Below, piece after piece: positions 1-64,000 of a DNA stretch of 64,000 bases (position 1 is its first letter; every line of letters starts with the position of its first letter). Where the stretch lies: contig NZ_CP043538.1 in the NCBI RefSeq assembly GCF_000364445.2, forward strand, positions 2,177,612-2,241,611, read 5' to 3'. The notes under the pieces are model-generated. The model saw only the letters and a list, made by a program, of their open reading frames with translations, ran no database searches and had not been told where the DNA came from. The translations under genes and the position numbers were made by a program. The stretch is from Methylobacterium mesophilicum SR1.6/6. GTDB taxonomy: Bacteria; Pseudomonadota; Alphaproteobacteria; Rhizobiales; Beijerinckiaceae.

Positions 1-2
1 AT

Positions 3-617
3 CTCTGGACCTTCCTGCACGCGCTCTGCGAGACCCTGGGTATCGCCTTCCTCGGCACGCTCACGGCGGCATTCCTGGCCTTCCCGGTGGCGTTCCTGGC
101 CGCCCGCAACGTCGTGCCCAACCCGTTCGCGCGCTTCGCGGTCCGCCGCGGCCTCGACGTCCTGCGCTCGGTGGACGTGCTGATCTGGGCGCTCATCTGG
201 ATCAACGTCGTCGGGCTCGGCCCCTTCGCCGGCATGCTCGCCATCGCGTGTTCGGACGTCGGCGCGCTGGGCAAGCTGTTCTCCGAGGCGATCGAGACCT
301 GCGACCGCCGCGCCGGCGAGGGCGTCGTCGCCTCGGGCGGCTCGGCCCTCCACCGCATCCGCTTCGGACTGATCCCCGGGGTCCTGCCGGTCCTGGCGAG
401 CCAGGTTCTGTACTTCTTCGAGTCGAACACCCGCTCGGCCACGATCATCGGCATCGTCGGGGCCGGCGGGATCGGCCAGTATCTCACCGAACTGATCCGC
501 GTGCTGGAGCTGCGGCAGGTCGCCTTCCTGGTGCTGATGATCCTCGCCACCGTCGCGGCGATCGACTGGGTCTCGACCCGCCTGCGCCGGGCGATCATCG
601 GGCCCGCGGCGCGCTGA
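3..617 (+). CDS. phnE: Phosphonate ABC transporter permease PhnE, 3' part only
   Basis: This is the C-terminal part (204 residues) of an inner-membrane permease; the start lies before the window. The reading frame is open from base 3. It carries several hydrophobic membrane segments and a cytoplasmic EAA-type loop (EAIETCDRR...G...RIRFGLIPGVLP), the surface that docks onto the ATPase in binding-protein-dependent importers. A Gly-rich GIVGAGGIGQYL stretch near the end is typical of PhnE and related phosphonate permeases. PhnE works with PhnC (ATPase) and PhnD (binding protein), presumably encoded upstream. It points toward phnF, and the position beside phnF-phnGHIJKLMN supports the call over a generic permease. 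Confidence 0.9.
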   Translation, partial: LWTFLHALCETLGIAFLGTLTAAFLAFPVAFLAARNVVPNPFARFAVRRGLDVLRSVDVLIWALIWINVVGLGPFAGMLAIACSDVGALGKLFSEAIETCDRRAGEGVVASGGSALHRIRFGLIPGVLPVLASQVLYFFESNTRSATIIGIVGAGGIGQYLTELIRVLELRQVAFLVLMILATVAAIDWVSTRLRRAIIGPAAR

Positions 618-649
618 GGACGCCGGCCGAGCTCGCCTCCGACCCGCGA

Positions 650-760
650 CCTCATCCTGTGGTGCGGCGCAGCCGCCTCGAAGGAGCCCTCCAGACACTG
701 CCGCGATCCCTGGAGCCCTCCTTCGAGGCCTTCGCGGCGCTGCGGCGCCTCAGGATGAGG
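650..760. repeat. Intergenic imperfect palindrome (REP/MITE-like)
   Basis: This 111-bp stretch lies between the convergent phnE and phnF genes. Its ends, CCTCATCCTG (650-659) and CAGGATGAGG (751-760), are perfect inverted repeats. The inside is also nearly palindromic: CGAAGGAGCCCTCCAG is mirrored by CTGGAGCCCTCCTTCG. The whole can fold into one long hairpin, which could stop transcription from either side. It resembles the short palindromic repeats common between genes in Methylobacterium, but copy number cannot be judged from this window. Confidence 0.7.
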
Positions 761-787
761 GGGTGGGATGAGACGGCCGCCGCAGCG

Positions 788-1543
788 TCACCCGCCGATC
801 ACCAGCTCCACCCGGTCGGCGGCGAACAGGGTCCGGTTCGCCTGGATCGGTACGCCCGCGGGATCGACGTTGACGCTCGACACTACGAGGACGACCCGTC
901 CCGGCGTGATGTCGAGCCGGCTTGCCTCCTGGGCGTCGGCCGGGCGGGCGCGGACGCGCGTCGACATCCGGGTGTAGTCGGGAACGCCGCACTCGGCGAA
1001 GGCCCGGGTGATCGAGCCGCGCGCCGCATAGGCCTCGCCGAAACCGGCGAACCGCGGCAGCGGCAGCCACGTCAGCGCCGTCGACAGCGGGGCGCCGTCC
1101 GCCCGGTGGACGGTGTGGAGTTCCAAGACCGGCGCGCCGGGCGTCAGCGCCAGCGCCAGCGCCTGTTCGGGCGCGGCCGGCACGGTGGCGGCCGCGAGCA
1201 GGTCGCCCCAGGCTTCGCGCCCCGCCCCGGAGACGATCTCGGAGAAGCGGGTGCGCGTCCCGATCGGGTAGGACAGCGGCGCCCCCTCCACGAACGTGCC
1301 GCGGCCCTGGCTGGCGCGTACCAAGCCACCCTCCGCGAGCGCGGCGAGCGCCCGGCGCACCGTGTGGCGGTTGACGGAGAAGCGCGCCGCCAGGGCGGAC
1401 TCGGTCGGGAGCTGCTGGCCCGCCGCGTAAAGCCCCGCCGCGATGTCGGCCGTCAGCGCGTCGGCGATCTGCCGCCACGCCGTCAGCCCCTCGCCCCGGA
1501 CGAGGCCGGGTGTCTGCAGCTGCGCATCCATCCCGTCATCCAA
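788..1543 (-). CDS. phnF: Phosphonate operon regulator PhnF (GntR/HutC family)
   Basis: This 251-residue protein has an N-terminal winged helix-turn-helix of the GntR type (about residues 20-85, with LPTESALAARFSVNRHTVRRAL) followed by a UTRA ligand-sensing domain (about 95-245). This is the architecture of PhnF, which represses phosphonate catabolism genes. It is transcribed away from phnG, with only about 65 bp between the two starts, and that gap contains a perfect inverted repeat that fits a PhnF operator. Annotation as PhnF rather than another HutC-like regulator rests mainly on this divergent placement. The ligand is not visible from sequence. Confidence 0.9.
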   Translation of the reverse strand: MDDGMDAQLQTPGLVRGEGLTAWRQIADALTADIAAGLYAAGQQLPTESALAARFSVNRHTVRRALAALAEGGLVRASQGRGTFVEGAPLSYPIGTRTRFSEIVSGAGREAWGDLLAAATVPAAPEQALALALTPGAPVLELHTVHRADGAPLSTALTWLPLPRFAGFGEAYAARGSITRAFAECGVPDYTRMSTRVRARPADAQEASRLDITPGRVVLVVSSVNVDPAGVPIQANRTLFAADRVELVIGG

Positions 1544-1567
1544 ACTTCATTTGCGCCCCTTACGCCA

Positions 1568-1589
1568 GTTGTCTACACGATTAGACAAC
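1568..1589. promoter_or_regulatory. Putative PhnF operator (8-bp inverted repeat)
   Basis: A perfect inverted repeat, GTTGTCTA (1568-1575), 6-bp spacer, TAGACAAC (1582-1589), sits between the divergent phnF and phnG starts. GntR/HutC regulators bind such palindromes, and it is the only strong one in this intergenic gap. It lies about 20 bp before the phnG start and about 25 bp before the phnF start, so one bound repressor could cover both promoters. Confidence 0.7.
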
Positions 1590-1610
1590 CGCGGGGCGGA
1601 GAGATTCGCG

Positions 1611-2072
1611 ATGACGACGAGCAGGGGATCGGTCGGCGAGATCGCCGCGCGACAGGACATGATGGCGCTCTGCGCCGACGCCGGGCGGGACGATCTCGAG
1701 GCTGCGGTCGCGACGCTCGAGGTCCCGGCGGCCGAGGATCTGCGGCCCCCGGAGACCGGGCTGGTCATGGCCACCGGCCGGATCGGCGGCGACGGGCGGT
1801 CCTTCAACCTGGGTGAGGTCAGCGTGACGCGGGCCGCGATCCGGCTCGACGGGGTCGGCACGGGGTTCGCCTACCATCTCGGCCGTGACCGCGCGAAGGC
1901 GCGGCTCGCCGCGATCCTCGATGGTCTCTGGCAGGATCCGGGCCGGCGCGGCCGGGTCGAGGAGGCGCTCGCGCCGGTCGCCCGGCGGATCGAGGCCGCG
2001 CGCCGGCAGGCCGCCCGGCGCACCGCCGCGACCCGGGTCGACTTCCTGACCCTCGCCCGCGGGGAGGATTGA
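1611..2072 (+). CDS. phnG: C-P lyase core subunit PhnG
   Basis: PhnG (153 residues here, the usual size) is a structural subunit of the PhnGHIJ core complex, which with PhnM converts phosphonate plus ATP to a ribosyl phosphonate triphosphate. The recognisable elements are the early helix with REIAARQxxMALCA-like residues, the LRPPETGLVMATGRIGG segment and the FNLGEVSVTRAAIRL strand. The start at 1611 is chosen because it follows a GGAGAGA ribosome-binding site and gives the family length; an upstream ATG would run into the phnF side. It is the first gene of the operon, and its stop lies just before phnH. Confidence 0.93.
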   Translation: MTTSRGSVGEIAARQDMMALCADAGRDDLEAAVATLEVPAAEDLRPPETGLVMATGRIGGDGRSFNLGEVSVTRAAIRLDGVGTGFAYHLGRDRAKARLAAILDGLWQDPGRRGRVEEALAPVARRIEAARRQAARRTAATRVDFLTLARGED

Positions 2073-2074
2073 GC

Positions 2075-2662
2075 ATGCTCGCCCCCGGCTTCGCCGATCC
2101 GGTCCACGACGCGCAGGGGACCTTCCGGGCCGTGATGGACGCGCTGGCCCGACCCGGGCAGCCGCGGCCGCTCGTCCCCGGCCTCGCGCCGCCCGCGCCC
2201 CTGACACCGGAACTCGCCGCCGTCGCGCTGACGCTCACCGACGCCGACACGCCGGTCTGGCTCGACGCGGCGCTGGCGGCCGTGCCGGACGTCGCGGCGT
2301 ATCTGCGCTTCCACACCGGGGCGCCGCTCACCGACGACCCGGCCCGAGCGGCCTTCGCGCTCGTCCGCGAGCCCGCGCGCTGCCCGCCGCTCCGCCGCTT
2401 CGCGCCGGGCACGCCGGCCTATCCCGATACCTCCACGACGCTGGTGCTGGCCCTCGACTCCCTCATTCCGGGGGAGGGGCTGCACCTGTCGGGCCCGGGC
2501 ATCCGGGGCGCTGCCCGCGTGGCGCCCGAGCCCGTGCCGGCGGACTTCGTGGCGCAGCTCGCCGAGAACCGCGCGGATTTTCCCCTGGGCGTCGACCTGA
2601 TCCTCACCGCACCGGGCCGCGTCGCCGGCCTGCCGCGCTCCACCGTCGTGACGGAGGGTTAG
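2075..2662 (+). CDS. phnH: C-P lyase core subunit PhnH
   Basis: PhnH (195 residues) is part of the PhnGHIJ complex, a PLP-transferase-like fold without known catalytic residues. The N-terminus (LAPGFADPVHDAQGTFRAVMDALARPG) is the family hallmark, followed by LTLTDADTPVWLD and FHTGAPL. The ATG at 2075 is taken as the start, 2 bp after the phnG stop; a TTG six bases earlier is also in frame. Tight spacing to phnG and phnI indicates one transcript. Confidence 0.93.
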   Translation: MLAPGFADPVHDAQGTFRAVMDALARPGQPRPLVPGLAPPAPLTPELAAVALTLTDADTPVWLDAALAAVPDVAAYLRFHTGAPLTDDPARAAFALVREPARCPPLRRFAPGTPAYPDTSTTLVLALDSLIPGEGLHLSGPGIRGAARVAPEPVPADFVAQLAENRADFPLGVDLILTAPGRVAGLPRSTVVTEG

Positions 2663-2665
2663 CCG

Positions 2666-3784
2666 ATGTACGTGGCCGTGAAGGGCGGCGAGGCCGCCAT
2701 CGACAACGCCCACCGCCTCCTCGCCGAGGCGCGCCGGGGCGACCCCGCCGTGCCGGACCTCTCGGTCGCGCAGATCCGCGAGCAGATGGCGCTGCTGGTC
2801 GACCGGGTCATGACCGAGGGCTCGCTCTACGACCCCGACCTCGCGGCGCTCGCCCTCAAGCAGGCCCGCGGCGACGTGGTCGAGGCGGTGTTCCTGGTCC
2901 GCGCCTACCGGACGACGCTGCCCCGGTTCGGGACCTCGGCGCCGGTGGAGACCGGCGCCATGGCGGTGGAGCGGCGGGTCTCCGCCACCTTCAAGGATCT
3001 GCCGGGCGGGCAGGTGCTCGGGCCGACCTTCGACTACACGCACCGGCTGATCGATTTCGCGCTGGCCGCCGGGGAGGATGGAGAGGGCCCCGTCGAGACC
3101 GCCGCCGAGGCCGAGCCGCGGGCCGATGCCGGATATTGCCCCCGGGTCACCGACCTGCTGGCGCAGGACGGTCTGATCGAGCCCTCGCCCCAGGAGGATG
3201 GCGCGCCCGTCGGCGACCTCACCCGCGAGCCGGTGGATTACCCGGCCGACCGGGCCCTGCGCCTCCAGGCCCTCGCCCGGGGCGACGAGGGCTTCATCCT
3301 GAGCCTCGCCTACTCGACCCAGCGCGGCTACGGCCGCACCCACCCGTTCGTCGGCGAGATCCGGGTCGGCGAGGTGGCGGTGGCGTTCGTGCCGGAGGAG
3401 CTGGGCTTCGCGGTGCCGCTCGGCCGGGTCCGGCTCACCGAGTGCCAGATGGTCAATCAGTTCAAGGGCTCGGGGGCGGCGCCGCCGCAATTCACGCGGG
3501 GTTACGGGCTGAGTTTCGGGCAGAGCGAGCGCAAGGCCATGGCGATGGCCCTCGTCGACCGGGCGTTGCGCGCTGAGGAACTCGGCGAGCCGGTGGCGAG
3601 CCCGGCCCAGGACCAGGAATTCGTCCTGGCCCATTGCGACAGCCTCCAGGCGACTGGCTTCGTCGAGCACCTGAAGCTGCCCCACTATGTCGACTTCCAG
3701 GCCGAGCTGGAACTGGTTCGCCGGCTACGCGCCGAGTTCGCGCGGAAATCCGAATTCGTCGAGATGCAGGAGGCCGCGGAATGA
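2666..3784 (+). CDS. phnI: C-P lyase core subunit PhnI (nucleosidase)
   Basis: PhnI (372 residues) is the nucleosidase subunit that displaces adenine from ATP or GTP and, with PhnG, PhnH and PhnL, forms alpha-D-ribose-1-phosphonate-5-triphosphate. The N-terminal MYVAVKGGEAAIDNAH, the central RRVSATFKDLPGGQVLGPTFDYTHRL and the late TRGYGLSFGQSERKAM and HCDSLQATGFVEHLKLPHYVDFQ segments are strongly conserved family features. It begins 3 bp after the phnH stop. Its stop overlaps the ATG of phnJ as ATGA, the arrangement used for translational coupling. Confidence 0.95.
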   Translation: MYVAVKGGEAAIDNAHRLLAEARRGDPAVPDLSVAQIREQMALLVDRVMTEGSLYDPDLAALALKQARGDVVEAVFLVRAYRTTLPRFGTSAPVETGAMAVERRVSATFKDLPGGQVLGPTFDYTHRLIDFALAAGEDGEGPVETAAEAEPRADAGYCPRVTDLLAQDGLIEPSPQEDGAPVGDLTREPVDYPADRALRLQALARGDEGFILSLAYSTQRGYGRTHPFVGEIRVGEVAVAFVPEELGFAVPLGRVRLTECQMVNQFKGSGAAPPQFTRGYGLSFGQSERKAMAMALVDRALRAEELGEPVASPAQDQEFVLAHCDSLQATGFVEHLKLPHYVDFQAELELVRRLRAEFARKSEFVEMQEAAE

Positions 3785-4844
3785 GCGCGACGCACACGGT
3801 TCTCCCTCCCCCCTCTCCGGGGGAGGGTGGCCCGCGGAGGGGGTCGGGTCGGGACGTAGTCCCGCAAGAGGGGCAGCGCGACGATGTGGGTTTCGGCTCC
3901 CGGCGCGAGCTTTCCGGACACGTCGCTCCCCTCTCCCGACCCCTGCTGACGCAGGGGCCACCCTCCCCCGCAGAGGGGGAGGGGGAGAAGCGGAGCCGAC
4001 CGCCCCGCAATCCGGCTACAACTTCGCCTATCTCGACGAGGGCACGAAGCGGATGATCCGCCGGGCCATCCTCAAGGCGATCGCGGTGCCGGGCTACCAG
4101 GTGCCCTTCGCCTCCCGCGAGATGCCGATGCCGTACGGCTGGGGCACCGGCGGCGTGCAGGTCACGGCGGCGATCCTCGGCCGGTCGGACGTGCTCAAGG
4201 TCATCGACCAGGGCGCCGACGACACCACCAACGCGGTCTCGATCCGCCGCTTCTTCGCAAAGACGTCCGGCGTCGCCACCACCACGCGCACCACGCAGGC
4301 GACGGTCATCCAGACCCGCCACCGCATCCCCGAGACGCCGCTGACCGAGGGCCAGACGCTGGTCTACCAGGTGCCGATCCCCGAGCCGCTGCGCTTCCTC
4401 GAACCCCGCGAGACCGAGACGCGGCAGCTCCACGCGCTGGCCGAGTACGGCGCCATGCACGTGAAGCTCTACGAGGACATCAGCCGCCACGGCCACATCG
4501 CCACCACCTACGCGTACCCGGTGGAGGTCGCCGGCCGCTACGTGATGGACCCGTCGCCGACGCCGAAATTCGACAATCCCAAGATGGACGATTGCCCGGC
4601 GCTCCAGCTCTTCGGCGCGGGCCGCGAGCGGCGGATCTACGCGGTGCCGCCCCACACGCGGGTGCGCAGCCTCGATTTCGAGGACCACCCGTTCCGCGTG
4701 CAGGAATTCACGCATCCTTGCGCCCTGTGCGGGGCGCGCGGCCACTACCTCGACGAGGTGGTCACCGACGATGTCGGCGGCCGGATGTTCATCTGCTCCG
4801 ACACCGACATCTGCGAGACCCGCGTCGCGGAGGCGGCCCGATGA
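3781..4844 (+). pseudogene. phnJ: phnJ (C-P lyase radical-SAM subunit) interrupted by a 188-bp element
   Basis: PhnJ is the Fe-S radical-SAM enzyme that breaks the C-P bond. The body from about 4011 (SGYNFAYLDEGTKRMIRRAI) to 4844 is intact and conserved, including the Fe-S region with CALC and a C-x5-C pair (ICSDTDIC) near the end. The native ATG (3781, coupled to phnI) is followed by only six further codons before a 188-bp inverted-repeat element. Removing 3801-3988 restores one frame reading MSATHTVAEPTAPQ-SGYNFAY. With the element, the ATG frame ends at 4056 and the body is in another frame, with no ATG, GTG or TTG between 3781 and the conserved start. The only in-frame ATGs are 3687 (inside phnI) and 4053 (which would drop conserved residues). 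It may be a recent loss of function, or may be rescued by frameshifting, or contain a one-base sequencing error. Confidence 0.85.
3801..3988. repeat. 188-bp inverted-repeat element inserted in phnJ
   Basis: The ends are long imperfect inverted repeats: the first ~33 bp (TCTCCCTCCCCCCTCTCC then GGGGGAGGGTGGCCC) mirror the last ~35 bp (GGGGCCACCCTCCCCCGC then AGAGGGGGAGGGGGAGA). The middle is also partly palindromic (GGGGTCGGG and AGCGCGAC on one side, GTCGCT and CCCGACCCC on the other). It has no protein-coding homology I recognise and no clear target duplication. The composition matches the 'gggagggtggccc' type of intergenic repeats in Methylobacterium. Both the ATG frame and the downstream PhnJ frame are free of stops across it, reminiscent of palindromic elements that insert in coding genes. 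As RNA it would form a very stable hairpin inside the phn transcript. Confidence 0.8.
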
Positions 4845-5614
4845 GCGCACCGCTCCTCTCCGCGCACGGCCTGACCAAGGCCTACGGCAGCCGGCTCGCC
4901 TGTGCCGGCATCGACCTCGACGTCACCGAGGGCGAGGTGCTGGCCATCGTGGGCGAATCGGGCTCGGGCAAGTCGACGCTCCTGTCGCTGCTCGCCGGCG
5001 AGCTGGCGCCTGATTCGGGCGCGGTCCGCTACCGGCTGCGCGATGGGCAGACCCGCAGCCTCGCGGATCTCGGTCCGGCGGACCTCCGGCGGCTGATGCG
5101 CACCGATTGGGGCTTCGTCCGGCAGGATGCCCGCCAGGGCCTGCGCATGGCGGTCTCGGCCGGCGGCAATGTCGGCGAGCGGCTGATGGGAATGGGCGAG
5201 CGCCATTACGGCCGCATCCGCGGCCAGGCGCTGGACTGGCTCGGGCGGGTGGAGATCGAGGCGGGCCGCGTGGACGATCCGCCGAGCCAGTTCTCCGGCG
5301 GCATGCGCCAGCGGCTCCAGATCGCCCGCAACCTCGTCACCGGGCCGCGGCTGGTGCTGATGGACGAGCCGACCTCCGGCCTCGACGTCTCGGTCCAGGC
5401 CCGGCTCCTCGACCTGATCCGGCGCCTCTCGGCGGAACTCCGGCTCGCCGTGATCATCGTCACCCACGACCTCGCGGTGGCGCGGCTGCTCTCGCACCGG
5501 ATCGCCGTGATGCGGGCGGGCCGGGTGATCGAGACCGGCCTCACCGACCGGGTGCTCGACGATCCCGAGCACGCCTACACCCAGCTCCTCGTCTCCTCGG
5601 TGCTCGCCGCATGA
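4841..5614 (+). CDS. phnK: C-P lyase ABC-type ATPase subunit PhnK
   Basis: This 257-residue ABC ATPase has Walker A GESGSGKST (about residues 40-48), signature SGGMRQRLQIARNL and Walker B LVLMDEPTSGLD with a downstream switch histidine (VTHDLAVARLL). PhnK binds the PhnGHIJ core and couples nucleotide use to the C-P lyase reaction; despite the ABC fold it is not a transporter. The start at 4841 overlaps the phnJ stop (ATGA), so its translation is probably coupled to that gene, which matters because phnJ is interrupted. Confidence 0.93.
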   Translation: MSAPLLSAHGLTKAYGSRLACAGIDLDVTEGEVLAIVGESGSGKSTLLSLLAGELAPDSGAVRYRLRDGQTRSLADLGPADLRRLMRTDWGFVRQDARQGLRMAVSAGGNVGERLMGMGERHYGRIRGQALDWLGRVEIEAGRVDDPPSQFSGGMRQRLQIARNLVTGPRLVLMDEPTSGLDVSVQARLLDLIRRLSAELRLAVIIVTHDLAVARLLSHRIAVMRAGRVIETGLTDRVLDDPEHAYTQLLVSSVLAA

Positions 5615-6318
5615 CTGCGCTCCTCACCTTCCGGGACGTCGCCAAGAGCTTCACCCTGCACCTGCGCGGCGGGATCGTGCTGCCGGTGGTCAGCGGCGTC
5701 AGCCTGTCCGTGGAGCCCGGCGAGTGCGTGGTGCTGGGCGGCCCGTCGGGAGCCGGCAAATCTTCGCTCCTCAAGATGGCCTACGGCAATTACCGCTGCG
5801 ACGCGGGCGCCATCCTGGTCCGCGACGGCGACGCGGTCGTCGACGTCGTCCGGGCGGACCCGCGGGCGGTCCTGGCGCTGCGGGCGCGGGTCATCGCCTA
5901 CGTGTCCCAGTTCCTGCGGGTGATCCCGCGGGTCGCCGCCCTCGACGTGGTCGAGGCCGCCGGCCGCGAGGGCGGGCTCGACGCCGAGACGGCGCGCGCC
6001 CGGGCCAGGGACCTGCTGGCCCGGCTCAACCTGCCGGAGCGGCTCTGGGGCCTGCCGCCGGCCACCTTCTCGGGTGGCGAGCAGCAGCGGGTCAACATCG
6101 CCCGCGGGTTGATCGCCGACCGGCCGCTGCTTCTGCTGGACGAGCCCACCGCCTCCCTCGACGCGCAGAACCGCGCGGTGGTGGCCGACCTCGTACGCGA
6201 GAAGCTGACGGCCGGAGCTGGCGTGCTCGGCATCTTCCACGACAGCGAGATGCGCGATGCTGTGGCGACTCGGGTGGTCGACGTCACCCGCTTCGCACCG
6301 CACGCCCGGGCAGCCTGA
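5611..6318 (+). CDS. phnL: C-P lyase ABC-type ATPase subunit PhnL
   Basis: PhnL (235 residues) is the second ABC ATPase of the C-P lyase system. The N-terminal KSFTLHLRGGIVLPVVSGVS is typical of PhnL and distinguishes it from PhnK. Walker A GPSGAGKSS, signature SGGEQQRVNIARGL, Walker B LLLLDEPTASLD and the FHDSEMRDAVATR tail are all present. The start at 5611 overlaps the phnK stop by 4 bp, so a longer frame running back into phnK is disregarded. Biochemically it is required with PhnG, PhnH and PhnI for the first step on phosphonates. Confidence 0.93.
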   Translation: MTALLTFRDVAKSFTLHLRGGIVLPVVSGVSLSVEPGECVVLGGPSGAGKSSLLKMAYGNYRCDAGAILVRDGDAVVDVVRADPRAVLALRARVIAYVSQFLRVIPRVAALDVVEAAGREGGLDAETARARARDLLARLNLPERLWGLPPATFSGGEQQRVNIARGLIADRPLLLLDEPTASLDAQNRAVVADLVREKLTAGAGVLGIFHDSEMRDAVATRVVDVTRFAPHARAA

Positions 6319-6329
6319 GGACCGACGCG

Positions 6330-7466
6330 ATGGACGATTTCATCATCGAGAACGCGACCCTGGTCCTGCCCGACCGGGTGCAGCGCGGCTGGCTCGCGGT
6401 CTCCGACGGGGCCATCGCGGAGATCGGCGAGGGCCGCCCGCCCGCCCGCGGCCTCGATCTCGGCGGCGATCACCTGATTCCCGGCCTGATCGAGCTGCAC
6501 ACCGATCACCTGGAGAGCCACTACGCGCCGCGCCCGAAGGTGCGCTGGCACCCGCTCGGCGCGGTCCTGGCCTACGACGCGCAGATCACCGCCTCGGGCA
6601 TCACCACGGTGTTCGACTCCCTGCGTGCCGGCAGCGATCCCGACGGCAGCGGCCTCGGCTCCGAGCTGGAGCAGCTCGCCGGCGCCATCGCCGCCGCCCG
6701 GGACCGGGACCTGTTCCGGGCCGAGCACTTCACGCACCTGCGCTGCGAATTGCCGTCCACCGACGTGCTCGACACGGTGGCGGAGTTCGTGGCCCGCTAT
6801 CCCGTCGGGCTGATCTCGCTGATGGATCACACCCCGGGCCAGAGGCAGTTCCGCGACATGGCGAAGTACTACACGTACGCCACCCGCGGCGGCCGGCCGA
6901 TGGACGAGATCCGCGCCAACACCGAGCGCAAGATCCGCGACGGCCAGGCGCTGAATGCGCGGAATCGCCCGGCCCTCGTTCACTTCGCGCGGGAGATGAA
7001 CATCCCGCTGGCCAGCCACGACGACACCACCCTGGCGGACGTGGAACTGGCGGTCGGCGAGGGCGTGCGGCTCGCCGAGTTCCCCACTACCCTGGAGGCG
7101 GCCCGGGCCGCGCACGGGCGCGGCATCACCGTCATGATGGGGGCGCCCAACCTGATCCGCGGCGGTTCGCATTCCGGCAATGTCGCGGCGCTGGCGCTGG
7201 CCGAGGCCGGCCATCTCGACATCCTGTCGTCGGACTACGTGCCGGCGAGCCTGCTGATGGCGGCCTTCCTGCTGCCCGAGCAGGCGCCGTCGATCACGCT
7301 CCCGGAGGCGCTCGCCACCGTCACGGCCAACCCCGCCCAGGCCACCGGCCTGACCGACCGCGGCGCCTTGCAGACCGGCCTGCGGGCCGACCTCGTGCGC
7401 GTGCAGCTCGCCGAGGGCGTGCCGGTGGTGCGCGAGGTCTGGCGCACCGGGCGGCGTGTGGCCTGA
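6330..7466 (+). CDS. phnM: Ribosyl-phosphonate triphosphate diphosphatase PhnM
   Basis: PhnM (378 residues) is an amidohydrolase-superfamily enzyme that removes pyrophosphate from alpha-D-ribose-1-phosphonate-5-triphosphate, producing the PhnJ substrate. Metal-ligand motifs are visible: HTDHLESHYAPRP (about residues 57-70), the FDSLRAG segment, LMDHTPGQRQF, ASHDDTTL, and the late LSSDYVPASLL aspartate. The start at 6330 gives family length and lies 11 bp after phnL. The stop overlaps the phnN start. Confidence 0.95.
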   Translation: MDDFIIENATLVLPDRVQRGWLAVSDGAIAEIGEGRPPARGLDLGGDHLIPGLIELHTDHLESHYAPRPKVRWHPLGAVLAYDAQITASGITTVFDSLRAGSDPDGSGLGSELEQLAGAIAAARDRDLFRAEHFTHLRCELPSTDVLDTVAEFVARYPVGLISLMDHTPGQRQFRDMAKYYTYATRGGRPMDEIRANTERKIRDGQALNARNRPALVHFAREMNIPLASHDDTTLADVELAVGEGVRLAEFPTTLEAARAAHGRGITVMMGAPNLIRGGSHSGNVAALALAEAGHLDILSSDYVPASLLMAAFLLPEQAPSITLPEALATVTANPAQATGLTDRGALQTGLRADLVRVQLAEGVPVVREVWRTGRRVA

Positions 7467-7996
7467 TGCCGGGCTGCCTCGTCCTCGTGGTCGGTCCGAG
7501 CGGCGCCGGCAAGGACACGTTGATCCGGCTCGCCCGGGCGGCCCTGGCCGACGACCCGCGCTACGTCTTCCCCCGCCGCCTCGTGACGCGGCCCCCCTCG
7601 GCCGACGAGGACAACGCGGAGATCGACGAGGCCGCCTTCGCGGCCGGTCACGCGGCGGGACGCTTCACTCTGAGCTGGCGCGCGCACGGCCTCGGCTATG
7701 CCCTGCCGGCCGAGGCGGGAGTGCTGGCGGCCCGCGGCCATGTGGTGGTCTGCAACGTCTCGCGCCGCGTCGTCGCTCAGGCGCGCGCGGCCATCCCCCG
7801 GGTCAGCGTCGTCGAGATCACGGCGCCCGCCGAGATCCTGGCTCGGCGCCTCGAGGCCCGTGGTCGTGCGGAGGACGGCGACCTCGCCGCCCGTCTCGCC
7901 CGCGAGGGGCAGGTCGACGCCGACCTGTCCCTCGTCAATGTCGGGGCGCCGCAGACCGCGGCGGATCGGCTCATCGCGCATCTGCGCGCCTGCTGA
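7466..7996 (+). CDS. phnN: Ribose 1,5-bisphosphate phosphokinase PhnN
   Basis: PhnN (176 residues) phosphorylates ribose 1,5-bisphosphate to PRPP, returning the C-P lyase sugar product to nucleotide metabolism. It has a guanylate-kinase-like fold with a P-loop GPSGAGKDT at residues 10-18, followed by the RRLVTRPPSADEDN substrate segment. The ATG at 7466 shares a base with the phnM stop. It is the last gene of the operon in the window; a strong hairpin follows at 8012. Confidence 0.93.
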   Translation: MPGCLVLVVGPSGAGKDTLIRLARAALADDPRYVFPRRLVTRPPSADEDNAEIDEAAFAAGHAAGRFTLSWRAHGLGYALPAEAGVLAARGHVVVCNVSRRVVAQARAAIPRVSVVEITAPAEILARRLEARGRAEDGDLAARLAREGQVDADLSLVNVGAPQTAADRLIAHLRAC

Positions 7997-8011
7997 GCGC
8001 CCGGCACGAGA

Positions 8012-8041
8012 AAGGCGCGCACCGGTCCCGGTGCGCGCCTT
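8012..8041. terminator. Convergent hairpin terminator after phnN and the outer-membrane gene
   Basis: A 13-bp perfect stem, AAGGCGCGCACCG (8012-8024) and CGGTGCGCGCCTT (8029-8041), has a 4-base loop. It lies between the 3' ends of phnN (+) and the outer-membrane protein gene (-), so it can serve both. There is no long T tract on either side. Confidence 0.7.
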
Positions 8042-8085
8042 CAGAAAACCGGTCCGGGAGGTTCGATCCCGGACGTCCGCGAGCC

Positions 8086-8934
8086 TCAGAGCCCGCCGAA
8101 CTTGTAATTGAAGCCGGCGCGGACGATGTCGCCCTCGGTGCGGAAGCGCGACACGTAGCCGGTGCCGGCGCCGACGCCCGGGACCGAGCCGACCAGCACG
8201 TTCTTGCTGCCGAGGTCGTAGTGGATGTACTCGGCCTTGATGGTCAGGGCATCGTAGCGCAGGCCCAGGTAGCGGCCGATCGCGAAGGTGTTCAGGAAGC
8301 TGTCGGTCGGCAGCGCGAACTCGATACCACCACCGTAGGCAAATCCGGTCTCCACGTCGTCGCGGCGGCCGGCGAAGGCGAGGGCGCCGCCCGGGGTGAA
8401 GAAGCGCGCGTCGTAGAGGACGCCGCCGTAGGCGAGGCCGCCCATGCCGTACACCATCACGCGATCGAAGGCGTAGCCGACGCGGCCGACGAGGGTGCCG
8501 ACCCAGTCGGTGCTCTGGCGGAAGGCGCTCAGCGCGTTGGTGGTGCCCAGGTAGTACCGCCGGCGGTTCAGATCGGTCCAGTCGACGCTGTTGGCGACGC
8601 CGACGACGATGCCCGAGCCGGGGGTGAACTGATAGTTGTAGCCGACCGTGCCGCCGATGTTGGCGAAGCCGTCATCGGAGATCGAGGTCGCCGCCGGGCG
8701 GGCGCCGGTCGCCACATTGGACGCGTTGACCGGCGAGATGCCGAGGGTGTTGATCCGCTGCCTGTCGGTGAAGACGTAGGAGGTCTCCAGACCGCCGTAG
8801 AAGCCCGTCCAGGTGAAGACCGGCACGGGGGTGAAGACCGGCGGCGGGGCGGCCCGGCGCGGCAGGTCGGCGGCCGAGGCAGCCGTCGTGACCAGAGCCG
8901 TCGCGGCGCTGGCGAGGAGGAGCTTCTTGAACAT
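8086..8934 (-). CDS. Outer-membrane beta-barrel protein (Omp25/porin-like family)
   Basis: This 282-residue protein begins with a clear signal peptide (MFKKLLLASAATALVTTAASA, cleaved about residue 21). After a Pro-rich linker comes a repeated pattern of beta strands starting at FTWTGFYGG, the typical opening of the small eight-stranded outer-membrane barrels of Rhizobiales and Methylobacterium. It contains VGYNYQF, VGRVGYAFDRVMVYGMGG, FAYGGGIEFAL and a C-terminal VRAGFNYKFGGL ending in an aromatic-rich strand as expected for BAM recognition. Its transport or structural role cannot be specified. It is a single gene with the hairpin at 8012 downstream. Confidence 0.85.
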   Translation of the reverse strand: MFKKLLLASAATALVTTAASAADLPRRAAPPPVFTPVPVFTWTGFYGGLETSYVFTDRQRINTLGISPVNASNVATGARPAATSISDDGFANIGGTVGYNYQFTPGSGIVVGVANSVDWTDLNRRRYYLGTTNALSAFRQSTDWVGTLVGRVGYAFDRVMVYGMGGLAYGGVLYDARFFTPGGALAFAGRRDDVETGFAYGGGIEFALPTDSFLNTFAIGRYLGLRYDALTIKAEYIHYDLGSKNVLVGSVPGVGAGTGYVSRFRTEGDIVRAGFNYKFGGL

Positions 8935-9246
8935 GGGGCGGGAATCCGGAGCTTGGGCGATGTTGCGAACAGTTAAGCTCCGCAGCGCCCGTTTCGCTAT
9001 GCCCTGCGTGCCACACCGTGACTTGAAAGCGACCGGTTACTCTGGGGCATTGGTATTCCGCCGGTTCATGATCGACCGATGTGGCTTGACAGCGACGCCG
9101 CGCGGGGCGCCCCCGTGCGCGCCGGACCTTGATCCAAGGCGGCCGACCCTCTAAGCGGACCGCGTTTTGCGCCCCTTTTTCCGAGTTCGGGGCGGCCGAC
9201 CAGGATCCGGGGCCCCCGTGTGGTCCCCGCCGCAGGAATGGGAATC
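8935..9246. other. Gene-free stretch before the tuf fragment
   Basis: I see no coding gene here. The left part should hold the promoter of the outer-membrane gene. The right part (about 9080-9246) ends in a leader directly joined to a tuf start codon, so it may be copied from the 5' region of a tuf gene. A TTGACA hexamer occurs at 9086-9091, but no convincing -10 follows. Confidence 0.4.
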
Positions 9247-9417
9247 ATGGGCAAGGAAAAGTTCTCCCGCACCAAGCCGCACTGCAACATCGGCACGATT
9301 GGGCACGTTGACCACGGCAAGACGTCGCTGACGGCGGCGATCACGAAGGTTCTGGCGGAGACGGGCGGGGCGACGGCTGCCCGGGAGCGGCGTCTCCACC
9401 GCGTAAGCGCGGCTTAA
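9247..9417 (+). pseudogene. tuf: Truncated EF-Tu gene (5' fragment of tuf)
   Basis: The first 43 codons (9247-9375) encode an unmistakable EF-Tu N-terminus, including [16 protein letters not shown] and the complete P-loop GHVDHGKTS. After GGAT the similarity stops abruptly, and the frame runs 13 unrelated codons to a stop at 9417. A full tuf gene is about 396 codons, so this is a broken partial copy. The break coincides with the edge of a mutY-like fragment on the other strand, which marks a recombination joint. An intact tuf must exist elsewhere. Confidence 0.88.
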
Positions 9418-9523
9418 GACCCGCTCGACGTTACCGTCGACGGCGGCCTCAGGCCGGTCGAAGGCGATCGCCGCGATGGCCCCCGCCGTGTAGGCGCCGA
9501 TCGCCCGGCAGTTTGCGCAGGCC
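9376..9523 (-). pseudogene. mutY: Internal fragment of mutY (A/G-specific adenine glycosylase)
   Basis: Reading the minus strand from about 9501 to 9376 gives IGAYTAGAIAAIAFDRPEAA followed by [21 protein letters not shown], the helix-hairpin-helix and catalytic-Asp (VDGNV) region of MutY. Just upstream, LRKLPG is in a different frame because of one extra base at 9502, so the fragment is frameshifted. Only about 50 of the usual ~350-380 residues remain. It abuts the tuf fragment on one side and a secreted-protein fragment on the other. Confidence 0.75.
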
Positions 9524-9647
9524 CTGGCCGTGTCGGGAAACCGCCGCCCGCGCCGCCACCGCCGCCCGGGCCGCCCTGCGCGAACGCGGTCGCCGCGCCC
9601 GCGACGACGATGACGGCCGCGACCGTGTCCCTGAGTATCCGCTTCAT
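9524..9647 (-). pseudogene. 5' fragment of a small secreted Gly-rich protein gene
   Basis: A good ribosome-binding site (AGGAGGAGAGG on the minus strand) precedes an ATG at 9647 encoding MKRILRDTVAAVIVVAGAATAFAQ, a normal signal peptide, then a GGPGGGGGAGGGFP run. At this point the sequence merges into the mutY-like fragment. The fused frame continues to 9414 as 77 codons, so a short chimeric peptide could be made, but the second half is out-of-frame mutY DNA. I do not recognise the parent gene. Confidence 0.5.
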
Positions 9648-9663
9648 GGCCTCTCCTCCTGCG

Positions 9664-9689
9664 ATTGTGGGAGCGCATTGTGGGAGCGC
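9664..9689. repeat. Tandem 13-bp direct repeat
   Basis: ATTGTGGGAGCGC occurs twice back to back (9664-9676 and 9677-9689), immediately upstream (minus strand) of the secreted-protein fragment and inside the scrap region. It may be a slippage product at a rearrangement joint. Confidence 0.6.
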
Positions 9690-9893
9690 CTGCGACGCCC
9701 GCGCCGGGCCGCAACGGGCCCTCGGGCCAAACCGTTCCGTCGGGAGGCCCAAACAGACGGGATGACACCGTCGTGCTCTGTCCTCGGCAAAGCGCCATCA
9801 CGGACTTGCGATCAGGAGCGGCCTCTGTAACGTCCCGCCGCACGAAGAAGAGCCCGGCCGCTGCCGGCGCCGATACTGATCGACGGAGACGCC

Positions 9894-11261
9894 ATGTCCG
9901 CCCCGCGAAACGACACGATCGGTATCGCGCCGACGAGCGCGCTCGACGAGGCCGCGGACCGGAAGCGCCGGATCTGGGCGATCGTCGGCTCGTCTTCGGG
10001 CAATCTCGTCGAGTGGTACGATTTCTACTGCTACGCCTTCTTCGCGCTCTACTTCGCGCCGGCCTTCTTCCCCAAGGGCGACTCCACCAGCCAGCTGCTG
10101 CAGACCGCCGGAATCTTCGCGGTCGGCTTCTTCATGCGCCCGATCGGCGGCTGGCTGTTCGGACGCATCGCCGACCGCGTCGGGCGCCGGACCTCGATGG
10201 TCATCTCCGTCCTGATGATGTGCTTCGGCTCGCTGCTGATCGGCATCCTGCCGACCTACGAGCATGTCGGCACCCTCGCGCCCGTCCTGCTGCTTCTCGC
10301 GCGCATGCTCCAGGGCCTGTCGGTGGGCGGCGAGTACGGCACCTCGGCGACCTACATGAGCGAGGTCGCCATCAAGGGTAAACGCGGTTTCTTCGCCTCG
10401 TTCCAGTACGTCACGCTGATCGGCGGCCAGCTGCTCGCCTCGCTGGTCCTGGTCCTGCTCCAGACCGTGATGAGCGGACCGGAACTCACCGCCTGGGGCT
10501 GGCGCATCCCGTTCTTTATCGGCGCGGGACTCGCCGTCGTTGCGCTCTACCTGCGCCGCTCTCTGGCCGAGACCAAGGACAGCAGCGACAAGGAGAACGC
10601 CGGCACCTTCGCCGAGCTGTCCAAGCACTGGCGCGCCTTCCTGGTGGTGGTGGCCTATACCGCCGGCGGCAGCCTGAGCTTCTACACCTTCACGACCTAC
10701 ATGCAGAAATACCTCGTCAACACCGCCGGCATGCCCAAGACCTCGGCCTCGCAGGTGATGACCGTGGTTCTGTTCGTCTACATGGCGATCCAGCCGATCT
10801 TCGGCGCGCTGTCGGACAAAATCGGCCGCAAGGCCAACATGCTGCTCTACAGCGGGCTGGGCACGCTCATGGTGGTGCCGCTGATGACGGCGCTCGGCAC
10901 CAACAAGGACCCTTATCTCGCCTTCGCGCTGATCACGCTCGGGCTCGCGGTGGTGTCGTTCTACACGGGCATCAGCGGCATCGTGAAGGCGGAGCTGTTC
11001 CCCACCAACGTGCGCGCGCTCGGCGTCGGCCTGTCCTACGCGGTGGCCAACGCCACCTTCGGCGGCACGGCCGAGTTCGTGGCGCTGTGGTTCAAGGACA
11101 ACGGCATGGAAAGCACGTTCTTCTGGTACGTGACCGTGCTGATGGCGATCGCCTTCGTGGCCTCGCTGATCATGCCGAACCCGAAGGTCCACGGCTATCT
11201 CGACGGCGCCGGGACCGTCGAGGAGGCGCTCGGCAAGAAGCCGCGCCTCGCCCACGCCTGA
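9894..11261 (+). CDS. MFS transporter, metabolite:H+ symporter family (KgtP-like)
   Basis: This 455-residue protein has about 12 membrane segments and the hallmark of the metabolite:proton symporters: [21 protein letters not shown] in the first helix region and the loop [13 protein letters not shown] between helices 2 and 3, repeated as [13 protein letters not shown] in the second half. [14 protein letters not shown] is also typical. The family includes alpha-ketoglutarate permease KgtP and dicarboxylate or osmolyte carriers, and this protein looks closest to KgtP, but substrate cannot be fixed from sequence. It is a single gene just downstream of the scrap region. Confidence 0.85.
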
Positions 11262-11345
11262 GTGGGGCCGCCCGGCTGGACCGGTGCGGCATTTCCCGAT
11301 GATATGCCTCCTGTCGGGCGCGCCAGACGCCCGCGGGAGGATACG

Positions 11346-12524
11346 ATGCTCAAGATCGCCGCGGTCGGCGCCCTGACCATCCTCGGTCTCGTCGCGACCA
11401 GCAAAACCCGCGCGGAGGACGCGGCGCCGTTCAGGCCGACGCAACCCGCCGGTTATCTCTTCGTCGGCGGCCGCTACGAGACGGCGAAGGACAAGACATT
11501 CGCCCGCGGGCAGATGTTCGTGGAGTACCGCGCGCCCGCGCGGATCACGCAGCCTTACCCGATCGTCCTCGTGCACGGCACCGCGCAGACCGGGACCAAT
11601 TTCCTCGGCACGCCCGACGGGCGGCCCGGCTGGGCGGACCGCTTCGCCGCCAAGGGATTCGCGACCTACGTGATCGATCAGGTCGGCCGCGGCCGATCAG
11701 GCGGCGACGCGGAGACCTACGGTCCCTACGCCCGCCTGCCGGTCGAGGATCTGGAGACCGTCTTCACCGGACAGGAGCGGTTCTCCCTCTATCCGCAGGC
11801 CAAGCTGCACACGCAGTGGCCCGGCGGACCGGGCATGCGCGGCAACGGCGCCTTCGACCAGTTCTACCAGTCGCAGGTGCCCTACATCGCGAGCGCCCTC
11901 AGGAGTGAGGAACTGGTCGATCCGGCGCTGATCGCGCTCCTGGAAAAGATCGGGCCGGCGATCCTGCTGACCCACTCCCAGGCCGGCGTGTTCGGCTGGG
12001 CCGTCTCCGATCAGCGGCCCGACCTCGTGAAGGCGCATGTCGCCGTGGAGCCTAACGGACCGACCTTCTACGATATCCGGTTCAAGGGCGGGACAGATTG
12101 GTACGAGCGCGTCGGCGACGCCCGCGCCCGGCCCTACGGCATCACCCGGGTTCCGCTGCACTTCGAGCCGCCCGTGAGCGGTCCCGCGGACCTCACGGTG
12201 GTCCAGGCCGATCAGCCAGCGCGTCCGGATCAGATCCGCTGCTGGCTGCAGGCCGAGCCGGCGCGGACCCTCCCGAACCTCGCCAGGGTGCCGGCCGTGA
12301 TCGTGACGGCCGAGGCGTCGTTCCGCGCCACGATGGATGACTGCACCGCCGCCTTCCTGACGCAGGCTGGGGCCAAGCCCGACCGGTTGGCGCTGGCCGA
12401 GCAGGGCATCCACGGCAACGGCCATATGATGATGCTGGAGTCGAACAGCGACGCAGTGGCGGACGCGATCGTCGGCTGGATCGAAGCCCGGACCGGCGCA
12501 CAGCCCGGGAAGCGCCGGCCTTAA
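11346..12524 (+). CDS. Exported alpha/beta-hydrolase (esterase-like)
   Basis: This 392-residue protein starts with a hydrophobic signal-like segment (MLKIAAVGALTILGLVATS, AED after). The alpha/beta-hydrolase core shows the oxyanion HGTAQTG motif (about residue 79), VIDQVGRGRSG, a nucleophile elbow THSQAG and a late GIHGNGH histidine. The ATG at 11346 follows GGGAGGA, fixing the start over the longer upstream frame. It is probably periplasmic. Similar proteins are annotated simply as alpha/beta fold hydrolases; the substrate is unknown. Confidence 0.8.
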   Translation: MLKIAAVGALTILGLVATSKTRAEDAAPFRPTQPAGYLFVGGRYETAKDKTFARGQMFVEYRAPARITQPYPIVLVHGTAQTGTNFLGTPDGRPGWADRFAAKGFATYVIDQVGRGRSGGDAETYGPYARLPVEDLETVFTGQERFSLYPQAKLHTQWPGGPGMRGNGAFDQFYQSQVPYIASALRSEELVDPALIALLEKIGPAILLTHSQAGVFGWAVSDQRPDLVKAHVAVEPNGPTFYDIRFKGGTDWYERVGDARARPYGITRVPLHFEPPVSGPADLTVVQADQPARPDQIRCWLQAEPARTLPNLARVPAVIVTAEASFRATMDDCTAAFLTQAGAKPDRLALAEQGIHGNGHMMMLESNSDAVADAIVGWIEARTGAQPGKRRP

Positions 12525-12579
12525 CCCGCCGCTTACCCTGTCCCGGCGAGGGTGATCCGGTCATCCGACGAGGGAACGC

Positions 12580-12861
12580 ATGACCGACATGACCGACACC
12601 GTAGGCGTTGCGGGCGACCGCATCCGCTCGATCATCGAGCGCGTGGAGCGGCTGGAGGAGGAGATCAAGGACCTGATGGAGGCCAAGAAGGAGGTCTTCG
12701 CCGAGGCGAAGGGCGAAGGGCTGGACGTCAAGGTGCTCAAGGAGATCCTGAAGATCCGCAAGCAGGACAAGGACGAGCGGGACGAGCAGGAAACCCTGCT
12801 CGACGTCTACCTTCGCGCCATGGATGCCCCCTCCCCGGCGCCGATCGCGCAAGCGGCCTGA
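12580..12861 (+). CDS. gapR: GapR-type nucleoid protein (DUF2312)
   Basis: This 93-residue protein has the DUF2312 signature: IIERVERLEEEIKDLMEAKK, a long coiled-coil helix, then EVFAEAKGEGLDVKVLKEIL and RKQDKDERDEQE. In Caulobacter GapR clamps overtwisted DNA ahead of replication and transcription and stimulates topoisomerases. The size and all lysines and arginines of the core match. It is followed by a GC-rich hairpin shared with the convergent purC. Confidence 0.9.
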   Translation: MTDMTDTVGVAGDRIRSIIERVERLEEEIKDLMEAKKEVFAEAKGEGLDVKVLKEILKIRKQDKDERDEQETLLDVYLRAMDAPSPAPIAQAA

Positions 12862-12872
12862 GACAGAGCCAG

Positions 12873-12897
12873 GGGGCGGCGCCCGGCGCGCCGCCCC
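12873..12897. terminator. Hairpin between convergent gapR and purC
   Basis: GGGGCGGCGC (12873-12882) pairs perfectly with GCGCCGCCCC (12888-12897) around a 5-base loop. It lies between the ends of two convergent genes. No T tract is present, so termination strength is uncertain. Confidence 0.55.
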
Positions 12898-12904
12898 ATC
12901 CCTG

Positions 12905-13894
12905 TCAGGCGCGTGAGGGCGTCCCGAGATAGGCCGCGAGATTGCGCCGGATGCGGGCGAGCGGCTCCTCGGCGGGATCGGGCAGCACGAAGCGCGCGCC
13001 CGTGATGGTCTCGTAGGCGCGGATGTAGACCGCGGCCGTTTCCAGAACGACGTCGGCAGGGATCTCCGGGATCGGGTCCGTGTAGGGATCGCAGCGCGCG
13101 ACGACCCAGTTCCGCACGAAATCCTTGTCGAAACTCTCCGGGGCCGCGCCGGACGCGAAGCGTTCGGGATAGCTCTGGGCGAACCAGTAGCGACTGCTGT
13201 CCGGCGTGTGGATCTCGTCGGCCAGGACGATGCGGCCGTCCGGATCGGTGCCGAACTCGTACTTCGTGTCGGCAAGGATCAACCCGCGCTCCCCCGCGAG
13301 GGCTTGCCCGCGGGCGAACAGCGCCAGCGCCGCCTCCGACACCGTTCGCCACTGCTCAGGCGTCAGCAGCCCGCGCTCCAGGATCTCGCCCTCGGTCAGG
13401 GGCTCATCGTGGCCGCCGTCGAACGCCTTCGTGGTCGGCGTGATGATGGCCCGGGGCAGGCGCTCGTTCGGCCGCATGCCCTCCGGGAAGCGGTGACCGT
13501 ACATGTCGCGCTCGCCCGCCCGGTACCGTGTCAGGATCGAGGTCGATGTGGTGCCCGCGAGGTAGCCGCGCACCACCACCTCGACCGGCAGGATCTCCAG
13601 GCGACGGCCGACCACCACGTTCGGGTCCGGATAGGCGATCACGTGGTTCGGGCAGATATCGGCCGTCTTCTCGAACCAGTAGCGCGCGGTCTGGGTCAGC
13701 ACCTGCCCCTTGAAGGGGATCGCGGCCAGCGCGCGGTCGAAGGCACTGATACGGTCCGAGGTGATGAGCACGCGCCGCCCGTCCGGCAGGTCGTAATTGT
13801 CCCGCACCTTGCCCCGGTAGTGGTTCGGCAGTTCGGGCAGGGTCGCCTCACGCAGAACTTGATGTGCGTGCGGAACGAGGTCGGCCGTGTTCAT
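12905..13894 (-). CDS. purC: Phosphoribosylaminoimidazole-succinocarboxamide synthase (SAICAR synthetase)
   Basis: This 329-residue enzyme joins CAIR and aspartate using ATP in purine synthesis. Visible motifs are [27 protein letters not shown] N-terminal (KVRDNYDL), [15 protein letters not shown], the substrate loop [13 protein letters not shown], and [11 protein letters not shown] with [12 protein letters not shown]. The length and the DGGHDEP loop match the longer ADE1-like class found in many Alphaproteobacteria rather than the 240-residue E. coli type. It is a single gene. Confidence 0.95.
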
Positions 13895-14264
13895 CGGGGC
13901 TGTCCGTCAGACTGCGCGGCGATCACGCCGCCGCGCCTGTGTGCGCGGAGCGACCGGAGATTTCCAGTCCCCGGCGGGCACCGCGGACATCTGCGGCAAG
14001 ATTCCGGCTTGGTGCCGGCACCATGTCCCGCGTCCGGACTGGCCGGCGGCTTGGTCGATCGGGTTTCGACGCCCGTTCCGCCGCTCAGTGTCGTCGGTAT
14101 AGGGCGGAGCCGCGGCCGGTGCCGTACCGTTCCGAGCCCGCTGCTTGACCGGTTGAAACATACTAGTCGGGCTCGAGACCCGGCCCTATCCTACTGACCA
14201 CTGCACATTGTAGGCATCCGGGTGGCCGCGGGGACGGGCGACGCCGCCTGACAGCCGAGGCCCG
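13895..14264. other. Intergenic region between purC and the Crp/Fnr gene
   Basis: These 370 bp separate two divergent genes and presumably contain both promoters. I see no coding sequence, RNA gene or clear repeat. Several short frames here lack recognisable protein content. Confidence 0.4.
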
Positions 14265-15017
14265 ATGACAGGATCAACGCATCAGTCGAGCAGGCATCCG
14301 TTCCTGCGCAAAATCGAGAGCCTCGCCCTGTTCAGACCGAGCGAGGCGGAGCTCGCGGCCTTGAATGCTCTGCCCATGCAGATGGCGACGATCGAGGCTA
14401 ACCGGGACATCGTCCGGGAAGGTGACCGCCCGTCCCGCTGCTTCGCGGTCTTGGAGGGCATCGCCTGCACGTACAAGTCGACGCGGTCCGGAAAACGACA
14501 GGTCATGGGCTATCACGTGCCCGGCGACGTGCCGGACTTCCTGAGCCTCCACCTGGAAACCCTCGACATCAGCATCGCCACAGTCAGCGCATGCCGCCTC
14601 GGCTTCGTTCAGCACGAAGCGGCGCGCGCCATGCTGCGCGCGCACCCACGGCTCAACGACGTGTTCTGGCGCGCGACGCTGATCGACGCCGCCATCGTGC
14701 GGGAGTGGATGCTCAATACGGGCCGGCGGGAAGCCTTCGCCCGCATGGCCCACCTGTTCTGCGAACTGGTGATCCGCCTCGGCGCGGTCGGGCTCGCTCC
14801 GGACCGGACCTGTGACATCCCCATGACCCAGCCGGAACTCGCGGACGCCCTCGGCATCACGCCGGTCCATGTGAACCGGACCATCCGGGACCTCAAGGCC
14901 GCCGGCCTGATCACGCTACGCAGCCGCCGCCTCACGGTTCACGACTGGAATGGACTGGTATCGGCGGCGGAGTTCGACCCCACCTACCTGCACTGCCGCG
15001 ATCAGGACGCGTCGTAG
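14265..15017 (+). CDS. Crp/Fnr-family transcription regulator
   Basis: This 250-residue protein has an N-terminal cyclic-nucleotide-binding-like barrel (about residues 35-125, with REGDRPSRCFAVLEGIACTYK) and a C-terminal winged helix (about 165-230, MTQPELADALGITPVHVNRTIRDLKAAGLI). It lacks the N-terminal cysteine cluster of Fnr, so oxygen sensing by Fe-S is not expected. Such proteins are numerous in Methylobacterium; the signal and targets are unknown. The gene stands alone. Confidence 0.88.
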   Translation: MTGSTHQSSRHPFLRKIESLALFRPSEAELAALNALPMQMATIEANRDIVREGDRPSRCFAVLEGIACTYKSTRSGKRQVMGYHVPGDVPDFLSLHLETLDISIATVSACRLGFVQHEAARAMLRAHPRLNDVFWRATLIDAAIVREWMLNTGRREAFARMAHLFCELVIRLGAVGLAPDRTCDIPMTQPELADALGITPVHVNRTIRDLKAAGLITLRSRRLTVHDWNGLVSAAEFDPTYLHCRDQDAS

Positions 15018-15273
15018 ACCGCCGGCTGCGCGCTTGACGCTGAGGCCCTCTCCGTCAGGTGAGTCAGTCGGTCAAGGTAGTCCGCGGCCGCTCTGCCCGT
15101 AGCGAACGCGGTCGCGGGACTCCGCCAGGAGCCGAGGTCAGCAGGTCCGAACCTGGGGCGACCCAGCGGTAGCGGAATTCTCAAGCTCGCCGACCGGGAA
15201 AGAAATCCGCGCGTTCGCGCAGCGAGAGGCGCGTCATGGCCGATGCGGCGCTTGGTTCCTGGGCCGGGACTGA

Positions 15274-15358
15274 TGGTGCGGGTGGTCGGACTCGAACCGA
15301 CACTCCTTGCGGAACCGGATTTTGAGTCCGGCGCGTCTACCAATTCCACCACACCCGC
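15274..15358 (-). tRNA. tRNA-Leu (anticodon CAA)
   Basis: The minus strand reads an 85-nt class II tRNA including an encoded CCA (15274-15276). The acceptor stem is GCGGGTG with CACCCGC, the D-loop contains GGTAGACGC, the anticodon stem-loop CCGGACTCAAAATCCGG places CAA at the anticodon, the long variable arm is present, and the T-loop is GGTTCGAGTCC. It decodes UUG. Confidence 0.95.
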
Positions 15359-15652
15359 ATCGAGTCGCGTTGGCGACCCGATTGCTCCTAGCGCAGTTTG
15401 CCTCCGACCGGGAGTCCCGCCACGAGCTGCGATCGGCGTCTCGCCTTACACTGGAGGCAGAAGCTTCGCCGGTCGCTCGACCGCCGCACTATGGCGGCGC
15501 CGGAATCCGCCGCGAGGTCGGCAGGATGTTGCTCGGCGCACGTCGGGAGAGGGCTGAAGGGACCGAACGGCTCGGTTGTCCAGTGAGCCGATCTGGCCAA
15601 GGCGAGGCGCCTATGCTCAAAGGGCGGCCGGTTGTTCGATACGGTAGGTTGA

Positions 15653-16234
15653 ATGCTCCGCCGGCTCTACGCGTGGATCCTGGCCCTCAGCGGCAGGCCC
15701 TCTGCGCCCTACGCGCTCGGCGCAGTGGCCTTCGCCGAGAGTTCATTCTTCCCGGTGCCGCCCGACGCCATGCTCGTGCCCATGGCGGTGAGCCGTCCCG
15801 ATCGCGTCTGGTTCTACGCGACGATCGCGACGGTGGCGTCGGTGCTGGGCGGTCTCGTCGGCTACGCCATCGGGGCGCTTCTGTTCGATTCCGTCGGTGC
15901 GTGGCTGATCCGCCTCTACGGCCTGCAGAACTCCGCGGCCACCTTCCAGGAATCGTATGCCCAGTACGGGCACTGGGTCATCCTGCTAAAGGGCCTGACG
16001 CCGATCCCCTACAAGCTCGTCACCATCACGTCGGGCTTCGCCCATTACAGCCTGTTCTGGTTCACGGTGCTGTCGATCCTCACCCGAGGCGCGCGGTTCT
16101 TCATCCTCGCCGGATTGCTCGGTCGATACGGCGTTCAGATCCGCGGCGTGCTCGACCGGCATCTAAATGCCGTGGCGGCGATTTCCGTCGCGGTCATCAT
16201 CCTCGGCTTCCTGCTCTTCAAGGTGATCCTGTAG
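15653..16234 (+). CDS. DedA/SNARE-associated family membrane protein (YqaA-like)
   Basis: This 193-residue protein has four to five membrane segments and the DedA-superfamily pattern: an amphipathic re-entrant FAESSFFPVPPDAMLVP near the start and GLTPIPYKLVTITSGFA later. DedA proteins are thought to act in lipid or undecaprenyl-phosphate translocation. It is smaller than classic DedA and resembles the YqaA branch. It is separated from dsbB by only 2 bp, suggesting co-transcription. Confidence 0.85.
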   Translation: MLRRLYAWILALSGRPSAPYALGAVAFAESSFFPVPPDAMLVPMAVSRPDRVWFYATIATVASVLGGLVGYAIGALLFDSVGAWLIRLYGLQNSAATFQESYAQYGHWVILLKGLTPIPYKLVTITSGFAHYSLFWFTVLSILTRGARFFILAGLLGRYGVQIRGVLDRHLNAVAAISVAVIILGFLLFKVIL

Positions 16235-16236
16235 CG

Positions 16237-16725
16237 ATGAACACGGCGGCTGCACTGCGTGTGAAGACGGCGGGCCTCTGGCTCGCGATCCTGGCCGGCC
16301 TGATCGTGGGCGCCGTCCTCGTGATGCAGTACGGATACGGCTACGCGCCCTGCAAGCTGTGCCTCACCGAGCGCCTCCCCTACTACGCCGCCGTGCCGCT
16401 GGGCCTGATCGCGCTGTTCGCGCCCGAGCGTCTTGGGCGGATCGCTCTCGGGCTCGCGGCGCTGGGCTTCCTCTACGGGACCGGCATCGGGATCTACCAT
16501 GCCGGAGCCGAATGGGGCTTCTGGCCGGGGCCCGCCGATTGCGGGGGCGGCACCGGCGCCAATCCGGGGCAGATCGGCGAATTCCTCAACGCGCTCCAAT
16601 CGACCAAGGTGGTCGACTGCTCGGTGGCGGCGCTGCGGGTCCTCGGGGTCTCCCTCGCCGGGTGGAACGCCCTGGCGTCCTTTGTCCTGGCCTCCCTGGC
16701 CGGCAGCGCGGCCGCACGGGCCTGA
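16237..16725 (+). CDS. dsbB: Disulfide bond formation protein B
   Basis: DsbB (162 residues) is an inner-membrane quinone reductase that reoxidises DsbA. Four hydrophobic segments are visible. The first periplasmic loop has the CKLC (CxxC) pair and the second periplasmic loop has two cysteines (PADCGGG and VVDCS), the four redox residues required. The ATG at 16237 comes right after the DedA-like stop; longer upstream frames are disregarded. Confidence 0.9.
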   Translation: MNTAAALRVKTAGLWLAILAGLIVGAVLVMQYGYGYAPCKLCLTERLPYYAAVPLGLIALFAPERLGRIALGLAALGFLYGTGIGIYHAGAEWGFWPGPADCGGGTGANPGQIGEFLNALQSTKVVDCSVAALRVLGVSLAGWNALASFVLASLAGSAAARA

Positions 16726-16762
16726 CCGGGGCGGGCCGTCCGGAGCAAGCTGGCACAAGGTC

Positions 16763-17218
16763 TCAGTTGCGGTCGTCGGGCAGCAGAGGCAGGGCGGCCA
16801 CGTCGATACCCTCGTCGATCAGCGCGCGCGCTTCCGCGGGACTCGCGTCGCCGTAGATCGCGCGGCCTTCCGCCTCGCCGTAATGGATCTTGCGCGCCTC
16901 TTCGGGAAAGCGCGCGCCGACATGCTCGGAATTGGCCACGAGGTGCTCGCGCAGGGCACGGAGCATCGCCCGCACCTGCCGCTCCGGCTCGGCCACCAGG
17001 GTCACGGGTGCGGCGGCTTGCGCGGGCGGGTGAGCGGGCTGACGCTCCCCATCGGTGCGCGCGACGCTCGGAGCCATCAGCGCCTTGCCGACTTTCGCGG
17101 TATCGCAGACCGGGCAGGCGACGAGCCCACGGGCGACTTGCGCATCATAGGAGTCGGACGAGGGGAACCAGCTCTCGAAGCCGTGGCCGGCCTCGCAGAC
17201 GAGACTGTACCGGATCAT
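16763..17218 (-). CDS. DUF1178 family protein
   Basis: This 151-residue protein begins MIRYSLVCEAGHGFESWFPSS, the DUF1178 signature, with a putative zinc site of CEAGH and CPVC. The C-terminal half, SEHVGARFPEEARKIHYGE, is also conserved in the family. The function is unknown. It is 20 bp downstream of the nitrilase-fold gene on the same strand, and this pair with grxC recurs in Rhizobiales. Confidence 0.88.
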   Translation of the reverse strand: MIRYSLVCEAGHGFESWFPSSDSYDAQVARGLVACPVCDTAKVGKALMAPSVARTDGERQPAHPPAQAAAPVTLVAEPERQVRAMLRALREHLVANSEHVGARFPEEARKIHYGEAEGRAIYGDASPAEARALIDEGIDVAALPLLPDDRN

Positions 17219-17238
17219 GATGGAACTTGCTGTGCTGC

Positions 17239-18096
17239 TTACTGCGCGGCCTGGATCTTCGGACCGACGCGTTCAACGGTGAAGGGGCGCCCGTGCTGGA
17301 GCGACGGGATGCGCGCGCGCGCGTCGGCGACCTGCGCCACGTCGATCTCCGCCAGGATGACGCACGGCTCGGATCCGCCCGCGTCGGCCAGCACCCGACC
17401 CCAGGGATCGACGATCACGGAATGGCCGAACGTCTCCCGCCCATCCTCGTGCAGGCCGCCCTGCGCCGCGGAGATGACGAAGGATCCCGTCTCGATCGCC
17501 CGTGCTCTCTGGAGAACATGCCAATGCGCCTCGCCCGTCTGGCGGGTGAAGCACGCGGGCGCAGTGAGGATCTCGGCCCCGGCTTCGGCGAGCGCCCGGT
17601 ACAGGCCGGGAAAGCGGATATCGTAGCAGATCGTCAACCCGAGCATCGCCCACGGGGTGGGCGCGACCACCGCGCAGGCCCCGCCCGTATAGGTCGCGGA
17701 TTCACGCCAGCGCTCGCCGCTCGGCAGATCGACATCGAACAGGTGCAACTTGTCGTAAGAGGCGACGACGTCACCGTCGCTGCCGATCAGGTAGGCTCGG
17801 TTGGCGATCTTGTCGCCCGACCGCACCGCGATCGAGCCGATCTGCACGACGACGCCGGTCTCGCGCGCGACCTCGCGCACAGCCGCCAGCGTTCGATCCT
17901 GCGCCTCAGTGGTGACCTCGGCGAACAGCCGTTCCCGGCTCCGCTCCACCAGGGACGTCATCTCGGGCGTCTGCACGAACGCCGCACCGCGGCCCGCCGC
18001 TTCCCGCACGCCTGCGACTGCCGCGTCGCGGTTCGCCTCCGGGTTCCGGCCCGAACGCATCTGGACACAGGCAGCGGTGAAGCGCGACTCAGGCAT
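17239..18096 (-). CDS. Carbon-nitrogen hydrolase (nitrilase superfamily, omega-amidase-like)
   Basis: This 285-residue protein has the Glu-Lys-Cys triad of nitrilase-fold amidases: TPEMTS (Glu), SYDKLHLFDVDLPSG (Lys) and LTICYDIRFPGLY (Cys). The FDVDLPSG and ARAIETGSFVISAAQGG segments are typical of Nit1/Nit2-type enzymes that deaminate omega-amides or deaminated glutathione. Its start overlaps the end of grxC by 8 bp, which fits a deaminated-glutathione amidase role, but that is inference. Confidence 0.88.
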   Translation of the reverse strand: MPESRFTAACVQMRSGRNPEANRDAAVAGVREAAGRGAAFVQTPEMTSLVERSRERLFAEVTTEAQDRTLAAVREVARETGVVVQIGSIAVRSGDKIANRAYLIGSDGDVVASYDKLHLFDVDLPSGERWRESATYTGGACAVVAPTPWAMLGLTICYDIRFPGLYRALAEAGAEILTAPACFTRQTGEAHWHVLQRARAIETGSFVISAAQGGLHEDGRETFGHSVIVDPWGRVLADAGGSEPCVILAEIDVAQVADARARIPSLQHGRPFTVERVGPKIQAAQ

Positions 18097-18358
18097 CGGC
18101 CGTATCCCTCAAGAGCGGGTCGAGCTTGCCGGCACGGTCGAGGGCGTAAAGATCGTCGCAGCCGCCCACATGGGTGTCGCCGATGAAGATCTGCGGGACG
18201 CTCGTCCGTCCTCTGGCGCGGTCGACCATCGTGGCGCGCGCGCCCTGCACGCGCTCGACGTCGATCTCTTGGAAGGACGCCCCCTTCTCTTTCAGCAGGC
18301 TCTTCGCCGCCGAGCAATAGGGACACCAGGCCGTCGTATAGATGGTGACCGGCTGCAT
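18089..18358 (-). CDS. grxC: Glutaredoxin 3
   Basis: This 89-residue protein is a dithiol glutaredoxin with active site CPYC (TTAWCPYCSAAK), the TSVPQIFIG cis-Pro loop and the GGCDDLYAL glutathione-binding segment. The start at 18358 (MQPVTIYTT) is preferred because it begins just at the first beta strand; a longer form from 18382 adds eight residues. It overlaps the nitrilase-like gene, so they form an operon with DUF1178. Confidence 0.93.
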   Translation of the reverse strand: MQPVTIYTTAWCPYCSAAKSLLKEKGASFQEIDVERVQGARATMVDRARGRTSVPQIFIGDTHVGGCDDLYALDRAGKLDPLLRDTADA

Positions 18359-18496
18359 GGAATAGGTCGTCTCGCGCCTCAACTCCGCTCATATAGGAGC
18401 GCGCGACAGCAAATTCCTATGCCCGCGTGGTCACAGGCCAGCACTCCGCGAGCGATGCTCCGGTCGCGGCGCTTCGAGATCGTCCGAGGAATCCGG

Positions 18497-18853
18497 TCAG
18501 GCAGCGAGAAGCTTCTCGACCTCGTTGACGAGATCGCGCAGATGGAAGGGCTTCGACAGCACCTTCGCGTCCTTCGGCGCCTTGGAATCGGGGTTGAGCG
18601 CGACGGCCGCGAATCCCGTGATGAACATGACCTTGATGTCGGGGTCGAGTTCGGTCGCCCGGCGAGCGAGTTCGATGCCGTCCATCTCGGGCATGACGAT
18701 ATCGGTCAGCAGAAGCTCGAACGGCTCCTCGCGCAGCCGGTTGTACGCCGAGAGCCCGTTGTCGAACGACAGGACGTCGTAGCCCGCGTTTTGCAGCGCC
18801 TTGGCCAGGAACCGGCGCATATCGTTGTCGTCTTCCGCCAGCAGGATTTTCAT
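18497..18853 (-). CDS. cpdR: Single-domain response regulator CpdR
   Basis: This 118-residue receiver domain has the acidic pair EDD (residues 7-9), phospho-acceptor Asp51 in LLLTDIVMPEMDG, Thr in MFITGFA and Lys in LSKPFHLRDLV. Length, residue numbering and C-terminus match CpdR, the cell-cycle protein that recruits ClpXP to the cell pole when unphosphorylated. There is no output domain. It stands alone. Confidence 0.9.
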   Translation of the reverse strand: MKILLAEDDNDMRRFLAKALQNAGYDVLSFDNGLSAYNRLREEPFELLLTDIVMPEMDGIELARRATELDPDIKVMFITGFAAVALNPDSKAPKDAKVLSKPFHLRDLVNEVEKLLAA

Positions 18854-19059
18854 CGGCCGGATCCGAGCCTTCGAGTCGAGAAGTTGATCCCATAAAGGGA
18901 GGCGATGGTAAACAAGGTGTTAGGATGGCAACCGCAGAATGAACCGCGATGCCCGAGGCGGCTGCCTGAGCCGCCAGCCATGGAGTGGACAGGCGGCCGA
19001 TCGCGCACCACAGTGCGGGTCTGCCGCGCTCGCCCAACCGCCGGGGTGTCCACCAGCCG

Positions 19060-19962
19060 ATGACTGCGCCTGAACCGGTCAAGCCAGACGCCTTCGGATT
19101 CGCCCCGGCCTTCGCGGTCGATGAACCGGCGGCGCACACCCTGCCCTTCGTCTTCAATACCGGCCATTCCGGAGCCGTCTACCCCCCGGACTTCATCGCC
19201 GCCTCCCGGCTCGACGCCCTCGCCCTCCGGCGCTCGGAGGACGCCCACGTCGATCGCCTGTTTGCCCCAGTGGTGACGCTGGGTGCGCCGCTCCTGCGCG
19301 CGAACTTCCCCCGCGCCTTCCTGGACGTCAATCGGGAGCCGTTCGAACTCGACCCGCGGATGTTCGAGGGGCGGCTGCCGCCCTTCGCCAACACCCGGTC
19401 GATGCGGGTCGCGGGCGGCTTGGGCACGGTCCCGCGCGTGGTCGCCGACGGGCAGGAGATCTACGCCCGACGCCTGCCGGTGGGTGAGGCCACGTCGCGC
19501 ATCGACGGTCTCTACAAACCGTACCACCGCACGCTGCGCGGCCTCATCCAGCGCACGGTGCGGAGCCATGGTCACTGTGTCCTCATCGATTGCCATTCGA
19601 TGCCGTCGACGAGCCTGGGCCGCGACACGGACAGTAAGGCCGATGTCGTGCTCGGAGACCGCTACGGCACCGCCTGCGCGCCGAGCCTGATCGACAGCGT
19701 CGAGGTGGCTTTCCGCGCACGAGGCTTTCGCGTCGTGCGCAACAAGCCGTACGCGGGCGGCTTCATCACGGAGCATTATGGAGAGCCGAATTTCGGCAGG
19801 CACGCGCTCCAGATCGAGGTCAATCGGGCGCTCTACATGAACGAGGTGAGCCTCGCGATCGCAGCCGGCTTTCCCAGCCTCGTCGCCGCGCTCGAGTCCA
19901 TCATCGCGGAGGTGGCGGCCGACCTCGGCGATCTCACGCCGAGCCGGATGGCCGCGGAGTAG
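19060..19962 (+). CDS. N-formylglutamate amidohydrolase family protein
   Basis: This 300-residue protein shows the family motifs: NTGHSGAVYP near residue 33, SEDAHVDRL, FLDVNREPFELDP, a conserved histidine site IDCHSMPS and late TEHYG and ALQIEVNRALYMNE. HutG-type members split N-formylglutamate in histidine breakdown, but no other hut genes are nearby, so the physiological substrate is uncertain. The ATG at 19060 is the likely start; an earlier in-frame codon would overlap the cpdR promoter region. Confidence 0.85.
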   Translation: MTAPEPVKPDAFGFAPAFAVDEPAAHTLPFVFNTGHSGAVYPPDFIAASRLDALALRRSEDAHVDRLFAPVVTLGAPLLRANFPRAFLDVNREPFELDPRMFEGRLPPFANTRSMRVAGGLGTVPRVVADGQEIYARRLPVGEATSRIDGLYKPYHRTLRGLIQRTVRSHGHCVLIDCHSMPSTSLGRDTDSKADVVLGDRYGTACAPSLIDSVEVAFRARGFRVVRNKPYAGGFITEHYGEPNFGRHALQIEVNRALYMNEVSLAIAAGFPSLVAALESIIAEVAADLGDLTPSRMAAE

Positions 19963-20004
19963 GCATCCGCTCGCCACGGCCGATATCGCGCCCGCAATCG
20001 AAAC

Positions 20005-20032
20005 AAAAAAGGCCACTCCCGAAGGAGCGGCC
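20005..20032 (-). terminator. Rho-independent terminator of galU
   Basis: On the minus strand, GGCCGCTCC, a TTCG tetraloop and GGAGTGGCC (one G-U pair) form a 9-bp stem followed by six T residues. It lies about 175 bp past the galU stop on the same strand. Confidence 0.85.
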
Positions 20033-20205
20033 CGAAGTCTAGGGAGGAAACGCCCAAGAAGGGCAGCGAGACCGCGACGCCATCGCGATCTCGCAACGCA
20101 CAAATTAAAGTGCGGCGCACAAGATGCAAGGCCGAAATCGGCGTCTCGCCTGCGCGCCGTGCATACCTGATTCACGCCGGCCTATCGCGAGCGCCGTGCG
20201 CCCCC

Positions 20206-21075
20206 TCAGCCGTGGGACTTCAGGAGCTTGGCGATCTCGGCCTTCAAGGGTCCTGCCAGATCCTGCCGTTCCAGCGCATAGGCGAGGTTGGCGGTGAGGA
20301 AGCCGATCTTCGAACCGGTGTCATAAGTCCGGCCATCGAAGTGCATGCCGAAGAAATCCTGCTTCTCCATCAGGTCGATCATCGCGTCGGTGAGCTGGAT
20401 CTCACCGCCTGCGCCCTTCTTCCCGTGTTCGAGGATCCCGAAGATTTCGGGCTGCAGGATGTAACGCCCGGAGATGATGAAGTTCGACGGCGCCGTGCCC
20501 TGTTTCGGCTTCTCGACCATTCCGGTGATCTGAAAGGATTGACCGTAGGTCTCACCGACGCTGACGATTCCGTACTGGTGCGTGTCCTCGGGTGCCACTT
20601 CCTCGACGGCGATGATGTTGCCGCCATGCCGCTCATAGGCCGACAGCATCTGCTGCATGCAGCCGCGGCTGAGCATGTCCGGGAGCAGCACCGCGAAGGG
20701 CTCGTCGCCGACGATCTCGCGGGCGCACCAGACCGCATGTCCGAGGCCGAGCGGAGCCTGCTGGCGGGTGAAGCTTGTCTGGCCGGCCTTGGGCAGATCC
20801 TTCTTGAGTTCTTCGTAGGCGGCCGTCTTGCCCCGTTCCTGCAGGGTGTGATCCAGCTCGAAGGCAATATCGAAATGATCCTCGATCACCGCTTTGCCGC
20901 GGCCTGTCACGAAGATGAAGTGTTCGATGCCGGCCTCCCGCGCCTCATCGACCACATGCTGGACAACCGGCCGGTCGACGACCGTGAGCATCTCCTTCGG
21001 GACCGCTTTCGTCGCGGGCAGGAAGCGCGTGCCAAGCCCCGCCACGGGCAGGACGGCCTTGCGGATGGGTTTCAT
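20206..21075 (-). CDS. galU: UTP-glucose-1-phosphate uridylyltransferase
   Basis: GalU (289 residues) makes UDP-glucose for exopolysaccharides, lipopolysaccharide and osmoregulated glucans. The nucleotide-binding loop [18 protein letters not shown] lies at about residues 14-31, followed by [22 protein letters not shown], the FAVLLPDM catalytic aspartate region and GRYIL. It is divergent from galE, with about 175 bp between starts. Confidence 0.95.
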
Positions 21076-21250
21076 CGGACGGTAACCCCGGCACTGGTTG
21101 AAACGACGTGGTCGACGATGCGGCGAGTGAGACAGGCTGAGGCCTGCTGCCGCAAGGCCTGTGCGCCGATACTATGAGGCAGAGTGCCGTAAATATACCG
21201 TCTGCGCACGTCTAAGTGGTTATTGTGGATGGCGACCTTCGGGAGGTGAG

Positions 21251-22243
21251 ATGGCGGTTCTTGTGACGGGGGGCGCCGGCTACATCGGCAGCCACATGGT
21301 TCTGGCCCTGCTCGACGCGGGCCACGAGGAGGTCGTCGTCCTGGACGATCTCTCCACGGGTTTCGACTGGGCCGTTCCGGAAGGTGTCAAGCTCGTGGTC
21401 GGTGACGTGGCCGACCAAGCCCTCGTGACTCAGACGATCCTCCAGCACAGGATCGACGCCCTCGCCCACTTCGCCGCCAAGATCGTGGTGCCCGAGTCGG
21501 TCTCCGACCCGCTGGGCTACTATCTCGCCAACACCGTGAAGACCCGTTCGCTGATCGAGGCGTCGGTGCGAGCGGGCGTCAGGCACGTGATCTTCTCGTC
21601 GACGGCGGCCGTCTACGGAGAACCGGAGGTCGTTCCGGTGCCCGAGACGCTGCCGCTCGCGCCGATCAATCCCTACGGCCGCTCGAAGCTCATGAGCGAG
21701 TGGATGATCGCCGACGCCGCCGCCGCGCACGGGTTCTCGTACGTGATCCTGCGCTACTTCAATGTCGCGGGCGCAGATCCCAAGGGGCGCACCGGTCAGT
21801 CGACGCCGAACGCCACGCACCTGATCAAGGTCGCCACGCAGGCTGCCCTGGGGCAGCGCGCGCGGCTCGACGTGTACGGGACCGATTACCCGACCCCGGA
21901 CGGTTCGTGCCTGCGCGACTACATCCAGGTGTCGGACCTCGCCGCGGCACACCGGGTCGCCCTCGACCATCTGCGCGCGGGCGGCGAGAGCCTCACGCTT
22001 AATTGCGGCTACGGACGCGGATACTCGGTGCTCGAAGTGATCGAGGTGGTGAAGCGGATCTCGGGGCGCGACTTCGAGGTCCGCCTCTGTCCCCGGCGCG
22101 CCGGGGACCCGGCCCGGATCGTGGCCGAGGCCGGGCTCATCCGAGAGCGGCTCGGCTGGACGCCCGAGCACGACGACCTCGACGCCATCGTCGCGCAGGC
22201 GCTCGCCTGGGAAGATCAGCTGGGCAAGCGCAACCGGATCTGA
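21251..22243 (+). CDS. galE: UDP-glucose 4-epimerase
   Basis: GalE (330 residues) is a short-chain dehydrogenase-type epimerase interconverting UDP-glucose and UDP-galactose. It shows the NAD site TGGAGYIG at residues 6-13, SSTAAVYG (catalytic Ser/Thr), YGRSK (catalytic Tyr and Lys) and the RYFNVAGADPKGRTGQ segment. The ATG at 21251 follows a GGAGGTGAG ribosome-binding site. Pairing with divergent galU supports a nucleotide-sugar role. Confidence 0.95.
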   Translation: MAVLVTGGAGYIGSHMVLALLDAGHEEVVVLDDLSTGFDWAVPEGVKLVVGDVADQALVTQTILQHRIDALAHFAAKIVVPESVSDPLGYYLANTVKTRSLIEASVRAGVRHVIFSSTAAVYGEPEVVPVPETLPLAPINPYGRSKLMSEWMIADAAAAHGFSYVILRYFNVAGADPKGRTGQSTPNATHLIKVATQAALGQRARLDVYGTDYPTPDGSCLRDYIQVSDLAAAHRVALDHLRAGGESLTLNCGYGRGYSVLEVIEVVKRISGRDFEVRLCPRRAGDPARIVAEAGLIRERLGWTPEHDDLDAIVAQALAWEDQLGKRNRI

Positions 22244-22247
22244 TCGG

Positions 22248-23450
22248 ATGCAATCCCGGAGAGCCGTCTGTGCCGCGGCGCTGTGCCTGGCCGTCGTCCC
22301 GGCCCATGCGGCGACGGGCGGATCCGGCGCGTTCCGCGGCTTCATCGAGTCGCTGCGCCCCGATGCCGCCGCGCGGGGCGTCTCTGCAGCGACGTTCGAC
22401 GCGGCATTCCGGGGCGTCTCGGGGCCGGACGCCGCTGTGCTGGCGCGGATCCGCCAACAGAGCGAGTTCGTGCGGCCCGTGTGGGACTACCTCGTCGGCG
22501 CCGTCTCGGACGGTCGGATCGTGCGCGGGCGGGCGCGGGCCGCCGCCCTCGCGCCCACCCTGGCGGAGATCCGCAACCGCTACGGCGTTCCGGCGCCGGT
22601 CCTCCTCGCGCTCTGGGGCATCGAGTCCGATTTCGGCGCCAGCGCGGGCAGTGTTCCGACGGTCCGGGCTCTCGCGACCCTGGCCGAGGCGCGACACCGC
22701 GGCAGCCTGTTCCGCGACGAGCTCCTCGCCGCACTCACGATCCTCCAGCGCGGCGACGTCACGCCCGCGCGGATGAGCGGCAGTTGGGCCGGAGCGATGG
22801 GCCAGGTCCAGTTCCTGCCGTCCACGTACCTGGCGCACGCCGTCGACTTCGACGGCGACGGCCGCCGGGACATCTGGTCGAGCGACTCGGATTCGCTGGC
22901 CTCGATCGCCGCCTACCTCAAGGATCTCGGCTGGGATCCGGCGGTCTCGTGGGGCTACGAGGTAGCCCTGCCGGAAGGCTTCGACCTGTCGCGCTACGCG
23001 GCGGACATCGACGACTTCGCCAAGCGCGGGGTCCGACGGACGGACGGCAAGCCGCTCCCCGGGCACGGGCGCGCCAGCTTGTTCCTACCCGGCGGATCGG
23101 GGGCACCCGTCTTCCTGATCACCGACAACTTCGAGGTCATTCGCGGCTACAACACCTCGGATTCCTACGCGCTCGCGGTGGGCCACCTCGCGGACCGCCT
23201 CGATGGTGGTCCGCCTCTGGCCGCTCCCTGGCCTGCGGCGGGAGCCCGCCTCGACGGGCCCGGATTGCGGGAGCTTCAGTCCGCTCTCGCGGCCGGCGGC
23301 TTCTATGAAGGTCCGCAGGATGGCCGCGCCGGTCCCCGGCTGCGCGAGGCGGTGCGACGCTACCAGATCAGCGCTGATCTGCCGGCCGACGGCTACGCCA
23401 CGCCGGCTCTCCTGTCGCGGATCAAGGACCGTTCAGGGTCCCGGCCCTGA
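22248..23450 (+). CDS. Lytic murein transglycosylase, MltB type, with peptidoglycan-binding domain
   Basis: This 400-residue protein has a signal peptide (residues 1-22), then the MltB/SLT_2 catalytic domain (about 25-320) with the catalytic glutamate in LWGIESDFGAS and the GAMGQVQFLPSTYLAHAVDFDGDGRRDIW segment (GQVQFLPSTY). A PG_binding_1-type helical domain (about 335-395, LRELQSALAAGGFYEGPQDG) ends the protein. It cuts peptidoglycan glycan strands in the periplasm. It begins 4 bp after the galE stop. Confidence 0.92.
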   Translation: MQSRRAVCAAALCLAVVPAHAATGGSGAFRGFIESLRPDAAARGVSAATFDAAFRGVSGPDAAVLARIRQQSEFVRPVWDYLVGAVSDGRIVRGRARAAALAPTLAEIRNRYGVPAPVLLALWGIESDFGASAGSVPTVRALATLAEARHRGSLFRDELLAALTILQRGDVTPARMSGSWAGAMGQVQFLPSTYLAHAVDFDGDGRRDIWSSDSDSLASIAAYLKDLGWDPAVSWGYEVALPEGFDLSRYAADIDDFAKRGVRRTDGKPLPGHGRASLFLPGGSGAPVFLITDNFEVIRGYNTSDSYALAVGHLADRLDGGPPLAAPWPAAGARLDGPGLRELQSALAAGGFYEGPQDGRAGPRLREAVRRYQISADLPADGYATPALLSRIKDRSGSRP

Positions 23451-23463
23451 CGGAAGACGGCAT

Positions 23464-23492
23464 TTCGACCTGTCGACCGCTTCCCCTATAAT
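23464..23492 (+). promoter_or_regulatory. Putative sigma70 promoter for the DUF459 gene
   Basis: TTCGAC (23464-23469), 17-bp spacing and a perfect TATAAT (23487-23492) lie 42 bp before the ATG at 23535. The -10 element is unusually canonical for such GC-rich DNA. Confidence 0.6.
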
Positions 23493-23534
23493 ACGTCCGC
23501 GCCGGACGGCCTCTGCCCGGCAAGAGAGTGCGGA

Positions 23535-24968
23535 ATGCGCATGAGAGTCGCCGGTCGCCGTGCCTCGGGGCACCCGCCGCTGTTCGGGCTTGCGGCCATC
23601 CTGTGGATCGCCGGCTCGGCGCTGTCGGGCAGCCTCCCCGCGCAGGCGCAGTGGGGTGACGGCTACCAGCAGCCCGGCAACGGCAATTACTACGAGGCGC
23701 CCCCGCGTCGGCGACCGCGGGACGCCTACTATCGTGACGATGGATCCGCCGCGCGCCAGCCGCGCTACGCGCCCCAGCAGGAGGCGCCGCGCCAGTTCTA
23801 CTGGCCCTGGGAGGACAGGCCCCAGCCCGTCGCGCCTCAGCCGGAGCGGACCTATCGCGCCCCGCGTCAACGCATCCCGTACGGCGCCACCGAAGCCCAG
23901 CGCCCGCCGCCGGCGATCAAGCGCCGCGTCCGCCCGGCCCGCGCCCCGGCCGCCCCGAAGCCGGCCGTCGCCAAGAGCGAGCCGAGTGTCCAGATCGCGG
24001 TCTTCGGCGATTCCCTCGCCGACCACCTCGCGAAGGGCCTCGACGATGTGTTCGAGGACAATGCCGACGTCGCGGTCATCGACCGCGCGAAGGGGGATAG
24101 CGGCCTCGTCCGCAAGGACGTGGTGGATTGGCCGAAGGTGGCGCAGGACTATCTGCAGGCCAATCCGAAAGTGCGCTATGCCCTGGTGATGCTCGGTGCC
24201 AACGACCGTCAGCCGATCCGCGAGGGCGACGAGACGGCCGACCCGCTGACCGACCGGTGGCGCGCTCTGTACCGGGCGCGGATCGAGGCGCTGATCAAGG
24301 TCTTCACCGACCGCAAGGTGCCGCTGATCTGGGTCGGCCTTCCGCCGATGCAGAGCGAGGGGCTCAGCCGCGATCTCGCGTCGATGAACGACATGATCCG
24401 CGACAGCGTCACGAAGGCCGGCGCAACCTACGTCGATATCTGGCCGGGCTTCGTCGACGATCGCGATCGCTACGCCGCCTCCGGCCCCGATCCGGAAGGT
24501 CAGATCGCGAAGCTCCGCACCGCGGACGGTGTCCACTTCACGAAGGCCGGCGACCGGAAATTGGCGCACTTCGCGGATGTCGAGCTGAAGCGCCTGATGG
24601 GGACAACGGCCCCTTCGGCCGACCAGCCGCCGGCAGCGACCGTGGCGCCCCTCGCCCCGCCCTCCGCTTCGGGGCCGAGCCTGGATGGCAGCGGCCAGCT
24701 CAACGACACCGCCGCCATCGACCGGCAGATCACCGCGATGCTGCCGAGCCTGCCCGAGCCGCCGGGCGTACCGGCGCTGCCGGTCAAGCCGGCGGCCGGC
24801 CCAGTCGTGCCCTTGAGCCGCACGGAAGTTTCACCCGGCGGCACGTTGCTGAGCGGACGGCCGCGGGACGCCGACAATCTGGGCACCACCGATCGGACGC
24901 TGCTGCGCGGAAACGCGCCGATGCCGCAGCCCGGGCGCGCCGACGATTTCCGCTGGCCGCCCGGCTGA
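23535..24968 (+). CDS. Exported SGNH-family hydrolase-like protein (DUF459)
   Basis: This 477-residue protein has an N-terminal signal/anchor segment (about residues 12-38), a Pro/Arg/Tyr/Gln-rich linker (about 40-150), then an SGNH domain with block I IAVFGDSLADHLAKGL, block III LGANDRQ and a late DGVHFTKAGDRKLA, giving the Ser and Asp/His of the triad. The last ~120 residues are Pro-rich low complexity. DUF459 proteins are common in Rhizobiales and have no established substrate; O-acetyl or polysaccharide esterase activity is a guess. Confidence 0.85.
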   Translation: MRMRVAGRRASGHPPLFGLAAILWIAGSALSGSLPAQAQWGDGYQQPGNGNYYEAPPRRRPRDAYYRDDGSAARQPRYAPQQEAPRQFYWPWEDRPQPVAPQPERTYRAPRQRIPYGATEAQRPPPAIKRRVRPARAPAAPKPAVAKSEPSVQIAVFGDSLADHLAKGLDDVFEDNADVAVIDRAKGDSGLVRKDVVDWPKVAQDYLQANPKVRYALVMLGANDRQPIREGDETADPLTDRWRALYRARIEALIKVFTDRKVPLIWVGLPPMQSEGLSRDLASMNDMIRDSVTKAGATYVDIWPGFVDDRDRYAASGPDPEGQIAKLRTADGVHFTKAGDRKLAHFADVELKRLMGTTAPSADQPPAATVAPLAPPSASGPSLDGSGQLNDTAAIDRQITAMLPSLPEPPGVPALPVKPAAGPVVPLSRTEVSPGGTLLSGRPRDADNLGTTDRTLLRGNAPMPQPGRADDFRWPPG

Positions 24969-24984
24969 CGTCCGAAGGTCCGTC

Positions 24985-26418
24985 CTACCGCGGCAGGACG
25001 GTCGCGCCCATCAGCGCCTCGTCGATGGCGCGCGCGGCCTGTCGGCCTTCACGGATCGCCCAGACCACGAGCGACTGGCCGCGCCGCATATCGCCTGCCG
25101 CCCAGATCTTCGGGTCGGAGGTGCGGTAATCCTCTTCGTTCGCCTCGACGTTGCCGCGCTTGCTCACGCCGATGCCGGACTGCTCGAGGAGGCCCTTCTG
25201 CACGGAGCCGGCGAAGCCGATCGCCATGAAGACGAGGTCGGCGGGCAGGACGAACTCGGAACCTGCGATCGGCTGGCGCTTGGCATCGACCCGGGCGCAG
25301 ACGACGCCGGTGACGTGGCCCTTCTTGTTGCCTTCGACCCGCAAAGTGGCGGCCTGGAACTCGCGCTCCGCGCCCTCGGCCTGGCTGGAGGAGGTGCGCA
25401 TCTTGGTCGGCCAATACGGCCACACCGTCAGCTTGTCCTCCCGCTCCGGGGGCCGCGGGCGGATGTCGAGCTGCGTCACCGACAGGGCACCCTGCCGGAA
25501 GGCCGTGCCGACGCAGTCGGAGGCCGTGTCGCCGCCGCCGATCACCACGACGTTCTTGCCGCTGGCGAGAATCGGCAATTCGCCGTTGCCGCGCATCGGC
25601 TCGTTGTTCACGCGCCGGTTGGACTGGACGAGATAGGGCATGGCGTAGTGCACGCCTTCCAGGTCCTGACCGGGCAGCTGCGGATTACGGGGATCCTCGG
25701 CACCGCCGCAGAACATCACGGCGTCGAACTCGGCCTTCAGCTCGTCGACGGGCTTCGTCACCCCGATGTTCTGGTTGTAGTGAAAGACGACGCCCTCGGC
25801 CTCCATCTGGCGCACGCGCCGCTCGATGTGGCGCTTCTCCATCTTGAAGTCGGGAATGCCGTAGCGGAGCAGGCCGCCGGCCTTCGGCTCGCGCTCGAAG
25901 ACGTGGACATCGTGGCCCACGCGGGCGAGCTGCTGCGCCGCCGCCATGCCGGCCGGGCCCGAGCCGACGATCGCCACCCGCTTGCCGGTGCGCGTCGCGG
26001 ACGGCTCGGGCTTGACCCAGCCCATGTTCCAGGCGCGGTCGGCGATGGCCTGCTCGATCGTCTTGATGGCGACCGGCTGGTTCTCCAGGTTCAGCGTGCA
26101 GGCTTCCTCGCAGGGCGCGGGGCAGATGCGGCCGGTGAATTCCGGAAAGTTGTTTGTCGAGTGCAGGTTGCGCGAAGCCTCTTCCCAATCCGATTGGAAA
26201 ACGAGGTCGTTCCAGTCCGGGATCTGGTTGTGAACCGGACAGCCGGTCGGGCCGTGGCAGAACGGGATGCCGCAATCCATGCAGCGCGCGGCCTGCTTCG
26301 TGAGATCATGCTCGTCGAGCGGCAGCGTGAACTCGCGGAAATGCCGGACTCGGTCGGCGGCGAGCTGGTACTTCTGCTCCTGCCGGTCGAATTCGAGGAA
26401 GCCTGTGATCTTGCCCAT
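24985..26418 (-). CDS. gltD: Glutamate synthase small (beta) subunit
   Basis: GltD (477 residues) passes electrons from NADPH via FAD and Fe-S centres to GltB. The N-terminal Fe-S region (CMDCGIPFCHGPTGCPVHN, residues ~46-64), the FAD site VGSGPAGMAAAQ and the NADPH site VVIGGGDTASDC are all present. It lies about 100 bp downstream of gltB on the same strand, the standard GOGAT arrangement in Rhizobiales. Confidence 0.96.
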   Translation of the reverse strand: MGKITGFLEFDRQEQKYQLAADRVRHFREFTLPLDEHDLTKQAARCMDCGIPFCHGPTGCPVHNQIPDWNDLVFQSDWEEASRNLHSTNNFPEFTGRICPAPCEEACTLNLENQPVAIKTIEQAIADRAWNMGWVKPEPSATRTGKRVAIVGSGPAGMAAAQQLARVGHDVHVFEREPKAGGLLRYGIPDFKMEKRHIERRVRQMEAEGVVFHYNQNIGVTKPVDELKAEFDAVMFCGGAEDPRNPQLPGQDLEGVHYAMPYLVQSNRRVNNEPMRGNGELPILASGKNVVVIGGGDTASDCVGTAFRQGALSVTQLDIRPRPPEREDKLTVWPYWPTKMRTSSSQAEGAEREFQAATLRVEGNKKGHVTGVVCARVDAKRQPIAGSEFVLPADLVFMAIGFAGSVQKGLLEQSGIGVSKRGNVEANEEDYRTSDPKIWAAGDMRRGQSLVVWAIREGRQAARAIDEALMGATVLPR

Positions 26419-26519
26419 TGGTCAGCCCCTGGGCCGGCCAGTCTCTGACTGCGCTGCCCGCGTCGTCTTGTATCGCGTGTGCGTGACCGGGCGGCAGACC
26501 GCCCGGTCCTGAAGGCCGG

Positions 26520-31235
<4,716 letters not shown>

Positions 31236-31776
31236 GCTTCGTCTCGTCCTTCCCTCGATACCGTCCGCCGCCGCTGAACCCGCCAGCATGTTTCATGCCC
31301 ACGGGTCGTCGGCGCCCCGCGCTCCGACCTCGTGTCGCAGGCCGTCCGGTCGGTCCCGCTCGGGACGCGTCCGCCGGCCTGCATTCGTCGAGGACCCGGA
31401 CCGCTCCGGGAACGGTGCGCTGGCGTGCCCGTGTCCGTCTGCCGTATTTCTCGCCCGCGCGCGAGACGGCGACGGCCGGGATGCACGGCCGATGGGACAG
31501 TTGTGCTGTCCTAAGTCGCGAAATTGCCAGATCGCAATCCTTTCAGCAAGTGACTGCCGTCCACTGCGTCAAGGATGCTGCCGATCGCGGGCCAGCGCGG
31601 CTCCGCATCTTCCGCAATGTCGCCCGAATCTCACGGTCTACCCGACGGGCCGAGCACAAGCGGCATGCGGGGCAACGACCTCGCCGGCATGGTCGAGGTC
31701 CGGGTTCACCGGCCCGGACCATGCCGGAACCGGACACTCTGCCGGGTCTCCAGACCGAGAACGCACAAGAGTGACG
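31236..31776. other. Divergent intergenic region gltB / secreted hypothetical gene
   Basis: About 540 bp without a supported gene. A long plus-strand frame crosses it but has no recognisable protein content before 31777. A small inverted repeat, GGACAG (31495-31500) and CTGTCC (31506-31511), lies in the middle. The gltB promoter should be at the left end. Confidence 0.4.
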
Positions 31777-32652
31777 ATGACGAGCAGATCGACCGCGCGC
31801 CTCCGCACCACGATGACCCGCGCGCTCTGCGCCTCCGTCGTGGCAGGCGGCGCCCTTCTGGGTCTCGGCGGCCATGCCAGCGCGCAATTCGCCTTCGAGG
31901 AGGAGATCCTGCCGCCGCGCGTGGTGGCGTGGCGCCTCGCCGACCGCGGGTTCACCGGCCTGAGCCGTCCGCGCTTCGACGGGCGTGTCTACGTTGTCGA
32001 CGCGGTCAACCCGGCCGGCATCCCGGTCCGCCTGCTCGTTGATCCCACGGGCGGCGCGATCATCGGCCGGCAGCGAGTCGGCGCCCCGGAGACCTACGCG
32101 CGGCTGGAACGCCCGGCGCCCGGCTTCGGCTGGACCGAGGATGACGCCGCGCCCCGTCGGGTCGTGCGGCCCTCGCCCTTCGACGAGCCGCCGGCCCTGA
32201 GGCTTCAGCGCAGGCCCGCCGGTGAAGCCCTGAGGCCGGAGCCGAATCCGGACGGCGTCAATCCCGATAGCGTCGGCCGGACCGCCCCTCCGCGCAAGGT
32301 CGCGCGCGCGGCGCCGGCGCGGCCGGCCGATCTGCGCCCGGCGCTCCGGAACAGCCCCGAGGTCCCCGCGCCGAAGGCCGTTCCCGCCGATTCGGGAAGA
32401 ACGGACGCGAAGGCTGACACCAAGACGGGCGGCAAGCCGGAGACGCGGGACGCGTCGATCGAGAAGGCGCAGCCGGCGACGTCCCCGGCGCCCACCGCGG
32501 AGAAGCCCGCAGAGAAGGTCGTGGCCGAAGCGCCCAAGCCGGACTCCAAGGATTGGAAGGATCCGCCCACGGACAAGAAGCCCGTGCGGGTCATCGGCGG
32601 GGCGACCATCGTCCCCGGTACCGTCGAGAAGGAACCGGGCGCCGCTCAGTAG
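31777..32652 (+). CDS. Exported hypothetical protein with low-complexity tail
   Basis: From the ATG at 31777 the protein has 291 residues. It starts with a Sec-type signal (positive MTSRSTARLRTTMTRAL, hydrophobic ASVVAGGALLGLGGHASAQ, cleavage near 37). Residues about 40-105 form a compact domain (EEEILPPRVVAWRLADRGF, VYVVDAVNPAGIPVRLLVDP) resembling short PepSY-like or BON-like repeats, with a pattern typical of Rhizobiales hypothetical proteins. The rest is Pro, Ala and Lys-rich disordered sequence. I do not recognise a function. It runs toward fdhD, ending 2 bp before the fdhD stop. Confidence 0.7.
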   Translation: MTSRSTARLRTTMTRALCASVVAGGALLGLGGHASAQFAFEEEILPPRVVAWRLADRGFTGLSRPRFDGRVYVVDAVNPAGIPVRLLVDPTGGAIIGRQRVGAPETYARLERPAPGFGWTEDDAAPRRVVRPSPFDEPPALRLQRRPAGEALRPEPNPDGVNPDSVGRTAPPRKVARAAPARPADLRPALRNSPEVPAPKAVPADSGRTDAKADTKTGGKPETRDASIEKAQPATSPAPTAEKPAEKVVAEAPKPDSKDWKDPPTDKKPVRVIGGATIVPGTVEKEPGAAQ

Positions 32653-32654
32653 CC

Positions 32655-33497
32655 CTACCCGGCGGTGATCAGCCGATCCGCGCCGGCGAAGACCGTGACG
32701 GTATCGGCCCGCGCGATGGCGCAGAGCGTCATGGCGTGGGCGCGGGCACGGTCCAGAGCCAGAGCCGTCGGCGCCGAGATCGCCACCACGATCGCGGCAC
32801 CCAGACGTGCCGCCTTCTCGACCATCTCGAAGGAGCAGCGGCTGGTGATCACCAGGAAGCCGGCCCGCGTGTCGGCGCCGGACCGCATCAGTGCACCGAT
32901 CAGCTTATCCAGCGCGTTGTGACGGCCGACATCCTCCCGGACGGCGACCAGTGTGCCGTCGAGCCGCGCCCAGGCGGCGGCGTGGACGGCCCGGGTCTCG
33001 GCTCCGAGCCGCTGGGCCTCGTCCAGGGCAGACAGGGCCCGGGCGATCGCCGAGACGGCGACCCGCACCTCCGAATCCATCCGCCGATCCGTGCGGGGCA
33101 GTTCCTTCAGGTCCTCGATGCCGCAGACGCCGCACCCGGTGCGGCCGCTGATGGCGCGCTTGCGCGCGAGGTGCTCGCGAAGCCGTCCGGGCGCCAGCTC
33201 GATATGGAGGCGCAGCCCGTCGGCGACGGTCTCCACCCGCGTTTCGCGGATCTCCTCCGCAGCCTCGACGATGCCCTCCGTGAGGCTGAACCCGTAGGCG
33301 AAATCCTCGAGATCTGCGGGCGTGCACATCATCACGGCATGCGGCACGCTGCCGTACACGAGGTTGACCGGCACCTCCGCGGCGAGGGCTCGCGCATCCA
33401 GCCGCGGCTCGGATCCCGTATAGGCTACGACCTGCATGGGCACCCGCACCGAGGCAGGGGGCAGGTCCTGGGATGGGCTCTCCGGGGCGGTCGGCAT
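32655..33497 (-). CDS. fdhD: Formate dehydrogenase accessory sulfurtransferase FdhD
   Basis: FdhD (280 residues) moves sulfur from IscS to the molybdenum cofactor of formate dehydrogenases. The cysteine loop GRTGCGVCG (about residues 120-128), the HAVMMCTPADLEDFAYGF segment, the VREDVGRHNALDKLIGA motif and TSRCSFEMVEKAA are all family signatures. No formate dehydrogenase gene is in the window. FDHs are central in methylotrophs, so fdhD fits the inferred host. Confidence 0.94.
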   Translation of the reverse strand: MPTAPESPSQDLPPASVRVPMQVVAYTGSEPRLDARALAAEVPVNLVYGSVPHAVMMCTPADLEDFAYGFSLTEGIVEAAEEIRETRVETVADGLRLHIELAPGRLREHLARKRAISGRTGCGVCGIEDLKELPRTDRRMDSEVRVAVSAIARALSALDEAQRLGAETRAVHAAAWARLDGTLVAVREDVGRHNALDKLIGALMRSGADTRAGFLVITSRCSFEMVEKAARLGAAIVVAISAPTALALDRARAHAMTLCAIARADTVTVFAGADRLITAG

Positions 33498-33659
33498 TCA
33501 GCGCTCCAATGTGCGGAAGAACTCCTATCCGCCGCCAGGTCCGTCGGGCAATCGGGTCGAAAATTACCGAACCCTCGCGGTGCGAACACGCCACGAGGCG
33601 CGGGGAACTGTCGGGAAAGCGCCTCATGCGACGCTTGTGCGGTTGCACCTCGACGGCCC

Positions 33660-33687
33660 TTGTGGTCTGAAGCGCCGGTCGGATAAT
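33660..33687 (+). promoter_or_regulatory. Possible promoter of the cytochrome oxidase cluster
   Basis: TTGTGG (33660-33665), 16-bp spacing and GATAAT (33682-33687) resemble a sigma70 promoter about 105 bp before the ctaC start. The match is moderate and unproven. Confidence 0.4.
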
Positions 33688-33794
33688 GCCGGGTGACACA
33701 ACCGGTACTCCGTCACGTCGGTACGATCCCGCACGCGATCAAGACGGGACGGTCCGGCAGCCGCCAGACAGTTTTGGGGAGCCACGAGAGGCAG

Positions 33795-34634
33795 ATGCGG
33801 ACGGTGCGGACGATCAACCGGTCACTCTGGAGCCTCGCCGCTCTCGGCGCCTCGCTCTTTCCGTTAACAGGCGCGCAGGCCGCGGGTTTCGGCCAGCCGG
33901 TGCCATGGGAGATGAGCCGGCAGATCCCGGTCACCGAGAACGCGCGCGACATCCTCAGCTTCGAGGTCGGCCTGCACTGGCTGTCGCTGGCGATCTCGGT
34001 CTTCGTGCTGGGCCTGATCCTGTGGTGCATCTTCCGCTTCGGCGAGAAGCGGAACCCCACCCCCTCGCGCACCACCCACAACACCGCCATCGAGGTCGCC
34101 TGGACGATCGTGCCGGTGCTGATCCTCGTCGCGGTGGCGATCCCGTCCTTCCGCCTGCTGCGCACGCAGCTCTCGGACCCGAAGGCCGACATGATCGTCA
34201 AGGTCATCGGCCACGCGTGGTACTGGTCCTACGAGTACCCGCAGACCGAGGCGGGCGGCGGCTTCACCTTCGATGCCAACATCGACGAGGACAAGCAGCC
34301 CCGCCTGCTCCAGACCGACAACGAGATGGTCGTCCCGGTCGGCAAGATCGTGAAGATCCAGGTCACCGCCGCCGACGTGCTGCATTCCTGGGCCATGCCG
34401 GCCTTCGGCTTCAAGATCGACGCCGTGCCCGGCCGCCTGAACCAGATGTGGTTCAAGGCCGACAAGGAAGGCACCTTCCACGGCCAGTGCTCCGAGCTGT
34501 GCGGCCAGCGCCACGCCTACATGCCGATCGTGGTCCGCGTCGTGAGCGAGCAGGCCTACGCCGACTGGCTGAAGGAGGCGAAGACCAAGTACGCCCGCAT
34601 CGACAACGGCACGAGCTTCGCCGAGGCGCGCTGA
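33795..34634 (+). CDS. ctaC: Cytochrome c oxidase subunit II
   Basis: CtaC (279 residues) receives electrons from cytochrome c at the CuA centre. From the ATG at 33795 it has a signal peptide (to about AQA at residue 34), two membrane helices, HAWYWSYEYP, and the CuA ligands in HSWAMPAFGFKID and CSELCGQRHAYMP. An upstream ATG at 33693 would add 34 residues that spoil the signal. It heads the ctaC-ctaD-ctaB-coxF-ctaG-ctaE run. Confidence 0.95.
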   Translation: MRTVRTINRSLWSLAALGASLFPLTGAQAAGFGQPVPWEMSRQIPVTENARDILSFEVGLHWLSLAISVFVLGLILWCIFRFGEKRNPTPSRTTHNTAIEVAWTIVPVLILVAVAIPSFRLLRTQLSDPKADMIVKVIGHAWYWSYEYPQTEAGGGFTFDANIDEDKQPRLLQTDNEMVVPVGKIVKIQVTAADVLHSWAMPAFGFKIDAVPGRLNQMWFKADKEGTFHGQCSELCGQRHAYMPIVVRVVSEQAYADWLKEAKTKYARIDNGTSFAEAR

Positions 34635-34645
34635 GCCCCGGCTGA

Positions 34646-36313
<1,668 letters not shown>

Positions 36314-36324
36314 TACAAACCCCG

Positions 36325-36388
36325 CGAGGGCCGCATCGGCGGCCCTCGCCCTTCCCCGGAGGCCAGGTGTTGGCCTCCCGGCAAGGGC
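36325..36388. repeat. Paired hairpins between ctaD and ctaB
   Basis: A 10-bp stem CGAGGGCCGC / GCGGCCCTCG (36325-36348) is followed by an 8-bp stem GGAGGCCA / TGGCCTCC (36358-36378). The second is nested within an outer CGCCCTT / AAGGGCG pairing that ends near 36388. These fold into a structured RNA between two operon genes and could limit expression beyond ctaD or be a REP-like element. Confidence 0.6.
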
Positions 36389-36525
36389 GAGCGTTGAGGG
36401 CGATCCGCACGGGCCCGGGTAGATCCTGGGCCCCGCTCACGCCGTCTCTTGGAACATTTCGAATTCGAGACTCGACCCGGCCGTGACGCGCGTGGCCGGG
36501 CGCCGACACAGCAGCAGCAGACGCG

Positions 36526-37476
36526 ATGACGAGCCTGACGAACAGCATCGGCCGGGACGGTCCGGCCCCGGCCCTCACGGCGGCAGGCGGAGACGTTCCG
36601 GACTACTTCGCCCTGCTGAAGCCGCGGGTGATGGTCCTCGTGATCTTCACGGCGCTGGTCGGGATGGTGGTCTCGCAGGGCCACGTCCAGCCGGCGATCG
36701 GCGCGATCTCGCTCCTCGCCATCGCGGTCGGTGCCGGAGCGTCCGGCTGCCTCAACATGTGGTGGGACGCCGACATCGACGCGGTCATGAGCCGGACCGC
36801 GACCCGGCCGATCCCGTCGGGCCGGATCACCTCCGAGGAGGCGCTGGGTTTCGGGCTGTTCCTCTCCGTCGCCTCGGTGGTGGTGCTGGGGCTCGCCGCC
36901 AACCTCCTGGCTGCCGCGCTCCTCGCCTTCACCATCGTGTTCTACGCGGTGGTCTACTCGATGTGGCTGAAGCGGGCGACCGCGCAGAACATCGTCATCG
37001 GCGGCGCCGCCGGGGCCCTGCCGCCGGTCATCGGTCAGGCCGTCGTGACCGGATCGATCGGCGTCGAGTCGCTGATTCTGTTCGCGATCATCTTCATCTG
37101 GACGCCGCCACATTTCTGGGCGCTCGCCCTGATCAAGGCCGACGAGTACGCCCGAGCCGGTATCCCGATGATGCCAAACGTCGCCGGGCCGTCCTCTACC
37201 CGCCGCCAGATCGTATGGTACTCGCTGCTCCTCGCGCCGCTCGGGCTCGTGCCCGTGGCGCTCGGTTTCGGCGGCCTGATCTACGCGGTGATCGGCGTCG
37301 TCGGTGGCCTCGGCATGGTCGCCTTCAGCATCCGCGTCCTCCGGAACCGCGAAGGCGAGGCCGAGAAGAAGGCCGCCATGGGGATGTTCGGCTTCTCGAT
37401 CCTCTACCTGTTCGCGCTGTTCTCGGCGCTGCTGGCGGAGCAGAGTTTCGGCCTGTTCCGTCCGGTCATGGGCTGA
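36526..37476 (+). CDS. ctaB: Protoheme IX farnesyltransferase (heme O synthase)
   Basis: CtaB (316 residues) converts heme b to heme o, the precursor of heme a for CtaD. The UbiA-family Asp-rich motif is clear in [24 protein letters not shown] (key residues D..D....R..RP). About nine membrane helices are seen, with [13 protein letters not shown] and [10 protein letters not shown] typical of heme O synthases. Confidence 0.95.
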
Positions 37477-37480
37477 CGCG

Positions 37481-37645
37481 ATGGCGGATAACGAGGTCCA
37501 GTACCGTCCGCTCACGCCCGCGGAAGAGGCGCGCCGCCGCAAGCGGTCGATCGCCATCGCGCTGGCGCTCGGCGCCTGGGTCCTGCTGTTCTTCGTGCTG
37601 ACGATCGTCAAGCTCGGGCCGCAGATCCTCAGCCGGCCGTTATGA
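37481..37645 (+). CDS. Small membrane protein CoxF-like
   Basis: This 54-residue protein (MADNEVQYRPLTPAEEARRR start) has one membrane helix (about residues 26-46) after a basic stretch. It sits 4 bp after ctaB and 10 bp before ctaG. Rhizobiales oxidase operons usually carry such a short gene, often named coxF or 'hypothetical'. Its function is unknown; a role in oxidase assembly is inferred from position. Confidence 0.75.
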   Translation: MADNEVQYRPLTPAEEARRRKRSIAIALALGAWVLLFFVLTIVKLGPQILSRPL

Positions 37646-37655
37646 GGAGACCGCG

Positions 37656-38267
37656 ATGACCGCTCCCCGTGCCGACCTCGGACGCGGCGCCATGCGGACC
37701 GCCTTCGCCTGCGGGGGCCTCGCCGTCGGCATGGTCGGGCTCGCCTTCGCGTCGGTCCCGCTCTACGACGCGTTCTGCAAGGCGACCGGCTACGACGGGA
37801 CCCCCCGCCAGGGCCCCGCCCTCGCGGCGTCCGCGGCGCGCAGCGACGACAGCATGGTCGTTCATTTCGACACGAACGTCGCTCCGGGCCTGTCTTGGAA
37901 GTTCGCGCCGGAGGCGAACCGCGTCGAAGCGAAGCTCGGTGAGACCAAGACCGTGTTCTTCCGGGTGCAGAACACCGGCACGAAGCCGTCGACGGGCGTA
38001 GCGACCTTCAACGTCCAGCCCGGCCTCATGGGCGGTTACTTCGTCAAGATCGCCTGCTTCTGCTTCAACGAGCAGACGCTGCAGCCCGGCGAGACTCTGG
38101 ACGTGCCCGTGGTGTTCTATGTCGATCCGGCGGTCCGGGACGATTCGAACACTGCGCATCTCTCGGAGATGACCCTGTCCTACACCTACTTCGCCGCCAA
38201 GAACGGCCAGCCGGTGACGGGACCTGTGGCGAATTCGGCGTCTTCGGGCACGAAGGGCGATTTGTGA
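37656..38267 (+). CDS. ctaG: Cytochrome c oxidase assembly protein CtaG (Cox11)
   Basis: CtaG (203 residues) delivers copper to the CuB site of subunit I. It has one N-terminal membrane helix followed by an immunoglobulin-like periplasmic domain with the copper motif KIACFCFNEQTL (CFCF) and VFYVDPAV. The conserved PLYDAFCKATGYDGT segment lies right after the membrane helix. It is in operon with coxF-like and ctaE. Confidence 0.95.
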   Translation: MTAPRADLGRGAMRTAFACGGLAVGMVGLAFASVPLYDAFCKATGYDGTPRQGPALAASAARSDDSMVVHFDTNVAPGLSWKFAPEANRVEAKLGETKTVFFRVQNTGTKPSTGVATFNVQPGLMGGYFVKIACFCFNEQTLQPGETLDVPVVFYVDPAVRDDSNTAHLSEMTLSYTYFAAKNGQPVTGPVANSASSGTKGDL

Positions 38268-38414
38268 TCGCGGGACCGTGACAACACGGGGCCGCAGCGA
38301 CTAAAGGTGCCGACAAGCTTGGGCGTGGTCCGTGCCGCGCCCGGCCAACAGCAAGCAGCGTAAGGCCGTAAGCCGGGAACGGCGCAGGGCGCGAGGGTGA
38401 GGAGCGACGGGACG

Positions 38415-39278
38415 ATGGCCGAGGCGCACGCCAAGAATCACGACTTTCACATCCTGAACCCGAGTCCATGGCCGCTGATCGGCGCCTTCTCGGGCTTCCT
38501 GATGGCGTTCGGCGCCGTCTTCTGGATGAAGAGCCTCCAGATCGGCACACTGTCCCCGGGCCCCTATATCTTCGGCGCCGGCACGATCGGCGTCCTCTAC
38601 ACCATGTTCTCGTGGTGGAAGGACGTGGCGCACGAGGCCAATTCCGGCGACCACACCCGGGTCGTCCAGCTCCATCACCGCTACGGCATGATGATGTTCA
38701 TCGCCTCCGAGGTGATGTTCTTCGTCGCGTGGTTCTGGGCCTACTTCGAGGCCGCCCTCTACACCGCCGACCCGATCCAGGTCTCGCGCGTGGAGTTCAC
38801 CGGCGGCGTCTGGCCGCCCAAGGGCATCGAGGCGTTCGATCCCTGGCACCTGCCCCTTCTGAACACCCTGATCCTGCTGACCTCGGGCACCACGGTGACC
38901 TGGGCGCACCACGCGCTGCTGGAGGGCGACCGCAAGGGCCTGAAGTACGGCCTGTGGCTGACCATCATCCTCGGCGTGCTGTTCACCGCCTGCCAAGCCT
39001 ACGAGTACAGCCACGCCGAGTTCGGCTTCTCGGGCAGCATCTACTCGTCGACCTTCTTCATGGCGACGGGCTTCCACGGCGCCCACGTGATCATCGGCAC
39101 GATCTTCCTCGCGGTCTGCCTGTTCCGGGCCTATGCCGGCCAGTTCACGCCGCGCCAGCACCTCGGCTTCGAGTTCGCCGCCTGGTACTGGCACTTCGTC
39201 GATGTCGTGTGGCTGTTCCTGTTCGCCGCCATCTACGTGTGGGGCTCGGGCGTCTTCCACGGCGGCGGCGCCCACTGA
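38415..39278 (+). CDS. ctaE: Cytochrome c oxidase subunit III
   Basis: CtaE (287 residues from [14 protein letters not shown]) is the seven-helix third core subunit. The seven hydrophobic segments and motifs [50 protein letters not shown] and [14 protein letters not shown] are diagnostic. A GTG at 38397 would add six residues, but the ATG at 38415 gives the usual start. A terminator follows at 39317. Confidence 0.96.
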
Positions 39279-39316
39279 GGCCGATCCATCCCGCCAGCGC
39301 ATGGCGGCTGTGCGAA

Positions 39317-39339
39317 GGGCGGCTCCGGCCGCCCTTTTT
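39317..39339 (+). terminator. Rho-independent terminator after ctaE
   Basis: GGGCGGC, a TCCG loop and GCCGCCC form a 7-bp stem followed directly by five T residues. It ends the main oxidase transcript about 40 bp past ctaE and before the DUF983 gene. Confidence 0.85.
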
Positions 39340-39426
39340 CGTGCCGACCCGACCAAATCCCCATATCGATAGGACGCGTCGGGCGCCGCCCGTGCGCGGT
39401 ATCCCGGATCGGTCTGGAGTTCGCCC

Positions 39427-39801
39427 GTGGACCAACGCACCTACACGAGCCCGCCTCCGGTCCCAACGGGCCTGCGCGGTCGATGCCCGCGCTGCGGTGA
39501 GGGCCACCTGTTCAAGGGGTACCTGACCCTCCGGCCCTCCTGCGAGGTCTGCGGCCTGGACTACGCCAGCTTCGATTCGGCCGACGGGCCGGCCTTCTTC
39601 GTGATGTCCATCGTCGGCCTGATCGTGGTCGGGCTCGCCCTCTGGATGGAGATCACCTACGAGCCGCCGATCTGGGTTCACGCCGTTGTGGCGGCGACCC
39701 TCTCGATCGGACTCAGCCTGATCCTGGTTCGCCCGCTCAAAGGCATGCTCATCGCGCTCCAGTACAGCAACAAGGCCGAGGAAGGACGCTTCGAGCGGTG
39801 A
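39427..39801 (+). CDS. DUF983 membrane protein
   Basis: This 124-residue protein has two CxxC pairs near the start (GRCPRCGEGHLF and PSCEVCGLDY), a probable zinc or metal site, followed by two membrane helices. DUF983 genes commonly sit between ctaE and SURF1 in Alphaproteobacteria. The start is a GTG at 39427. Its stop overlaps the SURF1 start, so the two are translated together. The molecular function is unknown. Confidence 0.88.
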   Translation: MDQRTYTSPPPVPTGLRGRCPRCGEGHLFKGYLTLRPSCEVCGLDYASFDSADGPAFFVMSIVGLIVVGLALWMEITYEPPIWVHAVVAATLSIGLSLILVRPLKGMLIALQYSNKAEEGRFER

Positions 39802-40562
39802 CCTTGTCGGCAACATCGCGGCAAGCGTGGCGCGACCTGATCGCGCCGGGCCTCGCCTCGCTCGTCGCGCTCACCATCCTCCTCAGCCTCGGAACGTGGC
39901 AGCTCGAGCGCCGGGCCTGGAAGGAGGATCTGATCGCCCGGATCCTGCGTCAGAGCCGCGCCGAGCCGGTGGCACCCCCGGCGCCCGACGCCTGGGACCC
40001 GGCCCGGGACGAGTTCCGCCATGTCCGCGTCACCGGGCGCTTCCTCAACGACCGCGAGACCCTGGTCCACGGGCTCGCTCCGGGCGAGACGCCGGGCCGC
40101 GCGCTCCAGGGTTACTATGTCCTCACCCCGCTCGTCCGCCCGGAAGGCGGCACGGTGCTGATCAACCGCGGCTTCGTCCCGACCGAGCTGAAGGCACAGG
40201 GCGATCGCCGGGACGGCCTGATCGAGGGCGAGACCACCGTCACCGGCATTCTCCGCGCCAGCGAAGTCAGGGGCCTGTTCGTGCCGGAGCCGGATCCAGC
40301 CCGCGGCGAATGGTTCAATCGTGACATCCCCGGCATCGCGGCCGCACGGGGCCTCAAGGATGCGGCTCCCTACCTGATCGAGGCCGATGCCGTTCCGGGC
40401 CAGACCACGTGGCCGCGGGGCGGCCAGCTGCGGGTCGACCTCCCCAACAACCATCTGCAATACGCGTTCACGTGGTTCGGCCTCGCCGCGTGCCTGATCG
40501 GCGTCTTCTCGGTCTTCGCGTGGCGGCGCCTGCACGATTCGGAGCCTGCGCGGGCGACATAG
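39798..40562 (+). CDS. SURF1 family oxidase biogenesis protein
   Basis: This 254-residue protein has the SURF1 layout: one N-terminal and one C-terminal membrane helix around a periplasmic domain with GTWQLERRAWKEDLI, GLAPGETPGRALQGYYVLTP and LINRGFVP. The NNHLQYAFTWFGLA motif before the last helix is diagnostic. SURF1 assists heme a insertion into subunit I. GTG start at 39798, overlapping DUF983 by 4 bp. Confidence 0.93.
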   Translation: MTLSATSRQAWRDLIAPGLASLVALTILLSLGTWQLERRAWKEDLIARILRQSRAEPVAPPAPDAWDPARDEFRHVRVTGRFLNDRETLVHGLAPGETPGRALQGYYVLTPLVRPEGGTVLINRGFVPTELKAQGDRRDGLIEGETTVTGILRASEVRGLFVPEPDPARGEWFNRDIPGIAAARGLKDAAPYLIEADAVPGQTTWPRGGQLRVDLPNNHLQYAFTWFGLAACLIGVFSVFAWRRLHDSEPARAT

Positions 40563-40774
40563 AACAAACGAGCAGCGAAGACGCCGCCGCGAAGGACAGC
40601 GCCGTCGATTAGGCCTGAAAAACAGCAGCGCGTTCCTTTGACCCGACGCGATCACGCCGAAATACTTTCGGTGTTCTTCAGTGATCGCCCAGGTTCTGCA
40701 TGTTGTATTCAGTTCAGGGCGATCTCCCGCAGAAGACACGGCGCGCCAGCGTCGGACATGCGAGGTAGCGCCAG

Positions 40775-41890
40775 ATGACCAGCCCCCATCCCCCCGCAGC
40801 ACGGCCTGAGCCGATCCGCTTCGCCTACTGGGTCCCCAACGTGTCGGGCGGCCTCGTGATCAGCAAGATCCCGCAGCGGACGAGATGGGACGCCGAGTAC
40901 AACCGGCGCCTGGCGCAGATCGCCGAGGCGGCGGGGTTCGACTACGGCCTGACGCAGATCCGCTTCACCGCCGGCTACGGCGCGGAGTACCAGCACGAAT
41001 CGGTGGCGTTCAGTCACGCGCTGCTGGCGGCGACCACGCGGCTGAAGGTCATCGCGGCGCTCCTTCCGGGGCCGTGGAACCCGACCCTGGCCGCCAAGCA
41101 GATCGCGACGATCTCGCAGCTCACGGAGGGCCGCATCGCGGTCAACATCGTCTCGGGATGGTTCTCGGGCGAGTTCCGCGCCATCGGCGAACCGTGGCTC
41201 GACCATGACGAGCGTTACCGCCGGTCGGAGGAGTTCATCCGCAGCCTGCGGGGGATCTGGACCCAGGACAGCTTCACGTTCCGGGGCGACTTCTACCGCT
41301 ACCGTGACTACAGCCTGAAGCCGAAACCCGCGGAGCCCCTGCCGGAGATCTTCCAGGGCGGCTCGTCGCGCGCGGCGCGCGACATGGCCGCGCGCGTGTC
41401 CGACTGGTACTTCACCAACGGCAATACGCCGGAGAACATCCGCCTTCAGGTGGATGACATCCGGGCCAAGGCGGCCGAGACCGGCAACCGGCCGCGGATC
41501 GGGGTGAATGCCTTCGTGATCGCCCGGGACACCGAGGAGGAAGCCCGTGCCGTCCTCCAGGAAATCATCGACCACGCCGATCCGGAGGCCGTGAAGGCCT
41601 TCGGCCACGAGGTGAAGAATGCCGGCAAGGCTTCGCCGGAGGGCGAGGGCAACTGGGCGAAATCCAGCTTCGAGGATCTCGTCCAGTACAATGACGGGTT
41701 CAAGACCAACCTGATCGGGACGCCCGACCAGATCGCCGAGCGGATCCTCGCCCTCAAGGACGCGGGCGCCGACCTCGCGCTGCTGGCCTTCCTGCATTTC
41801 CAGGAGGACGTGGCGTATTTCGGCGAACACGTGATCCCCCGCGTCCGCGCTCTGGAAGCCGGCCGCCAGAGCCGGGCCGAGGCGGCCTGA
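40775..41890 (+). CDS. sfnG: FMN-dependent dimethylsulfone monooxygenase (SfnG-type)
   Basis: This 371-residue flavin-dependent monooxygenase of the luciferase-like family closely fits SfnG, which oxidises dimethylsulfone to methanesulfinate with FMNH2. Family features are IRFAYWVPNVSGGLVISKIPQRT, the early GFDYGLTQIRF, the NIVSGWFSGEF core and YRRSEEFIRSLRGIW. An sfnB gene follows 45 bp later, the standard partner. The FMN reductase SfnF and regulator SfnR are not in the window. Confidence 0.9.
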   Translation: MTSPHPPAARPEPIRFAYWVPNVSGGLVISKIPQRTRWDAEYNRRLAQIAEAAGFDYGLTQIRFTAGYGAEYQHESVAFSHALLAATTRLKVIAALLPGPWNPTLAAKQIATISQLTEGRIAVNIVSGWFSGEFRAIGEPWLDHDERYRRSEEFIRSLRGIWTQDSFTFRGDFYRYRDYSLKPKPAEPLPEIFQGGSSRAARDMAARVSDWYFTNGNTPENIRLQVDDIRAKAAETGNRPRIGVNAFVIARDTEEEARAVLQEIIDHADPEAVKAFGHEVKNAGKASPEGEGNWAKSSFEDLVQYNDGFKTNLIGTPDQIAERILALKDAGADLALLAFLHFQEDVAYFGEHVIPRVRALEAGRQSRAEAA

Positions 41891-41934
41891 GCGCCGCCGT
41901 CGGGCCGTAGATCCTGTCCTGCTGGGGTTGAGCC

Positions 41935-43191
41935 ATGAACATCGCCGTCGATGCGCGCACGCTTGAACCGGAGCGCCGCCAGGGTGTCCCCGGACCCGCG
42001 CGCCCACCCTCCCCCGCGCACGTCATCCAGGACGATGACGAGGCGCTCGCCGTGGCCCAACGGCTCGCGGCCGCGTTTCGTACCGGCGCCTCGGAGCGCG
42101 ACCGCGCCTCCGCGCGCCCGCTGGCGGAACTCGACGCGTTCTCACAGAGCGGTCTGTGGTCGATCAACGTGCCGCGGGCCCAGGGTGGTCCCGAGGTCTC
42201 GTACCGCACCCTGGCGCAGGTGATCGCGATCCTCGCGGCGGCCGACCCTGCCATCGCGCAGATCGCGCAGAACCACCTCGGTATCGTGGCGGCGATACGG
42301 ACGGTTTCGGACGCGGCGCAGAGGCAGTTCCTGTTCGGTGAGGTGCTCCGCGGCACGCGGTTCGGCAACGCCTTCTCGGAGCGGGGCACCAAGCGGGCAG
42401 CCGAGTTCGACACCCGCTTCACCGATGCCGGCGACGCCGTGATCGTGCGCGGCCAGAAATTCTACGCCACGGGGGCGCTGCTGGCCCACCTCGTGCCGAT
42501 CGTGGCCCTCGATGCCGAGGGGCGCGCTTGGTACGCCATCGCGGAGCGGGATGCGCCCGGTCTGACGGTGATCGATGATTGGTCGAGCTTCGGCCAGCGC
42601 GGCACGGCCAGCGGCACCGTGCTGATCGAGGATGTGCGGGTGCCGAAGACGCATCTCGTCCCCGCCTGGAAGGGCTACGAGGCTCCGACCGCGGACGGGG
42701 CCGTATTCCAGATCATCCAGGCCGCGATCGATGCCGGGATCGGCCGGGAGGCTCTGGACGACACGGTGCGCTTCGTGCGCGAGAAGGCCCGGCCCTGGAT
42801 CGACAGCGGGCAGGATCGCGCCGCGGACGATCCCTACACGATCCAGGCGATCGGCGACCTGACGATCCGCCAGCACGCCGCCGAGGCGCTGCTGGACCGG
42901 GCCGGTCTGGCCCTCGACGCGGCGGTGGCGCATCCCACGGCCGAGAGCGTCGCGGCGGCGCAGCTCGCCGTGGCCGAGGCGAAGGTCCTGACCACCGAGG
43001 TCGCTCTGGCGGCGTCCAACAAGCTGTTCGAACTGTCGGGCACCCGCTCGACGCTGGCGGCCGAGAATCTCGACCGGCACTGGCGCAACGCCCGCACGCA
43101 CACACTTCACGATCCGTTACGCTGGAAATACGCGATCATCGGCAACCACGCGCTGAACGGCGTAAACCCGCCCCTGCATGCCTGGAGCTGA
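41935..43191 (+). CDS. sfnB: SfnB-family sulfur acquisition oxidoreductase (acyl-CoA dehydrogenase fold)
   Basis: This 418-residue protein has the acyl-CoA dehydrogenase fold with LSRP-like N-terminal helices, QIAQNHLGIVAAI, the FGNAFSERGTKRA flavin strand region and VRGQKFYATGALLAH. In this branch (SfnB, DszC) the enzymes use reduced flavin to oxygenate or oxidise organosulfur compounds; SfnB is induced under sulfate limitation. The exact reaction is not established. It pairs with sfnG upstream. Confidence 0.88.
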   Translation: MNIAVDARTLEPERRQGVPGPARPPSPAHVIQDDDEALAVAQRLAAAFRTGASERDRASARPLAELDAFSQSGLWSINVPRAQGGPEVSYRTLAQVIAILAAADPAIAQIAQNHLGIVAAIRTVSDAAQRQFLFGEVLRGTRFGNAFSERGTKRAAEFDTRFTDAGDAVIVRGQKFYATGALLAHLVPIVALDAEGRAWYAIAERDAPGLTVIDDWSSFGQRGTASGTVLIEDVRVPKTHLVPAWKGYEAPTADGAVFQIIQAAIDAGIGREALDDTVRFVREKARPWIDSGQDRAADDPYTIQAIGDLTIRQHAAEALLDRAGLALDAAVAHPTAESVAAAQLAVAEAKVLTTEVALAASNKLFELSGTRSTLAAENLDRHWRNARTHTLHDPLRWKYAIIGNHALNGVNPPLHAWS

Positions 43192-43201
43192 CCGCCGCCC
43201 C

Positions 43202-43228
43202 GCCGCCGCGGCTTCCGGCTGCGGCGGC
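43202..43228. terminator. Hairpin between sfnB and the cation-efflux gene
   Basis: GCCGCCGC (43202-43209) pairs with GCGGCGGC (43221-43228) around an 11-base loop. It fills the short gap between two convergent genes and may serve both. No T tract. Confidence 0.5.
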
Positions 43229-44179
43229 CTACAGAACCGGCAATCCGTGGGCCTTGGCCTCCGCCCCGGGCTCGACATGGATCGTCACGACGGCGCCCGA
43301 GATCGTCGATTCGAGGGCGGTTTCCAGACGGTCGCAGATGGCGTGCGAATCCTCCACCGTCATGGTCCCCGGGACGACCAGATGGAAATCGATGAAGGTC
43401 GCCTGACCGGCCGAGCGCGTGCGCACGTCGTGCGCTTCGAGGGCGCCCGCGCCGTGTCGTGAGATCAGCGCGCGGATCTCGCCGATCAGTTCCGGCGAGG
43501 CGGCGCGATCCATCAGGCCGTCCACGGATTCCCGGACCATCCGGAACCCCGACCAGAGGATGTGCAGCGCCACCAATCCGGCCACGGCAGGGTCGAGAAC
43601 CGGGTAGCCGGTCGCCAGCACGGCGCCGACGCCGACCAGCACGCCGCAGGAGGTGATCACGTCCGCGAAGACGTGCCGGGCGTCGGCGATCAGGGCCGGC
43701 GACCGCCACGTCTTGCCCCACCGCATCAGCGCGAAGGCCCAGACCGCGTTGATGACGCTCGCGAAGAAGTTGATGGTGAGGCCCAGGACCGGCGCGTCCA
43801 GGGGCTTGGGGGCGAGCAGGCCGACATACGCATCCCGCAGGATCATCAGCGCCGCGACGACGATCAGCGCGCCTTCGATCACCGCGGAGAAGAACTCGGC
43901 CTTGTGGTGGCCGTAGGGATGGTCCTCGTCGGCGGGACGCGCCGCCACCCGCAGGGCCACGAAGGCACCGATCGCCGCGACGACGTTGATGATGCTCTCC
44001 AGCGCGTCGGAATACAGCGCGAGGCTTCCGGTGATCCAGGCGGCGTAGAACTTGAGGGCCGTGACGGCGAAGCCGATCGCAGCGCTGAGGAGAGCGGCTT
44101 TCTGGGTGCGGTCCATGGCCTGCGCCGTTCGTGTGTCGGCGGCCCCATACGGGAACATCGACGCCCAAGGCCACGGCAA
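43229..44179 (-). CDS. Cation diffusion facilitator family metal efflux protein
   Basis: This 316-residue protein has six membrane helices and a cytoplasmic C-terminal domain (about residues 215-305). Metal-site motifs YSDALESIINVVAA (with the Asp) and PADEDHPYGHHKAEFF in the N-half and DARHVFADVITSCGV in helix 5 are typical of CDF exporters of Zn, Fe, Co, Ni or Mn. FHLVVPGTMTVEDSHAICDRLE is the cytoplasmic domain. Which metal it moves is not clear from sequence. Confidence 0.92.
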   Translation of the reverse strand: MPWPWASMFPYGAADTRTAQAMDRTQKAALLSAAIGFAVTALKFYAAWITGSLALYSDALESIINVVAAIGAFVALRVAARPADEDHPYGHHKAEFFSAVIEGALIVVAALMILRDAYVGLLAPKPLDAPVLGLTINFFASVINAVWAFALMRWGKTWRSPALIADARHVFADVITSCGVLVGVGAVLATGYPVLDPAVAGLVALHILWSGFRMVRESVDGLMDRAASPELIGEIRALISRHGAGALEAHDVRTRSAGQATFIDFHLVVPGTMTVEDSHAICDRLETALESTISGAVVTIHVEPGAEAKAHGLPVL

Positions 44180-44213
44180 AGGTTCAAGGGAGCCGAAAAT
44201 GTCTTAGCCCAGG

Positions 44214-44471
44214 CTAAGTCTCCGGCGGGGAGATCGATCGGGTCTCCGTCTCGTTTGGTGCGTCCGGCCCGGCCGCGCCGCGGGCGGCCTCGCGTTCTCG
44301 GCTGCGCTGCGCCTTCGCGCGGGCCGCCTCCGCCTTCCGCTGATAGCGGCGGCGCTGCCAGCCGAAGCTCGCTGCCGCGGCCAGGGCGTCGAGGCGCGTG
44401 GCCTCGCGCTCCCAGTAACTGAGGAGCTGGCCATCCAGGGTGATCCGCCCGGGTCGGCGGGCCGTAGCCAC
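44214..44471 (-). CDS. Small basic/charged hypothetical protein
   Basis: The 85-codon frame from the GTG at 44471 begins with the basic ATARRPGRITLDGQLLSYWE and continues with a helical, Arg/Lys/Ala-rich region (YQRKAEAARAKAQRSRERE), likely a coiled coil. It follows the next small gene by 5 bp on the same strand, so the two look like a pair. I do not recognise a family and the start is uncertain. Confidence 0.5.
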   Translation of the reverse strand: MATARRPGRITLDGQLLSYWEREATRLDALAAAASFGWQRRRYQRKAEAARAKAQRSREREAARGAAGPDAPNETETRSISPPET

Positions 44472-44476
44472 CGGCC

Positions 44477-44725
44477 CTACTCCCGCGGCGCGGGCGGCTC
44501 GCCCGTCTCGGACACGATCAGCGCGTCCGGTTCCGCGCGGAAGCCGCCGATGCCGGCATCGGGCACAGGTGCGGCCGGGCTGCCGAAGGGCTGGCTCGGA
44601 TAGGCCTGCGCGAACTTCACCCGTGCCCCGTCCGGGTCGTCCGCCTTCAGGACGATCTGTTCCGTTCCCGGCAGCGGCCAGCGCGGATCGGCGGCGTCTC
44701 GAGGTCGTACGGCGTACCAGGGCAT
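44477..44725 (-). CDS. Small hypothetical protein
   Basis: This 82-residue frame begins MPWYAVRPRDAADPRWPLPG and contains IVLKADDPDGARVKFAQAYP, a compact amphipathic pattern, then a Pro-rich C-terminus. It looks like a small soluble protein rather than a shadow because codon third positions are GC-rich on this strand and the opposite strand shows no known protein. The family is unknown. It is divergent from queA. Confidence 0.55.
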   Translation of the reverse strand: MPWYAVRPRDAADPRWPLPGTEQIVLKADDPDGARVKFAQAYPSQPFGSPAAPVPDAGIGGFRAEPDALIVSETGEPPAPRE

Positions 44726-44823
44726 CGGCAGGGCGTCTCGCGTCTCGGTGAGGCGAGAAACGGACAGGCCCCGAACCGGTTCCGCGGTTGAAACCCGCTG
44801 CCGTTCGGTGCAGGCAGCCCGCG

Positions 44824-45888
44824 ATGCGCGTGGACCTGTTCGATTTCGACCTTCCGGAAACCAGCATCGCCCTGCGTCCTGCCGAGCCGCGCGATGCCGG
44901 GCGGCTGCTCGTGGTGCGTCCAGGCTCGCCGCCGACGGACAGGAACGTCCGTGACCTGCCCGGGGCGCTGCGGGCGGGCGACGTCCTCGTCTTCAACGAC
45001 ACGCGGGTGATCCCGGCCCGGCTGAACGGGGTGCGGACGCGACCCGGCGCCCCGGGCCAGCGGACGGAGGTGATGCTGCACCTGCGCGAGGCGCCGGCCC
45101 GCTGGCGCGCCTTCGCCCGCCCGGCCAAACGGCTCAGCGTCGCCGACGTCCTGCGCTTCGGCGGCCTGACCGCCGTGGTCGTCGAGAAGGCGGAGGCCGG
45201 CGAGGTCGTGCTCGATTTCGACCGGGCCGGCGCCGCGCTCGACGCGGCCATCGCGGCCGAGGGCGCCCTGCCGCTGCCGCCCTACATCGCGGGCAAGCGC
45301 CCCACGGACGCGCGCGACGCCACCGACTACCAGACGGTCTATGCCCGCCGGCCCGGCGCGGTCGCGGCCCCCACCGCCGGCCTGCACTTCTCCGAGGCGC
45401 TGCTCGCGGCGATCGACGCCGCCGGGTTGCGCCGCCATCACGTCACCCTGCATGTCGGCGCCGGCACCTTCCTGCCCGTCAAGGCGGACGATACGGATGG
45501 TCACCGCATGCACGCGGAGGTCGGCATCCTGGACGCGGAGACCGCGGAGGCGCTGAACGCCGCCCGGGCTTCCGGCGGCCGGATCGTGGCGGTGGGCACG
45601 ACCGCCCTGCGCCTCCTCGAGAGCGCCGCCAGCCCGGACGGCAGATTGTCGGCCTTCTCGGGCGCCACCGACATCTTCATCACGCCCGGCTACCGGTTCC
45701 GCGCCGTCGATGCCCTGGTGACCAACTTCCACCTGCCGCGCTCGACGCTGTTCATGCTGGTCTCGGCCTTCTCGGGTCTGGAGACCATGCGGGATGCCTA
45801 CGAGCACGCGATCCGGAGCGGCTACCGGTTCTACTCCTACGGCGACGCCAGCCTGCTCTTCCCGGGCCCCGGCGCGGATGCACCATGA
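44824..45888 (+). CDS. queA: S-adenosylmethionine:tRNA ribosyltransferase-isomerase QueA
   Basis: QueA (354 residues) transfers the ribosyl part of SAM to preQ1-tRNA to make epoxyqueuosine. The start [20 protein letters not shown] is diagnostic, followed by [50 protein letters not shown] and [19 protein letters not shown]. The ATG at 44824 gives family length. Its stop overlaps the tgt start by 4 bp. Confidence 0.95.
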
Positions 45889-47030
45889 CCGACCCTGTCC
45901 CCTTCGGCTTCACCCTGCGGGCGCAGGACGGCACGGCTCGCACCGGCGAGATCGTCACGCCGCGCGGCACGATCCGCACGCCGGCCTTCATGCCGGTGGG
46001 TACGGCCGCCACCGTCAAGGCGATGTATCCGGAGCAGGTGCGGGAGCTGGGCGCCGACGTGGTGCTCGGCAACACCTATCACCTCATGCTGCGGCCGGGC
46101 GCCGAGCGCATGGCGCGCCTCGGCGGTCTCCACCGCTTCATGAACTGGGACCGGCCGATCCTGACGGATAGCGGCGGCTTCCAGGTCATGTCGCTCTCGG
46201 CCCTGCGGAAGATCGACGAGCAGGGCGTGACCTTCCGCTCGCATATCGACGGCACGGCCCACCACATGAGCCCGGAGCGGTCGATCGAGATCCAGGGTCT
46301 GCTCGGCTCCGACATCCAGATGCAGCTCGACGAGTGCGTGCGCCTGCCGGCCGAGCATGGCGCGATCGAGAAGGCGATGCACCTGTCGCTGCGCTGGGCC
46401 GAGCGCTGCCGGGTCGCCTTCGGCGAGCAGCCCGGCCGGGCGATGTTCGGGATCGTCCAGGGCGGCGACGTGCCGGCGCTCCGGGTCGAGAGCGCCCGGG
46501 CGCTGACCGACCTCGACCTGAAGGGCTACGCCGTGGGCGGCCTCGCGGTGGGCGAGCCGCAGGCGGTGATGTTCGCCATGATCGAGACGGTCGAGCCGCA
46601 TCTGCCGCAGGGCAAGCCGCGGTACCTGATGGGTGTCGGCACGCCGGACGACATTCTGGGAGCGGTCGCCCGCGGCATCGACATGTTCGACTGCGTGATG
46701 CCGACCCGCGCCGGCCGCCACGGTCTGGCCTATACCCGGCACGGGCGCGTCAACCTGCGCAACGCGCGCCACGCCGAGGATACGGCGCCGCTGGACGACG
46801 CCTCGTCCTGTCCGGCCGCGCGGGATTACTCCCGGGCCTACCTGCATCATCTGGTCCGCTCGAACGAGATCCTCGGGATGATGCTGCTGACGTGGAACAA
46901 TCTCGCCTATTATCAGGACCTGATGGCCGGCGCCCGCGCGGCCATCCGGGACGGCCGGTTCGCCGATTATTGCGGCAGCACCCGCGAGGGCTGGGCCCGG
47001 GCCGAGCGCGCCGCCTCAACGACCGCCTGA
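45885..47030 (+). CDS. tgt: Queuine tRNA-ribosyltransferase
   Basis: Tgt (381 residues) swaps guanine 34 for preQ1 in tRNAs for Asp, Asn, His and Tyr. Motifs: [27 protein letters not shown], the Asp-containing [13 protein letters not shown] (about residue 97-100), [29 protein letters not shown] and [13 protein letters not shown]. The C-terminal zinc-site region reads [17 protein letters not shown] and later [10 protein letters not shown]. By alignment only one of the four usual ligands (C, C, C, H) is kept, so this copy probably lacks the structural zinc. It follows queA directly. Confidence 0.95.
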
Positions 47031-47036
47031 GCCGTC

Positions 47037-48128
47037 TCAACGGGGCGTGAGCACCCGATAATCGCCGCCGGGATCGTCCGTTCCGTGGGCGACGGCCGCC
47101 TGGAGATCCGCCACGACGCGGGCCGCCACCGGCAGGCGGTAGTGCAAGGCGTCCCAGTAATGGGCGTCCTGGCTGGTCAGCGGCGACACGCGGCGGAAAT
47201 CCACAGCCACCGCGCCGTGACGGGCCCCGAGCGCCGCGACGCGCGCCTTGCAGGCCTCCTCCCGAAGGCCGGCCGGCGTTCCTGGAGCCCCCTGCGCGGC
47301 CGCGTGGACCGGCATGAAGACGAGGAGCTTCAGCGCGTCCGCGGGCACCCGGGTCAGGAGCAGGTCGAGCCGCGCCAGCGCCGGCATGGGCTCGTCGGGC
47401 GCATCCGCCCGGGCGGCCGGATCGAGGGCGCCGGCGCGGATGTGGGCGCGGGCGCGCTCCGGATCGTAGCGGTCCTCCGGCGGCGTGAAGACCGCGTAAC
47501 CGTCGCGGCGGATCCGGGGGCGCGTCAGGCCGAGCCGGGCGAGACCGGCCTGCACCGCGACCGTGACGGATCGCAGGCTGACCTGCCGCAGCACGCCCCA
47601 GGGCGCACCGTCCGCGTACAGCCAGTCGGGAAAGGCGTTGGCGGTCCGCGGCGGCGGATCCGCGGCGCACCACGTCGCGTCGAGCCCGAACAGGACCGCC
47701 CGAACGGTCCGGTGTGCCAGGAACAGCTGCGCCAGCCGGATCTGCTCGTCCGGCGTCGCCGCGTTCACCGCGAGGTTCGCGAAGCGGTATCCGAAGGCGG
47801 CGTCCAGGGCGTCCGGGTCGAGAAGCCGCGCGGTCGAGGTCCCGAACACGGCCGCGTCGAAGGGGCCGCCGCGGGCGATCTGCGGGTAGGAGAGCCGCTG
47901 GTTGGCGTCCATGATCGGACCCGGAGGCCGCCCGGGCGCCGCGCGCAGGCCGTACGGGTCGATCGCCGCGATGAAGAGCAGCACCGCGGCGCCGACAAGG
48001 ATGGCGCAGGTGACGAAACTCCGCGCGAACGCGGCCCAGAGCGCGGAGGCGTTCAGAGAGCGGCGTGGTTCTGGCGAGAGTCCGGCCATGAGCGGGAGGC
48101 ATAAACGCCCTCCGCGAGCCCGCCGCAA
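47037..48128 (-). CDS. Membrane-anchored SGNH-like hypothetical protein
   Basis: This protein (363 residues; 350 from a possible ATG at 48089) has a single N-terminal membrane helix (about residues 35-57) and a periplasmic domain. VFGTSTARLLDPDALD looks like block I of SGNH/AlgX-like folds (Ser near a conserved Gly), and DAHYWDALHYR resembles the late Asp/His block. VRAVLFGLDATWC and LVFMPVHAA lie between. The substrate is unknown; acetyl transfer or hydrolysis on polysaccharide is a guess. The gene is convergent with tgt, ending 6 bp away. Confidence 0.65.
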   Translation of the reverse strand: MRRARGGRLCLPLMAGLSPEPRRSLNASALWAAFARSFVTCAILVGAAVLLFIAAIDPYGLRAAPGRPPGPIMDANQRLSYPQIARGGPFDAAVFGTSTARLLDPDALDAAFGYRFANLAVNAATPDEQIRLAQLFLAHRTVRAVLFGLDATWCAADPPPRTANAFPDWLYADGAPWGVLRQVSLRSVTVAVQAGLARLGLTRPRIRRDGYAVFTPPEDRYDPERARAHIRAGALDPAARADAPDEPMPALARLDLLLTRVPADALKLLVFMPVHAAAQGAPGTPAGLREEACKARVAALGARHGAVAVDFRRVSPLTSQDAHYWDALHYRLPVAARVVADLQAAVAHGTDDPGGDYRVLTPR

Positions 48129-48216
48129 GGCACGGATCGCCGAGCGGACCGACGCCGGCCCGCCCCGAATGGGTCTGTTGCTCTTGCCAGCTTCGGATTG
48201 GGCTCTCGGGAAAAGC

Positions 48217-48293
48217 TGGTCGGAGTGGCAGGATTTGAACCTGCGACCCCCACGTCCCGAACGTGGTGCGCTACCAGACTGCGCTACACTCCG
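48217..48293 (-). tRNA. tRNA-Pro (anticodon CGG)
   Basis: The minus strand reads a 77-nt tRNA with encoded CCA (48217-48219). The acceptor stem is CGGAGTG with CACTCCG, the D-loop holds AGTCTGGTAGC, the anticodon stem-loop CCACGTTCGGGACGTGG places CGG, and the T-arm is GCAGGTTCAAATCCTGC. It decodes CCG. Confidence 0.95.
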
Positions 48294-48377
48294 AAGACCG
48301 TCCCGCGTGTCCGCCAGGGCCGGTGAGCGGGCTTATAGCCGCGCCGTTCCCGGGCCGCAAGCGCGGTCTTGCCGGTT

Positions 48378-49076
48378 TCAGCCAAGTCGATCCGGCCAAT
48401 CGGCGGCCATGCCGCGGCACACGATCGCCGCGTCGGCCGCCCGCACCGCGACGGTGGCGGCATAGCCCGGCCCGGGATCGAGCGCCGCCAGGGTCCAGGC
48501 GCCGCCGGGCGCCATGCGCAGGAGGCGCGGCGGCGCGGGCGGCAGGGTGACGCTGAACCGGCCGAGCGGCAGCGACAGGCCCGTTCCCAGCGCCTTCACC
48601 ACCGCCTCCTTCCGGGTCCAGAGGCCGAAGAAGGCCGGCTCGACCGCGTCCGGGGGCAGTGCCGCCAAGGCTGCCGCCTCATCGGGAGCGAAATGCCCCC
48701 GCGCGATCTGCACGGCGTCCGGGATCGGCCGGATCGCCTCCACGTCGACGCCGATCGCGGCGCCCGCCGTCAGGCCGACCAGCGCGCGGTCCCCGGAATG
48801 CGACAGGTTGAACGCCAGGATCCCCCGGTCCGTGCCGGCCAGTTCGGGCTTGCCGCCCGGTCCCGATGCGAGACGGATCTCGGTCGGGTCGAGGGCGAGC
48901 TGCTCCGCGAGGATCAGCCGGAGCGCGGCGTGGCTCGCCACATACCGCGCGCGATCCGCCGCCCGCAGGAACCGGTCGGCGCGGTCGCGCTCGGCCGCGT
49001 CGAGGATCTCGCTGCAGCGGTCGAGCCGGGCGGGCGGAAGCGCGAGATCGACGAGCCAAGCCGAGACCGCGGTCAC
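48378..49076 (-). CDS. 4'-phosphopantetheinyl transferase (Sfp type)
   Basis: This enzyme attaches the phosphopantetheine arm of CoA to carrier proteins. The conserved sites are seen: ASGPGGKPEL, NLSHSGDRAL, IGVDVEAIR (Mg2+ Asp/Glu) and WTRKEAVVKALG. The GTG at 49076 gives 232 residues, the usual size; a longer frame to 49166 adds 30 unlikely residues. Which carrier it serves is unclear, as no synthase gene is nearby. Confidence 0.9.
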   Translation of the reverse strand: MTAVSAWLVDLALPPARLDRCSEILDAAERDRADRFLRAADRARYVASHAALRLILAEQLALDPTEIRLASGPGGKPELAGTDRGILAFNLSHSGDRALVGLTAGAAIGVDVEAIRPIPDAVQIARGHFAPDEAAALAALPPDAVEPAFFGLWTRKEAVVKALGTGLSLPLGRFSVTLPPAPPRLLRMAPGGAWTLAALDPGPGYAATVAVRAADAAIVCRGMAADWPDRLG

Positions 49077-49266
49077 GCGATGTCCTGTGTGAGAGGACAC
49101 GCGTCCCCTCGCGACCCGCACGACCAGTGCTGCGCGGCTTCGCCCGCTCGCCGCGGCGGGAGGCACAGGCTAACGTCGTCTCTGTGAAGCTTCACGCGAA
49201 CGGCCCCGGTGATGACGGCATGACGAGCATCGCGGTCCGGCACCGGGCCGACAAGGGGCACCCGGG

Positions 49267-50562
49267 TTGAACGCGCCGGGCGCGGCAGGCCTTCCCCTCG
49301 GCGCCCGGGGCCTGCCGAGCCTCGCCGGTCGCCGCGCGCGCTACGGCGTCTTCTTCGCGACCTATCTCTATCAGGGCCTGGTCGCCGGATTCTCCCTGAC
49401 GGCGCTGGCCAACCACCTCGCGGTCCAGGGCGTCTCCGCGGCCGAGATCGGGCTTCACTTCGCCCTGGCGGGTCTGCCCTGGACCCTGCAGCCCATCCTC
49501 TGGGGACCCCTGATCGATCGCGCCGGAGACTTCCGGATGGGGCGGCGCCGGCCCTTCGCCGTCGCGGGGATCCTCGGATGCCACGGGGCGCTCGCGCTTC
49601 TGCTGCTCCCCGGTGCCGGCGGGATCGGCGCCCTCGGCCTGATCTTCCTCGCCCACAGCGTGTTCGCATCCCTGCTCGACACAGCCTGCGATCGCATGAT
49701 CATGGACCACGTCCCGGCGGCCGAACTCGGGCGGGTCAGCGCCTGCACCCGGGCCGGCTTCGTGGCAGGCACCAGCACCAGCGCCGCACTGTTCGGGTGG
49801 CTGCTGGCGACATCCGGTGTCGCCATGAGCGTCCGCTGGCTCCTCGTGGCCGTCATCCTGGCCAGCCTGCCGATGCTGCTGATCCGCGAGGCACCGACGG
49901 ACGCACTCGTCGCGCTTGCCCGGCGCGGAGGCGCGCGGCGTCCCCTCCCGTTCCGGCGCTTCCTGCTGCGGCTCGCCGCATCCCTGAGGCGACCGCGCGC
50001 GCTGAGGCTCCTCGCCCTCTGCTTCGGCCTCGACGGTGCGCTCGGCCTGTTCGAGCTGCCCTTCTCGGTCGATCTCCTTCAGCGACAGGGCTGGGACCCG
50101 GCCGCCCTGTCGCGCCTCCAGGCCGCCCTGGCGCTGGCGAGCGGCACGGCCGGGGCGGTCGCGGTCGGCGTCTGGTCGGACAGGGCCGGGCCGGTGCGCC
50201 CGCTGCGCGCCCTCCTCCTCGCGAGCGCGGCAACCTTCGTCCTCGCCGGTGGGCTGATCGGCCTGGGTCTCGTCGGCCCGGCGGGCCCGGTCATCCTCGC
50301 GCTCACCAACATGCTGCCCGGTCTGCTGATCGTCGCACTGATGCCGACCCTCCTCCAGGCGAGCCGCGGGCGGGCCGGGGCGGCCACGCAGTTCGAGGTC
50401 TACATGGCGGCGATGAATCTCGGCTCGGTGGTCGGCACCGCCCTGGCCGGCTGGCTGGCGCCCGTCCTGCCGCTGCACGCCGTGGCGGCCCTCGTGGCGA
50501 TCGTCTTCCTGGCTGCCTTCCGGATGACCGGCCGCGGCGATCTGCTCGACCGGGAGGATTGA
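49267..50562 (+). CDS. Major facilitator superfamily transporter
   Basis: This 431-residue protein has about twelve membrane segments. FATYLYQGLVAGFSLTALANHL and LPWTLQPILWGPLIDRAGDFRMGRRRPF give the typical first-half pattern, similar to AmpG-like permeases that bring in peptidoglycan fragments. The second half has GVWSDRAGPVRPLR. The start codon appears to be TTG at 49267; it is not strongly supported. Substrate unknown. Confidence 0.8.
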   Translation: MNAPGAAGLPLGARGLPSLAGRRARYGVFFATYLYQGLVAGFSLTALANHLAVQGVSAAEIGLHFALAGLPWTLQPILWGPLIDRAGDFRMGRRRPFAVAGILGCHGALALLLLPGAGGIGALGLIFLAHSVFASLLDTACDRMIMDHVPAAELGRVSACTRAGFVAGTSTSAALFGWLLATSGVAMSVRWLLVAVILASLPMLLIREAPTDALVALARRGGARRPLPFRRFLLRLAASLRRPRALRLLALCFGLDGALGLFELPFSVDLLQRQGWDPAALSRLQAALALASGTAGAVAVGVWSDRAGPVRPLRALLLASAATFVLAGGLIGLGLVGPAGPVILALTNMLPGLLIVALMPTLLQASRGRAGAATQFEVYMAAMNLGSVVGTALAGWLAPVLPLHAVAALVAIVFLAAFRMTGRGDLLDRED

Positions 50563-50617
50563 GGGAACCGGGGACGCCGCGCCTCAAGCGACTCCCCGCC
50601 GGCCACCGATGCGTTAG

Positions 50618-53077
<2,460 letters not shown>

Positions 53078-53149
53078 TGCCCGAGTCGCGGCAGCCTAGA
53101 CCTGCGGGAGAACGCTCCGAGAACTCCCACCCGGCACGGTAGATCCGCG

Positions 53150-54019
53150 ATGACGGTCCTGGCCCTCGACTTCGAGACGGCCAACGAGCGGCGCGACAGC
53201 GCCTGCGCGGTGGGGCTTGCCTGGATCGCGGACGGCCGGATCGTCCGCCAGGAGAGCCACCTGATCCGCCCGCCCGAGATGCGCTTCGCGCCGGGCAACA
53301 TCCGGGTCCACGGCATCCTCCCGGCGAACGTCGCCGACGCGCCGGGGTTCGCGGCCGTCATGGCCCCCTACCTCGACGATCTCGCCCGCGGGCTCATCCT
53401 GGCGCACAACGCGAGCTTCGACATCGGCGTGCTGCGTGCCGGGCTCGCGCGGGCCGGCGTGCCCGTGCCGGATCTCTCGTATCTGTGCACGGTCCAGGTG
53501 GCGCGCCGGGTCTTCCCGGCGGCGGAGGGCTGCGGGCTCGGCAAGGTCGCCCGGCGCCTCGGGATCCGCTTCGAGCACCACGATGCCGGCGAGGACGCCT
53601 ATGCCTGCGCGGCGATCGCCCTCGCGGCGATGCGCGAGCGGGAGGCCGAGGACATCCACGCGCTGGCCGCCGTGATCGGCCTGCCGATCACGCGGGCGGT
53701 GGGTGGCCCCGCCCTGCCCCGCCGCGTACCCGGGGCGATCAGCGGGCGGGCGATGGCGGCCTTCCCGGAAGCGCCGGCAGCCCTGCGCTTCGCCGTGCGA
53801 GGCTCGACCGGCAATCGGTATCACGTGAGTCTGGAGGAGCGGCCCGGCGGCCCGGAACTGCGCTGCACCTGCACGGCCGGCCGCTACGGCATGCGCTGCC
53901 GCCACGTGAAGGCGCTCGAAGTCGGCGACATCACCGACCTGATGTCGGACAATGCCGCCGATGTGGTGCTCCTCGCGCGGATGCTCGGCACGAAGGCGCG
54001 GATCGCGGGCGCGGCCTGA
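53150..54019 (+). CDS. DEDDh exonuclease with C-terminal SWIM zinc finger
   Basis: This 289-residue protein has an epsilon-like 3'-5' exonuclease domain (about residues 1-170) with Exo I LALDFETAN, Exo II LILAHNASFDIGVL and Exo III HDAGEDAYACA (His/Asp pair), plus the CTVQVARRVFP connection typical of DnaQ-like enzymes. The C-terminal part (about 215-270) has a SWIM-type pattern, C-x-C-x8-C-x-H, in LRCTCTAGRYGMRCRHV. SWIM domains bind DNA or proteins. This fusion is uncommon. The gene stands alone after ligA, with a repeat downstream. Confidence 0.82.
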   Translation: MTVLALDFETANERRDSACAVGLAWIADGRIVRQESHLIRPPEMRFAPGNIRVHGILPANVADAPGFAAVMAPYLDDLARGLILAHNASFDIGVLRAGLARAGVPVPDLSYLCTVQVARRVFPAAEGCGLGKVARRLGIRFEHHDAGEDAYACAAIALAAMREREAEDIHALAAVIGLPITRAVGGPALPRRVPGAISGRAMAAFPEAPAALRFAVRGSTGNRYHVSLEERPGGPELRCTCTAGRYGMRCRHVKALEVGDITDLMSDNAADVVLLARMLGTKARIAGAA

Positions 54020-54058
54020 GACGATGTCCGTCGGCTCGCCTCGGAAGACGCATCCCTC

Positions 54059-54152
54059 CCGTCATCACCAGCGAAGCGAAGTGACCCAGGGCAGCCGAAC
54101 GTCGGACGGCGTCGCGCTTGGCTGGGTCGCTTCGCTCCGCTCGCAAAGACGG
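54059..54152. repeat. Palindromic intergenic repeat (94 bp)
   Basis: The left arm (CCGTCATCACCAGCGAAGCG, 54059-54078, continuing AAGTGACCCAG) is mirrored by the right arm (CTGGGTCGCTTCGCTCCGCT to GACGG, 54121-54152). This is the 'CGTCAT..GCGAGCGAAGCGAAGCGACCCAG' type of element abundant in Methylobacterium and related Rhizobiales. It sits between the exonuclease gene and the convergent fadJ-like gene. Confidence 0.75.
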
Positions 54153-54180
54153 CGGAGCCCACGTCGTCGAGCGGAACCGA

Positions 54181-56382
54181 TCAGGCCGCGCGCTTCTCGG
54201 CCTGACCGTAGAACGTGCCGCCGCGCTCCGCCATCGCGGCCAGGTTGTCGGGCACCCGGAAGCGGGGGCCGTGCTTCGCCTCTAGTGCCCGCGCGAGATC
54301 CACGAAGGCCGCCGCGCCCATGAAGTCGATGTAGGACAAGGCACCGCCGGTGAACGGCGCGAAGCCGAAGCCCAGGATCGAGCCCACATCCGCCTCGCGC
54401 GGGTCCGTGACGACACCCTCGCCCACCGTGCGGGCGGCTTCCAACGCCTGAACCACCAGGAGCCGCCGCTTCAGCTCGGTGAAGTCGACCGCATCCGGGT
54501 CGAGGCGGTTCGGCTGCAGATCCTTCAGGCCCGGCCAGAGGCGCTTCGGCGCACCCTCGGGGTAGTCGTAGAAGCCTTTCCGGTTCTTCCGGCCGAGCCG
54601 GCCCTGCTTCTCGACCATCTCGGCGAGGATCGCTTTCTGGGCCGGGTCGACGGCGCCCTGGCCGACCTGGGCCTCGGTGGCCTTGGCGATCTTGAACACG
54701 AGATCGAGGGCGACTTCGTCGTTGAGCGACAGCGGCCCGACCGGCATGCCCGCCTGACGGCCGGCGCTCTCGATCATGGCCGGCGGGACGCCCTCGGCGA
54801 GCATCTTGTGGCCTTCGAGGATGTAGGCCCCGACGCAGCGGTTGGCGAAGAAGCCGCGGGCGTCGTTGACGACGATCGGGGTCTTCTTGATCAGCCGAAC
54901 GTAGTCGAGGGCTGTGGCGAGCGCCGCGTCCCCGGTCGCCTCGCCCTTGATGATCTCGACGAGCATCATCTTCTCCACCGGCGAGAAGAAGTGGATGCCG
55001 ACGAACTGATCCGGCCGCTGCGAACCCATGGCCAGCCCGGTGATCGGCAGGGTCGAGGTGTTGGAGGCGAAGATCGCGTCATGGCGGATCACCGCCTCGA
55101 CCTTCCGGATCACCTCGGCCTTCACCTTCGGATCCTCGAACACCGCCTCGATCACGAGGTCGCATGCGGCGAGCGCGCCGTAATCCGCGGTCGCCTGGAT
55201 GCGTCCGAGGAGCGCGTCCCGGTCGACGGTCTTGGCCCGGCCCTTGTTGATCTGGCCGGTGATGAGCGTGTGGGCGTAGGCCTTGCCCTTCTCGGCCGCC
55301 TCGACCGACTGGTCGACCAGCACCACCTCGATGCCGGCCTGGGCGGTGACGTAGGCGACGCCCGCGCCCATGAAGCCGGCGCCGATCACGCCGACCTTGC
55401 GCAGGTTCGTGGCCGGTACGGCCTTTGGCCGGCGTGCGCCCTTGTTCAGCTCGCCCATGGAGATGAACAGCGTGCGGATCATCGCCGCCGCCTCCTTGGT
55501 GCGCAGGATATGCGCGAAGTACCGGCTCTCGACCCGGAGGGCGAGGTCCATCGGCAGCTGGAGGCCCTCGTACACGGAGGCCAGGATCGCCTTCGCGGCC
55601 GGATAGTTGTCGTGCGTCTCGCGCCGGTAGATGGCGTTGGCGGGCGGCCAGATCATCATGCCGGCGGGCGAGTAGACCTTGCCCGACGGCGCCTTGAACT
55701 TCGGCACGTCCCACGGCGCCACCGCGGAGCCGCCCTCGCGGATCCAGGCCTTGGCGCGCTCTACGATCTCGGCCTGGGGTGCCACCGCGTGGATCAGTCC
55801 CATGCCCTTGGCCATGGGCGCGCGGATCTGCTCGCCCTTGAACAGCATCTGGAGGGCGTCGCCGGTCTGCATCAGGCGCGCGACCCGCTGCGTGCCGCCG
55901 CCGCCCGGGAACAGGCCGACCTTGATCTCCGGGAGACCGACGCGCGTCTTCCCGTCCTCCGATGCCACCCGGTAGTGGCAGGACAGCGCCAGCTCGAAGG
56001 CGCCGCCCAGGCACAGGCCCTGGATCGCCGCCGCGAACGGCTTGCCGCTTGTCTCCAGGCGCCGGAACAGCAGCGAGAGGCGACGGGAGGCCTCGAAGAA
56101 GTGGCGCATCGCCACCTCCTCACCCTGTTCGGCCTTCAGCTGCTCGTAGGCCCGGCCGAGCCCCTGGAGCATGGTGAGGTCGGCGCCGCCGGAGAAGTTG
56201 TCCTTGCCGGTGGCGATGACGCAGCCCTTGATCGCCGGATCGGAGGCGACCTGCTCGATGATCTGCTCAAGCTGGTCCATCACGCCTTCGGTGATCACGT
56301 TCATCGAGCGGCCGGGCATGTCCCAGGTCGCCATGGCGATGCCGTCGGGATCGGTCTCGAAGCGGAAATCGGTCAGCGTCAC
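54181..56382 (-). CDS. Trifunctional-type fatty-acid oxidation protein (enoyl-CoA hydratase / 3-hydroxyacyl-CoA dehydrogenase)
   Basis: This 733-residue protein fuses a crotonase domain (residues ~1-290, with NFSGGADLTMLQG and GLCLGGAFELALSCHYRVA, GLPEIKVGLFPGGGGTQRVARL) to a 3-hydroxyacyl-CoA dehydrogenase (residues ~325-700, with GVIGAGFMGAGVAYVTAQAG NAD site, FFSPVEKMMLVEII, NRCVGAYILEG). It carries out two steps of beta-oxidation and matches FadJ/FadB. The thiolase at 57595 on the same strand completes the cycle. The GTG/ATG at 56382 suits the family start MTLTDFRFETD. Confidence 0.95.
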   Translation of the reverse strand: MTLTDFRFETDPDGIAMATWDMPGRSMNVITEGVMDQLEQIIEQVASDPAIKGCVIATGKDNFSGGADLTMLQGLGRAYEQLKAEQGEEVAMRHFFEASRRLSLLFRRLETSGKPFAAAIQGLCLGGAFELALSCHYRVASEDGKTRVGLPEIKVGLFPGGGGTQRVARLMQTGDALQMLFKGEQIRAPMAKGMGLIHAVAPQAEIVERAKAWIREGGSAVAPWDVPKFKAPSGKVYSPAGMMIWPPANAIYRRETHDNYPAAKAILASVYEGLQLPMDLALRVESRYFAHILRTKEAAAMIRTLFISMGELNKGARRPKAVPATNLRKVGVIGAGFMGAGVAYVTAQAGIEVVLVDQSVEAAEKGKAYAHTLITGQINKGRAKTVDRDALLGRIQATADYGALAACDLVIEAVFEDPKVKAEVIRKVEAVIRHDAIFASNTSTLPITGLAMGSQRPDQFVGIHFFSPVEKMMLVEIIKGEATGDAALATALDYVRLIKKTPIVVNDARGFFANRCVGAYILEGHKMLAEGVPPAMIESAGRQAGMPVGPLSLNDEVALDLVFKIAKATEAQVGQGAVDPAQKAILAEMVEKQGRLGRKNRKGFYDYPEGAPKRLWPGLKDLQPNRLDPDAVDFTELKRRLLVVQALEAARTVGEGVVTDPREADVGSILGFGFAPFTGGALSYIDFMGAAAFVDLARALEAKHGPRFRVPDNLAAMAERGGTFYGQAEKRAA

Positions 56383-56496
56383 GGTGCCGTCCTCCCAGGG
56401 TACTGTCGGCTAAGATACCAAGGCTCTCGCTTTAGGGGTCCGTCGAGCTCGGACGAGCACCGTCGGCCGGTCGGCGGGCTCCGACGGAGGACCGAC

Positions 56497-56937
56497 CTGA
56501 CGACGGACACCGCCTGCCGCGCGTGCCGCGCCGGCACCACCCTCGATGTCGCCGTCACGATGGCGCTCCGGCCGATCCGCGATCTCACGGAGGGGTCCGT
56601 CCGGGCAAACGAGACGCTGGGGCGCGGTTTGAACGGCGCGCCGGCCGGCACGATCCTCGACCGCGTCACCGACGCAAACCGCTACCAGTTCGTTCAAGCT
56701 GCTCGCGGCAAGGCGAGCGCGCGCGCCGGGCGCCACGCGATCGTCGCGGGTGTCGTGCTGACCGCCCGGGCGCTCGGCGAGACGGTGCTGGCCGAGGGCA
56801 TCGAGACCGCGGCGGAACTCGACGCCCTGCGCGGTCTCGGGATCACGCTCCCGTAGGACGACCATTTCTCCAGGCCGCAGCTGGAGGCGCTCCCCGCAGC
56901 GGAGGGGTTCAGCCCGCCGGCCGCGCGCGCGGCCTGA
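56497..56937 (+). pseudogene. Decayed EAL-domain (c-di-GMP phosphodiesterase) gene
   Basis: The plus frame first encodes CRACRAGTTLDVAVTMALRP followed by VTDANRYQF, the N-terminus of a Methylobacterium-type EAL protein. It then jumps after about 75 codons to RHAIVAGVVLTARALGETVL and AEGIETAAELDALRGLGI, the last EAL helices. The middle (about 110-130 residues, with the catalytic Glu region) is deleted. An in-frame TAG at 56854 is followed, still in frame, by DDHFSRPQLEALPA, the normal C-terminal end. The likely start codon is now CTG (56497). It is not functional as a phosphodiesterase. Confidence 0.75.
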
Positions 56938-56968
56938 GGCCGACGGGGCGCGCGCGGCGGTCATCACC

Positions 56969-57475
56969 CTACTTCTGGGCCGGGGCCGGCGCCGCGGTCG
57001 GCGGCGCAGGCGGCATGCCGGGCGTCGGCGAGTTGTCGGCCGCCGAAGCCACAGCCAGCATATTCAGTAGCTTGGTGACCGAGTTCTGCGAGATCGCCGT
57101 GACCGACGAATTCGGATCGGCGTTCATCGTCTGGAATTTGAGGTAAGTCGGATCCGAATAGATCTCATCGAGGTGCTTCAGCTCGGCGATGCTGAACTTC
57201 TCGGCGTAATCCTTCGACAGCCCCTCGACCATGATGCCGCGCTGCTTGTCGAATTCGGTGAGGAGCTCCTTGCGGACGGCCTCGGCCTTGGCCTCGGGCA
57301 TTGGGGCCACGGTCTTCTCCAGCGCGACGTTGAAGCCGGTCTGGAGGTTCTTGATCAGGGTCTTGTTGACGAGGGTCGTGGCCGCGGCGACGCGGTCCGC
57401 GGCCTCGTCGGCACGGGCTGCGAGCGGCAGGCTCAGGGTGACGCCAAGGCACAGCGTCGCGATCAGGCGGTTCAA
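56969..57475 (-). CDS. DUF2059 exported protein
   Basis: From the TTG at 57475 (preceded by GGGAG on the minus strand) the protein has 168 residues. It begins with a signal peptide (LNRLIATLCLGVTLSLPLAARA) and a helical domain with the DUF2059 pattern: LVNKTLIKNLQTGFNVAL, KELLTEFDKQRGIMVEGLSKDYAEKFSIAELKHLDEIY and SDPTYLKFQTMN. Function unknown. It lies between the fadJ-like and thiolase genes on their strand; the long run from 57643 upstream of the signal is not favoured. Confidence 0.8.
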   Translation of the reverse strand: MNRLIATLCLGVTLSLPLAARADEAADRVAAATTLVNKTLIKNLQTGFNVALEKTVAPMPEAKAEAVRKELLTEFDKQRGIMVEGLSKDYAEKFSIAELKHLDEIYSDPTYLKFQTMNADPNSSVTAISQNSVTKLLNMLAVASAADNSPTPGMPPAPPTAAPAPAQK

Positions 57476-57594
57476 GGGCTTGTCTCCCGTGGTTTTATCG
57501 TCCGGCCCGGTTGCGGGCCGATCGTCGCCCGCGCCTCTAGCAGCGTTCCCGGACTTTGGGGAGCGGCGTGGCGCCGCTCCCACACAAGGGTGGC

Positions 57595-58803
57595 TCAGAC
57601 CCGCTCGATGATCGTGGCGGTGCCCATGCCGGCGCCGATGCACAGCGTCACGAGCGCGCGCTCCTTGCCGGTGCGCTCCAGCTCGTCCAGCGCCGTGCCG
57701 AGAATCATCGCGCCCGTGGCGCCGAGCGGATGGCCAAGCGCGATGGCGCCGCCGTTGACGTTGACCGCCTCCGGGTCGAGGTCGAAGGCTTGGCAGAAGC
57801 GCAGCACCACGGCCGCGAAGGCCTCGTTGACCTCGAACAGGTCGATGTTCGAGAGGCTCATCCCGGCCCGGCCCAGAACCTTCCGGGTGACGTCAACCGG
57901 GCCGGTGAGCATCAGCGCCGGATCCGAGCCGATATTGGCGAAGGCGCGGATGCGCGCGCGAGGTTTCAGACCCGCGGCCTCCCCGGCCTCTTTGGAGCCG
58001 ATCAGCACGGCAGCCGCGCCGTCGACGATGCCGGAGGAATTGCCGGCATGGTGGACGTGGTCGACGGTCTCCACGTCCGGGTGCGCGTCGGTCGCCACGG
58101 CGTCGAAGCCACCCATCTGACCCATCTGCACGAAGGAGGCCTTGAGGGAGGCCAGCGACTGCATGTCGGTTCCGGGGCGCATGTGCTCGTCGCTGTCGAG
58201 CAGCGTGATGCCGTTCACATCGCGCACGGGCACCACGGACCCTTTGAAAAGCCCCTCGGCCCAGGACTTCGCCGAGCGCGCCTGCGAGCGGACCGCGTAG
58301 GCATCGCAATCGTCGCGGGTGAAGCCGTACTTGGTGGCGATCAGGTCGGCCGAGACGCCCTGCGGCATGAAATAGGACTTGATGGCGATCGCCGGATCCA
58401 CCGGCCACGCGCCGCCCGAAGCGCCGATGCCGATGCGACTCATCGATTCGACGCCGCCGCCCACCGCCATCGCGTGCTGTCCGCTCATGACCTGCGCGGC
58501 GGCGAAGTTCACGGCGTCGAGGCCGGAGGCGCAGAACCGGTTGATCTGCACGCCGGGGACATGGGCGCCGTAATCCGCCACCAGAGCCGCGGCCCGGGCG
58601 ATGTCACCGCCAGCCTCGCCCACCGGATCGACGCAGCCCAGGATGACGTCGTCCACCAGGGCCGTATCGAGCCCGTTGCGATCCTTGAGGGCGCGCAGGG
58701 CCGTCTCGGCGAGACGCAAAGCCGTGACCTCGTGGAGGGAGCCGTCCGCCTTCCCGCGCCCGCGCGGCGTGCGAACGTGATCGTAGATGAAGGCGTCCGT
58801 CAT
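57595..58803 (-). CDS. Acetyl-CoA C-acyltransferase (thiolase)
   Basis: This 402-residue thiolase removes acetyl-CoA in the last beta-oxidation step. The nucleophile Cys lies in NRFCASGLDAVN (about residue 91), the substrate loop in GGGVESMSRIGIG, the His in NGGAIALGHPLGATGA and the second Cys in CIGAGMGTATIIERV. The start ATG at 58803 is preceded by GGGGGAGAG; a longer frame to 58980 adds 59 unrelated residues. It belongs functionally with the fadJ-like gene. Confidence 0.93.
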   Translation of the reverse strand: MTDAFIYDHVRTPRGRGKADGSLHEVTALRLAETALRALKDRNGLDTALVDDVILGCVDPVGEAGGDIARAAALVADYGAHVPGVQINRFCASGLDAVNFAAAQVMSGQHAMAVGGGVESMSRIGIGASGGAWPVDPAIAIKSYFMPQGVSADLIATKYGFTRDDCDAYAVRSQARSAKSWAEGLFKGSVVPVRDVNGITLLDSDEHMRPGTDMQSLASLKASFVQMGQMGGFDAVATDAHPDVETVDHVHHAGNSSGIVDGAAAVLIGSKEAGEAAGLKPRARIRAFANIGSDPALMLTGPVDVTRKVLGRAGMSLSNIDLFEVNEAFAAVVLRFCQAFDLDPEAVNVNGGAIALGHPLGATGAMILGTALDELERTGKERALVTLCIGAGMGTATIIERV

Positions 58804-59074
58804 CAGCTCTCCCCCGGGGCGTCGGTCCTCGCCGGTCGGCGACGCGGCCTTACAGGGCCGTCTTCCTTCGCGCCAGTCTGCCACGGGGCGCGCGCTCTCG
58901 GCCAGCCCCGAATTCCTCGGAGCCGGCAGAGAGCGCGTCGCAACGCGGAGGATCTCGCAGGCATCACCCGGCAGGCGCACCGACCAGGATCGACCGGATC
59001 ATGCCGGGCGCGGACCACCAGGCGATCATCGCTGGACTTCGAAGAGCATCGATCCCGGCGACTTGAGTGCTGCG

Positions 59075-60571
59075 TCAGTCCTGAAGCATGCGCTTCAGCA
59101 GCTCGACCTCGTCGCCGAGAACCGTATCCTCGCCGATCTGCTTCTCGATCTTGCGGACGGCGTGAAGCACTGTCGTGTGGTCGCGTCCGCCGAAGCGTCG
59201 GCCGATCTCGGGCAGGGATCGCAGCGTCAGCACCTTCGAGAGGTACATGGCGATCTGGCGCGGCTTCACCACGGCCGCGGTGCGCCGCTCCGACAGGATG
59301 TCCGACCGCGAAACGTTGTAGCGCGACGCGACCAGCTTCTGGATGTCCTCAATCTTGATCCGCTTGGGCTCGCGATTCTTCACGAGGTCGCGGATCGCAC
59401 TCTCGGCGGTCTCCATCGTCACGGCGGTGCCGGTCAGCGTGGCGTGAGCGAGCAGACGGTTCACTGCGCCTTCGAGGTCGCGGCCGTTAGCGGTGATCGC
59501 CCGCGCCACGTAGGATGCCACCTGCGGAGAGACGTCAAAGCCAGGATGCGAGGCCCGCACGGCGGCGAGTCGCGCTGAGAGGATCGAGACGCGCAGGGCT
59601 TCATCAAGGGCAGTGATCTCGACCACGAGGCCGCCGCCAAGGCGCGAGCGGACCCGCTCGTCGAGGGCTTCCAGCTCAGTCGGAGGCCGGTCGGAGGCGA
59701 CCACGACCTGACGGCCGGCATCAATCAGGGCGTTGATCGTGTGGCCGAACTCGGCCTGGATCGACTTGCCCTGGATGAACTGGACATCGTCCAGGATCAG
59801 CAGATCGATGCCGCGCAGGCGCTCCTTATAGGCCAAAGCCGACTGGGTCTTCAGGGCGTTGACGAAACCGTACATGAACCGGTCGGCGGTCAGGTAGATG
59901 ACGCGCCGTCCCGCCTCCCGGGCAGCGTGGCCGATCCCGTGCAACAGGTGCGTCTTGCCGAGGCCGACACCGGCATGGAGGTAGAGCGGGTTGTACAGCG
60001 CCCCCTCCCCCTGGTGGTTGGCGACCCGCTCGGCGGCGGCGTGTGCCAGGGCGTTGGAGCGACCGATGACGAAGCTCGCGAAGGTCAGCCGTGCATCCAG
60101 CGGCGTGCCGCTGAGATCGCCACCGGATTCCGCGGCCCGGGGTTCCTGTACTGGCGTCACCGCGGCGACCGGTACCGCCGCGCCGGCGGCGTGGAGGCGG
60201 GCGAGCGGTCCGCTGGCGGGGTTCGGCTTGGCCGCTCCGACGGCGACCGGCCGGACCGGGGCACCGGTGCCACGGACGCCGACCTCGATCCGGGCGATCT
60301 CCTCCACCTCGGCCTTGAAGGTGTTCAGCACGCGATCAAGGTAGTGAGACTCGATCCAGCTCTTGAGGAAGCGGGTCGGGACCGTGAGCCGGGCCGTGCT
60401 GCCGGCCACCGCCTCCAGTTCGAGCCGGGCGAACCAGCTGGCGAACACGTCCTCTCCGAGTTCCGCGCGGAGCCGGCGCTTCACCCGCGCCCAGGCGGAC
60501 CCATAATCGACGCCTCCGCCGTTGCGGCCGCCATCGTCGTCGCTCGCCACCGTTCCGTCGACACGCATCAC
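59075..60571 (-). CDS. dnaA: Chromosomal replication initiator protein DnaA
   Basis: DnaA (498 residues) opens the replication origin and acts as a transcription regulator. Domain I begins near [25 protein letters not shown], a linker of Ala/Pro is at about 110-150, the AAA+ domain has Walker [15 protein letters not shown] and Walker [14 protein letters not shown], and the DNA-binding helix-turn-helix ends with [16 protein letters not shown]. It is followed upstream (minus orientation) by rpsT, a common Rhizobiales order. Confidence 0.97.
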
Positions 60572-60999
60572 TGGCTCTCCCGACGCGATCCACGGAGATC
60601 CGCAGGCCGCGCGTACGCACGAATTACGCCCTCAGCGTCCCGCAAGAACGGGCGGGACAGAGTCCGCCTCATGGAGTCAACCCCTCCACGGGGAACTTTT
60701 GCCGATTGGAAGAGCCTATCAACAATTACCTACAGTTCCTTTAACACTGGGACTTGCGGGGACGACGCGGAACCTCCTCAGCAAGTGTTTCCGTGCGGGC
60801 TCGACACGGCAGCTAGAGTCTTGGCGAATCAGATCGATTCGTAGGAGTCCCGAAATCGCTCGGCTTTGCTTGTGTAGCGTCAGTTTCTGTTAAGCTACAC
60901 GTCAGCGGTAGAGTCTGCAATCGCAGCGATTCTTGAACAGGGTTAACGGACCGACCCGGTCCCCGCGCAACAGGTTCGGGACGCCGGACAGCGCGCACG
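60572..60999. other. Upstream region of dnaA (promoter area)
   Basis: About 430 bp between dnaA and the rpsT terminator without a supported gene. A 7-bp inverted repeat, GTGTAGC (60872-60878) and GCTACAC (60894-60900), with a 15-base loop stands out and may be a regulator site. I find no perfect DnaA box (TTATCCACA) in this stretch. The dnaA promoter should be here. Confidence 0.5.
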
Positions 61000-61026
61000 A
61001 AAAAGCCCGGCGCGAAGGCCGGGCTT
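61000..61026 (-). terminator. Rho-independent terminator of rpsT
   Basis: On the minus strand, AAGCCCGGC, a 6-base loop and GCCGGGCTT form a 9-bp stem followed by a T run (complement of 61000-61004). It is 29 bp past the rpsT stop. Confidence 0.85.
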
Positions 61027-61054
61027 CAAACCGTCTCGGTCTTGCGGGTGTAGT

Positions 61055-61321
61055 TTAGGCGGCCAGCGCCTTCACCCGGGCGGCGAGGCGCGAGACCTTA
61101 CGCGAAGCGTTGTTCTTGTGAACGATGCCGTGCTGGGCGGCCCGCATCATCTCGGGCTCGGCGGCGCGGAGAGCGGCGAGCGCGTCCTGCTGGTTGCCGG
61201 TGGCGATGGCCTCCTCGACCTTGCGGACGAAGGTGCGCATGCGCGAGCGGCGCGAGCGGTTGATCGCCGTGCGCTTGGCGATTTTGCGGGTCATCTTCTT
61301 GGCCGAAGCGGTGTTGGCCAT
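61055..61321 (-). CDS. rpsT: 30S ribosomal protein S20
   Basis: RpsT (88 residues) is the small helical protein that binds 16S rRNA early in 30S assembly. The start [20 protein letters not shown] and the conserved [12 protein letters not shown] and [20 protein letters not shown] end ([19 protein letters not shown]) are diagnostic. It has its own terminator downstream and lies just upstream of dnaA on the same strand. Confidence 0.96.
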
Positions 61322-61605
61322 TGAAATCCTCGTTCTCTTCGTCGGGCGATGCCGACGGGCCGGCCTGGCCGGAGATCGGTCGTCGCGTCAGGTTGTCTGG
61401 CGATGGCCGAGACGCAGCGCGCGCGAAAGCGCGGCCCCTCGGCGAAGCGGTCTCTATAGTGAGGGGGGCGCGGCGCGTCAACGCACGAGGAGACCGGCCA
61501 TGCATCGCAGAAGCGAACGCCGATCAGGCTCGACACGAAATCTAGCTTATTTTCCTCAATTATGGGTATATTTTCATATGTATGTTCGCTCGGTTTCAGA
61601 AGGGC

Positions 61606-61873
61606 GAAGGGGCGTAATTACCCACGCGTTTGATGGCAGGGTTCAAGCGCCGATGGTTTTGAGGATGGCGTCGAAGGAACTGCTGCCTGTGAGGCGCGCG
61701 GTGTCGACGACGGTGCGGATGGCGGCCTCGCCCTCGGCATCCCACGAAGGAATCAGCGAAATTCGCCCCGCGCAAGAGACGACCCGCGCAAGAGGCAAGC
61801 TTGGCTCGGCAGGAGCGCAGCCGCGGGCGTTCAACCGACGACCAAGCTACCCCGTGGGTAATTACGAAGGGGC
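61606..61873. mobile_element. Small IS66-like element with target duplication
   Basis: The element (61614-61865, 252 bp) has 13-bp perfect inverted ends: GTAATTACCCACG at the left and CGTGGGTAATTAC at the right. It is flanked by an 8-bp direct repeat GAAGGGGC (61606-61613 and 61866-61873). Ends starting GTAA and 8-bp duplications are the established hallmarks of the IS66 family. A full IS66 is about 2.5 kb, so this is a deletion derivative or a non-autonomous (MITE-type) copy. It carries the end of a transposase gene. The surrounding DNA is AT-rich. Confidence 0.75.
61643..61750 (-). pseudogene. 3' end of an IS66-type transposase gene
   Basis: The minus strand encodes AEGEAAIRTVVDTARLTGSS followed by SFDAILKTIGA and a stop, the kind of terminal helix seen at the C-terminus of IS66-family transposases (the 'ARLNG' region). 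Only about 35 residues remain inside the 252-bp element. No catalytic residues survive. The family match rests on the ends of the element more than on this short peptide. Confidence 0.55.
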
Positions 61874-62583
61874 GATCCGTGAAAGACGCTGCACTTGCCT
61901 CAATCACTGAAGCGACAATGCTGCGCAGCCCTTTAACAGGCCTCACACTTGAACTTAAACTTTCCAGGCTGCGGCTTGCTCTCGAGCAATCATATTCACC
62001 TGAACAGCCGCTAGATCCGCCGGCCGGCCTGTCGGCGGACAGTGGACGCGCGAAGCAGATAGTTCCTTATTAGGTCGAACTATCCGCAAATGACCGAAAC
62101 ATGCCAAGCATATTTTCAAGCTCATTGCGACGGGAGTATCTACCGAGAATTTCCTAATCAATTTTTGAACATGGATATCTAGACCTGAAGGCCGTCGCCA
62201 AAGCTAATGATCTTGGCGCGAAAAAGGCGCGCAAGCTTTTATTCGACCTTCGCTTCAAAAATAGGAGACGTAACAATGGAAACCGCAGCGGTCTACATGG
62301 TCATGCAAATTTTAAAAAAGAGAGATTAAAATTTCGCCTTGTCAGCGATCGACTCGACACAATCAGGATCGATGCCACACTTTATGGATTGCGGCTCGAG
62401 AATAGAGTGTTTCGATGACAATCATGTCGAAATATCGAAATTCAGATAAGCCGAAAATATTGATAAATATTGTGTTTATTTGCTAAAGGTGCTGGCTGGG
62501 CATCCTATGGATTTGCTTTTGACAGGGCGAGGCGAAGATAGTTTTTCTTACAACAATGGCAAAGAACGTTCGGCGGTCGAGTC
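61874..62583. other. AT-rich region without supported genes
   Basis: About 700 bp with base composition clearly lower in GC than the rest of the window, most strongly at about 62080-62540. Short frames exist on both strands, but none has recognisable content. A 17-codon frame at 62276-62329 (MET AAV YMVMQILKKRD) has a good AGGAG site 6 bp before it and could be a leader or remnant peptide. Composition suggests acquired DNA or an origin-type region. Confidence 0.5.
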
Positions 62584-63252
62584 TTACTCCGGCCACCGCA
62601 AAGCCGCCGCCGCCGCCAGCGTTCCGACTACGGCGGCGATCAACGTTAGCGCGGCGAGCACAGCCAGCGGCACGAGGAACGGCACGGTTCCGCCGCTCGC
62701 CGCCTGAGCGGCCGAGACGCCGAAGATCAACGTGGGGATCATCAGCGGCAGCACCAGCACCGCCAGGATCAGCCCGCCCCGGCGGATCGAGGCTGTCAGC
62801 GCCGCGCCCACCGCGCCAATAAAGCTGAGCGCCGGCGTGCCGGCGAGCAGCGTCAGGGACGTGGCTCCCATGGCGGTGCCGTCGAGGGCGACGAGGAGGC
62901 CGAAGAGGGGTGCGGCGAGCGCCAGCGGCAGCCCCGTGGTCAGCCAGTGCGCCGCGACCTTGCCGATCACCACGAGTTCGAGGGGTACCGGCGCGGCGGT
63001 CATCAGCTCGAGGGAACCGTCCTCCTCGTCGGCCTGGAACAGTCGGTCGAGGCCGATCAGCGTCGCCAGCACGGCGGCGAGCCACAGGATCGCCGGGCCG
63101 ATCCGCGAGAGCAGGTTGAGGTCGGGCCCGAGCGCGAACGGCACAAGGGCGACGATCATCAGAAAGAAGACCAGCGACAGCGCGCCGGAGCCGCCGACCC
63201 GGCCGGCGAGACGCAGGTCGCGGGCGACGAGGGCGAGCACCGCGCGGATCAC
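62584..63252 (-). CDS. ccmB: Heme exporter protein CcmB
   Basis: CcmB (222 residues) is the membrane subunit that works with CcmA in the cytochrome c maturation pathway. Six hydrophobic segments, the N-terminal ALVARDLRLAGRVGGSGAL and the GIGP-type IGPAILWLAAVLATLIGLDRLF and EDGSLELMTAAPVPLELVV segments fit the family. The start overlaps the ccmA stop by 4 bp. No ccmC follows in the window; instead an AT-rich region intervenes. Confidence 0.93.
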   Translation of the reverse strand: MIRAVLALVARDLRLAGRVGGSGALSLVFFLMIVALVPFALGPDLNLLSRIGPAILWLAAVLATLIGLDRLFQADEEDGSLELMTAAPVPLELVVIGKVAAHWLTTGLPLALAAPLFGLLVALDGTAMGATSLTLLAGTPALSFIGAVGAALTASIRRGGLILAVLVLPLMIPTLIFGVSAAQAASGGTVPFLVPLAVLAALTLIAAVVGTLAAAAALRWPE

Positions 63253-63887
63253 GCCCAGTCCTCCGAAACGTCCGCCAAAGGCGCCGCAGCGGCGGCCTCG
63301 ATGCGCAGTTCGGCCGCGCCCGCGAGCCCGAGGGTTTGGTGGGTCGCGGCGATCACGAGGCCGCCATCGGCCCGGTGCCCCGCCATCAGCTCCGCCAGGA
63401 GTGCCTGTGAGGCCGTGTCGAGGGCAGCAGTCGGCTCGTCCAGGAGCCAGAGCGGCCGTGCGCAGACGAGGAGCCGCGCCAGGGCGACGCGCCGCCGCTG
63501 CCCGGCCGAGAGATAGGCGACCGGCAGGTCGTGCGCGTGGCCGAGGCCGAGCCGTTCCAGGGCCTCGCGGGGCGTCAGGCGCGGTGCGCCGAGAAGGCGT
63601 TGGGCAAACAGCAGGTTTTCTCCCGCACTCATGGTACTCTTCAGCCCGTCACGGTGGCCGACCGCGTGCAGGCTTTCGGGAAGGCTCGCCTCGCCGACAT
63701 CGCCGGCGACTATGCGCCCGGCATCCGGCCGCAGCCGGCCCGACAGGATGGCGAGGAGGCTGGATTTGCCGGCACCGTTCCGGCCGGTCACCGCCAGGGC
63801 GTCGCCGGGTCCGAGGGTGAAGGACAGGTTGGAGAAGATGCGGCGGCCGGAGCGGCGGCAAGCCAGATTGTCCACGCTGAGCCGCAC
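63249..63887 (-). CDS. ccmA: Heme exporter ATP-binding protein CcmA
   Basis: CcmA (212 residues) is the ATPase that releases holo-CcmE for heme delivery to c-type cytochromes. Walker A GRNGAGKSSLL (about residues 37-46), signature LSAGQRRRVALARLL, Walker B LWLLDEPTAALD and the ATHQTLGL switch are all seen. The N-terminal LACRRSGRRIFSNLSFTL is typical. The window ends 113 bp upstream of its start, with no other gene supported there. Confidence 0.94.
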   Translation of the reverse strand: MRLSVDNLACRRSGRRIFSNLSFTLGPGDALAVTGRNGAGKSSLLAILSGRLRPDAGRIVAGDVGEASLPESLHAVGHRDGLKSTMSAGENLLFAQRLLGAPRLTPREALERLGLGHAHDLPVAYLSAGQRRRVALARLLVCARPLWLLDEPTAALDTASQALLAELMAGHRADGGLVIAATHQTLGLAGAAELRIEAAAAAPLADVSEDWA

Positions 63888-64000
63888 CCGATCCTCCGCC
63901 CTCTTCTCCGCCGGCGGGCGGCAGGATCAATCTTCGCCGCTTCCATGCCCGAATGCGGCGGATAACGGAACCACAGTCTAGCTCAGCCTTTGTTCTGCGA

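Follow-up and report, generated by a model that had tools for sequence, protein, structure and literature searches.

Results

A palindromic element in the seventh codon of phnJ

PhnJ is an essential subunit of C-P lyase. In the window, the whole 64,000-nucleotide stretch of Methylobacterium mesophilicum SR1.6/6 DNA that was analyzed, the gene lies between an upstream gene that we take from its place in the operon to be phnI and a downstream gene that we likewise take to be phnK; the other phn names are assumed in the same way (Table 1). The end of phnI (...GAATGA) overlaps the phnJ ATG at 3781, forming an ATGA overlap with the phnI stop codon, and a palindromic element starts 20 bases past this ATG. 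The conserved body, which begins with GYNFAYLDE at 4014, has E. coli PhnJ (PDB 4xb6, E 4.9e-150) as its closest solved structure, bearing out the name that the first-pass annotation had given the gene; M. fujisawaense PhnJ is 98% identical.

The annotation had described the interruption as a 188-bp palindromic element in codon 7, and this is confirmed by the inverted arms, the fold and the family matches presented below. The two arms are each 30 nt long and 90% complementary, and the 188-nt strand folded as RNA reaches -139.4 kcal/mol (z -7.8), a value that none of 200 shuffles equaled. Omission of 3801-3988 gives, when read by hand, MSATHTVAEPTAPQ-SGYNFAY, the continuous phnJ that had been predicted. 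With the element in place, 233 nt (mod 3 = 2) separate the phnJ ATG from GYNF, in agreement with the earlier description of an ATG frame and a body lying two frames apart, and between them there is no ATG, GTG or TTG in the frame of the body. The frame opened by the phnJ ATG crosses the element and meets a stop at 4056.

Table 1. Features of the phnJ locus in the window and Pfam-supported genes elsewhere in this genome that contain the element
Feature	Positions	Strand	Remarks
Palindromic insert, bounds of the first-pass annotation	3801..3988	.	188 bp
Element core, ends of the CCCTCC...GGAGGG family	3804..3983	.	180 nt at this locus; 163-190 nt among the 31 copies that show both usual ends
Left inverted arm	3804..3833	.	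30 nt
Right inverted arm	3955..3984	.	1 nt short of the usual family arm
phnJ start codon and the frame it opens	3781..4056	+	runs through the element
Conserved phnJ body, GYNFAYLDE to stop	4014..4844	+	without internal stop
phnI, intact	2666..3784	+	presumed name, by operon place
Next gene, presumably phnK	4841..5614	+	presumed name, by operon place
L018, DUF4130-UDG protein (uracil-DNA-glycosylase-like)			element in frame near start
L020, 2-oxoacid dehydrogenase E2			divided in linker: Biotin_lipoyl / E3_binding + 2-oxoacid_dh
L003, penicillin acylase (Penicil_amidase)			divided near C-terminal part

Both frames are open across the element, and the sole body-frame ATG, GTG or TTG located 5' of the body, the ATG at 3687 within phnI, opens the frame of the body. 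These features could allow PhnJ to be made despite the out-of-frame element, either by ribosomal frameshifting or from another start. We consider such expression extremely improbable, as a start at 3687 would lie within phnI and add 109 residues to the protein, and such a device is unneeded in 65 of the 66 phnJ genes surveyed below.

A dispersed repeat family

We read the insert as a non-autonomous palindromic repeat from a family spread across Methylobacterium. This genome contains 82 matches to the element, whole or partial, and matches were found in 102 of 110 Methylobacterium genomes. In the 31 copies that have both usual ends, the core extends from CCCTCC to GGAGGG, and the few bases outside it vary from copy to copy. 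In 21 of these 31 copies the core measures 1 mod 3, so that it does not by itself keep the frame. The lengths group at 163, 172, 181 and 190 nt, that is, in nine-nt steps.

Gene placement and arm deletions were counted on 18 distinct full-length copies of this class, designated class A, that were taken from L001-L030, with copies below about 175 bp left out of both counts. Twelve of the 18 are intergenic and six reach into genes. Among copies from other genomes, 33 of 40 are intergenic and seven, counted without single inspection, reach into gene ends. The repeats of three further classes, B, C and D, are also dispersed, with at least 80-87 matches per genome in four genomes searched with a joint query of the three classes.

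A search for Y1_Tnp gave no match in this genome at E 1e-3, while the control search was positive in 5 of 14 genomes, and a RAYT-driven REP system was rejected on this basis. Direct target duplications of 2-9 nt beside the core ends were found in none of the 31 copies, a count that refers to the core boundaries only. With neither a transposase match nor a duplication, we infer the mobility of the element rather than observe it. A known RNA family was likewise rejected, since no Rfam family scored above its gathering threshold (best match 25.9 bits versus 41).

Lengthened phnJ genes in other Methylobacterium genomes

PhnJ was detected in 66 of 111 genomes, and the 5' end was read in all 66 phnJ genes. 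Every one of them starts at a junction at which it overlaps phnI by ATGA or GTGA. Forty-seven have short starts of 9-57 nt, and 19 are lengthened, defined as 75 nt or more. The start is in frame with the body in 65 of the 66 genes, the window being the sole exception. The comparison with relatives that the first-pass annotation had proposed turned up what is apparently the same insertion in the phnJ genes of genomes G085 and G036, which have the same insertion edges as the window copy and are in frame.

Seventeen of the 19 lengthened genes (16 of 18 without the window) can be assigned to one of the four repeat classes. Class A is found in the window and at loci L032, L044 and L040, class B in four genes, class C in five and class D in three, and one gene contains a class-D fragment; no class could be assigned to L033 and L035 with confidence. 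Compared with shuffles, 16 of the 19 lengthened 5' ends give the better fold, with z of -3.5 or lower, the exceptions being L033, L035 and L161. The right arm at L032 and L044 contains an extra palindromic stretch, CCCAAGTCGGGC...GCCCGAGATCGG, which is absent from the window copy and looks like a repeat entered by another repeat.

Among the 18 lengthened genes that are in frame, 11 distinct lengths occur, every one of which is a multiple of 3. The chance of this is (1/3)^11, or about 6e-6, a figure that is rough because phnJ alleles are related. The lengthening might in principle stem from a single old insertion that has since diverged rather than from repeated invasion, as one class and site are common to several species. 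A quick phnJ tree, moreover, has low resolution, with 22 of 62 inner branches open, and allele exchange may explain some of the changes it implies. We nevertheless judge a single origin to be very improbable, because the four classes differ in sequence and are each dispersed in genomes, and the tree needs at least 15 class changes, as well as 8 changes between lengthened and short forms. Repeats of all four classes, the class-A element included, have been inserted among the first codons of phnJ in several species.

A 3'-terminal element in phnJ was also considered and rejected, the body to the stop codon measuring 275-282 residues in 30 of 30 loci checked. In the PhnJ proteins P0022, P0028, P0046 and P0092, from Methylobacterium and other Hyphomicrobiales, the C-terminal tails resemble translated palindromic repeats by eye, as does the N-terminus of P0046.

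Constraint on the added peptide

Within classes A-D, pN/pS is 0.72-0.76 in the extension and 0.05-0.14 in the body, and the start of the short phnJ forms gives a value of 1.05 based on few changes. A ratio of 0.72-0.76 in a frame that is kept indicates that the added residues hardly matter. Extended PhnJ proteins are listed in public protein sets (P0001, P0002, P0004, P0006 and P0011). An AlphaFold2 model of P0011 built with 32 sequences has pLDDT below 50 nearly throughout the extension, but the model is of low quality overall (mean 54.5, below 50 up to residue 145, far inside the body), and a reading of the extension as disordered was therefore dropped.

Compared with six relatives, the body of the window gene has a pN/pS of 0.06-0.12, as between intact genes, which fits a sequence error or a recent break alike. 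The first-pass annotation had proposed that the split disables phnJ and with it phosphonate use. The broken frame stands, while the proposed loss of phosphonate use finds no support in a body that has no stop and is as constrained as in intact genes.

Class-A copies in unrelated genes

Class-A copies in this genome reach into genes at L001 (phnJ), L003, L006, L011, L018 and L020. Pfam supports the three genes besides phnJ that are listed in Table 1 and gave no match for L006 or L011. The dehydrogenase E2 gene forms one open frame in all four relatives read, and that of G007 has the element in its linker; this reading covers the loci of other genomes in which the motif was found (4 of 13; L223, L225, L226 and L227), with L224 and L228-L235 outside it. 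At L020:1226-2637 the element splits E2 into a lipoyl frame and an E3-binding/catalytic frame that meet in an ATGA overlap. If real, the split at L020 would be a case of gene fission in which a domain linker is the breakpoint and the two frames are coupled.

The penicillin acylase gene keeps its frame in 11 of 11 relatives, and that of G010 contains a class-A element at the identical point; in G013 a class-C-like peptide is seen by eye. For the UDG gene, which was checked less closely, an in-frame element is present in G010 as well and was recognized by eye in G003, G004 and G008. A second, partial copy of the penicillin acylase gene is located elsewhere in this genome (L348, G000:C1:3676674-3677471) and is 98% identical over 264 residues. 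In-frame copies in unrelated genes make apt the parallel that had been drawn with palindromic elements that invade genes.

Sequence error or real deletion

In this genome phnJ, E2 and penicillin acylase show the same one-base shift of frame at the element copy, and in all three the right arm is 1 nt short of the usual length. The window copy would be the in-frame type minus one nucleotide in the right arm. The alternative offered by the first-pass annotation, an in-frame insertion that lacks one base in the G/C runs, has more support than a plain split, given that the other 65 of 65 phnJ genes are in frame and 18 of them are lengthened.

The sequence appears to be of good base quality in general. 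With a codon-usage model, 57 coding segments were recognized in the window, and 14 of 14 same-strand frame changes coincide with a proper stop and start. The 53,258 coding nucleotides of the window contain 46 G/C runs of 5 or 6 without a frame break; such intact frames at G/C runs elsewhere imply that an error, if any, is limited to hairpins. In a synteny frame check of relatives' ORFs against the first 20 kb, 20 of 32 were matched, and one was matched in two frames. The two-frame match falls at the phnL/phnM overlap (6209-6322 and 6273-7463) and was read as a stretch preceding the start codon.

Arms with a deletion number 8 of 36 in this genome, compared with 1 of 30 in G010 (p 0.033), 1 of 52 in G085 (p 0.003) and 7 of 45 in G007 (p 0.57), or 9 of 127 in the pooled controls (p 0.025). 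An earlier comparison, 8 of 36 versus 2 of 80 (p 0.0013), was biased in that its controls were the best-scoring copies elsewhere.

In this strain phnJ could have been disabled by a recent one-base deletion in the right arm, and E2 and penicillin acylase by slips of the same type, a history that we regard as possible but doubtful. The genome is assembled as one contig with a completeness of 99.99, the 57 coding segments of the window show no other frame break, and the proportion in G007 suggests that arm deletions may be real. Set against these points, three genes are broken alike in one assembly and none among the relatives read, and there are more arm deletions here than in G010 or G085; the body is also constrained as in intact relatives, although a break of recent date would not be visible there. 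A sequencing or assembly error in the G/C hairpin is in our estimation somewhat likelier than a real one-base deletion. We lean to an error because the frames of the relatives are under selection against breaks and because the three like breaks occur in one assembly.

Discussion

Taken together, these data lead us to propose, with reasonable though not full confidence, that palindromic repeats invade genes of Methylobacterium and are retained there when in frame, and that the frame break in the window reflects one missing base in the right arm, for which an error is the likelier source. The repeats would land at many places, and genic copies would survive at flexible tails, linkers and loops, in frame only, with the added peptide carried as a passenger under weak constraint. 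The start codon of phnJ stays 5' of the insert, so that translation coupled to phnI could still start there and run through the element. A more conjectural reading, to which we assign a rather low probability, is that free-living Methylobacterium makes protein sequence in the manner of the Rickettsia elements, with unrelated repeat classes repeatedly entering a few permissive sites, to which they are guided rather than only filtered there, and giving new Pro/Gly/Ser-rich tails and linkers. The sites in question would be the phnJ start at the phnI ATGA overlap, the E2 linker, the penicillin-acylase loop and the udgX-like start.

In-frame palindromic elements are already known from Rickettsia, Wolbachia and enterobacteria. 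The Rickettsia palindromic elements (RPE) lie in frame within protein genes (reviews PMC2229807, PMC10969869), and coding palindromes have also been described for Wolbachia. Those elements are dispersed, roughly 100-190 bp long, and located in frame in unrelated genes as well as between genes. The Methylobacterium family resembles them in being dispersed with a strong palindromic fold, and in its in-frame copies in phnJ of relatives, in E2 of G007 and in penicillin acylase of G010, whereas the window copy is out of frame. It differs in that the host is a free-living, high-GC Methylobacterium and that several classes occupy one gene site; the likeness to RPE is one of description. The enterobacterial small mobile repeats RU-1/ERIC, RU-2/YPAL and RU-3 likewise contain open frames and are fused in frame to annotated genes, at 24 loci (PMC2759123). 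Those fusions involve many single loci, whereas in Methylobacterium one conserved operon gene has been entered repeatedly.

REP/BIME sequences with RAYT are also dispersed, G/C-rich palindromes, but the Methylobacterium unit is longer (163-190 nt core) and no Y1_Tnp gene was found in this genome. MITEs share the terminal inverted repeats seen here and have no transposition coding of their own, but they differ from the present family, in which 0 of 31 copies have a target duplication beside the core ends. MiniMdi3 of Methylobacterium extorquens, a MITE of about 400 bp (PMC2680597), differs in its length and its relation to ISMdi3. It was the only comparable Methylobacterium element found in the one open-access library searched, subscription papers being mostly outside this search, and no report of in-frame palindromic repeats in the genus was found there.

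G/C hairpin repeats within genes call for caution, as they can yield one-base pseudogenes, false or true, in assemblies. More than 60 phnJ-bearing species genomes of Methylobacterium have the C-P lyase subunit either without an insert or with one of several classes. This variety would constitute a natural experiment on the tolerance of proteins for selfish DNA and on the conversion of such DNA to protein sequence.
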